This document shows, in pieces, positions 1 through 45,357 of a stretch of 45,357 nucleotides of DNA (its first letter is position 1; every line of letters starts with the position of its first letter). The position numbers and the translations under genes were made by a program. The notes below the pieces were generated by a model, which saw nothing but the letters and a program-made list of their open reading frames with translations, did no database searches and was not told the DNA's origin. The DNA is taken from the NCBI GenBank assembly GCA_947631605.1, contig CANRMC010000004.1:1-45357 (forward strand). Reading direction: 5' to 3'. Origin of the DNA: an uncultured Lachnospiraceae bacterium. GTDB taxonomy: Bacteria; Bacillota; Clostridia; Lachnospirales; Lachnospiraceae.

Positions 1-2
1 TC

Positions 3-581
3 AAGCTTTTCGCTAATACCTATCTTGCGCTGCGGGTTTCCTATTTTAATGAGCTGGATACCTATGCGGAATTAAAGGGCTTGAATACGAAAGATATTAT
101 TGAGGGAATCGGCTTGGATCCGAGGATCGGTTCCTTTTATAACAATCCGTCCTTTGGTTATGGTGGGTACTGTCTGCCGAAGGATACGAAGCAGTTGAAG
201 GCGAATTATGCGGATGTGCCGGAAAATATAATTTCTGCGATTGTGGCGGCAAATACGACCAGAAAAGATTTTATCGCCGGTCAGATTTTAAAGCAGCACC
301 CGAATGTTGTTGGTATTTACCGTCTTACCATGAAGCATGATTCCGATAATTTCCGGCAGTCATCGATTCAGGGAATTATGCGCAGGCTGAAAGCGGAGGG
401 AGTAGATATTGTCATCTATGAACCGACGTTGAAAGAAGATGTTTTTGCGAAGACGAAGGTAATTCATGATCTGGATGAATTTAAGCAGATGTCGGATGTG
501 ATCGTTGCGAACCGTTATGCGGATGAGTTGGAAGACGTTATGGATAAGGTCTATACAAGAGATTTATATTTTAGGGATTGA
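3..581 (+). CDS. ugd: UDP-glucose 6-dehydrogenase, C-terminal part (5' end outside window)
   Basis: This oxidises UDP-glucose to UDP-glucuronate with two NAD+, giving a uronic acid donor for the polysaccharide made by the cluster that follows. The reading frame is open from base 3, so the gene begins upstream of the window and the NAD-binding domain is missing here. What can be seen is the conserved central helix ([22 protein letters not shown]) and the active-site loop [11 protein letters not shown], whose catalytic cysteine codon is at 171-173. After it comes the UDP-binding domain with the usual [11 protein letters not shown]-type end. The family is clear; whether the sugar is glucose or another UDP-hexose cannot be decided from this half. 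It is followed 9 bases later by the next gene, so it is probably in the same transcript. Confidence 0.93.
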
Positions 582-590
582 TAAGAAGAA

Positions 591-2789
591 ATGAAAGAAT
601 TTTTGAAATCAAAAAAACGATATATCATAGAGGTTGTGATTTTGGCTGCTCTTTTATTTGTTGCGGCTAAAATTGCCAAGATTGTTATGGTATTTCCTGC
701 TTCCGAAACCTATAAGACTGTGGAAATAACGGCTTCGGACCCGAAAATTATAAATCCGGATGAACGTTCCCTGAAACGGTATGAAAATCTCCGTCTCTTG
801 AAAGAGGGGGATGTGCTGGAGCAGTATTTTTATGCAGAGCATGATATTCTGTCCGGCGTTCAGCTCGTTTTTATCGTGGATGGCGACCAGACAGATAAAT
901 ATGTCGACTTAAAGGGCGACATGACGATTTCGGTTACGGATGAAGAAACCGGTACGGTACTCTGTAATATTCAGAAATCCATGGCGGATATTTTATGGAT
1001 TGACAATAATATCCTTCCTTTGGATCAGATCCAGCAAAATGTACAGGGCAGGTTATATAAAATTACGCTGACAGTCAATCATGTGGATGAGCGCCGGGGC
1101 GTTTATCTGGATCTGACTGCAAAAGATATTTATACAGAAGCCGGAATGTTTATAAATGGTGTGGAAAGTACGCAGGATATGATTTTAAATCAGGCATGCA
1201 ACAAGTTTCATTTCCTGCTTTCCGCATATCGTCTTTTGATTCTGGGACTTACGATAACCGTATATCTTTTATATTATCTGCTTCGGATCCGAAAGGCACG
1301 GCTTGAGAATGTTTATCTGGTTCTTGCAGTCTTTCTTGGCATTGTTTACATGGCATTCCTGCCGCCGTATGCCGCGCCGGATGACCAGACGCACATTAAT
1401 AACTGTTATAATTATGCAAATTCGATTATGGGAACGCCGGATACAGGACGGGCGGATTCTATTTACATGCGGGCAGAGGATGCATGGGCGGGACTTACGT
1501 ATGAACCGTCATTAGACGAGTATGAGCATATTTATAATAGCTTTTTTGCTGCTGCAAAGCAGAATACTCTTGTAGAAGCATCATATAATCCGAGTTTAAA
1601 TGCTGCATGGTACGCCTATATACCGGGAACTCTGGGAATCCTTCTGGGGCGCTTGTTTGGACTCGGCGGCATTATGACGTTATATTTGGGAAAGCTTCTG
1701 CAATATGCATTTTTTGTGACGGTTGTGTACTTTATCATAAAGATGTTAAAACATGGAAAGATGATTTTCCTTACGACAGCGCTGCTTCCGATGGTGCTGC
1801 AGCAGACTACGTCTTATTCCTATGACGTGACGATATTGGCTGCTGTCTTTCTGCTTGCCGCGCTGTGCCTGAGGCTGACAGAAAAGGAGAAGAAGCTGCG
1901 CATTCCTTCTATGATCGGAATTCTGCTTCTTTCTTTGGTAGTGATACAATTAAAAATGGGCGCTTACGCACCTGTTTGCCTGCTCGCACTCCTGATTCCG
2001 GTTTCGGCATTTCGGGATAAGAAGCAGAAAGCGGTGTTTTTATCCATATACTTTGTATTTTGTGCAGCGATATTTTTGTCCGGAAGACTGGGATATTTTA
2101 AACATATTTTTGGTGCGCAGAAAGCGGACGCGGTTGTAGCGGCGGCTTATACTGCGCCTGCGGAATCTGATGAAGCAACAGAAGAAAATGGAACAGAAGA
2201 AATATCTGACGATGCTCCGCAACGCACTTATGAAAATTATATTTCGTGGGCGAAATCAGAAGGGTATACTGTAGGGTATATTCTTCAATATCCGGGTCTG
2301 ATCCCTAAAATTATTGTTGATACTGCGCACGCTTTTTCGTCGGAATATGCAGAAGGTATGATCGGAAATCCAATCGGCTGGAGCAACTATGGCTGGTATT
2401 ATCCGAATTTATTGATTTACGGTTTTTGGCTTCTGCTTATCCTGTCAACTATGGTAAAGCTGGAAAATACTTCGAAAGGTCTGCTTGTAATGGAAGATAC
2501 GATGACATGGCAGAACCGGATTGTTGTGTGGCTTGCAGTTCTGGGAACCATTGGATTTATTATAGCGGGTATGTGGTTTTCGTGGACACCGCTTAGTTTC
2601 CATTATATTGTCGGCGTTCAGGGCAGATATTTCCTGCCGGTACTTCCTGCCGCCCTGTTTACATTACGGAATAAATCCATTACCACAAGAAAAAATCTGA
2701 CGCCGGTTATTATAACAGGAATTCTGCTTCTGCACCTTTGGGCATTTTGGACGATCGGCTGTTGTACCGGAATGATGATCGGACTGTAA
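591..2789 (+). CDS. large polytopic membrane protein, DUF2142-like
   Basis: A 732-residue protein whose N-terminus has one hydrophobic helix (about residues 12-32), then an extracytoplasmic stretch of about 170 residues, then roughly ten membrane helices from about residue 207 to the end. The segment FLPPYAAPDDQTHINN, just after a helix, resembles the PPDE/AHF loop of DUF2142 (COG4713) membrane proteins, which are often found in polysaccharide loci and are related in layout to GT-C-fold glycosyltransferases. A charged, low-complexity loop rich in E, D and T lies around residues 522-545. I infer a role in sugar transfer on the outer face of the membrane or in polymer assembly, but no activity is proven for this family. 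The gene sits between ugd and a flippase and its ribosome binding site is weak (AAGAAG). Confidence 0.7.
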   Translation: MKEFLKSKKRYIIEVVILAALLFVAAKIAKIVMVFPASETYKTVEITASDPKIINPDERSLKRYENLRLLKEGDVLEQYFYAEHDILSGVQLVFIVDGDQTDKYVDLKGDMTISVTDEETGTVLCNIQKSMADILWIDNNILPLDQIQQNVQGRLYKITLTVNHVDERRGVYLDLTAKDIYTEAGMFINGVESTQDMILNQACNKFHFLLSAYRLLILGLTITVYLLYYLLRIRKARLENVYLVLAVFLGIVYMAFLPPYAAPDDQTHINNCYNYANSIMGTPDTGRADSIYMRAEDAWAGLTYEPSLDEYEHIYNSFFAAAKQNTLVEASYNPSLNAAWYAYIPGTLGILLGRLFGLGGIMTLYLGKLLQYAFFVTVVYFIIKMLKHGKMIFLTTALLPMVLQQTTSYSYDVTILAAVFLLAALCLRLTEKEKKLRIPSMIGILLLSLVVIQLKMGAYAPVCLLALLIPVSAFRDKKQKAVFLSIYFVFCAAIFLSGRLGYFKHIFGAQKADAVVAAAYTAPAESDEATEENGTEEISDDAPQRTYENYISWAKSEGYTVGYILQYPGLIPKIIVDTAHAFSSEYAEGMIGNPIGWSNYGWYYPNLLIYGFWLLLILSTMVKLENTSKGLLVMEDTMTWQNRIVVWLAVLGTIGFIIAGMWFSWTPLSFHYIVGVQGRYFLPVLPAALFTLRNKSITTRKNLTPVIITGILLLHLWAFWTIGCCTGMMIGL

Positions 2790-2811
2790 GATAAGGAGCG
2801 TGGGGAGAAAA

Positions 2812-4260
2812 ATGAAATCCCTGAAATCAAATTATTTTTTCAGTATACTGAAGTCCATAATGGCGTTTGTTTTTCCGATGATTTCATTTCCTTACGCCAG
2901 CCGGGTACTGGGCGTAAATAATCTCGGAATCGTATCATACTGCACCTCGGTAATCAGTTATTTTTCTCTTTTTGCTTCTCTGGGAATCATCATTTATGCA
3001 ACCAGAGAGGGAGCAAAGCTGCGGGATGATGTTGAAAAGCTGACGGTATTCTGTAAGGAAATCTACATGATCAATCTGATCTCCACGATGATCGTTTATG
3101 CAGTATTTCTGATTATGCTGTTTTTCTTTACGGAAGAAAAGTATTTTCTGGTTATGTTTATGTGCAGTCTTTCTATGTGGTTTACGCTTTTTGGGGTGGA
3201 ATGGCTGTACCAGATTGAAGAAGACTTTACTTATATCAGTATCCGAAGCATGGTTTTTCAGGTAATATCCCTGATCCTGCTTTTTGTGTTGGTGAAGACA
3301 AAAGAAGATTATATAAAATATGCCTTTATCCAGACATTTGCTTCGGGAGGCTCCTGTGTTCTGAATCTTATCAATTCCCGAAAATATGTGAACTGGAGAA
3401 AACATTGCAAGTTGGAATTGAAAAAACATCTGAAACCTGTATTTACGATATTCGGGATCAGTGCGGCTTCCTCCATCTACATCAATCTGGATACGGTCAT
3501 GCTGAAATGGTTTAAATCTGAGTATGAGGTAGGACTTTATACGGCGGCTGTTAAAATGAATACGATGGTAAAAGGTGTGGTAAATTCGCTGAGCGTCATC
3601 CTCCTTTCCCGTTTGTCCGGCTATGTAAGTAAGAAGAAAGATGATGAGTATTTCGGATTGCTTCGGAATGGATTTGGCATAAATTTATCGATAGCCATTC
3701 CCTGTGCAGTCGGAATGTTCATGATTTCCAGATATATTATCCTGATATTTTCAGGAGCGGATTATCTGGGGGCTGTGGATGCTTCCCGGCTCTTATCCGT
3801 CAATCTGGTTTTTGCGATCATAGACGGTATGATCTACTATCAGATCCTTCTTCCGTACCGTATGGATGTGCCGGCATGTATCGGTACTGCTGTGGGAGCG
3901 GTTGCGAATATTATCCTGAATTCTCTGCTGATTCCGAGGTTTTCCATCAATGGAGCGGCGCTTGCAACGATCCTTTCGGAACTTCTGGTTATGCTGAGTT
4001 TCTGTCTGTTCCTTCGAAAGAAGATCAAAGTGTGGAAACTGCTTCTGGAAGTCCCGCGTATCCTTTTAGCGGCGGTTCCGATCGTACTCATCTGCATCTT
4101 TGTACAGCAGAAGATGGATTCGGTGATCAGCGGTTGTATAATAAGCGTTATTTTCTCGGCCGTCGCCTATTTTGCGGTTTTAAAGCTTATACATGGCGTC
4201 TTTGCGGAAGAATTGTTCCGATGGATGAAACAGTTTTTACATAGGAAAGATAAAGCCTGA
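2812..4260 (+). CDS. oligosaccharide flippase, Wzx/RfbX type
   Basis: A 482-residue protein of the polysaccharide transport (MOP/PST) family that moves undecaprenyl-linked repeat units across the cytoplasmic membrane. The N-terminus (KSNYFFSILKSIMAFVFPMI, then SFPYASRVLG) is the typical family opening, and about 12 to 14 hydrophobic helices follow, with the usual gap in hydrophobicity around residues 175-215. I chose the ATG at 2812. A GTG at 2800 would extend it by four codons, but it lies two bases after the AAGGAG at 2793-2798, which is too close for initiation from that site. The Wzx lies between a DUF2142-like protein and the first glycosyltransferase, which is the usual setting of a Wzy-dependent locus. 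No separate Wzy polymerase is recognised in the window, although the DUF2142-like protein might fill such a role. Confidence 0.9.
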   Translation: MKSLKSNYFFSILKSIMAFVFPMISFPYASRVLGVNNLGIVSYCTSVISYFSLFASLGIIIYATREGAKLRDDVEKLTVFCKEIYMINLISTMIVYAVFLIMLFFFTEEKYFLVMFMCSLSMWFTLFGVEWLYQIEEDFTYISIRSMVFQVISLILLFVLVKTKEDYIKYAFIQTFASGGSCVLNLINSRKYVNWRKHCKLELKKHLKPVFTIFGISAASSIYINLDTVMLKWFKSEYEVGLYTAAVKMNTMVKGVVNSLSVILLSRLSGYVSKKKDDEYFGLLRNGFGINLSIAIPCAVGMFMISRYIILIFSGADYLGAVDASRLLSVNLVFAIIDGMIYYQILLPYRMDVPACIGTAVGAVANIILNSLLIPRFSINGAALATILSELLVMLSFCLFLRKKIKVWKLLLEVPRILLAAVPIVLICIFVQQKMDSVISGCIISVIFSAVAYFAVLKLIHGVFAEELFRWMKQFLHRKDKA

Positions 4261-4276
4261 TTCGGGAGGGATAGAA

Positions 4277-5263
4277 ATGCCTGAAATTTCAATTATTATA
4301 CCGGTTTATAATATCAGCAGTCTGTTGCACCGTTGTCTGAAAAGTATTCTGAATCAGACGTTTCAGGACTTTGAAGTGATCTGTGTCAATGATTGCAGTA
4401 CGGATGACAGCCTTGCGATCCTTGAGCGTTATGCAGAGAAATATCCGGATAAGATCCGGGTTGTCACAAATGATGTGAACGTAGGACTGGGGCAGACCAG
4501 AGATAACGGCATGAAATATGCTTCGGGAAGATATGTGGTGTTTATTGATGCGGACGACTGTATCCGGAAAGACTATCTGGAAGTCTATCATGCGAAGATC
4601 ACCGAAGATGACAGTGACGTTGTATTAGGCGGATATATTCTGGTAAAAAATAAAAAGAAAAAACTATGTAACCGGCATATGTCGTCCTATATGCACTGGC
4701 TGTGGCCGACAGCGTGGGCGAGGATGTACCGCAGGGAATTTCTTCTGGAGCATGATCTGGATTTTCAGGGGATCCGTCTGTATGAGGACGAGCCCTTTAC
4801 CTATCGGGTAATGGCGTCCAACCCAAAGGTTTCTTATGTGGATTATTGCGGATATTATTATGTTATCAATCCGAAATCCCTTACGATGGCAGGCGAAAAG
4901 GGGAGCCGCGCCGCTTCCTTTGACCGGTACATGGAAGTCATCCGGAAACTGGTGCAGGATATGCGGGATTATTCCCTGTCGGAAGAAGATTTTGAGATTT
5001 ATGAATTTGGAATTGTTTCCGGACTGATCGCAAATGCTCTGTATAACGGGAAGTCTTCCGGAAAAGAAAAAATAATGGAAATCTATGATACCTGTTTTTC
5101 GTTTTTGAAGGAATATTTTCCGGAATACAGGAAAAACCGGTATTTTAAATTATGGAATCTGCCAAGAGTAGAAATAAAGAAAAGGGTCTGTACATTCCTT
5201 GTGGTTTTTTTACAGAAATTTGGACTGGACCGGCTGTTTTTTAAAGGAATCGGAGCATTATAG
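4277..5263 (+). CDS. family 2 glycosyltransferase
   Basis: A 328-residue GT-A-fold enzyme that adds one sugar from a nucleotide donor to the growing lipid-linked unit on the cytoplasmic side. The N-terminal half has the complete GT2 signature: SIIIPVYN at residues 5-12, VNDCSTDDS near 38-45, and the metal-binding DADD at 91-94. The sequence LYEDEPFTYRV near residue 166 fits the ED acceptor or base region of EpsJ/CpsJ-like enzymes. The C-terminal part is variable and probably helical. The donor and acceptor cannot be read from the sequence. Its ribosome binding site (GGGAGGG) lies just upstream of the ATG, 16 bases after the flippase stop. Confidence 0.92.
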   Translation: MPEISIIIPVYNISSLLHRCLKSILNQTFQDFEVICVNDCSTDDSLAILERYAEKYPDKIRVVTNDVNVGLGQTRDNGMKYASGRYVVFIDADDCIRKDYLEVYHAKITEDDSDVVLGGYILVKNKKKKLCNRHMSSYMHWLWPTAWARMYRREFLLEHDLDFQGIRLYEDEPFTYRVMASNPKVSYVDYCGYYYVINPKSLTMAGEKGSRAASFDRYMEVIRKLVQDMRDYSLSEEDFEIYEFGIVSGLIANALYNGKSSGKEKIMEIYDTCFSFLKEYFPEYRKNRYFKLWNLPRVEIKKRVCTFLVVFLQKFGLDRLFFKGIGAL

Positions 5264-5266
5264 GAA

Positions 5267-6163
5267 ATGGGAAAACATGCGTATCTGATCATTGCACATA
5301 ACAATCTTTCACTTCTTCGAAGGTTATTTTTGGCGCTGGATGATAAAAGAAATGATATTTATCTTCATTTTGATGCGAGAGCGAAATTTTCCGAAGAAGA
5401 TGAAAAGATGCTGAGAGACGCTCTTGTTCAGTCGCAGCTTACAGTTGTTCCGCGCATTTCCGTAAGCTGGGGCGGTTACAGCCTGCTTCAATGCGAGATG
5501 AATCTTATAAAGGCTGCGGCAGGCAAGCATTATGAGTATTATCATTTACTTTCCGGCGTGGATTTTCCTCTGAAATCCCAGTCTGAAATTCATGATTTTT
5601 TTGACGCCCATAAGGGCGAGGAGTTTATTGAGTTCTGGGATAAGAAGCCGTCGGAATATCTGTTTCGCGTAAAGTATTATTATCCGCTGCAGGAGCGTAT
5701 CGGTACTTATACATATGACATGAAAACGCTTATTCTGCGGGTGCGCAGCAAGTTAAAGGTCTTTGCTCAGTTTCTGCAGGGCGTAAACCGCCTGAAGGAG
5801 TATGACGGAGAATTTAAGATCGGCTCCAACTGGCTGAGCATTACGGATGAACTGGCAGGATATCTGATTGAACAGGAAGATATGATATATCGGCTGTTCC
5901 ATGACGGAATTGCAGTGGATGAACTTTTCATACCGACGCTTTGTTATAATTCAGACTTCCGCAGCCGGGTAAACGGCAGTAAGATCCGTCTGATCGACTG
6001 GGAGCGGGGGAAGCCTTATGTCTGGAGCGAGCAGGATTATGATGAGATCATTCAGAACGAAGACGCATTGTTTCTGCGGAAAGTAACGGAGGACGGGCTG
6101 ATCGGCCGTCTGGAGAAAAGGATTCGGGAGAAAGAGAATGGGAAGCGGACAGGAAAAAATTGA
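5267..6163 (+). CDS. GT14-type core-2/I-branching or xylosyltransferase-like enzyme
   Basis: A 298-residue protein that resembles the Branch family (GT14), best known from animal beta-1,6-N-acetylglucosaminyltransferases and xylosyltransferases but also common in bacterial polysaccharide loci. The opening HAYLIIAHNNLSLLRRLF with IYLHFDARA, the block YYHLLSGVDFPLKS near residues 87-100, and the GSNWLSIT region near 186-193 match this family. There is no DxD motif of the GT2 type, which agrees with GT14 enzymes being metal independent. It starts four bases after the stop of the preceding enzyme and its end overlaps the next gene by 26 bases, so the three are translationally linked. The sugar it transfers is unknown; N-acetylglucosamine or xylose are the family precedents. 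Confidence 0.82.
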   Translation: MGKHAYLIIAHNNLSLLRRLFLALDDKRNDIYLHFDARAKFSEEDEKMLRDALVQSQLTVVPRISVSWGGYSLLQCEMNLIKAAAGKHYEYYHLLSGVDFPLKSQSEIHDFFDAHKGEEFIEFWDKKPSEYLFRVKYYYPLQERIGTYTYDMKTLILRVRSKLKVFAQFLQGVNRLKEYDGEFKIGSNWLSITDELAGYLIEQEDMIYRLFHDGIAVDELFIPTLCYNSDFRSRVNGSKIRLIDWERGKPYVWSEQDYDEIIQNEDALFLRKVTEDGLIGRLEKRIREKENGKRTGKN

Positions 6164-7160
6164 TTTTGTCATAACATGGGTAGATGGTTCGGATCCGGTC
6201 TGGTTTGCGGAAAAACAGAAATATGAGGCGGAATACGGGATCAAAAGTACGGCGAACCGGTTCCGGGACTGGGAGAATCTGAAGTATCTTTTCCGGGGGA
6301 TAGAGAAATTTGCGCCATGGGTGAACCGGGTGCATTTCATCACCTGCGGACATCTGCCGGATTGGCTCAATACGGAGCATCCAAAATTGAATATCGTCCG
6401 GCACGAGGATTATATACCGGCGGAGTATCTGCCTACTTTCAGTTCTCATCCGATCGAACTGAATATGCATAGGATTGAAGGACTTTCTTCACAATTTGTA
6501 TATTTTAACGACGATATGTTTCTGATCGCGCCGGTGAAAGAAACGGACTTTTTTAAGAACGGACTGCCGCGGGGCGCAATGGGCTTTGAAGTAATTAATC
6601 CTTCCTACGACAGTACTTTTTTCAGTATTTTAGGAAACAATATGCGGATCATAAATAAGAACTTTACGGGAAGCAGCGTCCTGAAACAGCATTTTGGCAA
6701 GGTATTTAATCTGCATTATGACGACGCAACGTATATAAAGAGCCTGTTGCTTCTGCCGTGGTGTACGAATACGATGACGGGATTTATCAATTTCCATCTT
6801 CCATGCGCTTACCGAAAGGAGATATTCGACGAGGTCTGGGAAAAGGAAGGTACGGTTCTGGCTCAGACGTCTGGACGGAAATTCCGGAGTCCGGAGGATG
6901 TGAGTCCGTATCTTTTCTGTTACTGGCAGTATGTCACCGGGCAATTCGTTCCGATCAATATGAAGCGTCTTGGAAGTTTCTACTACATTAAAAAACAGCA
7001 GGGAGAATATGATCGGGTGATCCGGAAACAGAAAGGGAAAATGATCTGTCTGAATGATGATATGGAATCGGAAGATACGGAGGAGTATATCCGTTTGAAA
7101 AAGCGTATCATCGAGGACTTTGACGCAATTCTGGGAGAAAAATCCCGGTTTGAGAGATAA
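6138..7160 (+). CDS. Stealth-type capsular polysaccharide phosphotransferase
   Basis: A 340-residue protein with the Stealth architecture (CR1 to CR4), related to the GlcNAc-1-phosphotransferase catalytic region of animals and to bacterial capsule enzymes that make sugar-1-phosphate (phosphodiester) links. CR1 is at residues 8-20 (IDFVITWVDGSDP). CR2 runs from about residue 39, with RFRDWENLKYLFRGIEKFAP, HFITCGHLPDWL, HPIELNMHRI and the FNDDMFL segment near residue 122. CR3- and CR4-like regions follow (FNLHYDDATY near 191, then a C-terminal charged segment). I infer that the polymer of this cluster may contain phosphodiester-linked sugars. The ATG at 6138 is supported by a GGGAG seven bases upstream. 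It overlaps the GT14 gene by 26 bases. Confidence 0.88.
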   Translation: MGSGQEKIDFVITWVDGSDPVWFAEKQKYEAEYGIKSTANRFRDWENLKYLFRGIEKFAPWVNRVHFITCGHLPDWLNTEHPKLNIVRHEDYIPAEYLPTFSSHPIELNMHRIEGLSSQFVYFNDDMFLIAPVKETDFFKNGLPRGAMGFEVINPSYDSTFFSILGNNMRIINKNFTGSSVLKQHFGKVFNLHYDDATYIKSLLLLPWCTNTMTGFINFHLPCAYRKEIFDEVWEKEGTVLAQTSGRKFRSPEDVSPYLFCYWQYVTGQFVPINMKRLGSFYYIKKQQGEYDRVIRKQKGKMICLNDDMESEDTEEYIRLKKRIIEDFDAILGEKSRFER

Positions 7161-7196
7161 CATGAATTTGGTTTGGAAAGAGGTGGACAAAAGCAT

Positions 7197-8123
7197 ATGA
7201 AATACAAGGTCGGGTTCCTCATTCTGCATTACAGAGATGCAGAGATAACAGAAAAATGCATTGATTCTATTCAGAAACTGAAGCAGGATGATTTTGAACT
7301 TGGAATCATGGTCGTGGATAATAATTCAGGAAATGATTCCGCCCGGATATTGCGGGAGAGATATAAAGATGAGTCCCGTATGGAACTGATCGAGCTTCAT
7401 GAAAGTAAAGGATATTCAGGAGCAAACAATGTAGGTTATGACAGGATGAAAGATCAGGGATATGATTTTATCTTTGTGATCAATAACGATATTGTGTTCC
7501 ATCAGGAAGATATTCTGGAAAGGCTTGCCGCAGAATTTGAGGAACGGCCGTTTTATGTGGCAGGACCTGATATTTATGCTGTCTACAAAAAGAGGCATCA
7601 GAGTCCGATTGCAATGCGGCCGGAAAATATTCCGGAGATGGAGCAGAAGATACGGGAAGAAAAAAGAAAATTACGATTCCTGTGGTTTGAAAACATCATT
7701 CACAGGTTATATAAGCTTACTATGAATACTGCAATATATAAGGCTTATCGGAAAAAGATGGATAAGATTCAGAAACCGGAGCCTGAGAAGGACTGGCAGC
7801 ACCGTCATGAAAATGTGGTTCTGCAGGGCGCCTGTTTTGTGGTGTCCCGGTTGTTTATTTCGGCAGCAGATGTTTTATTTACTCCGGAGACGCAGTTCTA
7901 TCACGAGGAAGCGATCCTTACGACACGCTGTTATCAGAACGGCTGGAACAATGTCTATCTTCCGGAATTGAAGATCACACATTTAGACAGCGTGGCTACC
8001 AGTAAGAAAAAATATTATCAACGAAAGAAATTCCGTTATGTGAATTTCATTCAATCCGGAGAGATTTATCTGAACTATCTGAAACAGATTGAGAAAGAAA
8101 AGAAAGCGAAAGGTGACGCATGA
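7197..8123 (+). CDS. family 2 glycosyltransferase, rhamnosyltransferase-like
   Basis: A 308-residue GT2 enzyme. It opens with VGFLILHYRD, followed by the nucleotide-binding VVDNNSG (residues 39-45), the YSGANNVGY stretch and the metal site NND at 96-98. This pattern, with NND instead of DxD, is common among WbbL/RfbN-type rhamnosyltransferases, but the donor is not proven. After the catalytic core comes a basic, helical insert (about residues 145-205) and a second conserved part with VLQGACFVVS. I place the start at 7197, where an AAAGAGGTGG element lies ten bases upstream; an in-frame TTG at 7173 is less likely. The same layout and insert occur in the enzyme at 8988-9923, so the two are paralogues. 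Its stop overlaps the next start by four bases. Confidence 0.88.
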   Translation: MKYKVGFLILHYRDAEITEKCIDSIQKLKQDDFELGIMVVDNNSGNDSARILRERYKDESRMELIELHESKGYSGANNVGYDRMKDQGYDFIFVINNDIVFHQEDILERLAAEFEERPFYVAGPDIYAVYKKRHQSPIAMRPENIPEMEQKIREEKRKLRFLWFENIIHRLYKLTMNTAIYKAYRKKMDKIQKPEPEKDWQHRHENVVLQGACFVVSRLFISAADVLFTPETQFYHEEAILTTRCYQNGWNNVYLPELKITHLDSVATSKKKYYQRKKFRYVNFIQSGEIYLNYLKQIEKEKKAKGDA

Positions 8124-8986
8124 GTGAATTGATTTCCATCGTTGTTCCGACTTATAACCGAAGCCGGCTGATAAAACGGTGCGTGGAAAATCTGAGAGAG
8201 CAGACCTATCCGGACTATGAGATTCTTGTCATTGATGACGGCTCTACAGACGGGACGGATTCTGTTATGGAGAACCTCACAGATTCTGTTGTCAGGTATT
8301 ACCGTCTGGAAAAAAATCAGGGGGCCTGTGCCGCCAGAAACAAAGGCGTGGAGCTGGCAAAAGGGGATTACATCGCATTTCAGGACAGTGACGACCTGTG
8401 GGAGAAGGACAAACTGGAAAAACAGATGGCATACCTGAAAGAAAAAAAACTGGATGTGGTATTCTGCTCTATGCAGCAGATAAAGGACGGAAAGGTGCGG
8501 TTTGTAGTTCCGGAAGCGTTTGTGCCTTCGGATCGGATATTCTCAAAGCTTTGCAATACCAGCTTTATTTCCACACAGATGCTTCTGGGGAAAAAAGAAT
8601 GTTTCGAAAAAGAGCCTTTTGATCCGGCTATGCCCCGGCTGCAGGATTACGACATCATGCTCCGGCTTTCGCAGAAATATAGGATCGGGCATCTGCCGGA
8701 GGTTCTGGTGAGTCAGTATGTCTGTGAGGATTCCATATCCAATAATAAAGAAAAATATCGGAAGGCCGTAAAACTTCTGGCTGAGAAATACAGGGATATA
8801 CCGGAGTTCATTTATCAGCTTTATCTGGAAAACGGTTATCGGAATTATTATGCAGAATACGGTTTTAACAGCAAAGCCTTGTTCCGGCGGGCATGGAGGG
8901 AGAAGAAGACGGTAAAAGCATTTCTTTTGTGTCTGATCCCGGATTTTATCCTGCGCCCGTATGTAAGAAAAATGCATGGAAAGTAA
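8120..8986 (+). CDS. family 2 glycosyltransferase
   Basis: A 288-residue GT2 enzyme with a textbook GT-A core: SIVVPTYNRS at residues 6-15, VIDDGSTDGT at 37-46, the CAARNKG loop at 70-76 and the metal-binding DSDD at 89-92. LQDYDIMLRLS near residue 174 is the usual acceptor-side motif (W/LQDYD). It overlaps the gene before it by ATGA, so translation is coupled. The enzyme works in the cytoplasm on an undecaprenyl-linked acceptor. I cannot tell the donor. It separates the two paralogous NND-type enzymes on either side. Confidence 0.9.
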   Translation: MSELISIVVPTYNRSRLIKRCVENLREQTYPDYEILVIDDGSTDGTDSVMENLTDSVVRYYRLEKNQGACAARNKGVELAKGDYIAFQDSDDLWEKDKLEKQMAYLKEKKLDVVFCSMQQIKDGKVRFVVPEAFVPSDRIFSKLCNTSFISTQMLLGKKECFEKEPFDPAMPRLQDYDIMLRLSQKYRIGHLPEVLVSQYVCEDSISNNKEKYRKAVKLLAEKYRDIPEFIYQLYLENGYRNYYAEYGFNSKALFRRAWREKKTVKAFLLCLIPDFILRPYVRKMHGK

Positions 8987-8987
8987 G

Positions 8988-9923
8988 ATGGTGAAAAAAA
9001 TGGATTATAAAATCTGCTATTTGATCTTACATTATAAAGTGATACAGGAAACGAAGAACTGCGTAGACTCGATCCGTCGATTGGCAAAGGATACGGACTA
9101 TACGATCGTGATCGTTGATAACGGCTCCGGAAACGGAACCGGTGAAAAATTGCAGGACCTCTATAAAGAGGATGAAAAGATCACGGTTCTTCTGGCAAAG
9201 AAAAACATGGGCTTTGCCCGTGGAAATAATTTTGGCTTCCGTTATGCCAAGCGGAGGCTGAAAGCAGATTTTATCTGTATGATGAATAATGACACAGAGC
9301 TGCTTCAGGATAATTTTCTGTCTCTGATCGTTCAGGAATATGAAAACAGTAAATGTGCGGTCATGGGACCGGAAATTCAACTGAATCATGGAAAGATCCA
9401 GCCGATTTACAGGAAGCCTCTTACCGTGGAACGGATAGAGGAAGATATCCGTTTCATGAAACGGCAGCTTCTTTATAATAAGCTTCATATCCGGAACCTG
9501 ATCCAAAAATTTTTCCTGTTCATAAACCGGTTGAAGAAAAGAAAGAAACAGCCGGATACGGAACCCGTAAATAAGCCGGTCGTCCGTCCGGGACGTAAAG
9601 AACAGGTGGTGCTGCACGGGAGCTGTCTTATTTTTACTCCGGTATATATCCGGCAGTTTGAAGGCTTAAATGATGTGACATTTATGTTCCGGGAGGAGGA
9701 GTTTCTGTTCCTTCGTCTGTTGGAAAACCATATGCGTTCTGTTTATGCTCCGGCTTTGAAGATCCGGCATTATGAGGACGCTGCCACAGACAACGTGTAT
9801 ACAAAGGAATCTGACAAACTGAAATTCCAGTTTGAAAATGATATCCGTTCCTCCATGCTGCTTATCAAAGAAATAAAGCGGCTTGAGGAAGAAGGAATTG
9901 ATTGTAATAGTAACTCATGGTAA
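8988..9923 (+). CDS. family 2 glycosyltransferase, paralogue of the 7197-8123 enzyme
   Basis: A GT2 enzyme of about 311 residues with YLILHYKV at 11-18, VIVDNGSG at 41-48, the GFARGNNFGF loop and a metal site NND at 100-102. It carries the same basic helical insert and the VVLHGSCLIFT block as the enzyme at 7197-8123, which marks them as relatives that arose by duplication. The start is uncertain: ATGs at 8976, 8988 and 9000 are all in frame. The 8976 codon lies inside the preceding gene without a clear ribosome site, so I prefer 8988 (GGAAAG five bases upstream), and 9000 is also possible. It ends 44 bases before glf, whose own strong ribosome site lies in that gap. Confidence 0.86.
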   Translation: MVKKMDYKICYLILHYKVIQETKNCVDSIRRLAKDTDYTIVIVDNGSGNGTGEKLQDLYKEDEKITVLLAKKNMGFARGNNFGFRYAKRRLKADFICMMNNDTELLQDNFLSLIVQEYENSKCAVMGPEIQLNHGKIQPIYRKPLTVERIEEDIRFMKRQLLYNKLHIRNLIQKFFLFINRLKKRKKQPDTEPVNKPVVRPGRKEQVVLHGSCLIFTPVYIRQFEGLNDVTFMFREEEFLFLRLLENHMRSVYAPALKIRHYEDAATDNVYTKESDKLKFQFENDIRSSMLLIKEIKRLEEEGIDCNSNSW

Positions 9924-9967
9924 AATATGCCCTGAGGATATGGTTAACATTCTTGAGGAGGAGATAT

Positions 9968-11074
9968 ATGAAATACGATTATCTGATCGTAGGCGCGGGA
10001 CTATTTGGCGCGGTATTCGCGTATGAAATGAAAAAAGCGGGAAAAACCTGCCTGGTGATCGATAAAAGGGATCACATAGCCGGTAATATTTATACAAAGG
10101 AAGTAAACGGGATTAATGTGCATCAGTACGGCGCTCATATTTTTCATACTTCAAATACGGAAGTGTGGAATTATGTAAACCAATTTGCGGAGTTTAATCA
10201 TTATGTGAATTCTCCGATCGCGGTTTATAAAGACGAGCTGTATAATATGCCGTTTAATATGAATACGTTCAGCAAAATGTGGAATATTCGTACGCCGAAG
10301 GAGGCGAAGGAACGGATTGCCGGACAGATTGCAGCGTTGGGGATCACAGAACCGAAGAATTTGGAGGAACAGGCGTTGTCTCTGGTAGGAACCGATATTT
10401 ACGAGAAGCTGGTGAAAGGCTATACGGAAAAACAGTGGGGCAGAAGCTGCACGGAGCTTCCGGCATTTATCATAAAGAGGCTTCCGGTCCGTTTTACTTA
10501 TGATAATAATTATTTTAACGATCCGTATCAGGGAATCCCGAAGGGCGGTTATACAAAGATCGTAGAAAAGATGCTGGAAGGCGTAAAGGTATGCCTGAAT
10601 ACTTCTTATCAGGATTTTATGAAGGAAACGCAGGACGAATTTGACAGGATCTTATATACCGGTATGATCGATGAGTTTTTTGATTATCGTCTGGGTGCGC
10701 TGGCTTACCGGAGCCTTCGTTTTGAGCATGAACTTCTTACCGGAGAAGAAAATTATCAGGGCAATGCTGTCGTAAATTATACGGAACGGGAAGTGCCGTA
10801 TACGAGGATCATAGAGCATAAGCACTTCGAATTCGGAAAGCAGCCGGATACTGTGATAACGAGAGAGTATCCGTCGGAATGGAAGCAGGGCGATGAACCG
10901 TACTATCCGATCAATGATGAGAAAAACGCTGAACTTTTCCGTAAGTATGAAGAGCTGGCGAAAGAAACAGGCAATGTGATCTTCGGCGGCCGTCTGGGAC
11001 AGTATAAATATTACGACATGGATAAAACGATTGAGGCAGCTCTCCTTTGTGTGAAGGAAGAAATGAACAGATAA
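9968..11074 (+). CDS. glf: UDP-galactopyranose mutase
   Basis: A flavoenzyme that interconverts UDP-galactopyranose and UDP-galactofuranose, so the cluster can build galactofuranose residues. At 368 residues it has the normal family length. The FAD-binding [11 protein letters not shown] is at residues 8-18, followed by the [23 protein letters not shown] region that shapes the substrate site, the KGYTEKQWG segment near 138-146, and [14 protein letters not shown] near the C-terminus, which contributes the conserved arginine and flavin contacts. The ATG at 9968 is fixed by GAGGAGGAG four bases upstream; an earlier in-frame ATG at 9917 would add residues unlike the family. It is followed by a short triple repeat and then rmlA. 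Confidence 0.96.
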
Positions 11075-11082
11075 AAAATATA

Positions 11083-11124
11083 CAGATCAGAATTTGCAGA
11101 TCAGAATTTGCAGATCAGAATTGG
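11083..11124 (+). repeat. three tandem 14-bp repeats ahead of rmlA
   Basis: The 14-base unit CAGATCAGAATTTG occurs three times in a row (11083-11096, 11097-11110, 11111-11124), the last copy ending in TTGG so that it merges into the GGAGG ribosome binding site of rmlA. It fills the whole gap between glf and rmlA. It may simply be slippage expansion, and copy number could change the spacing but not the ribosome site itself. Confidence 0.9.
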
Positions 11125-11132
11125 AGGTTATT

Positions 11133-12002
11133 ATGAAAGGTATTATTCTTGCCGGAGGTTCCGGCACAAGATTGTATCCGTTGACAAAAGCAGTGTCCAA
11201 ACAGATCATGCCGGTTTATGACAAGCCGATGATCTATTATCCGCTGTCTACATTGATGCTGGCGGGGATCCGCGAGGTGCTGATCATTTCCACGCCGCGG
11301 GATATCACTGTATTTGAAGAACTCTTCGGAACCGGAGAACAGCTGGGAATGAAATTTTCCTATGCCGTTCAGGAACAGCCGCGGGGGCTGGCGGACGCAT
11401 TTATCATCGGTGCGGACTTTATCGGAAACGATCATGTAGCGCTTGTATTGGGCGATAATATTTTCTATGGACAGAGCTTTTCAAAAGTGCTGAGACGGGC
11501 GGCAGAGCGGGAAGAAGGCGCCACGATCTTCGGATATTATGTAAAAGATCCGAGAGAATACGGGGTTGTGGAATTTGACGAGAACGGAAAAGCGCTTTCG
11601 ATTGAAGAAAAACCGGAACATCCGAAGTCCAATTATGCAGTCCCGGGACTTTATTTCTATGACAATGACGTCGTTGAAATCGCTAAGAACGTGAAGCCTT
11701 CCGCAAGGGGTGAAATTGAGATCACTTCCATCAATAATGAATATCTGAACAGAGGGACTCTGATGGTGGAAACTCTGGGCAGAGGGTTCGCATGGCTGGA
11801 TACCGGCAATCACGATATGCTGCTGGATGCGGCGGACTTTGTAGCGGCGTTCCAGAAGAGACAGGGACTTTATATATCTTGTATTGAAGAGATTGCGTAT
11901 AAGAGAGGCTTTATTGATAAAGAGCAGCTTCTGAAGCTGGCGGAGCCTTTGATGAAGACCGCGTATGGAAAATATCTGGTGGATGTAGCAAACGGTCTGT
12001 AA
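11133..12002 (+). CDS. rmlA: glucose-1-phosphate thymidylyltransferase
   Basis: RmlA (RfbA) joins glucose-1-phosphate and dTTP to form dTDP-glucose, the first step toward dTDP-rhamnose and related deoxysugars. The 289-residue length is normal. The nucleotide-binding loop [11 protein letters not shown] is at residues 8-18, followed by [20 protein letters not shown], and the metal- and substrate-binding segments [10 protein letters not shown] and [12 protein letters not shown] are intact. The ATG at 11133 follows GGAGG by seven bases. The next enzyme of the pathway, RmlB, lies 11 kb downstream behind the gat operon, while RmlC and RmlD are not in the window. The final sugar is therefore inferred, not proven. 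Confidence 0.96.
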
Positions 12003-12014
12003 GAGGATGATCAG

Positions 12015-13850
12015 ATGAACGCAAAGTTAAAGAAGATATTTGATCCGGTCAGTTATAAGCGGCTGTTTGCTTATATCAGGAAATACGGACTGAAAGGGAT
12101 CGGCGCAAAATTTGTAAGCGGATGGCATGAGGGTGAAGAACTCATTGACCGTTATCCGGAATGGTTTGAACGGCACAGGGTAAAAGAAGATGAGCTGGAA
12201 CGTCAGAGAAAGGAAACGTTTGCGGTACGCCCGCTCATCAGTATTCTTGTGCCTACATTTAATACGCCGGAAGAATATCTTCGGAAAATGCTTGATTCCG
12301 TGTTGGCGCAGTCGTATTCCAACTGGGAGCTGTGTATCGCAGACGCCAGTACTGAAAATCTGGTGCGGGAGGTCCTTCGGGAATACATGGAGAAAGATAA
12401 CCGGATCCATGTAAAGTTTTTAAAAGAAAACTTTGGGATTTCCGGAAATACCAATCAGGCGCTTTCCCTTGCAAAAGGAGATTTCATTGGTCTTCTGGAT
12501 CATGATGATTTTGTAGAACCGGATCTTCTCTATGAAACGGTCCGAAAATTGCAGGATGCCTCCGTAGATATGGTCTATACGGACGAGGATAAGGCGAAAC
12601 AGATAAAAGGAAAGAAGAATGCCGGGTGGGGCTTTACAGATCCGAATCTGAAACCGGATTTCAGCATTGACCTGTTCCGTTCCCACAATTATATTACGCA
12701 TTTTGTTCTGATCCGGGCGGAGGTTGTTTCCGTCGTGAAGGGATTCCGGAAAGAATATGACGGTTCCCAGGATTATGATTTCCTGTTCCGCTGTATCGAA
12801 GAGATCTGGAGGCGGAAGAAAAAGATCGAGCACGTGGCAAAGCCTTTATATCACTGGAGGATCCATGAAAGCTCTACCGCCGGAAATCCGGAAAGCAAGA
12901 TTTATTGCTATGAAGCGGGAAGAAAGGCGATCGAGGCGCATCTGAAACGGCTTCAGATACCGGCAAGGGTGGAGCATACCAATATGTGGGGGCTCTATCA
13001 TGTGATCTATGAAACGGTTGGAAATCCGCTTCTTTCTATCATTATCCCAAACAAAGACCATATTGCGGATTTGAAAAAATGCGTGGATTCCATTATGGAA
13101 AAGAGCACTTATCGGAATCTGGAATTTATCATTGTGGAGAATAACAGTGAAGAACCGGAAACCTTTGAGGCATATAAAGAGCTGGAGAAAAAATACGAAA
13201 ATCTGAAAGTTGTATACTGGCAGGGGATTTTTAATTATGCAGCCATTAATAACTTTGGAGCAAAACATGCAGGCGGAGACTATTATCTGCTGTTGAATAA
13301 CGATACGGAACTCATCAGTCCGAACGCGCTCGCCGATATGTTGGGAATCTGTATGCGGAAAGATGTAGGCGTTGTAGGTGCAAAACTTCTTTTTGCAGAC
13401 GATACGGTTCAGCATGCGGGAATCGTTTTGGGATTCGGAGGATTTGCCGGCCATGTATTTTCCGGTATTTCGGAAAATGCCCTCGGTTATATGATGCGCC
13501 CGTGTATCAACTGTAATTACAGTGCGGTTACAGGCGCCTGCCTGATGACAAAACGTTCGGTATTTGATGAAGTAGGCGGTCTGACGGAAGAATTCGTAGT
13601 GGGTTTAAATGATGTGGATTACTGCCTGAAGATCCGGAAAGCGGATTATCTGGTAGTTTATGATGCATTTGCGAAATGGCATCATTACGAATCAAAATCC
13701 AGAGGATATGAAGATACGCCGGAGAAAAAGAAACGTTTGGAGGGAGAGGTTGCGCTCTTCCGGAGGTACTGGGGAGACCTGCTGGAGGCAGGCGATCCGT
13801 TTTATAATCGTAATTTTCCGGTAACGATTGCGCCGTTTACATTGGATTGA
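12015..13850 (+). CDS. two-domain family 2 glycosyltransferase
   Basis: A 611-residue cytoplasmic protein with an N-terminal lead-in of about 70 residues and two GT2 catalytic domains. Domain 1 has ISILVPTFNTP at 75-85 and the metal-binding DHDD at 162-165, followed by YDGSQDYDFLFRC and a WRIHESSTAG block near 281-290 that is typical of this two-domain type. Domain 2 has LSIIIPNKDH at 340-349, VENNS at 374-378 and NND at 428-430, with GGLTEEFVVGLNDVDYCLK near the end. Two complete active sites suggest that it adds two sugars, or alternating residues of a chain, as tandem GT2 proteins of O-antigen and rhamnan loci do. The specific sugars are unknown. The gene after it encodes a close paralogue. 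Confidence 0.9.
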   Translation: MNAKLKKIFDPVSYKRLFAYIRKYGLKGIGAKFVSGWHEGEELIDRYPEWFERHRVKEDELERQRKETFAVRPLISILVPTFNTPEEYLRKMLDSVLAQSYSNWELCIADASTENLVREVLREYMEKDNRIHVKFLKENFGISGNTNQALSLAKGDFIGLLDHDDFVEPDLLYETVRKLQDASVDMVYTDEDKAKQIKGKKNAGWGFTDPNLKPDFSIDLFRSHNYITHFVLIRAEVVSVVKGFRKEYDGSQDYDFLFRCIEEIWRRKKKIEHVAKPLYHWRIHESSTAGNPESKIYCYEAGRKAIEAHLKRLQIPARVEHTNMWGLYHVIYETVGNPLLSIIIPNKDHIADLKKCVDSIMEKSTYRNLEFIIVENNSEEPETFEAYKELEKKYENLKVVYWQGIFNYAAINNFGAKHAGGDYYLLLNNDTELISPNALADMLGICMRKDVGVVGAKLLFADDTVQHAGIVLGFGGFAGHVFSGISENALGYMMRPCINCNYSAVTGACLMTKRSVFDEVGGLTEEFVVGLNDVDYCLKIRKADYLVVYDAFAKWHHYESKSRGYEDTPEKKKRLEGEVALFRRYWGDLLEAGDPFYNRNFPVTIAPFTLD

Positions 13851-13876
13851 TAAGAGAAAAGGAGCAGGGCGGTCTG

Positions 13877-15745
13877 ATGTCTGAAAAAAAGTATTCCGCA
13901 ACCGACAGCAATGTGAAGAAAGCTTTCTATATGCTTCGTACACAGGGACCTTGGAAAGCGGCGAAAAAGGTTGCGTCCTATTTGAAACTGCATAAAAATG
14001 TGGATTATATGACATGGTATAGGAAACATATGCCAAATCAGGAAGATCTGCGGACAGAGATCGAGCGGTCGAAGGAATTTTCATATCGGCCGCTTGTCAG
14101 CATACTTGTGCCTTTATATCGGACGTCGTCGGATTTTTTGACGGCCTTGATTGATTCCCTGCAAAAACAGACCTATGAGAATTGGGAACTTTGTCTTGCG
14201 GACGGAAGCGGTGATCATGCCGCCGGTCAAAAAATTAAAAATGTAGTTTTAAGTTATGAGAAGGATAATAGGATTCATTATCAGGACCTGAATGAGAACA
14301 GGGGAATTGCCGGAAATACCAATGCCGCGCTTGCTATGGCGTCCGGAGAGTGGGTGGTTCTGTGCGATCATGACGATTTTCTGGCGGAGAATGCGTTGTA
14401 TGAATGTGTGAAACTTTTGAATCAGGCAGAGAATCCGGAGCGCTCGGATATTTCCATGATCTATACGGATGAGGATAAAACAGATAAAGAGGGAAAGCAG
14501 TTTTATTATCCGCATATGAAGCCGGATTTTAACTTAGACCTTCTGAGAAGCATTAATTATATCTGCCATATGCTGATGGTACGGCGGGAACTTGCGGATT
14601 CCGTGGGCGGATTCCGAGACGACTATGACGGCGCTCAGGATTATGATTTCATTCTCCGGTGCCTGGAGGAAGTTTTGAAAAAAAATCCAAAGCTGGGAAT
14701 GGCAGGGCTTTCCGCAGCGGTAAAACATGTTGCCATGCCTCTTTACCATTGGAGGATCCATGAAGTATCTACGGCAGGCGATCTGGACAGTAAGGATTAT
14801 GCCCACAAAGCAGGGCTTCTGGCGCTGAACGACCATTACAGACGGTCAGGGATCAAGGCGGAAGCAGTCAGTGGGGAGACAGGCGCTTTCTATAAGACCG
14901 TCTATCATATTTCTGAGGAACCTATGATCTCTATCCTGATCCCGAACAAAGATCATGTGGAAGAACTGAAAGGCTGTCTGGAATCTATAGCCATGCAGGA
15001 CTACGGAAACTATGAGATTCTGATCATTGAAAATAACAGTACGGACAAGAAAACATTTGCTTATTATCGGTCCCTGAAACAGGATCCTCATGTGCGGCTG
15101 CTTCGCTGGAAAGCGGAATTTGATTATGCGGCTGTCAATAATTACGGTGCGGAAAGAGCAAAAGGAACGTATCTGCTTTTCCTGAATAATGATACCCGTA
15201 TGCTGGATAAGGATTGTCTCAGACAGCTTCTTTCCTTCTGCCAGCGGGAGGAAATCGGTGCGGTAGGCGCCCGTCTTTACTATCCGAACGGTGCGCTTCA
15301 GCATGCAGGAGTATTTGTCGGTTATGAAGGGAGAGCCGGGCATCTCTTTTCCACCATGAAAGAAGAGGACGGCGTTTATTTTGACCGGAGCCGTATGGCA
15401 CAGGATTTCAGTGCGGTAACTGCCGCATGTATGATGGTTTCCGCGGAGCTTTTCCGGCGTCTGCGGGGATTTGATCCGCATTTAAAGATAGCCCTGAACG
15501 ATATCGATCTTTGTCTTAGGATCCGTGAGGCGGGTTATTTGGTTGCCTATGATCCGGAAGCAAAGCTTTGCCATAATGAATCTATGAGCCGCAGTCTGGA
15601 TATTCTGCCCAAAGAGCAGGAACGATTTGAGCAGGAAGTGAAATTTTTCCAAGATCGTTGGTTTAAAATCCTGAAAAATGGCGACCCTTACTATAACAGA
15701 AATCTAACGTTAAAGAAGGCGGATTGTTCTCTGCGGGAAGACTGA
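13877..15745 (+). CDS. two-domain family 2 glycosyltransferase, tandem paralogue
   Basis: A protein of about 622 residues with the same plan as the gene before it: an N-terminal lead-in, a GT2 domain with VSILVPLYRT and the metal site DHDD, the blocks YDGAQDYDFILRC and HWRIHEVSTAGD, then a second GT2 domain with ISILIPNKDH and NND and the closing IALNDIDLCLRI. The two genes are adjacent duplicates that have diverged. I place the start at 13877, with AAAAGGAG upstream; an in-frame TTG at 13847 overlaps the previous stop and is less likely. This is the last gene of the polysaccharide cluster before a gap of about 200 bases that contains a new promoter. Donor and acceptor are unknown. Confidence 0.9.
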   Translation: MSEKKYSATDSNVKKAFYMLRTQGPWKAAKKVASYLKLHKNVDYMTWYRKHMPNQEDLRTEIERSKEFSYRPLVSILVPLYRTSSDFLTALIDSLQKQTYENWELCLADGSGDHAAGQKIKNVVLSYEKDNRIHYQDLNENRGIAGNTNAALAMASGEWVVLCDHDDFLAENALYECVKLLNQAENPERSDISMIYTDEDKTDKEGKQFYYPHMKPDFNLDLLRSINYICHMLMVRRELADSVGGFRDDYDGAQDYDFILRCLEEVLKKNPKLGMAGLSAAVKHVAMPLYHWRIHEVSTAGDLDSKDYAHKAGLLALNDHYRRSGIKAEAVSGETGAFYKTVYHISEEPMISILIPNKDHVEELKGCLESIAMQDYGNYEILIIENNSTDKKTFAYYRSLKQDPHVRLLRWKAEFDYAAVNNYGAERAKGTYLLFLNNDTRMLDKDCLRQLLSFCQREEIGAVGARLYYPNGALQHAGVFVGYEGRAGHLFSTMKEEDGVYFDRSRMAQDFSAVTAACMMVSAELFRRLRGFDPHLKIALNDIDLCLRIREAGYLVAYDPEAKLCHNESMSRSLDILPKEQERFEQEVKFFQDRWFKILKNGDPYYNRNLTLKKADCSLRED

Positions 15746-15827
15746 AAAGCGCGTTATGGCAAAATTCACTAATTCCTATTTCTGAATATGCGCAAAATGA
15801 CAAAAATAAAAAAAGTGCGAAAAAGTG

Positions 15828-15857
15828 CTTACAGAAACCCGCATAATTTGTTACAAT
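15828..15857 (+). promoter_or_regulatory. putative sigma-A promoter of the CarD-family gene
   Basis: CTTACA at 15828-15833 and TACAAT at 15852-15857 are separated by 18 bases. The -10 box matches five of six consensus bases and the -35 four of six. It lies about 90 bases ahead of the ATG at 15949. Confidence 0.5.
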
Positions 15858-15886
15858 AAATAGTACGAAAAGGTTTCATATGTTTT

Positions 15887-15920
15887 ACCGGAAGATTTGT
15901 TGAATTTTGCAGTCTCCGGT
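15887..15920 (+). promoter_or_regulatory. leader hairpin ahead of the CarD-family gene
   Basis: ACCGGA at 15887-15892 pairs with TCCGGT at 15915-15920, extended by GA/TC past a bulged A, and TTCTTTATT follows. It could be a weak intrinsic terminator or attenuator in the untranslated leader. The loop is long (about 20 bases), so this is only a possibility. Confidence 0.35.
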
Positions 15921-15948
15921 TTCTTTATTCTGTAGGGAGAGATTTTAT

Positions 15949-16464
15949 ATGTTTCAGGTAAACGAAAATGTAATTTATGGGAATCATGGCGTGTGCCGGA
16001 TTACGGACTGCGGCAGGCTGTCCATTTCCATTGCGGACAAAGACAAGATGTACTATACATTACAGCCGATCTATCAGAATGAGACAGTCATCTATGCACC
16101 GGTGGATAACTGCCGGATCGTCATGCGGTATGTAATGTCAAAAGAAGATGTGGATGAACTGATTCGCGAAATTCCGGATATTGAAACCCTCTGGGTTGTA
16201 AATGAACGGGAGCGGGAACTACAGTATAAGACGGCATTGAAATCCTGCGATTGCAGAGAACTTGTAAAGATTATTAAAACCATTTACAAGCGGAGGGAAG
16301 CAAGAATCCAGAACGGAAAGAAAGTGACTGCCATTGATGAACGGTATTACCGTATGGTAGCCGATCAGTTAAACGGTGAACTTGCATTCGTTCTGAATAT
16401 CGATAAGGATCATGTAGATTCTTATATTTCCGACCGTCTTCATCAGGAAAAGATAGAAAATTAA
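15949..16464 (+). CDS. CarD/CdnL-family transcription regulator
   Basis: A 171-residue cytoplasmic protein. Residues 1-60 (MFQVNENVIYGNHGVCRITD, then YYTLQPIYQNETVIYAPVDN) match the Tudor-like RNA-polymerase-interacting domain shared by CarD, CdnL and the transcription-repair coupling factor. The rest is a charged helical domain typical of the DNA-contacting half. CarD-type proteins bind the RNA polymerase beta subunit and affect open complex stability, mainly at rRNA and other housekeeping promoters. The ATG at 15949 has GGGAGAGA about seven bases upstream; an in-frame ATG at 15907 would lie inside the leader hairpin and lacks a ribosome site. It is followed by an unknown small gene on the same strand, with a 64-base gap and no evident terminator. 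Confidence 0.88.
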   Translation: MFQVNENVIYGNHGVCRITDCGRLSISIADKDKMYYTLQPIYQNETVIYAPVDNCRIVMRYVMSKEDVDELIREIPDIETLWVVNERERELQYKTALKSCDCRELVKIIKTIYKRREARIQNGKKVTAIDERYYRMVADQLNGELAFVLNIDKDHVDSYISDRLHQEKIEN

Positions 16465-16528
16465 CGGACGTTTATTTCGGAACCTCTGATATTTCTGCAA
16501 CATACTGTAAAGAAAAAAGGGTTTTATT

Positions 16529-17002
16529 ATGAACGATAAAGATTTTGCTTCGATAACAGGCATGATAATCAGAATTGAAAATCAGGAGAGCTGTTGCAGA
16601 AGAATGCTGACGCTCCGTACCGATAATGGGATCGTAAATATTATGGTCCAATCGGAAACGATCGTGATAGACAGCGTACAGCTTCGGATCGGTATGCGGA
16701 TCGCTGCATTCTATAACAGGAATCAGCCGATGGTTCTGATATTCCCGCCGCAGCATAATGCTCAGTATGTGATAGCGCTTCAGGGAGACGAGCAGGTGCT
16801 CCTGTCATATTTCGACCGCAGCCTGACGGCATCCGACCAGGCATTGCAGCTCAATCTTTCACGCAATACGGAAATCACAACCATTAATGGGCAGAATGTC
16901 ACCTGCAATCTGGGCGGTCACACACTTTTAGTCTGCTACTCCGTAACTACCAGAAGCATACCGCCGCAAACCACCCCGCGTAAGATCGTCCTAATATGCT
17001 GA
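16529..17002 (+). CDS. hypothetical protein, 157 residues
   Basis: I do not recognise this protein. It is preceded by AAAAAAGGG at a normal distance and is a plausible cytoplasmic protein with no signal peptide or membrane segment. The first 75 residues are rich in alternating hydrophobic beta-like stretches (MIIRIE, RMLTLRTDNGIVNIMV, MRIAAFYN, MVLIFPP), which looks like a small beta-barrel such as an OB-type fold; this is an impression, not a match. The C-terminal half contains a second run of beta-like segments ending in PPQTTPRKIVLIC. It has two neighbouring cysteines at residues 22-23. It lies downstream of the CarD-family gene and may share its transcript. Its stop codon lies inside the first of three direct repeats. 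Confidence 0.65.
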   Translation: MNDKDFASITGMIIRIENQESCCRRMLTLRTDNGIVNIMVQSETIVIDSVQLRIGMRIAAFYNRNQPMVLIFPPQHNAQYVIALQGDEQVLLSYFDRSLTASDQALQLNLSRNTEITTINGQNVTCNLGGHTLLVCYSVTTRSIPPQTTPRKIVLIC

Positions 17003-17098
17003 GATGTAAACAGACAGAAAAAATAGTTTTTATCTGCTGAGAAGTAAACAGAAAAAATAGTCCTTATCTGCTGAAAAGTAAAAAGACAGGAAAAATAG
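16997..17098 (+). repeat. three imperfect direct repeats after the 157-residue gene
   Basis: Three units beginning TGCTGA and containing GTAAA, then GAAAAAATAG and TTATC, run head to tail: 16997-17034 (38 bases), 17035-17068 (34) and 17069-17098 (30, shortened at its end). The first unit overlaps the stop codon of the preceding gene. The units differ by small deletions and substitutions, so they are old or still under slippage. Confidence 0.85.
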
Positions 17099-17140
17099 AA
17101 AGTTTGTTTTGACTAAAATGCATTGTTTCATGCCTCACAG

Positions 17141-17288
17141 GTATTGGCTGGGCTGGGGCTCATGAAATTCAGGACTGCGGAAATGAGACTCCGTAAGAAG
17201 CGGCACCCGATTATGTGCCGCTTCTTACATGTTGGAGGCTCATTGGAGCCGAACAGTCCTGTTGAATGAGCCCCAGCCCAGACAATAC
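17141..17288. repeat. nested 148-bp palindrome (long imperfect inverted repeat)
   Basis: The two ends, 17141-17163 and 17266-17288, are reverse complements over 23 bases with one mismatch. Inside them, in matching order, lie three more complementary pairs: 17170-17177 with 17254-17261 (8 bp, perfect), 17182-17192 with 17234-17244 (11 bp, one mismatch) and 17193-17206 with 17215-17228 (14 bp, perfect), closing on an eight-base loop. Short unpaired bulges separate the blocks, giving one rod-like hairpin with about 55 base pairs. There is no T-run after it, so it is not a standard terminator. It might be a structured RNA, a small non-autonomous mobile element or a chromosomal cruciform site; I cannot decide. 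No protein gene is convincing in 17003-17417. Confidence 0.9.
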
Positions 17289-17382
17289 CGTCATCATAAT
17301 CATAATCACCATAACCAACCTCACCTTCATCACATAATGTCACATATTACAGTATATCGCCGCAGATATTCCCATAAAAACC

Positions 17383-17411
17383 TTTACAAATAAAATAAAA
17401 TCGCATATAAT
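17383..17411 (+). promoter_or_regulatory. sigma-A promoter of the T-box/aspS operon
   Basis: TTTACA at 17383-17388 and a perfect TATAAT at 17406-17411 are 17 bases apart. Transcription would begin near 17418, at the head of the T-box leader. Confidence 0.8.
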
Positions 17412-17417
17412 ACACCT

Positions 17418-17700
17418 AATTGCAGTATCCTATCTGTAAACATATCATAAAGGCTATGAAAGAGACTGCCTGTATAAAGACATTACAGGGAGCAGGGCGC
17501 CACGGACTGAGAGCCTCTGCATGACACCATACAAAGCGGAACACTCCGGAGCCGGTCAGTTGAAGCCGGATTTAAGGTTTAGGCTGATCCGCAGGTCTGC
17601 GTTACAGACATTTGAGAGGAAGCAGAGATGCTTCAATGCGGGTGGTACCGCGGATAACTGATGATCCGTCCCGAGACTGTATACAGTCTTGGGATTTTTT
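17418..17700 (+). promoter_or_regulatory. T-box riboswitch leader of aspS-gatCAB
   Basis: A leader of about 280 bases that reads uncharged tRNA and controls transcription of the synthetase and amidotransferase genes. The diagnostic T-box sequence GCGGGTGGTACCGCGG is at 17638-17653, in the antiterminator, and pairs with the NCCA end of uncharged tRNA. A GAGAGCC segment and a GGAACAC segment upstream fit the stem I region. The intrinsic terminator follows at 17670-17700. I could not place the specifier codon with certainty: GAC (Asp) is at 17523-17525, and GAAC at 17539-17542 holds both GAA (Glu) and AAC (Asn). The GAAC could be only the conserved structural motif of T-boxes. The element is very likely; its tRNA identity is open. 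Confidence 0.93.
17670..17700 (+). terminator. intrinsic terminator of the T-box leader
   Basis: CCCGAGACTG at 17670-17679 pairs with CAGTCTTGGG at 17684-17693 (one G-U pair) around a TATA loop, followed by ATTTTTTATTTT. This is the off-state hairpin of the T-box. Confidence 0.92.
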
Positions 17701-17730
17701 ATTTTCAGAAAAAGGAAAGGAATAAACGAA

Positions 17731-19482
17731 ATGGAACTCAAAAATATTTACAGAGACAAAACAATGAACCAGGTGACGGAAAGCGACGTAGGAGCGGAGA
17801 TCCGTCTGGCCGGCTGGGTGGAAAATATCAGAGATCATGGCGGCGTGTCTTTCGTTGACCTTCGGGATATGTACGGCGTTATGCAGGTTGTCATGCGGGA
17901 CACAAGTCTTCTGAACGGAATCACAAGAGAAGAGTGCATTTCCGTAAAAGGACTCGTGGAGCATAGAGACGAAGAAACATATAATCCAAAGATTCCGACC
18001 GGAACCATTGAGCTGGAGGCGCACGAAGTCGATATACTTGGTAAAGTCTACTCCCAGCTTCCATTTGAGATCGTGACATCCAAAGAAGTCCGGGAAGACG
18101 TGCGGCTGAAATACCGTTATCTGGACTTAAGAAACGCCAAAGTAAAAAATAATATGATCTTTCGTTCCCAGGTCATCAGTTTCCTGCGGGAGAAAATGAC
18201 AGAACTGGGCTTTCTGGAGATTCAGACGCCGATCCTCTGCGCATCTTCTCCGGAGGGCGCCAGAGATTATATCGTACCGTCCAGAAGATTTAAAGGGAAG
18301 TTTTACGCATTACCGCAGGCACCGCAGCAGTATAAGCAGCTTCTTATGGTATCCGGATTTGACCGCTATTTCCAGATCGCTCCGTGTTTCCGGGATGAAG
18401 ACGCCAGAGCCGACCGGTCGCCGGGCGAGTTCTATCAGTTGGATTTTGAAATGAGTTTTGCGACGCAGGAAGATGTATTCCGGGTAGGAGAGGAAGTTCT
18501 GACGGCAGCATTTGAAAAATTTGCACCGGAAGGATATGAAGTGACAAAAGCACCGTATCCTGTGATCAGTTATAAAGAAGCCATGCTGACATATGGAAGC
18601 GACAAGCCGGATCTGAGAAATCCCCTGCGGATCATCGATCTTTCCGAATTCTTTGAGCGTTGCACGTTTAAGCCGTTTCATGGCAAGACCGTAAGAGCCA
18701 TCAACGTGCATGCGAAACTGTCAAAGGGACAGCATGAGAAGATGCTGAAATTTGCAACTTCCATCGGTATGGGCGGTCTTGGTTATCTGGAAGTTCTGGA
18801 AGACCGTTCCTACAAAGGACCGATCGATAAATTTATTCCGGACGATATGAAGCAGGAACTGGCGGAAAAAGCGGGACTGGAAATAGGAGATACGATATTC
18901 TTTATCGCCGATCGGGAAATGCAGGCAAGCCTTTTTGCAGGAGAGATCCGGAATGAACTGGGTAAACGATTAGATCTGATTGAAAAGAATGCTTATAGAT
19001 TCTGTTATGTCAATGATTTCCCGATGTACGAGCTGGATCCGGAAACGAAAAAGATCGGTTTCACCCACAATCCGTTTTCCATGCCGCAGGGCGGACTGGA
19101 AGCCTTAAATACCAAAGATCCGCTGGATATTCTTGCATATCAGTATGATATTGTATGTAATGGTGTGGAGCTTTCCTCCGGCGCTGTCCGAAACCATGAC
19201 ATGGAGATCATGGAGAAAGCCTTTGAGATTGCGGGTTATTCAAAAGAAGTTCTGGAACAGAAATTCGGCGCATTGTATCATGCGTTCCAGTTTGGCGCAC
19301 CGCCGCACGCCGGCATGGCGCCTGGAGTTGACCGGATGATCATGCTGCTCCGGAATGAGGAGAATATACGTGAAGTCGTACCGTTCCCGATGAGCGGTTC
19401 CGCACAGGATCTGATGTGCGGCGCACCGAATGAAGTAACGGAAATGCAGCTTCGGGAGGTTCATATAAAAGTCAGGGATTAA
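17731..19482 (+). CDS. aspS: aspartyl-tRNA synthetase, probably non-discriminating
   Basis: A 583-residue class II synthetase with an N-terminal OB-fold anticodon-binding domain (residues 1-110), the catalytic core with motif 2 (FRDEDARADRSPGEFYQLDFE region) and motif 3 (GMAPGVDRMIMLL), and the bacterial GAD insertion between them. In E. coli the anticodon-loop segment reads RRRDLG; here it is NIRDHGG, with a histidine at residue 36. As I recall from work on Pseudomonas, a histidine at this site goes with enzymes that charge both tRNA-Asp and tRNA-Asn. That fits the gatCAB genes just downstream, which would convert Asp-tRNA(Asn) to Asn-tRNA(Asn). The ATG at 17731 has AAAGGAAAGGAA upstream; an earlier ATG at 17689 lies in the terminator. 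Confidence 0.96.
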   Translation: MELKNIYRDKTMNQVTESDVGAEIRLAGWVENIRDHGGVSFVDLRDMYGVMQVVMRDTSLLNGITREECISVKGLVEHRDEETYNPKIPTGTIELEAHEVDILGKVYSQLPFEIVTSKEVREDVRLKYRYLDLRNAKVKNNMIFRSQVISFLREKMTELGFLEIQTPILCASSPEGARDYIVPSRRFKGKFYALPQAPQQYKQLLMVSGFDRYFQIAPCFRDEDARADRSPGEFYQLDFEMSFATQEDVFRVGEEVLTAAFEKFAPEGYEVTKAPYPVISYKEAMLTYGSDKPDLRNPLRIIDLSEFFERCTFKPFHGKTVRAINVHAKLSKGQHEKMLKFATSIGMGGLGYLEVLEDRSYKGPIDKFIPDDMKQELAEKAGLEIGDTIFFIADREMQASLFAGEIRNELGKRLDLIEKNAYRFCYVNDFPMYELDPETKKIGFTHNPFSMPQGGLEALNTKDPLDILAYQYDIVCNGVELSSGAVRNHDMEIMEKAFEIAGYSKEVLEQKFGALYHAFQFGAPPHAGMAPGVDRMIMLLRNEENIREVVPFPMSGSAQDLMCGAPNEVTEMQLREVHIKVRD

Positions 19483-19495
19483 GGAGGCGCAAGCG

Positions 19496-19783
19496 ATGGT
19501 AATTACCGATGAGATTATCGACTATGTCGGAATTCTGGCAAAGCTGGAGTTATCCGAGGAAGAAAAAGCACAGGCAAAGAAAGATATGTCTGATATGCTG
19601 GATTACGTCGAAAAACTGAACGAACTGGATACGGAAGAGGTTCCTGCCATGAGCCATACCTTTCCACTGTCCAACGTATTTCGTGAAGACGCAGTAACAA
19701 ACGGTGATGACAGGGAAAACCTTCTCAAAAACGCACCGGAAGAAAAGGACGGCTGTTATGTCGTTCCGAAAACATTTGATTAG
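19496..19783 (+). CDS. gatC: Asp/Glu-tRNA amidotransferase subunit C
   Basis: GatC, 95 residues, is the small belt subunit that wraps around GatA and GatB and holds the complex together. The opening ITDEIIDYVGILAKLELSEEE and the central LNELDTEEVPAMSHTFPLSNVFREDAV match the family closely, and the end KNAPEEKDGCYVVPKTFD is the typical C-terminus that contacts GatB. The ATG at 19496 is preceded by AAGGAGG. It lies 13 bases after aspS and 13 before gatA, so the operon is tight. Confidence 0.96.
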   Translation: MVITDEIIDYVGILAKLELSEEEKAQAKKDMSDMLDYVEKLNELDTEEVPAMSHTFPLSNVFREDAVTNGDDRENLLKNAPEEKDGCYVVPKTFD

Positions 19784-19796
19784 GAGGCAGAGAGCG

Positions 19797-21257
19797 ATGG
19801 ATATAACGAAACTCACTGCCGTTCAGACAGGCAGATTGATAAAAGACAGGGAATTGTCCGTAGAAGAATGTGTAAATGCATGTATGGACAGCATTGAAAA
19901 GCAGGACGGAAACTATAACTGTTTTGTGACATTGGATCGGGAGGGCGCTCTGAAGCAGGCAAAAGAGGTTCAGATGAAGATTGATGCAAATGAACTGACA
20001 AGCCCTCTGGCAGGCGTGCCTTGCGCTATTAAGGATAATATGTGTACCGCAAACCTGCTTACCACATGTTCTTCCAAAATACTGTCAAATTTTGTTCCGA
20101 CTTATACGGCGACCGCAGTCGAGAAACTTCAGGACGTAGGAGCGGTCATTCTTGGAAAGACCAATATGGACGAATTTGCCATGGGAAGCACAACGGAGAC
20201 TTCTTACTATGGAATAACGAAGAATCCATGGGATGTAACACGTGTGCCGGGAGGATCTTCCGGCGGTTCCGCAGCCGCGGTTGCGGCATGTGAGATTCCG
20301 TTTGCCCTTGGATCCGATACCGGCGGTTCTATCCGGCAGCCGGCAGCGTTCTGCGGCGTGACCGGTATCAAGCCGACGTACGGACGAGTATCCCGTTATG
20401 GACTGATCGCTTATGGTTCTTCTCTGGATCAGATCGGACCGCTTGCCAAAGACGTGACAGACTGCGCCGCAGTTCTGGAAGCAATCTGTGGGCATGATAA
20501 GAAGGATTCCACTTCGGCTGCTGGTCTGGATACGGACTTTATGTCCGCATTGAAAGATGATGTAAAAGGTATGAAGATCGGAGTGCCGCGGGATTATTTC
20601 CTGTCCGGCATTGATGAAGACGTAAAAAAACATGTGCTTGCCGCGGCTAAGACATTGGAAGAAAAAGGCGCGGTTGTCGAGGAATTTGACCTCGGTATGG
20701 TGGAATACGCGATTCCGGCGTATTATATTATCGCGTCGGCGGAAGCAAGCTCAAATCTGGAGCGGTTTGACGGCGTAAAATACGGCTATCGGACGCAAAG
20801 CTTTACAGACCTTCACAATATGTATAAAAAAACACGTTCCGAAGGCTTCGGTCCGGAAGTAAAGCGCCGGATTATGCTTGGCTCCTTTGTTTTAAGCTCC
20901 GGATATTTTGACGCATACTATGTAAAGGCCCTGAAAGTAAAGGCACTTATAAAGCAGGCGTTTGACCGGGCGTTTGAAAAATATGATGTGATCCTCGGAC
21001 CGGTTGCACCGACAACGGCGCTTACGATTGGCGAATCCCTGAGCGATCCGATCAAGATGTATCTGGGCGATGTATATACCGTATCGGTAAATCTGTCCGG
21101 ACTTCCGGGAATTTCCCTGCCATGCGGATATGATTCCAAAGGACTTCCGGTAGGACTTCAGCTTCTGGGAAAGGCCTTTGATGAAAAATCCGTGCTTCGC
21201 GCCGCATATTCCTTTGAGTGTGCGTTTGCAGCAGAAAGGAGGCTTCCAAATGAGTAA
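19797..21257 (+). CDS. gatA: Asp/Glu-tRNA amidotransferase subunit A
   Basis: GatA, 486 residues, is the amidase-signature subunit that releases ammonia from glutamine for transfer to Asp-tRNA(Asn) or Glu-tRNA(Gln). The Ser-cisSer-Lys triad is intact: Lys79 in AIKDNM, Ser154 in PGGSSGGS and the nucleophile Ser178 in [12 protein letters not shown]. The length equals that of well-studied family members. The ATG at 19797 follows AGGAGGCAGAGAGCG; an upstream in-frame ATG at 19704 overlaps gatC and is not used. Its end overlaps gatB by eight bases. Confidence 0.97.
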
Positions 21258-22698
21258 GAATTATGAAACCGTGATCGGATTGGAAGTCCATGTAGAACTT
21301 GCAACAAAAACGAAAATATTCTGCGGCTGTTCCACAGCGTTCGGCGGAGCGCCGAATACCCATACCTGTCCGGTCTGTACCGGTATGCCGGGTTCGCTTC
21401 CGGTATTAAATAAAGGGGTAGTGGAGAAAGCGCTTTCCGTTGGCCTTGCAACCAATTGTAAGATCATACAGAATTGCAAATTTGACCGGAAAAATTATTT
21501 CTATCCGGATAATCCGCAGAATTATCAGATTTCCCAGCTTTATTATCCGATTTGCCGGGATGGAAAAGTAGAAATTGAAGTAAATGGCAATAAAAAATAC
21601 GTCCGTATTCATGAGATCCACATGGAAGAGGATGCGGGAAAACTGGTGCATGATCCGTTTACAGACAGCTCGCTGGTAGATTTTAACCGTTCCGGCGTAC
21701 CTTTGATCGAAATTGTTTCCGAACCGGATATGCGTTCGGCGGACGAAGTGATCGCCTATCTGGAAACCCTGCGGGAGACGATTCAGTATCTTGGAGCCTC
21801 CGACTGCAAGCTGAATGAAGGCTCCATGCGGGCGGATGTGAACCTGTCTGTAAGAGAGGCAGGATCCGAAGAATTCGGAACCAGAACGGAAACCAAGAAC
21901 TTAAATTCTTTCCGTGCGATCGCAAGGGCGATTGAAAATGAAACCGCCCGCCAGATCGACATTCTGGAATCCGGCGGCAAGGTGCTTCAGGAAACCAGAA
22001 GATGGGATGATACAAAGGAATATTCTTATCCGATGCGTTCCAAAGAGGATGCACAGGATTACAGGTATTTTCCGGATCCGGACCTTCCGCCGCTTGTAAT
22101 AAGCGACGAATGGCTTGCGGAGATCCGAAATGCGCAGCCGGAATTCCGGGAGGCAAAAAAGATCCGGTATAAAGAAGAATATGACATTCCGGATTATGAT
22201 ATTGATATTATTACCGGTTCCAAGAAAATGGCGGACCTTTTTGAAGATACGATCCGTCTGGGAGCGGCACCGAAGAAGGTTTCCAACTGGCTGATGGTTG
22301 AGACGATGCGGCTTATGAAAGAGACAAATACGGACGCGGATCATCTGACTTTCAGCGCGGAGAATCTGGCAAAGCTGATCTCACTTGTGGAAAAGAAGAC
22401 CATAAACGGAACGGTTGCCAAAGAAGTATTTGAGATCATCTTCCGGGAAAATATCGATCCGGAACAGTATGTAGAAGAAAAAGGACTGAAAACGGTTACG
22501 GATACCGGCGCCTTAAATCAAGTCATTCAGAAGGTAATAGCGGATAATCAGAAATCCGTCAGCGATTATCTGGGCGGAAAAGAAAAGGCTATCGGCGCGC
22601 TTGTAGGGCAGACCATGAAAGCCATGCAGGGAAAAGCGGATCCGGCGGAAGTAAACCGTATCATAAAAGAAGAACTGGAAAAATTAAGAGATCAATAA
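21250..22698 (+). CDS. gatB: Asp/Glu-tRNA amidotransferase subunit B
   Basis: GatB, 482 residues, activates the carboxyl group of misacylated Asp- or Glu-tRNA with ATP and amidates it with ammonia from GatA. The signature opening YETVIGLEVHVELATKTKIFC is followed by CTGMPGSLPVLN, the GVPLIEIVSEPDMRS block and the tail domain ending in VNRIIKEELEKLRDQ. The catalytic cradle and the helical and YqeY-like tail are both present. The ATG at 21250 is preceded by AAAGGAGG and lies inside the last codons of gatA. The next gene, rmlB, begins 26 bases later with its own strong ribosome site and no terminator between. Confidence 0.97.
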   Translation: MSKNYETVIGLEVHVELATKTKIFCGCSTAFGGAPNTHTCPVCTGMPGSLPVLNKGVVEKALSVGLATNCKIIQNCKFDRKNYFYPDNPQNYQISQLYYPICRDGKVEIEVNGNKKYVRIHEIHMEEDAGKLVHDPFTDSSLVDFNRSGVPLIEIVSEPDMRSADEVIAYLETLRETIQYLGASDCKLNEGSMRADVNLSVREAGSEEFGTRTETKNLNSFRAIARAIENETARQIDILESGGKVLQETRRWDDTKEYSYPMRSKEDAQDYRYFPDPDLPPLVISDEWLAEIRNAQPEFREAKKIRYKEEYDIPDYDIDIITGSKKMADLFEDTIRLGAAPKKVSNWLMVETMRLMKETNTDADHLTFSAENLAKLISLVEKKTINGTVAKEVFEIIFRENIDPEQYVEEKGLKTVTDTGALNQVIQKVIADNQKSVSDYLGGKEKAIGALVGQTMKAMQGKADPAEVNRIIKEELEKLRDQ

Positions 22699-22724
22699 TT
22701 AGGAATAACAGGAGGAGTAAAAGT

Positions 22725-23810
22725 ATGAGAACGTATTTAGTAACGGGAGGCGCCGGCTTTATCGGTTCCAATTACATTCATTACATGTTTAAGAAATATG
22801 ATAATGAGATCCGCATTATCAATGTGGACAAGCTGACCTATGCCGGTAATCTCGAAAATCTGAAAGACATCGAGAATCGGGAGAATTACACATTTATCAA
22901 AGCAGATATCTGCGACAGCGAAGCGATTGGGAAAATCTTTGCGGAAAATGATATCGACCGTGTGGTACATTTTGCTGCGGAGAGCCATGTAGACCGGAGC
23001 ATTAAGAATCCGGAAGTCTTTGTTCAGACAAATGTTTTGGGAACGGCGGTTATGCTGAATGCTGCAAAGGCTGCATGGGAGCTGCCGGACGGCACTTTCC
23101 GGCCGGATAAGAAATTCCTGCATGTCTCAACGGACGAGGTATACGGTTCCCTTCCGGATGACGACAGCGCATTTTTCTATGAGACTTCCCCGATCGATCC
23201 GCACAGTCCGTATTCCGCCAGCAAGGCGTCTTCGGATATGCTGGTAAAGGCTTATATCGATACCTATCATTTCCCGGCAAATATTACGAACTGCAGCAAT
23301 AACTACGGTCCGTATCAGTTCCCGGAGAAGCTGATCCCTCTTATTATCAATAATGCACTTCAGGGCAAGAATCTTCCGGTATACGGAGACGGCAAAAATG
23401 TCCGCGACTGGCTGTATGTGGAAGACCACGCAAAAGCGATCGATATGGTGCAGGAACAGGGAAAACTGGGTGAGCGTTACAACATCGGCGGCCATAATGA
23501 AAAACAGAATATCGAGATCATCCACATTATTCTGGAAACCCTGCAGGAAATGCTTCCGGAGGGAGATCCGAGAAAAGAGCTGGTCAGTGAAAAACTGATC
23601 ACCTATGTAACAGACCGGAAAGGCCACGACAGAAGATATGCTATCGCTCCGGATAAGATCAAAGCGGAAATCGGATGGTATCCGGAAACGATGTTCAAAG
23701 ACGGGATCAAACTTACGATCGCATGGTTCTTTGAGCATGAGGACTGGATGAAAAACGTAACCAGCGGAGATTACCAGAAATATTATACCGATATGTATAA
23801 AGACAGATAA
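22725..23810 (+). CDS. rmlB: dTDP-glucose 4,6-dehydratase
   Basis: RmlB (RfbB), 361 residues, turns dTDP-glucose into dTDP-4-keto-6-deoxyglucose with bound NAD+. It has the Rossmann loop TGGAGFIGS at residues 7-15, the catalytic STDEVYG block at 135-141 (Thr, Asp, Glu), Tyr163 and Lys167 of the YxxxK pair, and the downstream NCSNNYGPYQFPEKL and GKNVRDWLYVEDH segments. Its substrate is made by RmlA, encoded 11 kb upstream. No terminator separates it from gatB, so it appears to be read from the aspS operon, or from an unseen internal promoter. The unusual link of a sugar gene to a tRNA-controlled operon is noted as a finding. Confidence 0.96.
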   Translation: MRTYLVTGGAGFIGSNYIHYMFKKYDNEIRIINVDKLTYAGNLENLKDIENRENYTFIKADICDSEAIGKIFAENDIDRVVHFAAESHVDRSIKNPEVFVQTNVLGTAVMLNAAKAAWELPDGTFRPDKKFLHVSTDEVYGSLPDDDSAFFYETSPIDPHSPYSASKASSDMLVKAYIDTYHFPANITNCSNNYGPYQFPEKLIPLIINNALQGKNLPVYGDGKNVRDWLYVEDHAKAIDMVQEQGKLGERYNIGGHNEKQNIEIIHIILETLQEMLPEGDPRKELVSEKLITYVTDRKGHDRRYAIAPDKIKAEIGWYPETMFKDGIKLTIAWFFEHEDWMKNVTSGDYQKYYTDMYKDR

Positions 23811-23975
23811 ATTTCGACTTTTCAACTATACTTTTTTGTCAGAATATGGTATTATCTGTCCGTTCTAAACTGTTTCCTCTATTTACATGGAGTACATTCT
23901 GGATGAAGAGGTGAAAACGCCTCAAATGTACAAAAAGTTGTCTGTTGTTTATGAGTAATATGGGGAGATGATATT

Positions 23976-24380
23976 ATGAAACAGATGATTAGTATTTTGG
24001 ACGAGAATCTGGAGTATGTGGAACAGGAGTGTTTATTTGGAGAGGATATCATATATGTGAAGTCGAAGCTTACGAATGGTATATGTCCCTACTGCGGGAA
24101 AATGTCAAACAGAACACATAGTACCTATGATAAAAGGTATTTAAAATTCTTTGCCGGTGATAAGGAAGTTCGTGTGATTCTTATGAATCGTAAACTATTC
24201 TGTGATAATCAGATGTGTACACATACTACTTTTGCCCAGAGAATCCCTGAGAAACCGGATTTCGAGGAGAGAAAAGCGCGTTTTGAAGACGCTTATAGAA
24301 GGCACATCAAGAGTATCGGCTTAAAAGTTGGCTAGTTCTTTGCTTCAGGATAAAATGAGTGGAAACAGTTGGGCAGAAAA
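23976..24380 (+). pseudogene. decayed ISL3-family transposase, N-terminal fragment
   Basis: The first 119 codons (23976-24335) encode the zinc-ribbon N-terminus of an ISL3-family transposase: CPYCGKMSNRTHSTYDKRYLKFF followed by CDNQMCTHTTFAQRIPE, with the paired CxxC and CxxxxC cysteines, then RKARFEDAYRRHIKSIG. The frame then stops, and a neighbouring frame carries ASSLLQDKMSGNSWA for about a dozen codons, which looks like a continuation after a frameshift. The DDE catalytic domain, about three quarters of a full transposase, is missing. A ribosome site (GGGGAG) precedes the ATG. I saw no clear terminal inverted repeats at either side. It is a remnant of an insertion sequence and can hardly be active. 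Confidence 0.75.
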
Positions 24381-24448
24381 AAATTCGGGGCACATTCCGT
24401 TTGGGGATGTGTCCCGGTTCTGTTCCGGATATGTTCATATTTAAAATC

Positions 24449-24477
24449 TTGAGAATAGGGTAAGACTATGTTATAAT
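24449..24477 (+). promoter_or_regulatory. sigma-A promoter of the 24508 glycosyltransferase
   Basis: TTGAGA at 24449-24454 and TATAAT at 24472-24477 with a 17-base spacer, 30 bases ahead of the ATG at 24508. A near-consensus pair. Confidence 0.8.
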
Positions 24478-24507
24478 GAAATTTAGTGATTAAAATGGGA
24501 GCATGAA

Positions 24508-25263
24508 ATGGAACATACAGAAAAGGCAAAGCCATATCTTACGGTTGTCATGCCGGCATATAATGAAGATCTGCTGATCCGAAAGAATCTGCTTTATACT
24601 GCAAAGGAAATTGCCCGCTTTGTTCCGGAATATCGGATTATCGCTGTAAACGACGGAAGCAGGGATCATACGAAAGAAGAGATAGCAGCGGCATGCAGCG
24701 AGAATCCCAATATCCGGATGATCTCTTATGACAGGAACAGAGGCAAAGGATATGCAATAAAAAGAGGCATATTAGCAGCAGATTCGGAATATACGGCATT
24801 TCTGGATTCAGATCTGGAGCTCCCGCCGTTTTTATTGAGAGCATATCTTTCTGAAATGCATTCTCAAAATGCAGATATTGTCATTGGCTCAAAAATGCAT
24901 AAGGATTCAAAATTGGAATATCCTTTTATTAGAAAAGTCATGAGTTACGGGTATTATGTCCTGCTCCGGCTCCTGTTTCATCTGAATTTAAAAGATACCC
25001 AGACGGGGATCAAGCTGTTTCGGACAGACAGGATTCAGCGGGTTATGAGAAATGTCCGGTCAGAAGGATTTTCATTCGACATTGAAATGCTGGCAATCGC
25101 TTCCATGTACGGTTATAAGATCGTGGAGCAGCCGGTTGTCATGCAGGGAACCCGGAAGAAAATGCAGGGAAGCCATTCCAAAATATCTTTTGGACAGATT
25201 TTTGATATGTTCTTTGATACGTTAAAAATCAAAAAACGGCTCAGGAACTTAAGAAAAAATTAA
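24508..25263 (+). CDS. polyprenyl-phosphate sugar synthase-like family 2 glycosyltransferase
   Basis: A 251-residue GT2 enzyme of the DPM1/DPG-synthase (dolichyl-phosphate mannose or glucose synthase) kind. It has LTVVMPAYNED at the start, AVNDGSRDHT near residues 47-56, a GKGYAIKRGI loop, the metal site DSDLELPP and the family block LLFHLNLKDTQTGIKLFR, then GFSFDIEMLAIASMYGYKIVEQPV. Such enzymes load a sugar onto undecaprenyl phosphate so that it can be used outside the membrane by GT-C enzymes. Unlike GtrB types it has no C-terminal membrane helices, so it is likely a peripheral enzyme. It has its own promoter and stands alone, followed by the LCP gene on the same strand. Confidence 0.88.
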   Translation: MEHTEKAKPYLTVVMPAYNEDLLIRKNLLYTAKEIARFVPEYRIIAVNDGSRDHTKEEIAAACSENPNIRMISYDRNRGKGYAIKRGILAADSEYTAFLDSDLELPPFLLRAYLSEMHSQNADIVIGSKMHKDSKLEYPFIRKVMSYGYYVLLRLLFHLNLKDTQTGIKLFRTDRIQRVMRNVRSEGFSFDIEMLAIASMYGYKIVEQPVVMQGTRKKMQGSHSKISFGQIFDMFFDTLKIKKRLRNLRKN

Positions 25264-25361
25264 TGAAATGTTTTTCGGATATGCTTGTATTTTGGCGGTT
25301 TTTAGTTTATGATTGTTTCGGTTGTATATTAATAAAATAAAACAAGATTGAGGTTGGAAAA

Positions 25362-26498
25362 ATGAGAGAGAACGAACCAAGGAAAAAGAAGAAGTCGAGA
25401 ATTTCTCCAAATGCGAAGTGGGGAATCGCTCTTGTCTGTGAGATTATCGTAATCGTTATACTGGCGGTTTTTATCGGTAAAGGATATATAGAAGAAAAGT
25501 GGGATATGGTAAATGTTGACGATCTGGATCCGGAGGAACTGGATATCAACGAAGGCGCAAATGAAGATATGAAGGGATATACGACGATCGCTCTCTTCGG
25601 AATTGACGCCAGAGATTCTTCTCTCGGAAAGGGAAACCGGAGCGATAGTATTATGATCGTAAGTATCAATAATGATACAAAGGAAATAAAGATCGTTTCT
25701 GTTTATCGTGATACGCTTATGGAAGTGCAGAAAGATGATCCGATAACCACAAAGATCAATGCGGCGTATGCGTATGGCGGTCCGGAATTGGCAGTCAGAA
25801 CATTAAACGCGAATCTGGATTTAAATATTACAGAATATGTGACAGTCAACTGGGAAGGTTTGACGCGTGCCATTGACGCCTTAGGCGGCGTAGATGTGCA
25901 TGTAGAAGAAAATGAACTTGGAACGCTGAATCAGGCTTTGGCGGAACAGATTGCTACAAACGGCATATATTCCGACGGCGTATTTGAAACCGGCGATCTG
26001 ACGTTAAACGGTGCGCAGGCAACTGCATATGCGCGGATCAGAAGTACCGGACAGGGCGATATTACAAGAACCGAACGTCAGCGGGAAGTTCTTGCAAGTA
26101 TGATCGCAAGAGCAAAAAAATCAGATCTTTCAACGATCAATAATGTGATAGATGAAATCTTCCCTTATATTTCTACCAGTATTACAAAGAAGGAAATGAC
26201 ATCTCTTGCAAAGAGCATGTTGTCCTATGAATTGGGAGATACCATGGGATTCCCGGGCAGATTCCAGTTCTATGACTCCAAAGCGAAAGGCTCCTGTATC
26301 GCGCCGCAGAATCTGACGGAAAATGTACAGGCGCTTCACCGGTTCCTCTTTGAGACAGAGGCTTATACTCCGACGGAGAATGTACAGAGGATCAATACGG
26401 AACTCTCAAATGAAACGGGCGTTGCAAGCGGCGGAACCGTTCCGCTTCCGGGCGAGGAAGAGACGCCGGAGGGCGACCAGACAGCCCCGCAGGAATAG
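25362..26498 (+). CDS. LytR-CpsA-Psr (LCP) family cell wall glycopolymer ligase
   Basis: A 378-residue single-pass membrane protein: a basic N-terminus (EPRKKKKSR), one helix at about residues 21-41 and an outside LCP domain from about residue 66. LCP enzymes move lipid-linked glycopolymers onto peptidoglycan, with loss of the lipid pyrophosphate. The conserved features are present: ALFGIDARD with NRSDSIMIV, the SVYRDTLM arginine segment, KINAAYAYGG and the ARIRSTGQGDITRTERQREVL block with the arginines that bind the pyrophosphate. The tail (about 30 residues) is rich in G, E, T and P. It could anchor the polymer made by the first cluster in this window. The start at 25362 follows GAGGTTGG. 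Confidence 0.93.
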   Translation: MRENEPRKKKKSRISPNAKWGIALVCEIIVIVILAVFIGKGYIEEKWDMVNVDDLDPEELDINEGANEDMKGYTTIALFGIDARDSSLGKGNRSDSIMIVSINNDTKEIKIVSVYRDTLMEVQKDDPITTKINAAYAYGGPELAVRTLNANLDLNITEYVTVNWEGLTRAIDALGGVDVHVEENELGTLNQALAEQIATNGIYSDGVFETGDLTLNGAQATAYARIRSTGQGDITRTERQREVLASMIARAKKSDLSTINNVIDEIFPYISTSITKKEMTSLAKSMLSYELGDTMGFPGRFQFYDSKAKGSCIAPQNLTENVQALHRFLFETEAYTPTENVQRINTELSNETGVASGGTVPLPGEEETPEGDQTAPQE

Positions 26499-26527
26499 AC
26501 GGAAAACGACAATTTGATAATTTGTGC

Positions 26528-26555
26528 TTGACAATTCTTTAAATATGAATAAAAT
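26528..26555 (+). promoter_or_regulatory. promoter of gltBD
   Basis: A perfect TTGACA at 26528-26533 and TAAAAT at 26550-26555 (five of six) with a 16-base spacer. It would start transcription near 26562, just before the hairpin of the gltB leader. Confidence 0.7.
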
Positions 26556-26571
26556 AGTAACCGAGTGAAGA

Positions 26572-26609
26572 TGAGCGAAGCTGCTCCGGGTAAGGGATAG
26601 CTTCGCTCA
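26572..26609 (+). terminator. leader hairpin of gltBD, possible attenuator
   Basis: TGAGCGAAGCT at 26572-26582 and AGCTTCGCTCA at 26599-26609 are perfectly complementary over 11 bp around a 16-base loop, followed by ATTTATTTG. It lies between the promoter and gltB, so it would form in the leader RNA. The T-run is weak, so it could be a terminator for the LCP transcript, an attenuator or a stabilising hairpin. Confidence 0.55.
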
Positions 26610-26614
26610 ATTTA

Positions 26615-26654
26615 TTTGACAATTTATTAAATAGTCAAATAGTTTGACAATTTA
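26615..26654. promoter_or_regulatory. operator-like repeats ahead of gltB
   Basis: TTTGACAATTTA occurs twice, at 26615-26626 and 26643-26654, 28 bases apart, and GTCAAA at 26634-26639 is the inverse of the TTTGAC that opens each copy. Further GACAATT copies lie at 26508 and 26530. The spacing suits a dimeric regulator binding on one face of the helix, but no regulator is known. Confidence 0.4.
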
Positions 26655-26669
26655 GAAAGGGATAGTGTT

Positions 26670-29600
26670 ATGGAGCAGAAGGAAAGAATGTTACAAACAA
26701 AATGCGGACTTTACGATCCAAGCTTCGAGCACGATAACTGCGGTATCGGAGCTGTTGTAAACATCAAAGGGATCAAATCGCATGAAACGGTCAGCAATGC
26801 GCTGAAGATTGTAGAAAATCTTGAGCACAGGGCCGGAAAAGATGCGGAGGGAAAAACCGGAGATGGTGTCGGAATCCTGTTGCAGATTTCCCATAAGTTC
26901 TTTAAGAAGGTAGGAAAAGAACTTGGGATGAACCTCGGACAGGAGCGGGAATACGGAATCGGAATGTTTTTCTTCCCTCAGGAGGAACTGTTAAGAAAAC
27001 AGGCAATGAAGATGTTTGAGATCATTGTGGAAAAAGAAGGACTTACGTTTCTCGGCTGGCGTAAGGTGCCGATTAATCCGGATATTCTCGGAAGTAAGGC
27101 GTTAAACGTGATGCCTTGCATCATGCAGGGATTCATAAAAAAACCGGCGGACGTAAAAAAGGGAATTGATTTTGAACGCAAACTTTTTGTTGTGCGGCGT
27201 GTCTTTGAGCAGAGTAATGAAGATACATATGTTCCGTCCCTTTCCAGCCGGACGATCGTATATAAAGGAATGTTTCTGGTTGACCAGCTTCGTAACTTTT
27301 ACAAGGATCTTCTGGATCCGGATTACGAATCTGCCATTGCGCTGGTGCATTCCCGTTTCTCTACCAATACAACGCCGAGCTGGCTTCGGGCGCATCCGTA
27401 CCGTTATCTGGTTCATAACGGTGAGATCAATACAATCCGCGGAAATGAAGATAAGATGATCGCAAGGGAAGAGACGATGGATTCCAAATATTTTAAAGGG
27501 GAATTCCATAAGATCACTCCGGTCTTAGATCCGGACGGCTCCGATTCCGCGCGGTTGGATAATGCGTTGGAATTTCTGGTTATGAACGGTATGCCGCTTC
27601 CGCTGGCTGTGATGATCATGATTCCGGAACCGTGGGAGTCCAATCATTCCATTTCACAGATGAAGAAGGATTTCTATCAATATTATGCTACCATGATGGA
27701 ACCATGGGACGGACCTGCCTCTATTTTATTTACGGATGGAGATTATATGGGGGCGGTTCTGGACAGAAACGGACTCCGGCCTTCCCGTTACTATATTACG
27801 GATGATGACTGTCTGGTGCTTTCTTCCGAGGTTGGCGTTCTGGATGTGGATCCGGCGCATATCGTTATGAAAGACAGACTGCGTCCGGGCAAGATGCTTC
27901 TGGTTGATACGGTAAAGGGAAAACTGATCGCGGACGAAGAATTGAAGAACCATTTCGCCGGAGCGGAGCCATATGGTGAATGGCTCGATCAGTATCTGAC
28001 AAACTTAAAGGATATTAAGATACCGAATAAGCGGGTACCGGAACTTACGGATGAAGAACGTTCCAGACTGCAGAAATCCTTTGGTTATACATATGAAGAA
28101 TATAAAAACGCAATCCTGCCGATGGCGTTGAACGGCTCGGAAGCCATTGCCGCAATGGGAGTCGACAGTCCGCTGGCAGTTCTTTCGGATGAAGTAAAAC
28201 CATTGTTTAATTATTTTCATCAGATGTTTGCGCAGGTTACCAATCCGCCGATCGATGCGATCCGTGAGGAGGTTGTCACATCGACTTCCGTATATCTCGG
28301 CCGTGAAGGTAATATTCTGGAAGAAAAACCGGAGAACTGCTGTGTGCTGAAGATCAACAACCCGATCCTTACCAATACGGATATGCTGAAATTAAAGAGC
28401 CTGAATGGAAAATATCTGAAATCGGCAGTTATTCCGATCACCTTTTATAAGCATACATCATTGGAAAAAGCCATTGATCGTCTGTTTGTGGAAGCGGATA
28501 AACTGTACAGGGACGGAGCCAATATCATTATCCTTTCCGACCGCGGCGTAGACGAGAACCATGTGGCGATCCCGTCCCTGTTAGCCGTGTCCGCGATGGA
28601 GCAGTACCTGATCCGGACGAAGAAGCGTACGGCGGTGTCGATCATATTGGAAAGCGCGGAACCGAGAGACGTGCACCATTTTGCAACGCTGCTGGGATAT
28701 GGCGCCTGCGCGATCAACCCGTACCTTGCGATCGATACGATCAAGGAACAGGTTGATAACCATATGCTGAATAAGGATTTCTATGCGGCTGTTGATGATT
28801 TCACCTATGCGATCCTTCATGGAATCGTAAAAATAGCGTCCAAGATGGGTATTTCCACGATCCAGTCTTATCAGGGTTCCCAGATATTTGAGGCAGTCGG
28901 ATTGGGAGAAAAGCTGGTAAAGAAATACTTTACGAATACGATCAGCAGAGTCGGCGGCGTAGATATTGATGATATTCAGAGACAGATAGAAGCGCTTCAT
29001 TCTACTGCATTTGATCCGTTGGGATTATATACGAATCTGGCGCTTGAGAGTGTGGGAGACCACAAAATGCGGAGTCAGGGAGAGGGACATCTTTACAATC
29101 CGAAAACGATCCATCTTCTGCAGCAGGCGACAAGAACCGGAAGTTATGAGATCTTCAAGCAGTATACGGAAGCGATTGACGATGAAGAACGGTTATTCCA
29201 TCTGCGGGGACTTATGGATTTTAATTATCCGGCAGACGGCGGCATACCTCTGGAAGAGGTTGAAAGCGCCGCGTCTATCGTAAAGCGGTTCAAGACCGGA
29301 GCAATGTCTTACGGTTCCATCTCTCAGGAGGCGCATGAAACCATGGCGATCGCCATGAACATGATTGGAGGAAAATCCAATTCCGGTGAAGGCGGTGAGA
29401 GTCTGGAACGTCTTACGGTAGGAAAGGACGGTCTGAATAAATGTTCGGCAATCAAGCAGGTTGCTTCCGGACGGTTTGGCGTTACTTCCCGGTATCTCAC
29501 CAGTGCAAAGGAAATTCAGATAAAGATGGCACAGGGCGCAAAGCCGGGTGAAGGCGGTCATCTGCCGGGAGGAAAAGTCTATCCTTGGATTGCCAAAACC

Positions 29601-31229
29601 AGACATTCCACTCCGGGCGTCGGCCTTATTTCGCCGCCACCGCATCATGATATTTATTCGATCGAAGATTTAGCGCAATTGATCTATGATTGCAAAAACG
29701 CAAATAAAGACGCTAGAATTTCCGTCAAGCTGGTATCGGAATCCGGCGTGGGAACCATTGCTGCCGGCGTAGCTAAGGCAGGCGCGCAGGTTATCCTGAT
29801 TTCCGGCTATGACGGTGGTACCGGTGCGGCGCCTAGGACGTCGATCCACAGCGCCGGACTTCCATGGGAGCTGGGTCTGGCTGAAACGCACCAGACTTTG
29901 ATTATGAACGACCTCCGAAATAAGGTAATTCTGGAAACGGACGGAAAACTTATGACCGGCAGGGATGTTGCCATCGCAGCAATCCTCGGTGCAGAGGAAT
30001 TTGGATTTGCGACCGCTCCGCTTGTTACCATGGGCTGCGTCATGATGCGTGTCTGCAATCTGGACACCTGTCCGGTGGGCGTTGCAACCCAGAATCCGGA
30101 ACTCCGGAAACGCTTCAGCGGAAAGCCGGAGTATGTGGTGAATTTCATGATGTTTATCGCAGAGGAACTGCGGGAATATATGGCGAAGCTGGGAGTCCGT
30201 ACCGTAGATGAACTGGTAGGAAGAACAGACCTGATCCGGGTAACAGAAGAAGCAGAGAAGCGAAATATCGACCTGAGCAGAATTATCAACAATCCGTATA
30301 TCGATTCCGAGCAGAATAAGATTAGTTACTCCGGTAAGAACCTCTATGATTTTGAACTGGAGCAGACGGTGGATGAAAGGATCCTGCTGAAAAAACTGGG
30401 TCCGGCGCTCGCGAAAGGAACGAAAAAGAGTATTGAGATCGATATTAAGAATACGGACCGTTCGCTGGGAACCATATTCGGCGCAGAGATCACAAAGAAA
30501 TATTACAACACGTTGGAAGAGGATACCTATATTGTAAAATGTAACGGAAGCGGCGGTCAGAGCTTCGGCGCATTTATTCCAAAAGGACTTACGCTGGAAC
30601 TTGTAGGAGACAGTAATGATTATCTCGGCAAAGGATTGTCCGGCGGCAAGATCATTGTATACCCGCCGAAAGGAATCGCTTATAAGCCGGAAGAAAATAT
30701 TATCATCGGAAATGTGGCGTTGTACGGGGCAACTTCCGGAAAAGTTTTCATTAACGGTGTTGCAGGCGAGCGGTTCGCCGTCCGGAATTCCGGCGCTTAT
30801 GCAGTTGTCGAGGGCGTGGGCGAACATGGGTGCGAATATATGACAGGCGGCTGCGTCGTTATCTTAGGACCGACCGGAAAGAATTTTGCGGCGGGCATGA
30901 GCGGCGGTATCGCATACGTGCTGGATCAGAACAGTGACCTGTATACAAAACTCAACAAAGATATGATCAGTATTGAAACCGTTGTGGATAAGTACGACGT
31001 TATGGAACTGAAGGATATGATCACTGAGCATGTGGCATATACCAATTCCGGACTGGGTAAAGAGATTTTGAATAACTTTGAAGAGTATCTGCCGAAGTTT
31101 AAGAAGATCATTCCGAATGATTATAAACGGATGATTTCCACCATCGGGCAGATGGAAGTAAAAGGTTTAAGCAGCGAACAGGCCATGATTGAAGCATTTT
31201 ATGCGATCAAGAACCAGAAGGTTAAGTAG
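26670..31229 (+). CDS. gltB: glutamate synthase, large (alpha) subunit
   Basis: GltB, 1519 residues, makes two glutamates from glutamine and 2-oxoglutarate with electrons from the small subunit. The N-terminal class II amidotransferase domain has its nucleophile at Cys24 (DNCGIGAV), so a 23-residue propeptide must be removed. The central and FMN-binding synthase domains follow, with the 3Fe-4S cysteines at about 1123, 1129 and 1134 (CVMMRVCNLDTC), and the C-terminal GXGXG beta-helix with its glycine repeats (GGQSFGAFIPKG onwards). The ammonia tunnel runs between the first and third domains. The length and all key segments are normal. The ATG at 26670 has AAAGGGA upstream. gltD begins 15 bases after the stop. 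Confidence 0.97.
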   Translation: MEQKERMLQTKCGLYDPSFEHDNCGIGAVVNIKGIKSHETVSNALKIVENLEHRAGKDAEGKTGDGVGILLQISHKFFKKVGKELGMNLGQEREYGIGMFFFPQEELLRKQAMKMFEIIVEKEGLTFLGWRKVPINPDILGSKALNVMPCIMQGFIKKPADVKKGIDFERKLFVVRRVFEQSNEDTYVPSLSSRTIVYKGMFLVDQLRNFYKDLLDPDYESAIALVHSRFSTNTTPSWLRAHPYRYLVHNGEINTIRGNEDKMIAREETMDSKYFKGEFHKITPVLDPDGSDSARLDNALEFLVMNGMPLPLAVMIMIPEPWESNHSISQMKKDFYQYYATMMEPWDGPASILFTDGDYMGAVLDRNGLRPSRYYITDDDCLVLSSEVGVLDVDPAHIVMKDRLRPGKMLLVDTVKGKLIADEELKNHFAGAEPYGEWLDQYLTNLKDIKIPNKRVPELTDEERSRLQKSFGYTYEEYKNAILPMALNGSEAIAAMGVDSPLAVLSDEVKPLFNYFHQMFAQVTNPPIDAIREEVVTSTSVYLGREGNILEEKPENCCVLKINNPILTNTDMLKLKSLNGKYLKSAVIPITFYKHTSLEKAIDRLFVEADKLYRDGANIIILSDRGVDENHVAIPSLLAVSAMEQYLIRTKKRTAVSIILESAEPRDVHHFATLLGYGACAINPYLAIDTIKEQVDNHMLNKDFYAAVDDFTYAILHGIVKIASKMGISTIQSYQGSQIFEAVGLGEKLVKKYFTNTISRVGGVDIDDIQRQIEALHSTAFDPLGLYTNLALESVGDHKMRSQGEGHLYNPKTIHLLQQATRTGSYEIFKQYTEAIDDEERLFHLRGLMDFNYPADGGIPLEEVESAASIVKRFKTGAMSYGSISQEAHETMAIAMNMIGGKSNSGEGGESLERLTVGKDGLNKCSAIKQVASGRFGVTSRYLTSAKEIQIKMAQGAKPGEGGHLPGGKVYPWIAKTRHSTPGVGLISPPPHHDIYSIEDLAQLIYDCKNANKDARISVKLVSESGVGTIAAGVAKAGAQVILISGYDGGTGAAPRTSIHSAGLPWELGLAETHQTLIMNDLRNKVILETDGKLMTGRDVAIAAILGAEEFGFATAPLVTMGCVMMRVCNLDTCPVGVATQNPELRKRFSGKPEYVVNFMMFIAEELREYMAKLGVRTVDELVGRTDLIRVTEEAEKRNIDLSRIINNPYIDSEQNKISYSGKNLYDFELEQTVDERILLKKLGPALAKGTKKSIEIDIKNTDRSLGTIFGAEITKKYYNTLEEDTYIVKCNGSGGQSFGAFIPKGLTLELVGDSNDYLGKGLSGGKIIVYPPKGIAYKPEENIIIGNVALYGATSGKVFINGVAGERFAVRNSGAYAVVEGVGEHGCEYMTGGCVVILGPTGKNFAAGMSGGIAYVLDQNSDLYTKLNKDMISIETVVDKYDVMELKDMITEHVAYTNSGLGKEILNNFEEYLPKFKKIIPNDYKRMISTIGQMEVKGLSSEQAMIEAFYAIKNQKVK

Positions 31230-31244
31230 AGAGGAGATGGAATT

Positions 31245-32807
31245 ATGGGAAAACCAACCGGATTTTTAGAATATGAAAGAAAAACCAGTATTGAAATAAG
31301 TCCGAAGGCGAGAATCAAGAATTTCGATGAGTTCCATATCCCGCTCCCGCCGGAAGAACAGAAGAAACAGGGCGCGCGCTGTATGGACTGCGGCGTTCCG
31401 TTCTGCCAGTATGGAAAGATGATAAACGGTATGGCGTCCGGATGTCCGCTGAACAATCTCTGTCCGGAGTGGAATGATCTGGTATATATGGGAAATCTGA
31501 AAGAGGCGTATAAACGTCTCCGGAAGACGAATAATTTCCCGGAGTTTACAAGCCGTGTCTGTCCGGCTCTCTGCGAAGCCGCCTGTACCTGCAATATTAA
31601 CGGAGACCCGGTGGCAACTAAGGAAAATGAAAGATGTATCATTGAAAATGCTTACGAGCAGGGATATGTATCCTGTGAACCGCCGAAAGTCCGTACAGGG
31701 AAAAAAGTGGCGGTCATAGGTTCCGGACCTTCCGGACTGGCAGCAGCAGACCAGCTAAATAAGAGAGGGCATTCCGTAACCGTCTTTGAGAGAAGCGACC
31801 GGATCGGAGGACTTCTGATGTATGGAATCCCGAATATGAAGCTGGATAAGAAGATCATAGACCGTAAGGTTGAATACTTAACCAAGAGCGGTATTGAGTT
31901 TGTTACCAGTACGGAAATCGGCGGCGGAAAAGGCAAAGCGCCTTCCACAGTTGCCGAAGGAGACAGCATGGCAGAGTATCTGCAGGATTCCAAATTAAAG
32001 TACATCAAACCGGAAAAACTTCTGGAAGATTATGACGCAGTCATCCTTGCCTGCGGTGCGTCAAATCCTAGAAATATCAATGCGGAAGGAAGAGATGCAA
32101 AAGGTATCTATTATGCGGTGGATTTCCTGAAAACCACCACGAAGAGCCTGCTGAATTCCGGATTGTCCGACGGACAGTTTGTAAGTGCAGAAGGGAAGAA
32201 AGTCCTGATCATCGGAGGCGGTGACACCGGAAATGACTGCGTCGGAACTTCCATCCGTCAGGGTGCGGTAAGCGTCACACAGCTGGAGATGATGCCGAAA
32301 CCTCCGGCAGAGCGGGCGGCAAATAATCCATGGCCGGAATGGCCGAGAGTCCTGAAAACGGATTACGGTCAGGAGGAAGCCATAGCATTGTTCGGCGATG
32401 ATCCGAGAATCTATGAAACTACCGTCAAGGAATTTCTGAAGGATGCAGACGGGAATGTATGCGGTGCAAAATGCGTGATGCTGAACTGGGAAAAAGACCC
32501 TGAGACAGGCAGAATGAAGATGTCGGAAGAACCGGGCAGCGAATATATCATTGACTGTGATATTGTTCTGATCGCAGCCGGTTTCCTTGGAGCTCAGAAC
32601 TATGTTGCGGAAGCATTCGGTGTGGAGCTCAATCAGCGGGGCAATGTTAAGACCGACAGCGGTAAATATAAAACCAATGTAGAAAAGGTTTATACCTGCG
32701 GCGATATGCACAGAGGACAGTCTCTGGTCGTATGGGCCATCCATGAAGGAAGAGAAGCGGCAGTGGAAGTAGACGCCGATCTTCTGGGATATTCAAATCT
32801 GATATAA
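31245..32807 (+). CDS. gltD: glutamate synthase, small (beta) subunit
   Basis: GltD, 520 residues, passes electrons from NAD(P)H by FAD and iron-sulfur clusters to GltB. The N-terminal part has the cysteine motifs CMDCGVPFCQ, GCPLNNLCPEW and CPALCEAACTC. The FAD-binding VAVIGSGPSGLAAADQL and the NAD(P)H-binding VLIIGGGDTGNDCVGTSIRQGA are intact, and the closing CGDMHRGQSLVVWAIHEGREAA is the usual FAD contact. It is about 30 residues longer than typical members as I recall them. The extra stretch seems to lie after EFVTSTEIGG (residues 228-256), in the region before the segment DYDAVILACGA. A ribosome site GAGGAG precedes the ATG at 31245. Confidence 0.96.
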   Translation: MGKPTGFLEYERKTSIEISPKARIKNFDEFHIPLPPEEQKKQGARCMDCGVPFCQYGKMINGMASGCPLNNLCPEWNDLVYMGNLKEAYKRLRKTNNFPEFTSRVCPALCEAACTCNINGDPVATKENERCIIENAYEQGYVSCEPPKVRTGKKVAVIGSGPSGLAAADQLNKRGHSVTVFERSDRIGGLLMYGIPNMKLDKKIIDRKVEYLTKSGIEFVTSTEIGGGKGKAPSTVAEGDSMAEYLQDSKLKYIKPEKLLEDYDAVILACGASNPRNINAEGRDAKGIYYAVDFLKTTTKSLLNSGLSDGQFVSAEGKKVLIIGGGDTGNDCVGTSIRQGAVSVTQLEMMPKPPAERAANNPWPEWPRVLKTDYGQEEAIALFGDDPRIYETTVKEFLKDADGNVCGAKCVMLNWEKDPETGRMKMSEEPGSEYIIDCDIVLIAAGFLGAQNYVAEAFGVELNQRGNVKTDSGKYKTNVEKVYTCGDMHRGQSLVVWAIHEGREAAVEVDADLLGYSNLI

Positions 32808-32815
32808 ATATAAGA

Positions 32816-32870
32816 AAACAGCCGGCTCCCAATCAAATTTGGTTGGGGAACCGGCTGTTTATTATTTTTT
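32816..32870. terminator. bidirectional terminator between gltD and the minus-strand genes
   Basis: AAACAGCCGG at 32816-32825 pairs with CCGGCTGTTT at 32851-32860 and the stem continues with TCCC against GGGGA. On the plus strand ATTATTTTTT follows; on the minus strand TTTTCTTATATTT follows. It ends both gltD and the convergent gene. Confidence 0.9.
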
Positions 32871-33173
32871 GAATAGGGTTTTTCTCACTGTGCCTCTCGG
32901 ATCTTTGATCAGAAGGATCACGATCCAGATAACCAGACCAAGAGCAACGACGGATAATCCCAGATAGGTGTCGTTTAAGAGCTCAGCCGGTTCCGGTTTG
33001 AAGTAGGCGGCGCCGAGTTTGATATATTCATAAATGGCGTCTGCGAACCACATGATAGAAGCGCCCCAGTACATCCAGCAGAGAGGTGCCAGCACCATAT
33101 CGTTTTCCGGTGCGTTTCGATACCAGAGCACTGTGCTGATGACCGCTGCAAATACGGAGATAAGCAAGGTCAT
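32862..33173 (-). CDS. small membrane protein of unknown function, 103 residues
   Basis: I do not recognise this protein. It has a hydrophobic N-terminal helix (about residues 2-18), a second hydrophobic stretch around 27-47 and a third at about 72-90, then a short basic tail (RGTVRKTLFKK), which gives about three membrane helices. It begins one base after the stop of the preceding gene in the transcript, and AAGGAGG lies just upstream, so it is translated with it. The two small proteins and the phosphofructokinase upstream appear to form one operon. No catalytic motif is seen. A partner role of the two membrane proteins is a guess. Confidence 0.7.
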   Translation of the reverse strand: MTLLISVFAAVISTVLWYRNAPENDMVLAPLCWMYWGASIMWFADAIYEYIKLGAAYFKPEPAELLNDTYLGLSVVALGLVIWIVILLIKDPRGTVRKTLFKK

Positions 33174-33174
33174 A

Positions 33175-33594
33175 TTATGCGTCCTCCTTCGCTTTTTCGG
33201 AAATATCCTTCCAAGCTTTTTTCTGCATATGTCCTGTGATCAAGATCATGCCGCACCATACGGTTGTAACTAAGAGTGCCATGGTAGATCCTGTAACTGC
33301 CATTTCATGGAGCATTTCCATTGCATCCTGCGGGTTCGCGGCATTGGTGAGAAACGGGAACCAAGGGACGAGTTCTCCATGCCAGATATGCTCGAAAGCA
33401 AGAAGTCCGGAACCGCCCCAGAGCATATTGGAGAGCCATTTCAGCTTTCTGGAGAAAGGAATCTTTGCGATTTCACAAGTCTCCTCTTCGTTATGAACAG
33501 GCGCAGACTCTGTTTTTTGTTCTTTTGATCTTGCTGCCTTTGAAGCAACGGTGGTTACAACTGCCTCGGCAGTCGGTACTAAGAAACATGCCAT
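33175..33594 (-). CDS. small membrane protein of unknown function, 139 residues
   Basis: I do not recognise a function. The first 18 residues (MACFLVPTAEAVVTTVAS) are hydrophobic, followed by a charged, flexible stretch of about 30 residues and two or three membrane segments (around residues 55-75, 90-115 and near 103-120). The C-terminus is basic and acidic (KKAWKDISEKAKEDA). The opening is unusual for a signal peptide because no basic residue precedes it. A strong ribosome site (AAGGAGG) lies ahead of the ATG, 21 bases after the stop of the phosphofructokinase gene. Together with the next gene it forms a tight pair. Confidence 0.7.
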   Translation of the reverse strand: MACFLVPTAEAVVTTVASKAARSKEQKTESAPVHNEEETCEIAKIPFSRKLKWLSNMLWGGSGLLAFEHIWHGELVPWFPFLTNAANPQDAMEMLHEMAVTGSTMALLVTTVWCGMILITGHMQKKAWKDISEKAKEDA

Positions 33595-33615
33595 TCGTTT
33601 GTCCTCCTTATTTCT

Positions 33616-34848
33616 TTATTTCCTTAAATGAGGGATTTCAATATATACCGGAAGTCCGTCCCGATAGGATATTGAAACTTCACCTTGAATTAACGGGCGC
33701 ATATAGTTCATGAATTCCTGCGTGATATTATTATGTTCCGGCGTGATCCACGAAAGCGGAACTGTTTTTGCCCGATTGGCTATCTGGCTGACATCCGCCA
33801 TTTCTATGTCATAGAGATATGGAATGTCGGATTTCCGTCTGGTTGCGGTCATGAAACCGGTATAGCCTTTCGCTGTAAAGGAAACAGCGAATTCTCCCAG
33901 TTTTACTGCTTCGTCGAGGTCGGTACGGGAAGCCAGATGTCCGGCGCAGCGCTGCAGAATATTCAGCTCAACGGAACGAACCTTGATCTTTAACCGGTCT
34001 TTCACGAGAGCTTCCAGTACTTTTCCTGCTCCGCTTAACTGCGCATGACCAAATTTGTCATCCGTTGCGGCATGGGAGCTGACATAGGTGCCGTCAGCGT
34101 ACCGGATGCCTTCTGAGATCGCAATCACGATATTCTTTGATTTCTTGATCTCTGTTTCCACGTCCTGAAGAAATCGTTCTTTATCGAACGGAACTTCCGG
34201 AAGATAAATAAGCTGCGGTGTCGGATTATAGTTATTGCGGGCGAGTGCGGCTGCGGCTGTGAGCCAGCCGGCGTCTCGTCCCATGATCTCCACGATCGTT
34301 ACGCATGGAATATCATAAATATAAGTATCGTGGGCAATCTCCAGCATAGAGGTTGCAATATATTTTGCTGCGGAACCGTACCCAGGGGTATGGTCCGTAT
34401 GAATCAGATCATTATCAATTGTCTTTGGAACTCCAGCGATCTTAATACTGTTTCCGGTTTTTCTTGCATATTCGGCAAGCTTTGCCGTTGTATCCATCGA
34501 GTCATTTCCGCCGATATAGAAAAAGGCGCCGATATTCATTTCTTCGAAAATCCGGAAGATTTCTTCATAAGTTTCGGGAGAGTCCTGAATGGAAGGCATT
34601 TTATATCTGCAGGATCCGAGATACATGGCAGGCGTGGTGGACAGGTGGTCGATCGGACTGTATGCAAGACCTGCGAGTTCGGTGAGGTCCAGAAAATTAC
34701 GATTGAAAACCCCCTGAATACCATGGACGGCGCCATATATTCTGTCATAGGAATCACTGTTCAATACGCCGCTGATAACACCGGCAAGGGATGCATTTAT
34801 GGCGGCGGTAGGCCCGCCGGACTGAGCGACGATGCAGTTCTTCTTCAT
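33616..34848 (-). CDS. 6-phosphofructokinase, probably pyrophosphate dependent
   Basis: A 410-residue PfkA-superfamily enzyme that phosphorylates fructose 6-phosphate at C1. In ATP-dependent enzymes the phosphoryl-donor loop reads GGDGS and the next one PGTIDND. Here they read GGNDS (residues 113-117) and PKTIDND (141-147, Lys142). The aspartate and lysine in place of glycines are the known marks of the PPi-dependent kind, so reversible PPi use is likely. The other family blocks, GGPTAAIN, VEIMGRDAGWL and LQRCAGHLASRTD, are present. The ATG at 34848 follows GAGGT; an earlier in-frame ATG at 34893 lies inside the promoter. It heads a minus-strand operon with two small membrane proteins. Confidence 0.9.
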   Translation of the reverse strand: MKKNCIVAQSGGPTAAINASLAGVISGVLNSDSYDRIYGAVHGIQGVFNRNFLDLTELAGLAYSPIDHLSTTPAMYLGSCRYKMPSIQDSPETYEEIFRIFEEMNIGAFFYIGGNDSMDTTAKLAEYARKTGNSIKIAGVPKTIDNDLIHTDHTPGYGSAAKYIATSMLEIAHDTYIYDIPCVTIVEIMGRDAGWLTAAAALARNNYNPTPQLIYLPEVPFDKERFLQDVETEIKKSKNIVIAISEGIRYADGTYVSSHAATDDKFGHAQLSGAGKVLEALVKDRLKIKVRSVELNILQRCAGHLASRTDLDEAVKLGEFAVSFTAKGYTGFMTATRRKSDIPYLYDIEMADVSQIANRAKTVPLSWITPEHNNITQEFMNYMRPLIQGEVSISYRDGLPVYIEIPHLRK

Positions 34849-34893
34849 GTAAAATACCTCATTGTGCGAGTGATAAGCTTCTTTTGCTATCAT

Positions 34894-34922
34894 ATCATAT
34901 TGCGGCAGGATTTACCAGACAA
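34894..34922 (-). promoter_or_regulatory. promoter of the phosphofructokinase operon
   Basis: Read on the minus strand, TTGTCT (34917-34922) and TATGAT (34894-34899) are 17 bases apart, about 45 bases ahead of the ATG at 34848. Confidence 0.7.
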
Positions 34923-34953
34923 GATTATAAAAAGTGCGGGTATCGGAAAAGAC

Positions 34954-34983
34954 TGGAAAATACTATGCTATATATGCTACAAT
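34954..34983 (+). promoter_or_regulatory. weak candidate promoter of the ABC ATPase gene
   Basis: TACAAT at 34978-34983 fits a -10 box; TGGAAA at 34954-34959 with an 18-base spacer is a poor -35. It lies back to back with the phosphofructokinase promoter. Confidence 0.4.
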
Positions 34984-35009
34984 ATGTCTGAAAAAAGGAG
35001 ACCGGAAAA

Positions 35010-35711
35010 ATGGCTTATATAGAATTTAATCATGTCACAAAAGAATATGGCTCCGGCGAAGCGGTCATACGGGCGCTGGACGATGCGACTTTCCATGTGG
35101 AGCGCGGAGAACTGGCAGTGATCCTCGGCTCCTCCGGTGCAGGAAAAACGACGGCGTTAAATATTCTCGGCGGAATGGATGTTCCGACTTCCGGGCAGGT
35201 CATTGTAGACGGGAATGAAATTACACAATACAATAAACGGAAACTGGTCGGTTATCGAAGGACGGATATCGGCTTTGTTTTTCAGTTTTATAACCTGATC
35301 CCAAATCTTACGGCGAAGGAAAATGTGGAACTGGCGCTTCAGGTCTGCAAAGACGCGCTGGATGCCTCTGAAATGCTGGATCGCGTCGGGCTTTCGGAAA
35401 GAAAAGATAATTTTCCGGCTCAGCTTTCCGGCGGTGAGCAGCAGAGAGTATCCATTGCCCGCGCGGTTGCGAAAAATCCGAAACTTCTGCTTTGCGACGA
35501 ACCGACCGGCGCATTGGATTATAATACCGGAAAGCAGATTCTCCAATTATTGCAGGATACCTGCCGGAAGGATAATATTACAGTACTTCTTATCACCCAT
35601 AATTCGGCGCTTGCGCCGATGGCCGACAGGCTGATCCGTTTCAAGAGCGGAAAGGTAATAGAGATTACGGAAAATCCGGATCCGGTTCCGATCTCGGAGA
35701 TTGAATGGTAG
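35010..35711 (+). CDS. ABC transporter ATP-binding protein, MacB/LolD type
   Basis: A 233-residue ATPase subunit with Walker [10 protein letters not shown] (about residues 40-48), Q-loop [22 protein letters not shown], signature [14 protein letters not shown], Walker [13 protein letters not shown] and the switch histidine in LLITHN. The NLIPNLTA and EPTGALD forms are typical of the LolD/MacB/FtsE branch, whose partners are FtsX-type permeases acting on extracytoplasmic substrates. No permease is found next to it: the upstream neighbour is divergent, and downstream there is a promoter, an RNA gene and a SpoIID protein. AAAAGGAG lies nine bases before the ATG. Its partner must be encoded elsewhere, or it has a permease-independent job. 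Confidence 0.92.
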
Positions 35712-35765
35712 AAAAAACGAATTTATTTTAGAATTATATGGAATTTTTGAAAATAAATAATTTGC

Positions 35766-35794
35766 TTGATTCTTACATATAATTAGGTTATAAT
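35766..35794 (+). promoter_or_regulatory. promoter of the 6S RNA
   Basis: TTGATT at 35766-35771 and a perfect TATAAT at 35789-35794 with a 17-base spacer. It would start transcription near 35801, shortly before the paired 5' arm of the RNA. AATCATCTT/AAGATGATT around 35792-35820 also forms a 9-bp inverted repeat. Confidence 0.75.
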
Positions 35795-35814
35795 CATCTT
35801 AAAGATTCTACAAG

Positions 35815-36030
35815 ATGATTGAAGCGGATCATTGTGATAAATATCTGGGATGTGCGATACCTCCTATGATTTTGAACCTACATTTATTTTGACGGGATTT
35901 CAATATTTACAACCGGATGACATGCCTCCTTGCGTGGACCTCAGAAAGTTGTATGCGAGCACCCACCTAGCATGGCTAGGACTCAAAAAGTAGGAGCCGG
36001 CATTTTGGATATTTATTACGATTCGCTTTA
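35815..36030 (+). ncRNA. ssrS: 6S RNA
   Basis: A probable 6S RNA, which binds the sigma-A RNA polymerase holoenzyme like an open promoter and changes its use during slow growth. The two ends of the region pair into a long rod: bases from about 35823 (AAGCG, then GTGATAAATATC) face GATATTTATTAC and TCGCTT at 36008-36028, with G-U pairs tolerated. Further in, CCTCCTA near 35860 faces TAGGAG near 35990, and the segments TTTTGAACCTAC, GGATGACATGCCTCC, GGACTCAAAAAGTAGG and GCCGGCAT are as I recall for clostridial 6S RNAs. No open reading frame is credible. A promoter lies just upstream. Exact ends are approximate. I know of no other RNA family that fits. Confidence 0.75.
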
Positions 36031-36033
36031 TGG

Positions 36034-36055
36034 GAAAGCAGCGAAAGCTGCTTTC
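36034..36055 (+). terminator. hairpin after the 6S RNA
   Basis: GAAAGCAGC at 36034-36042 and GCTGCTTTC at 36047-36055 pair perfectly around a GAAA tetraloop, followed by TTTGATG. It probably ends the 6S transcript, although the T-run is short, so some read-through into the SpoIID gene is possible. Confidence 0.65.
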
Positions 36056-36075
36056 TTTGATGTAGGGAGGATTTT

Positions 36076-38502
36076 ATGAAAAAATTGAGCAGACAGGCCA
36101 TTGGCATCATAACCGGCTTTCTGGTCCTTTTCGGAATACTGGGAGGCGTGATCATTCATCATGCAGTTAAAAAGCACAAGGATGAGAAAAAGGCGCAAGA
36201 GGTATATTATACATTTTCCGAAGTGGAAAAACCGGTCAGTTATCTTGCTTCTGACGAGGAGATGCAGACGAAGCTCTCGCGGCTGATCGATCCGCTTTAT
36301 AAGAGTGATTATATCGACAGGATTTATATTGAGCAGATGATACATACGCTGGGACTGGATCCATCCGTTTATGAAGATTTATTGAAAGGTTATAAAGAGG
36401 AGGACTGGGTGCCGGCGGAGATTTTTGACCGTCTTTATCTTAGGATCATCGATTCCGGAGCGATCAGCGGGATTGAAAAACGCAGTCTGTTCTTTTATGG
36501 GATTACATATTCTGACGCTTCGAATGAAAATACAGAAAATGAGAATGCGGAAAACGGGAATCTTTCCGCCGCAACAGATGGCGATGCAAAAAAGGAGATG
36601 CTGGCGATAGCGGTATATGACGGTGCCGCGGAATATCCGGTGGACAGCGTGAAGATTCCGGAAGAGTGCCAGAACCGCATTATGACCGTATATTTAAAGG
36701 ACGGCGTTATTTTCAAATTGGGTGATGAGAGCAGCGAGACAGTGACATTTTATAATGCATGGATTGATTCCTGTGGGAACGGAAGCTGCACATTTATGCC
36801 GGATCGGGAACTGGTGACATTTCCGCTTCTGGCAGGGGTTGAAGAAAAAGAGCATTGTGTAGCGGATGTGACGCTCGATAATACGGGAGTTACGAAGCTG
36901 GACTATATGGAAGATACTATGGAGGGACGCATTATTTCCGTGACAGAAGAGGGACTTCGCATGGAAGGAAAAGGCGCATATTCATTTGATGAGCATTATA
37001 AAGTATTTAATGTATCCGGTGATGAACCATACCGTGAAGAAACTTCCAATATGCTTCTGGGGTATAAAAAGGTAAAAATGATAGCTTCCGGAAATACCGT
37101 AAAGACGGTTCTGATCGAAGATGAGATTACCTCTGAAAGAATACGCGTGATCTTAAATGACAGTTCCTACTCATCTTATAAACATATTGCACTTGAGATC
37201 AGCGGAGAGGGAGCATTTTCCGTGACTGTGAACGAAGAAGAACCGGTTGTCTATGCTTCCGGAGAAATCTTTCGGATCCTGCCAAAGGACTATGAAATAA
37301 AATCTGTTATAAAAATTGAAAGCGTAGAACCTTCCGATAAACTGATGATCAATAATCTGGCCCGCAGTTCCGGTGTTCCGGCATATCGGGGCGTTCTGGA
37401 AGTGACGGTAATGAACGATTGTCTCCATGTGGTAAATGACCTGCCGCTGGAGGAATATCTGTATGCGGTCGTATCCAGCGAGGTTCCGGCTTCCTATTCG
37501 GAGGAAGCGCAGAAAGCGATGGCGATCTGCGCCCGCGGCTATGCTTATAGTAAGATGAAGGACGGAAGTTATGCTTCTTATGGCGCGCATCTGGATGACA
37601 GTACGATGTGTCAGGTGTATAACAATGTGCCGGAGACGGAAACGTCAATTTTTGCGGTCAAAGATACCTATGGCATGGTAATGACCTATCAGAACCGGTT
37701 GATCACTCCGTTTTATTTTTCTACATCCGCAGGCGTGACCAGTCCGAATACAGATATCTGGGGCGGGAACCGGTACGAGTATCTGACTGCCGGTGTGGAA
37801 ACTCTGGATAAGAAGGATATCAATCTGTCCGAAGAAGCGGATTTCAAGAAGTTTATATCTGACAGTTATGGGTATGATACGATTGAGAAGGATCTGCCGT
37901 TTTATCGTTGGCAGATACCGTTTACGGCACGGGAATTCAGCGTTGCCATCAATACAATGCTTTCTGACCGGATAAAAAATTCCGACGGTGGGATCAAGGT
38001 TCAGGGACCGAATGGTAATTTCCGAAATCAGGAGATTCCTTCTATCGGAGATGTGGAGTCCGTGGAGATCACGAAACGGAGTGAGAGCGGTGTCGTTCTG
38101 GAAATGTTGATTTATGGATCGGAGTATGTGATACAGGTGTCTGGTCAGACGAATATCCGGAATCTGATAACACCGAAGGATGTCGTGATCATAAGACAGG
38201 ACGGTTCTGTCATTAAGGACTGGACCTCTCTTCCAAGTCCATATTATTATATTGAGAAGAATCCGGACGGCTATACCATCATAGGCGGCGGTTTCGGACA
38301 TGGCGTGGGAATGAGCCAGAACGGTGCAGAACTTCTGGCGGAACAGGGGTATAATTATAAATACATATTATCCCATTATTTCCGTTATGTGGATTTTGAC
38401 TATATTTATGGAGATAAAATGTTAGAGACGGAACCGGAAGAAGAGGCTTCAGAGGAAGAATCCGCAGATGAAAAAGAAGATTCGGATAAGGAAGAGGAGT
38501 AG
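36076..38502 (+). CDS. SpoIID/LytB-domain cell wall protein
   Basis: An 808-residue membrane-anchored protein. The first 30 residues hold a basic start and one helix (about 11-31), so most of it is outside the membrane. The SpoIID domain begins near residue 456 with LPLEEYLYAVVSSEVP, continues with AQKAMAICARGYAY and FYFSTSAGVTSP and closes with the GFGHGVGMSQNGAELLA motif near 737. SpoIID is a lytic transglycosylase that cuts stem-less glycan strands during engulfment, and its relatives serve in other wall remodelling. Residues 32-450 have no family I recognise, and the last 35 are nearly all E, D, S and K. This is much larger than SpoIID proper (about 340 residues), so it is a relative. AGGGAGGA precedes the ATG. 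Confidence 0.9.
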   Translation: MKKLSRQAIGIITGFLVLFGILGGVIIHHAVKKHKDEKKAQEVYYTFSEVEKPVSYLASDEEMQTKLSRLIDPLYKSDYIDRIYIEQMIHTLGLDPSVYEDLLKGYKEEDWVPAEIFDRLYLRIIDSGAISGIEKRSLFFYGITYSDASNENTENENAENGNLSAATDGDAKKEMLAIAVYDGAAEYPVDSVKIPEECQNRIMTVYLKDGVIFKLGDESSETVTFYNAWIDSCGNGSCTFMPDRELVTFPLLAGVEEKEHCVADVTLDNTGVTKLDYMEDTMEGRIISVTEEGLRMEGKGAYSFDEHYKVFNVSGDEPYREETSNMLLGYKKVKMIASGNTVKTVLIEDEITSERIRVILNDSSYSSYKHIALEISGEGAFSVTVNEEEPVVYASGEIFRILPKDYEIKSVIKIESVEPSDKLMINNLARSSGVPAYRGVLEVTVMNDCLHVVNDLPLEEYLYAVVSSEVPASYSEEAQKAMAICARGYAYSKMKDGSYASYGAHLDDSTMCQVYNNVPETETSIFAVKDTYGMVMTYQNRLITPFYFSTSAGVTSPNTDIWGGNRYEYLTAGVETLDKKDINLSEEADFKKFISDSYGYDTIEKDLPFYRWQIPFTAREFSVAINTMLSDRIKNSDGGIKVQGPNGNFRNQEIPSIGDVESVEITKRSESGVVLEMLIYGSEYVIQVSGQTNIRNLITPKDVVIIRQDGSVIKDWTSLPSPYYYIEKNPDGYTIIGGGFGHGVGMSQNGAELLAEQGYNYKYILSHYFRYVDFDYIYGDKMLETEPEEEASEEESADEKEDSDKEEE

Positions 38503-38508
38503 TCTGGA

Positions 38509-39357
38509 ATGGTAAGAAAACTGGCGGAAAGCATACTGGACTTCGGACAGGGAACGAAAGGCGATCATATGGGTGCGTTTGCGGCCCAATCAGCGTTTTT
38601 TATCCTCCTGTCATTCTTTCCGATTGCCAATATTCTCCTTATGCTGACGCGATTTCTGCCTTTTACCCGATCCCAGCTTATTGCATTTCTGGCGAATATC
38701 GTGCCGGAGGAGTTTGAAACATTTCTGGTCAACATTATTAATGATATTTATTTTAATTCAACAAATTCCGTGACGATCATATCCATCATTATCGCCCTAT
38801 GGTCCGCATCAAAAGGGATTATGGCGATCCGGAACGGACTCAATGAAGTATATGACGCCAGAGAAAAACGGAATTATTTTGTGACCAGAGCCATCAGTGC
38901 GATCTATACGGGTGTATTTATCGTTATGATCATCGTGATCATTGTCCTCAATATGTTCGGCAACCAGATCGCCAACTGGGTAATCCGTAAATTCCCACAC
39001 TACGAAAATATAACGACGCTCATTATCGGCCTTCGGAGCGTCGGATCTTTTCTTTTGATGTTTCTTGTATTCTGGTGCATGTATACGGCAATGCCGAATA
39101 AAAAACTGAAATTTATGAAACAGCTTCCGGGAGCCGTTTTCGGCTCCCTTGCATGGGTGGCGCTCACCCGTTTATTTTCATGGTATATCGTTTCCTACGG
39201 CAGCCAGTCCTCCATGTACGGCAGTCTGACCACGATCATTCTTATCATGTTCTGGCTTTATTTCGGCGTTTATGTGATCTTTATCGGCGGGCAGATCAAT
39301 CAGTATCTGCAGGAAACGGATAATCTGAAAAATGTTCTTCAAAAGAGTGAAGCTTAG
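38509..39357 (+). CDS. YihY/BrkB-family membrane protein
   Basis: A 282-residue polytopic membrane protein of the YihY/virulence factor BrkB family (the ribonuclease BN misannotation also belongs here). The signs are [22 protein letters not shown] near residues 25-46, the [30 protein letters not shown] block and the closing [20 protein letters not shown]. About six helices are seen. The molecular role of the family is not settled. It starts six bases after the SpoIID gene and shares its transcript. Its stop codon overlaps that of the convergent gltX by a few bases. Confidence 0.92.
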
Positions 39358-40802
39358 CTCAACTTTTGAATTGCCGCCCGGATCCTTGCTATGGTTTCTT
39401 CTTTTCCAAGCAATGCCATAAGTTCGGTGGCGCCGCCGGGTGTCGCCTGTTTGCCGGAAACGGCGGTTCGAAGCGGCCACATTACGAAACCGGTTTTGTA
39501 TTCATGCTCTTTTGCAAAATTCTGCAGCATTTCAAATAAAGAATCATTATCAAAATGTTCCGCACTTTCCAACAGAGGGAGAATTTCTAAAAGAAGCGCC
39601 AGGGAATTTTCCGTATTGGTTTTCATTTTCTTGTGCGTATACATTTCAATGCTGTATTCCGGCACAGCCTCCAGAAAATCAATCTGGTCTTTGATATCCG
39701 GAAATGTTTCAATCCTGGTCTGGATCATGGATGCGATTTTTTTCATATCCAGATCTTTGGTTATCACTTCGCGGATATAAGGAAGCGCCATTTCGTAGAA
39801 GGCGTCCGGATCCATGGCTTTGATATATTCGCCGTTCATCCACGAAAGTTTTACCATGTCCAGTACCGCAGGGGACTTGGACATATTGTGGTAATCAAAG
39901 GCTTCTACAAGTTCCGGCAGGGAAAAGATCTCGCGGTTTTCCTCCGGACACCAGCCCAACAGTGCCACAAAATTTACAATGGCTTCCGTCAGAAAGCCCT
40001 GCTCCAACAGATCTTCAAACGAGGAATGACCGCTCCGCTTGCTCAGTTTTTTATGGGTTTCATCCGTAATCAGCGGGCAGTGGATATAAACCGGTACTTC
40101 CCAGCCGAAAGCCTCATACAGACGGTTATATTTTGGTGCGGAAGAAAGGTACTCGTTGCCGCGGACAACGTGGGTGATACCCATCAGGTGGTCATCCACC
40201 ACATTTGCAAAATTATAGGTCGGAAAGCCGTCGGATTTGATGAGGATCATATCGTCAAGCTCTTCATTCGGAACCGTAATATCCCCGTACAGTTCATCAT
40301 GGAAGGTGGTAGTTCCCTCTATAGGATTATTCTGGCGGATAACATAAGGCATTCCTGCCGCAAGATTTGCCTCTACTTCCTCCTTTGAGAGACTGAGACA
40401 ATGCTTGTCGTATCTCGAAACGGTCTTTCCTTCCATATCCGTTTCCAGACTGTCCAGCCGTTCCTTGGTGCAGAAACAGTAGTAGGCTTCTCCTTTTTCT
40501 ACCAGTTCTTTGGCGTATTTTAAGTAAATACCCTGAGCCTGACGTTCTGATTGGATATATGGACCGACGCCGCCGTCTTTGTCAGGACCTTCGTCATGGA
40601 CAAGACCTGTTTTGGCAAGCGTGCGGTAAATGATATCAACGGCGCCTTCCACTTCCCGTTCCTGATCGGTGTCCTCGATCCTTAAGATGAATTTTCCGTT
40701 TTCATGTTTTGCTATAAGATAAGCATAAAGCGCTGTCCGCAAGTTTCCGACATGCATTCTGCCGGTAGGACTTGGCGCAAATCTGGTTCTTACTTCTGCC
40801 AT
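39354..40802 (-). CDS. gltX: glutamyl-tRNA synthetase
   Basis: A 482-residue class I synthetase that charges tRNA-Glu. It has the HIGH-type motif MHVG at residues 16-19 within [21 protein letters not shown], and the KMSKS-type motif KLSKR at 252-256, followed by the helical anticodon-binding domain. Since gatCAB is nearby and no glutaminyl-tRNA synthetase is seen in the window, it may also charge tRNA-Gln to make the GatCAB substrate; that is inference from context. The ATG at 40802 has AAGGAG upstream on its strand. It overlaps yihY convergently by four bases. Confidence 0.97.
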
Positions 40803-40899
40803 ACTTGATTACTCCTTGTCTATCATTCACTGAAACCAATGGTTTTCGTTACTTTTGAAAGTATAGCACAGAGGGAATTAGAATGGAAGAAAAAATGAA

Positions 40900-40928
40900 T
40901 TGAAAATCAATATTCTATGTAGTATACT
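40900..40928 (+). promoter_or_regulatory. promoter of the DSAF-repeat protein
   Basis: TTGAAA at 40900-40905 and TATACT at 40923-40928 with a 17-base spacer, about 48 bases before the ATG. The gltX start lies on the other side of this 170-base divergent gap. Confidence 0.75.
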
Positions 40929-40975
40929 ATGAATGGTTTATTACAATTTTGTTACGAAAGGGCAGGTATTGTCGG

Positions 40976-42241
40976 ATGAAATTTGAAAATGTTGGGTTGA
41001 TCAGCATTATCTTCGCCGCGCTTTTGATCGTATTGCTTATCGTTCTGATCGTGATTTCTGTTCTGGTTCTGAGACAGGGGAAGGAACCGGAGACACAGCC
41101 GGTTAGAACCAGAAGGAGATACGAGGAAGAAGACGATGAAGACGAAGATGAAGAAAATCTTGAGGATAAAACGTCACCGGAAGAAACCTCAATAGAAGAC
41201 GATTCAGATGACGATAATTACATAGGCGCCGACAGTGCATTTACAGACAGCGCATTTACGGATAGTGCGTTCTCAGACAGTGCATTTACAGACAGCGCGT
41301 TCTCAGACAGTGAAATTTCTGCTTCTGCGGAAGAAACTTTCGATGATGCAGAAGATAAAAATGTGCCGCAGGAGCATACGATAGAACTTCCGGATGTTTC
41401 GGAGGAAAAAGCGGAAAATATAGCGGAAAGTACAACGGAAGAAGAGTCCGGAGAAGAGGAACAGACCGCAGCCGACAGTGCATTTACGGATAGCGCATTT
41501 ACGGATAGTGCATTTTCCGACAGCGCATTCGGACCGGCTGCCGAATATCCAAAGGAGGAAGTCCGTCCGCTTCCGGTCACCAGCCAGACTGTGCCGGTGA
41601 ATCCTGTAAACGCCGTAAATATCAATACGGTTAATTCCGTAAGTCCTGTCAATACGACGAATCCGAAAGCCGGAATTCAGGATATGAGCGAGATGGAAGA
41701 TTTCCTGAATGAAAATCCTGTGCCGAAGAAACCGGAAAAGAAGAAAAAAATAAAGAAGCATGAAGTGGAATTTGTTGAAAAATTCGGTACGCTGGAGCCG
41801 GAATTCAACGGCGGCGATTATTTCTGGTATAATAATCAGGATATCGCAGAATGCAGAAGGAAGGAAGATATGTACTTCTACTGCCATTACTTTGATGAAG
41901 CAGATGAATGTATTATGCCGCTGATAACGGAAATGTACGACTGTGCGTTTGTTAAAACCGAGGAAATCCAGTTCATTGCGTATGGTATCGAGTTCAAATC
42001 CATGGGCTTTAGGGAGATTATGAATTCAAATACCAACATCAGCGTTGATATGAGCCGGGCAAGCCATGAACCAACGGAAAAAGATATAGAAGCGATCTAT
42101 CAGAAGTGGTGCGGTTATGTGGATAAATTCATGGAGATCATAGTTATCAATGCACCTTCTGATGTTAAGACATACATCAAAGACAGATTATATGAGTACG
42201 GACATAATGATGTAAAGACATTGCTTTACAGTCCGGAATAA
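40976..42241 (+). CDS. membrane-anchored protein with DSAF pentapeptide repeats
   Basis: A 421-residue protein I cannot assign to a family. A short basic start is followed by one long helix (about residues 8-32), then a strongly acidic region. Two blocks repeat the unit (T/S/A)DSAF: residues 85-112 (window 41228-41311) with five units and a partial sixth, and residues 166-185 (41471-41530) with four. Both start with the same four units. Codons for identical residues differ between units, so the repeat is kept at protein level. A VN-rich stretch and a basic KKPEKKKKIKKHE segment lead into a C-terminal domain of about 160 residues, rich in aromatic residues, with cysteines. Positive residues after the helix suggest that the bulk is cytoplasmic. 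The ATG at 40976 was chosen for the ribosome site upstream. Confidence 0.8.
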   Translation: MKFENVGLISIIFAALLIVLLIVLIVISVLVLRQGKEPETQPVRTRRRYEEEDDEDEDEENLEDKTSPEETSIEDDSDDDNYIGADSAFTDSAFTDSAFSDSAFTDSAFSDSEISASAEETFDDAEDKNVPQEHTIELPDVSEEKAENIAESTTEEESGEEEQTAADSAFTDSAFTDSAFSDSAFGPAAEYPKEEVRPLPVTSQTVPVNPVNAVNINTVNSVSPVNTTNPKAGIQDMSEMEDFLNENPVPKKPEKKKKIKKHEVEFVEKFGTLEPEFNGGDYFWYNNQDIAECRRKEDMYFYCHYFDEADECIMPLITEMYDCAFVKTEEIQFIAYGIEFKSMGFREIMNSNTNISVDMSRASHEPTEKDIEAIYQKWCGYVDKFMEIIVINAPSDVKTYIKDRLYEYGHNDVKTLLYSPE

Positions 42242-42266
42242 ATAAAATAGATCGAAGGTTTATAGC

Positions 42267-43163
42267 ATGGAATTTATAAAACCCGAACTGGCAAATATTG
42301 ATACGATCAGAAAATATTTAAAATATAACGGATATCGTGGCTGCGACTTGTGCGCAGCCAATACCGTTTTGTGGGGAGAATATTACAAAACATATTTCAC
42401 GATTATCCGGGATACGATTTCTTTCTCCAGAATGAAAGATGGGAAGGCAGTTGCTTTTACCTTTCCGATCGGTGCGGGAAATAAACGGGAGGCGTTCGAT
42501 GAAATCCTTGCATATTTTCAGAAGGAAGGACTTCCGGCAGTATTTCTGGTGAATGAAGAGATTCAATCAATTGTGGAAGAATGGTATCCGGGACAGTTTG
42601 AAACCACATATGACAGGGATATTGCGGATTATATCTACAAAGTTGAGAAGCTTGCGGATCTAAAGGGAAAGAAACTTCATGGAAAAAGAAACCATATCAA
42701 TCGCTTCCTGGAGCAATATCCTGATTATGAATTTGCCCTGATCGACGATGAAAACAGGGACGCCTGTATGATGCTCGCCCATAAGTGGCATGACAGTAAA
42801 GAAGGAATCAGCGAAGAAGATAAGGACTATGAGGAACGGGCGTTGGATTTTGCACTCGCACATATGGAGGAACTGGGACTTACCGGCGGGGTTTTAAAGG
42901 CAGGCGGACAGGTGATTGCTTTTACGATCGGCGAACCCCTTACGGAAGATACCTTCGTCGTCCATTTTGAGAAAGCGTATGCAGATATTCAAGGAGCGTA
43001 TCCGATGATAAACCGGGAATTTGTCCGGAACTGTATGCAGGGATATACTTATGTAAACCGAGAAGAGGATTTGGGGATACCAGGCCTCCGCAAGGCAAAA
43101 CTCTCTTATGAGCCGGATATTTTATATGGAAAAGGTAAAATGGTAAGAATAGGAGAATCTTAG
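42267..43163 (+). CDS. DUF2156 (phosphatidylglycerol lysyltransferase-like) protein
   Basis: A 298-residue cytoplasmic protein of the DUF2156 family, which has a double GNAT-like fold related to the soluble domain of MprF, the lysyl-phosphatidylglycerol synthase, and to FemX-like transferases. Typical segments are GCDLCAANTVLWGEYYKT near the start, KKLHGKRNHINRFLEQYP near 133-150, GGVLKAGGQVIAFTIGEPL, and the ending GAYPMINREFV with NREEDLGIPGLRKAKLSYEP. Members of this clan transfer aminoacyl or acyl groups, but the substrate here is unknown. Without a membrane domain it is not MprF itself. It begins 25 bases after the DSAF-repeat gene and is probably transcribed with it. Confidence 0.9.
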   Translation: MEFIKPELANIDTIRKYLKYNGYRGCDLCAANTVLWGEYYKTYFTIIRDTISFSRMKDGKAVAFTFPIGAGNKREAFDEILAYFQKEGLPAVFLVNEEIQSIVEEWYPGQFETTYDRDIADYIYKVEKLADLKGKKLHGKRNHINRFLEQYPDYEFALIDDENRDACMMLAHKWHDSKEGISEEDKDYEERALDFALAHMEELGLTGGVLKAGGQVIAFTIGEPLTEDTFVVHFEKAYADIQGAYPMINREFVRNCMQGYTYVNREEDLGIPGLRKAKLSYEPDILYGKGKMVRIGES

Positions 43164-43170
43164 ATAAATG

Positions 43171-43199
43171 TTGATAAGTACCTGATTTTATGCTATGAT
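43171..43199 (+). promoter_or_regulatory. promoter ahead of the cdaA-linked genes
   Basis: TTGATA at 43171-43176 and TATGAT at 43194-43199 with a 17-base spacer. Transcription would start near 43206, leaving a leader of about 78 bases before the ATG at 43284. Confidence 0.7.
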
Positions 43200-43221
43200 A
43201 ACACAGGATAACTGTCATGCT

Positions 43222-43269
43222 GGGATATTAGATATTTTATCCCGGCCGGCATACGAAAACGGGATAAAA
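43222..43269 (+). promoter_or_regulatory. leader with two competing hairpins
   Basis: GGGATA at 43222-43227 can pair with TATCCC at 43238-43243, while TTTTATCCCG at 43235-43244 can pair perfectly (10 bp) with CGGGATAAAA at 43260-43269. The two hairpins exclude each other. The second ends close to the ribosome site of the next gene (GAGGACGG near 43273). Confidence 0.5.
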
Positions 43270-43283
43270 AGCGAGGACGGAAA

Positions 43284-43781
43284 ATGGTAAATAAAGATAA
43301 GGTCCGCCTGATGACTCATATCGCCATTTATGAGAAAAACGAAGAAAACAAAGACCTTGTTCTGGGAAAATATTATAAAGAAGATTATATCAAATATAAC
43401 TGCCTCAAAACACTTCTGACATCGACAGTCTGTTACTGGATGTTTGTGGTGGTTTTTGTCATGCTGCGGTTTCAGGATATTTTAAATAAGATTAATGAAA
43501 TTGATTATTTTAAAACCATCGGCGTTTTTCTGCTCGGCTATATTGGATTTGCTCTGCTGTATCAGATTTTTGCCTTTGTCGTTTATGCGATCCGGTATTA
43601 TCGGGCGAAACCGGGATTGATCGAATATAACCGGAACCTGAAGAAGCTGATAACTTTTGGAGAAAATAGGGAAAAGGGACGGAAGAAAATGAAAGGCGTA
43701 CGCGTCCGCTCCGGCATAGGAGGAGACGAACTGGAACTGGAGGATGATATGGAGGCACAAACGGAAAGGAGAAAGAAATAA
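43284..43781 (+). CDS. hypothetical membrane protein, 165 residues
   Basis: I do not recognise it. About 47 charged N-terminal residues (including YEKNEENKDLVLGKYYKEDYIKYN) precede two hydrophobic helices at about residues 48-64 and 80-104, separated by a short, partly charged loop. The C-terminal 60 residues are basic and then acidic, with no membrane segment, so both ends are probably cytoplasmic. Its stop codon overlaps the start of the next gene by one base. It lies directly ahead of the next unknown membrane gene and cdaA. Confidence 0.75.
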   Translation: MVNKDKVRLMTHIAIYEKNEENKDLVLGKYYKEDYIKYNCLKTLLTSTVCYWMFVVVFVMLRFQDILNKINEIDYFKTIGVFLLGYIGFALLYQIFAFVVYAIRYYRAKPGLIEYNRNLKKLITFGENREKGRKKMKGVRVRSGIGGDELELEDDMEAQTERRKK

Positions 43782-44731
43782 TGGCTGTATTGCTTACGAT
43801 ACGAGATAGTGTAAGAGACTTTTTTAGAAAATATGATGAAATCGTGACGCCGCTTTTCCGTTTTATCGGTGCACTGATCTTGTTTTTTTCCATCAATTCG
43901 TTGTTTGGATATTCGCCGCTGTTTAACAAAACTGCAGTCGTTGTCCTGATTTCGATTCTTTCCGCGCTTCTTACGGACGGATTTATGTTTTTTGTAGCGG
44001 GAATTGATATCGCCGTCCATTGCTTCTGCGTATCGGTGGAGATCGGGGCGGTATTCGTTGTACTTTTTATTGCTATGTACTGTCTGTATGTGAGATTCTT
44101 TCCGAAATACGCTTATGTGCTTTTAATGGTGCCAATCTTCTTCCTGATACATTTGAGCGGTATAACGCCTCTTATTGTGGCAATCGTAGCCGGTATCGGG
44201 GGTATCATACCAATGGCATTCGGAGTGATTTTATACTTTTTCTCCCAATATGTCGGCGACTTATCTTATATGCTGGCTTCGGCAACGGACAGCGAAGAGG
44301 TTCAGGCATTTTCATATTTGTTTGAACAGCTGAAGAACAAAGAAATGTTCAAGATGATCGCAGTTTTTGCAGTCGTAGTTCTGATTACATACGTCATTTA
44401 CAGAATGTCTTTTGATTATTCATGGTATGTTGCGATCGCCGCAGGCGGCGTCGTTTATGTGCTGGCAAATATGCTGGTGAGTTATTCCGATGTCATTGGA
44501 GAGATGAGTATCGGCCAGACTGTATGGAATGCAGTGGTAGGCATGGTGATTGCTGTGGCGATCCAGTTTATGAAAGGGTTTGTGGACTATGCCCATACTG
44601 AAATTGTCCAGTTTGAGGACGATGAATACTACTACTATGTAAAAGCCATTCCGAAGCTGGGTGTATCGGCAGCCAATAAAGATGTAAAAGTCGTAAATTC
44701 CGAAGAAAAAAACAGGCAGAAAAAGGCATAA
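43781..44731 (+). CDS. hypothetical polytopic membrane protein, 316 residues
   Basis: I do not recognise it. The protein has about eight or nine hydrophobic segments (roughly residues 25-40, 49-68, 82-105, 110-125, 128-158, 187-207, 211-230 and 245-265), with the glycine-rich stretch IAIVAGIGGIIPMAFG in the middle. The last 50 residues are hydrophilic (FEDDEYYYYVKAIPKLG) and probably cytoplasmic. The translated ends show no signature of a transporter family I know. It is coupled by TAATG to the gene before it and lies 77 bases ahead of cdaA. A palindrome lies in that gap. Confidence 0.75.
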   Translation: MAVLLTIRDSVRDFFRKYDEIVTPLFRFIGALILFFSINSLFGYSPLFNKTAVVVLISILSALLTDGFMFFVAGIDIAVHCFCVSVEIGAVFVVLFIAMYCLYVRFFPKYAYVLLMVPIFFLIHLSGITPLIVAIVAGIGGIIPMAFGVILYFFSQYVGDLSYMLASATDSEEVQAFSYLFEQLKNKEMFKMIAVFAVVVLITYVIYRMSFDYSWYVAIAAGGVVYVLANMLVSYSDVIGEMSIGQTVWNAVVGMVIAVAIQFMKGFVDYAHTEIVQFEDDEYYYYVKAIPKLGVSAANKDVKVVNSEEKNRQKKA

Positions 44732-44762
44732 TATCAAAGCGGATAGTTATCCGCTTTGATAT
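44731..44762. repeat. perfect 32-bp palindrome ahead of cdaA
   Basis: ATATCAAAGCGGATA and TATCCGCTTTGATAT meet around a GT centre, with no mismatch. It starts on the last base of the stop codon. There is no T-run after it, so it could be a terminator only of the weak kind, or an RNA processing or stability hairpin, or a protein binding site. Confidence 0.85.
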
Positions 44763-44808
44763 GCTTATAGGGATATTTCCTGATATTGATCGATGATGGA
44801 GGACAGTT

Positions 44809-45357
44809 TTGGAAAGTTTCTGGGTAACATTGGGTTCATACTTTGATGAATTTTATATGCCGCGTGTGACATGGTCGGACATATTGGAAATCATCATAAT
44901 TGCATATATCATCTATCACATTCTCCTCTGGTTCAAGTCCAGCCGGGCATGGACTTTGCTGAAAGGAATCGTGATCCTGCTTCTTTTTATTGGTATTGCA
45001 GCCTTGTTACAGCTGAATACCATTCTTTGGATTGCCAAAAATACCATCAGCGTCGGAATTATTGCGCTCATTGTTCTGTTTCAGCCGGAACTCAGGCGGG
45101 CGCTGGAGGAGTTGGGAAGAAAACAGATCTTTAAAAATATGTTTGATTTCGATGACAGGAATGCGAAAGAAGAACGGACGTCTGACCGGACGATCAACGA
45201 ACTGGTGAAAACCGCATTCGAGCTGGGAAGAGCAAAAACAGGCGCGTTGATCGTTCTGGAACATAAGACTCCGCTTGGGGAGTATGAGGCGACCGGTATT
45301 CGGGTGGACGCCATTGTCAGTATGCAGCTATTGATCAATATTTTCGAGAAAAATACG
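44809..45357 (+). CDS. cdaA: diadenylate cyclase CdaA, N-terminal part (3' end outside window)
   Basis: The first 183 codons of CdaA, the membrane-bound enzyme that joins two ATP into cyclic di-AMP. There are three helices (about residues 23-41, 47-68 and 75-92), then the conserved FQPELRRALEELGR link and the start of the DAC domain (TGALIVLEHKTPLGEY, then AIVSMQLLINIFEKNT). The catalytic DGA and RHR motifs lie beyond the window. The start is a TTG at 44809 with a GGAGG six bases upstream; the first ATG in this frame is at codon 17, inside the conserved region, and has no ribosome site. cdaR and glmM usually follow in related genomes, which cannot be checked here. Confidence 0.93.
   Translation, partial: MESFWVTLGSYFDEFYMPRVTWSDILEIIIIAYIIYHILLWFKSSRAWTLLKGIVILLLFIGIAALLQLNTILWIAKNTISVGIIALIVLFQPELRRALEELGRKQIFKNMFDFDDRNAKEERTSDRTINELVKTAFELGRAKTGALIVLEHKTPLGEYEATGIRVDAIVSMQLLINIFEKNT

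Follow-up and report, generated by a model that had tools for sequence, protein, structure and literature searches.

A solitary tagged palindrome upstream of aspS in a Lachnospiraceae genome and a dispersed family of palindromic elements with similar ends, size and shape

The aspS spacer and its hairpin

The window, as we call the whole stretch of 45,357 nucleotides analysed here, is one contig of the 2.34-Mb draft genome (189 contigs) of an uncultured Lachnospiraceae bacterium. The spacer upstream of aspS (Table 1) follows a 157-aa gene for which no Pfam match was found, and the tandem repeat at the end of that gene probably arose by duplication of its last part. A long hairpin begins 138 nt after the stop codon of this gene and ends 94 bp upstream of the aspS promoter. 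The T-box leader beyond the promoter is real. Since promoter and T-box are both located downstream of the hairpin, the hairpin lies outside the aspS leader, and a role as part of that leader is ruled out by the downstream start of the leader transcript. A first, sequence-only reading of this DNA had described the spacer before the T-box as otherwise gene-free; it was right as to the T-box and had missed the tandem repeat.

Table 1 Features of the spacer upstream of aspS (positions in the window)
Feature	Position	Strand	Remarks
157-aa gene	16529–17002	+	function unassigned
Tandem repeat	16988–17098		3 copies of 34–37 bp; stop codon of the preceding gene falls within the first copy
Left boundary tag ACA	17137–17139	+	followed by closing G of arm; tag found on most dispersed elements of the genome
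Outer left arm	17140–17163		pairs with 17266–17289; 7 + 16 bp, one mismatch between
Second helix, left side (CAGGACTG CGG)	17170–17180		pairs with 17249–17261
Third helix, left side (AATGAG, CTCC)	17182–17192		pairs with 17234–17244
Innermost stem	17193–17228		perfect 14 bp, loop at 17207–17214; terminator-like shape, no T-run
Third helix, right side	17234–17244		partner of 17182–17192
Second helix, right side	17249–17261		partner of 17170–17180
Outer right arm	17266–17289		partner of 17140–17163
Right boundary tag GTC	17290–17292	+	preceded by closing C of arm; as on most dispersed elements
aspS promoter	17383–17411	+	sigma-70-like, TTTACA-17-TATAAT; downstream of hairpin
aspS T-box leader	17447–17676	+	E = 1.6e-19; score just below the Rfam gathering score

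Folded as the + strand, the inverted repeat at 17140–17289 forms a single rod without branches and has a fold energy of −98 kcal/mol; its 58 pairs are Watson–Crick throughout, with not a single G-U. From the outside inwards its helices measure 7 + 16, 8 + 3, 6 + 4 and 14 bp, closed by an 8-nt loop. The segment 17121–17310 has a minimum free energy of −99 kcal/mol against −53.3 ± 4.0 kcal/mol for 200 dinucleotide shuffles (z = −11.3), none of which reaches the native value, and this is the strongest fold anywhere in the 45-kb window. The outer arms (24 bp) are 96% complementary, and over the whole length of the hairpin the arms are 75% identical, that is, they are not identical copies. The motif GGCTCAT/ATGAGCC is present in both arms. 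The hairpin is thereby confirmed as real and very stable. The sequence-only description, with four complementary blocks of about 55 pairs, was right to within one base pair; the arms reach one pair beyond the limits it gave.

The innermost stem is GC-rich and lies 3′ of a gene, as in intrinsic terminators, but it differs from them in having no T-run after it and three further helices nested around it. Because the T-run is missing, as the earlier reading had noted, the hairpin is not an intrinsic terminator, and no terminator with a T-run was found anywhere in the interval from the 157-aa gene to the aspS T-box. No promoter was found in front of the hairpin. Rfam 15 has no family that matches it at the gathering score; the one match that overlaps the rod, of miRNA shape and due to chance, has 24.1 bits, where the gathering score is 90. 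Elsewhere in the window, 6S RNA (RF00013) is found at 35839–36015 with 78.3 bits.

It had also been argued that a long palindrome is normally unstable, so that its retention would suggest either function or recent arrival. The risk of instability rises with longer and more similar arms and with shorter spacers (review, PMC7999016). The hairpin is a quasipalindrome, with ~ 100 bp between its outer arms and mismatches in its interior, and its persistence alone therefore implies neither function nor recent arrival, which weakens the argument.

We found the hairpin to be single-copy in its own genome, all of which was covered both by a DNA similarity search and by a search with a hairpin-derived model. 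In 397 Lachnospiraceae genomes neither DNA nor covariance searches gave a homologue; this is the outcome of the search that the sequence-only reading had proposed. In plasmids, in phages and in 61 relatives, only short low-complexity matches were obtained at the DNA level, the covariance model of this hairpin alone matched elsewhere only short, terminator-sized structures, and the paired ends had no match in IMG/VR. In relatives with an AspS 80–85% identical, gatA often still follows aspS and the T-box often still precedes it, whereas the region beyond the T-box, further upstream, is different and no such hairpin is found upstream of aspS. Orthologues of the 157-aa gene were located at 48 loci, nearly all with an identity of 58% or less and one a short partial match; none of them lies next to aspS, and none has the hairpin. 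The hairpin is thus lineage-specific and is not conserved with either neighbouring gene. Its single copy, the lack of homologues and the lack of conservation with either neighbour argue against a conserved cis-regulatory RNA, so that the conserved structured RNA considered in the earlier reading finds no support. A 119-aa reading frame in the window at 23976–24335 is a candidate transposase remnant, the start of which, by our impression of the sequence, may resemble the N-terminus of an ISL3-type transposase.

A dispersed family of palindromic elements in Lachnospiraceae

A scan of stretches of the same genome for strong hairpins found 11 dispersed palindromic elements (L127–L137) of 147–159 nt, mostly 157 nt. 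Most of the 11 have the boundary ACA/G...C/GTC, the stroke separating tag and arm, which is common but not universal in the family. The architecture is that of a long outer stem with copy-specific complementary arms and a conserved core inside. Between the copies of this genome the core is 93% identical and the left arms only 57%. Compensatory change is seen at 17 of 31 pairs of the outer stem, and the covariation score of the whole family structure is 0.25, compared with 0.04–0.06 for slid controls. G-U pairs are rare in the outer arms (11 of ~ 325). The core can be written CGCCGGTNCTTAG(Y)GA - hairpin - GA(R)CTTAGTACCGCTGCG ... AGCG(GNRA)GCG, with a loop of GNRA type, and of its 18 predicted pairs 12 have both partners changed, with C-G to U-A changes among them below the tetraloop. 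The conserved core is thus of GNRA/CTTAG type.

A covariance model of the copies in this genome (R2) has matches in at least 98 of the 397 Lachnospiraceae genomes, many of which contain five or more copies, and a model of the core only (R3) has matches in at least 11 of 391 Clostridia genomes, every one of them Lachnospiraceae; no sampled genome of other clostridial families carries the family. The family is defined by these models, which were built in this analysis. For the large genome sets the scoring used strict filters and limited the number of candidates per genome, so the counts are lower bounds. Rfam gave no match to the dispersed elements at the loci tested and no published description was found in the literature searched. 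Taken alone the window hairpin merely adds to the lineage-specific palindromes known from intergenic DNA; pursuing it brought to light a family present in about a quarter of the sampled genomes of the Lachnospiraceae, a major gut family.

The core is conserved across genera, whereas copies within one genome differ in their arms, with the pairing kept. In genome G394 (L243–L248) the cores of seven copies are ~ 85% identical and the outer ends, GCC/GGC by the tags, are identical, while the arms differ (mean identity 56%) and yet are paired. The divergence seen there contrasts with genomes such as G357 (L237–L241), in which the arms of the copies are nearly identical. The family as a whole is drawn from loci L127–L137, L208–L236 and L237–L256 and from alignments A2, A5 and A6. 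How the arms arise and stay complementary can be tested directly, and so can the question of what recognises the core. At one site compared between sister species the spacer measures 50 nt in one and 266 nt, with an element, in the other, which is consistent with gain or loss of an element, the spacers being too diverged to place breakpoints. The sister species G002, which has no standard copies, carries a palindrome that is related to the family and contains two hairpins of the form CTTAG..CTTAG (L257, about 1150–1233); the class is thus broader than our models.

RAYT/Y1 transposase was considered as the mobiliser of the family and rejected, as it is present in 11 of 20 element-rich and equally in 11 of 20 element-poor genomes and is missing from several of the richest. 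The possibility that the arms are spacers taken from elsewhere was likewise dropped, there being no second match in half of the own genome, and two arm sequences had no exact match in IMG/VR.

Comparison of the window hairpin with the family

The window element is 157 nt from tag to tag (17136–17292), with flanks ACA/G and C/GTC, so that ACAG is read at 17137–17140 and CGTC at 17289–17292. Family elements measure ~ 150–160 nt between tags and have an outer stem of ~ 20 bp or more, and the 157 nt and 24-bp outer stem of the window hairpin fall within these sizes. The long rod and the intergenic position are also common to both. In 1.85 Mb (79%) of its own genome, no other strong spaced inverted repeat has the tags, family members apart. 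A six-base tag match is expected by chance in ~ 1 in 4096 repeats, and such repeats number only about six; the comparison is post hoc. In 0.6 Mb of relatives we found one more tagged palindrome with a different core (L060, 9329–9509). Repeats of AGTAAACAG upstream were discarded as a marker of the element, the motif being no more frequent than background (9 in 1.18 Mb).

The hairpin differs from the family in being single-copy and in its core. It contains neither the CGCCGGTNCTTAG..CTTAGTACCGCTGCG core nor the GNRA-capped hairpin, nhmmer found no primary-sequence similarity to the family core, and model R3 had no match in it even with the filters off. With R2 it scores 24.8 bits, where unrelated long hairpins score 20–28 and true members 47–57 in the same control set; membership by R2 score was dropped because the unrelated controls scored the same. 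Lacking the core, the window hairpin is not filed as a member, and it shares with the family only ends, size and shape. The suggestion that it is a mobile element has therefore fared unevenly: an element with many copies of this sequence gets no support and the core is absent, while the dispersed palindromes have the same tags, length and architecture, which is indirect support.

Among known systems, the REPs tagged with GTAG/CGTC are also intergenic palindromes with a short end tag and share the CGTC motif with the window hairpin; they are multi-copy, 20–40 bp long with stems of 8–9 bp, and those with CGTC occur mainly in alphaproteobacteria (Di Nocera 2013, PMC3733652). The window hairpin, with ~ 150 bp and one copy, is outside both the size and the copy number of such REPs.

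Origin and role of the hairpin

We give about an even chance to the reading that the hairpin is an orphan tagged palindromic element, of the general kind of the family and without its core, that is now only a passive 3′-UTR hairpin. It would be a solitary, lineage-specific DNA element of ~ 157 bp with an interior of its own, which most likely arrived or arose as an insertion into the DNA that separates the CarD-like/157-aa operon from aspS, with mobilisation presumably in trans. No target duplication is visible in the flanks CCTCACA and GTCATCA. At its present site we propose no dedicated gene-regulatory role for it. A stable rod in a 3′ UTR protects RNA from 3′ exonucleases and can be cut by RNase III. 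Read-through from the CarD-like operon would place the rod of −98 kcal/mol in the 3′ UTR, where it may slow 3′ exonucleases and could be a substrate of RNase III. A more specific proposal, which we make tentatively and think somewhat doubtful, is that the hairpin is an orphan of an undescribed tagged Lachnospiraceae class, its core lost or exchanged, and that what is kept or moved is a unit defined by its ends and palindromy, not by the core; in the same tentative proposal, the class would have a structurally conserved, RNA-like core held by a copy-variable but still complementary stem.

The 58 perfect pairs without a broken helix and the z of −11 could also reflect selection on the pairing of a functional RNA of this lineage, acting as 3′-UTR stabiliser, weak or factor-assisted terminator or small RNA. 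The hairpin lies 3′ of an operon that has no other terminator before the aspS promoter, and its innermost stem resembles that of a terminator, but there is neither a T-run nor a promoter in front of it, Rfam offers no plausible match, and such an RNA would have left no homologue in 397 genomes and no trace beside either neighbour's orthologues. We consider it rather unlikely. That the hairpin is a MITE, or the remnant of an unrelated transposon, is improbable: it is like MITEs in being short, non-coding, intergenic and missing from relatives, with 24-bp terminal inverted repeats 96% complementary, and unlike them in having neither a target duplication nor sister copies; plasmids and phages contain nothing like it, IMG/VR nothing with its paired ends, and the rod runs along its whole length rather than at the ends alone.

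Arms that are Watson–Crick throughout would also fit selection on the DNA, as at a site for a structure-specific protein in recombination or replication or as an operator, and the occurrence of GGCTCAT/ATGAGCC in both arms agrees with this. However, no associated protein was identified, and G-U pairs are likewise rare in the outer arms of the family, so their absence from the window hairpin is not significant; a protein site is very improbable. Bacterial quasipalindromes are corrected at the DNA level by template switching, and the absence of G-U fits such correction, though without being significant. As to chance or an assembly artefact, the genome is a draft of 189 contigs, but the z value, the arms that are not copies of each other (75% identity) and the position inside a 45-kb contig make this explanation scarcely credible. 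The orphan tagged element thus remains our preferred reading.

Two other inverted repeats were met in the course of the work. An imperfect one of 30 nt around 78 bp lies between two genes (L116, 9528–9665) and has neither tags nor core. The other is a perfect inverted repeat of 20 bp around ~ 97 bp by a serine-recombinase-like gene (L164, 3903–4039 and 4065–4661), and is likely a phase-variable promoter that can invert, close to a gene for a membrane protein.
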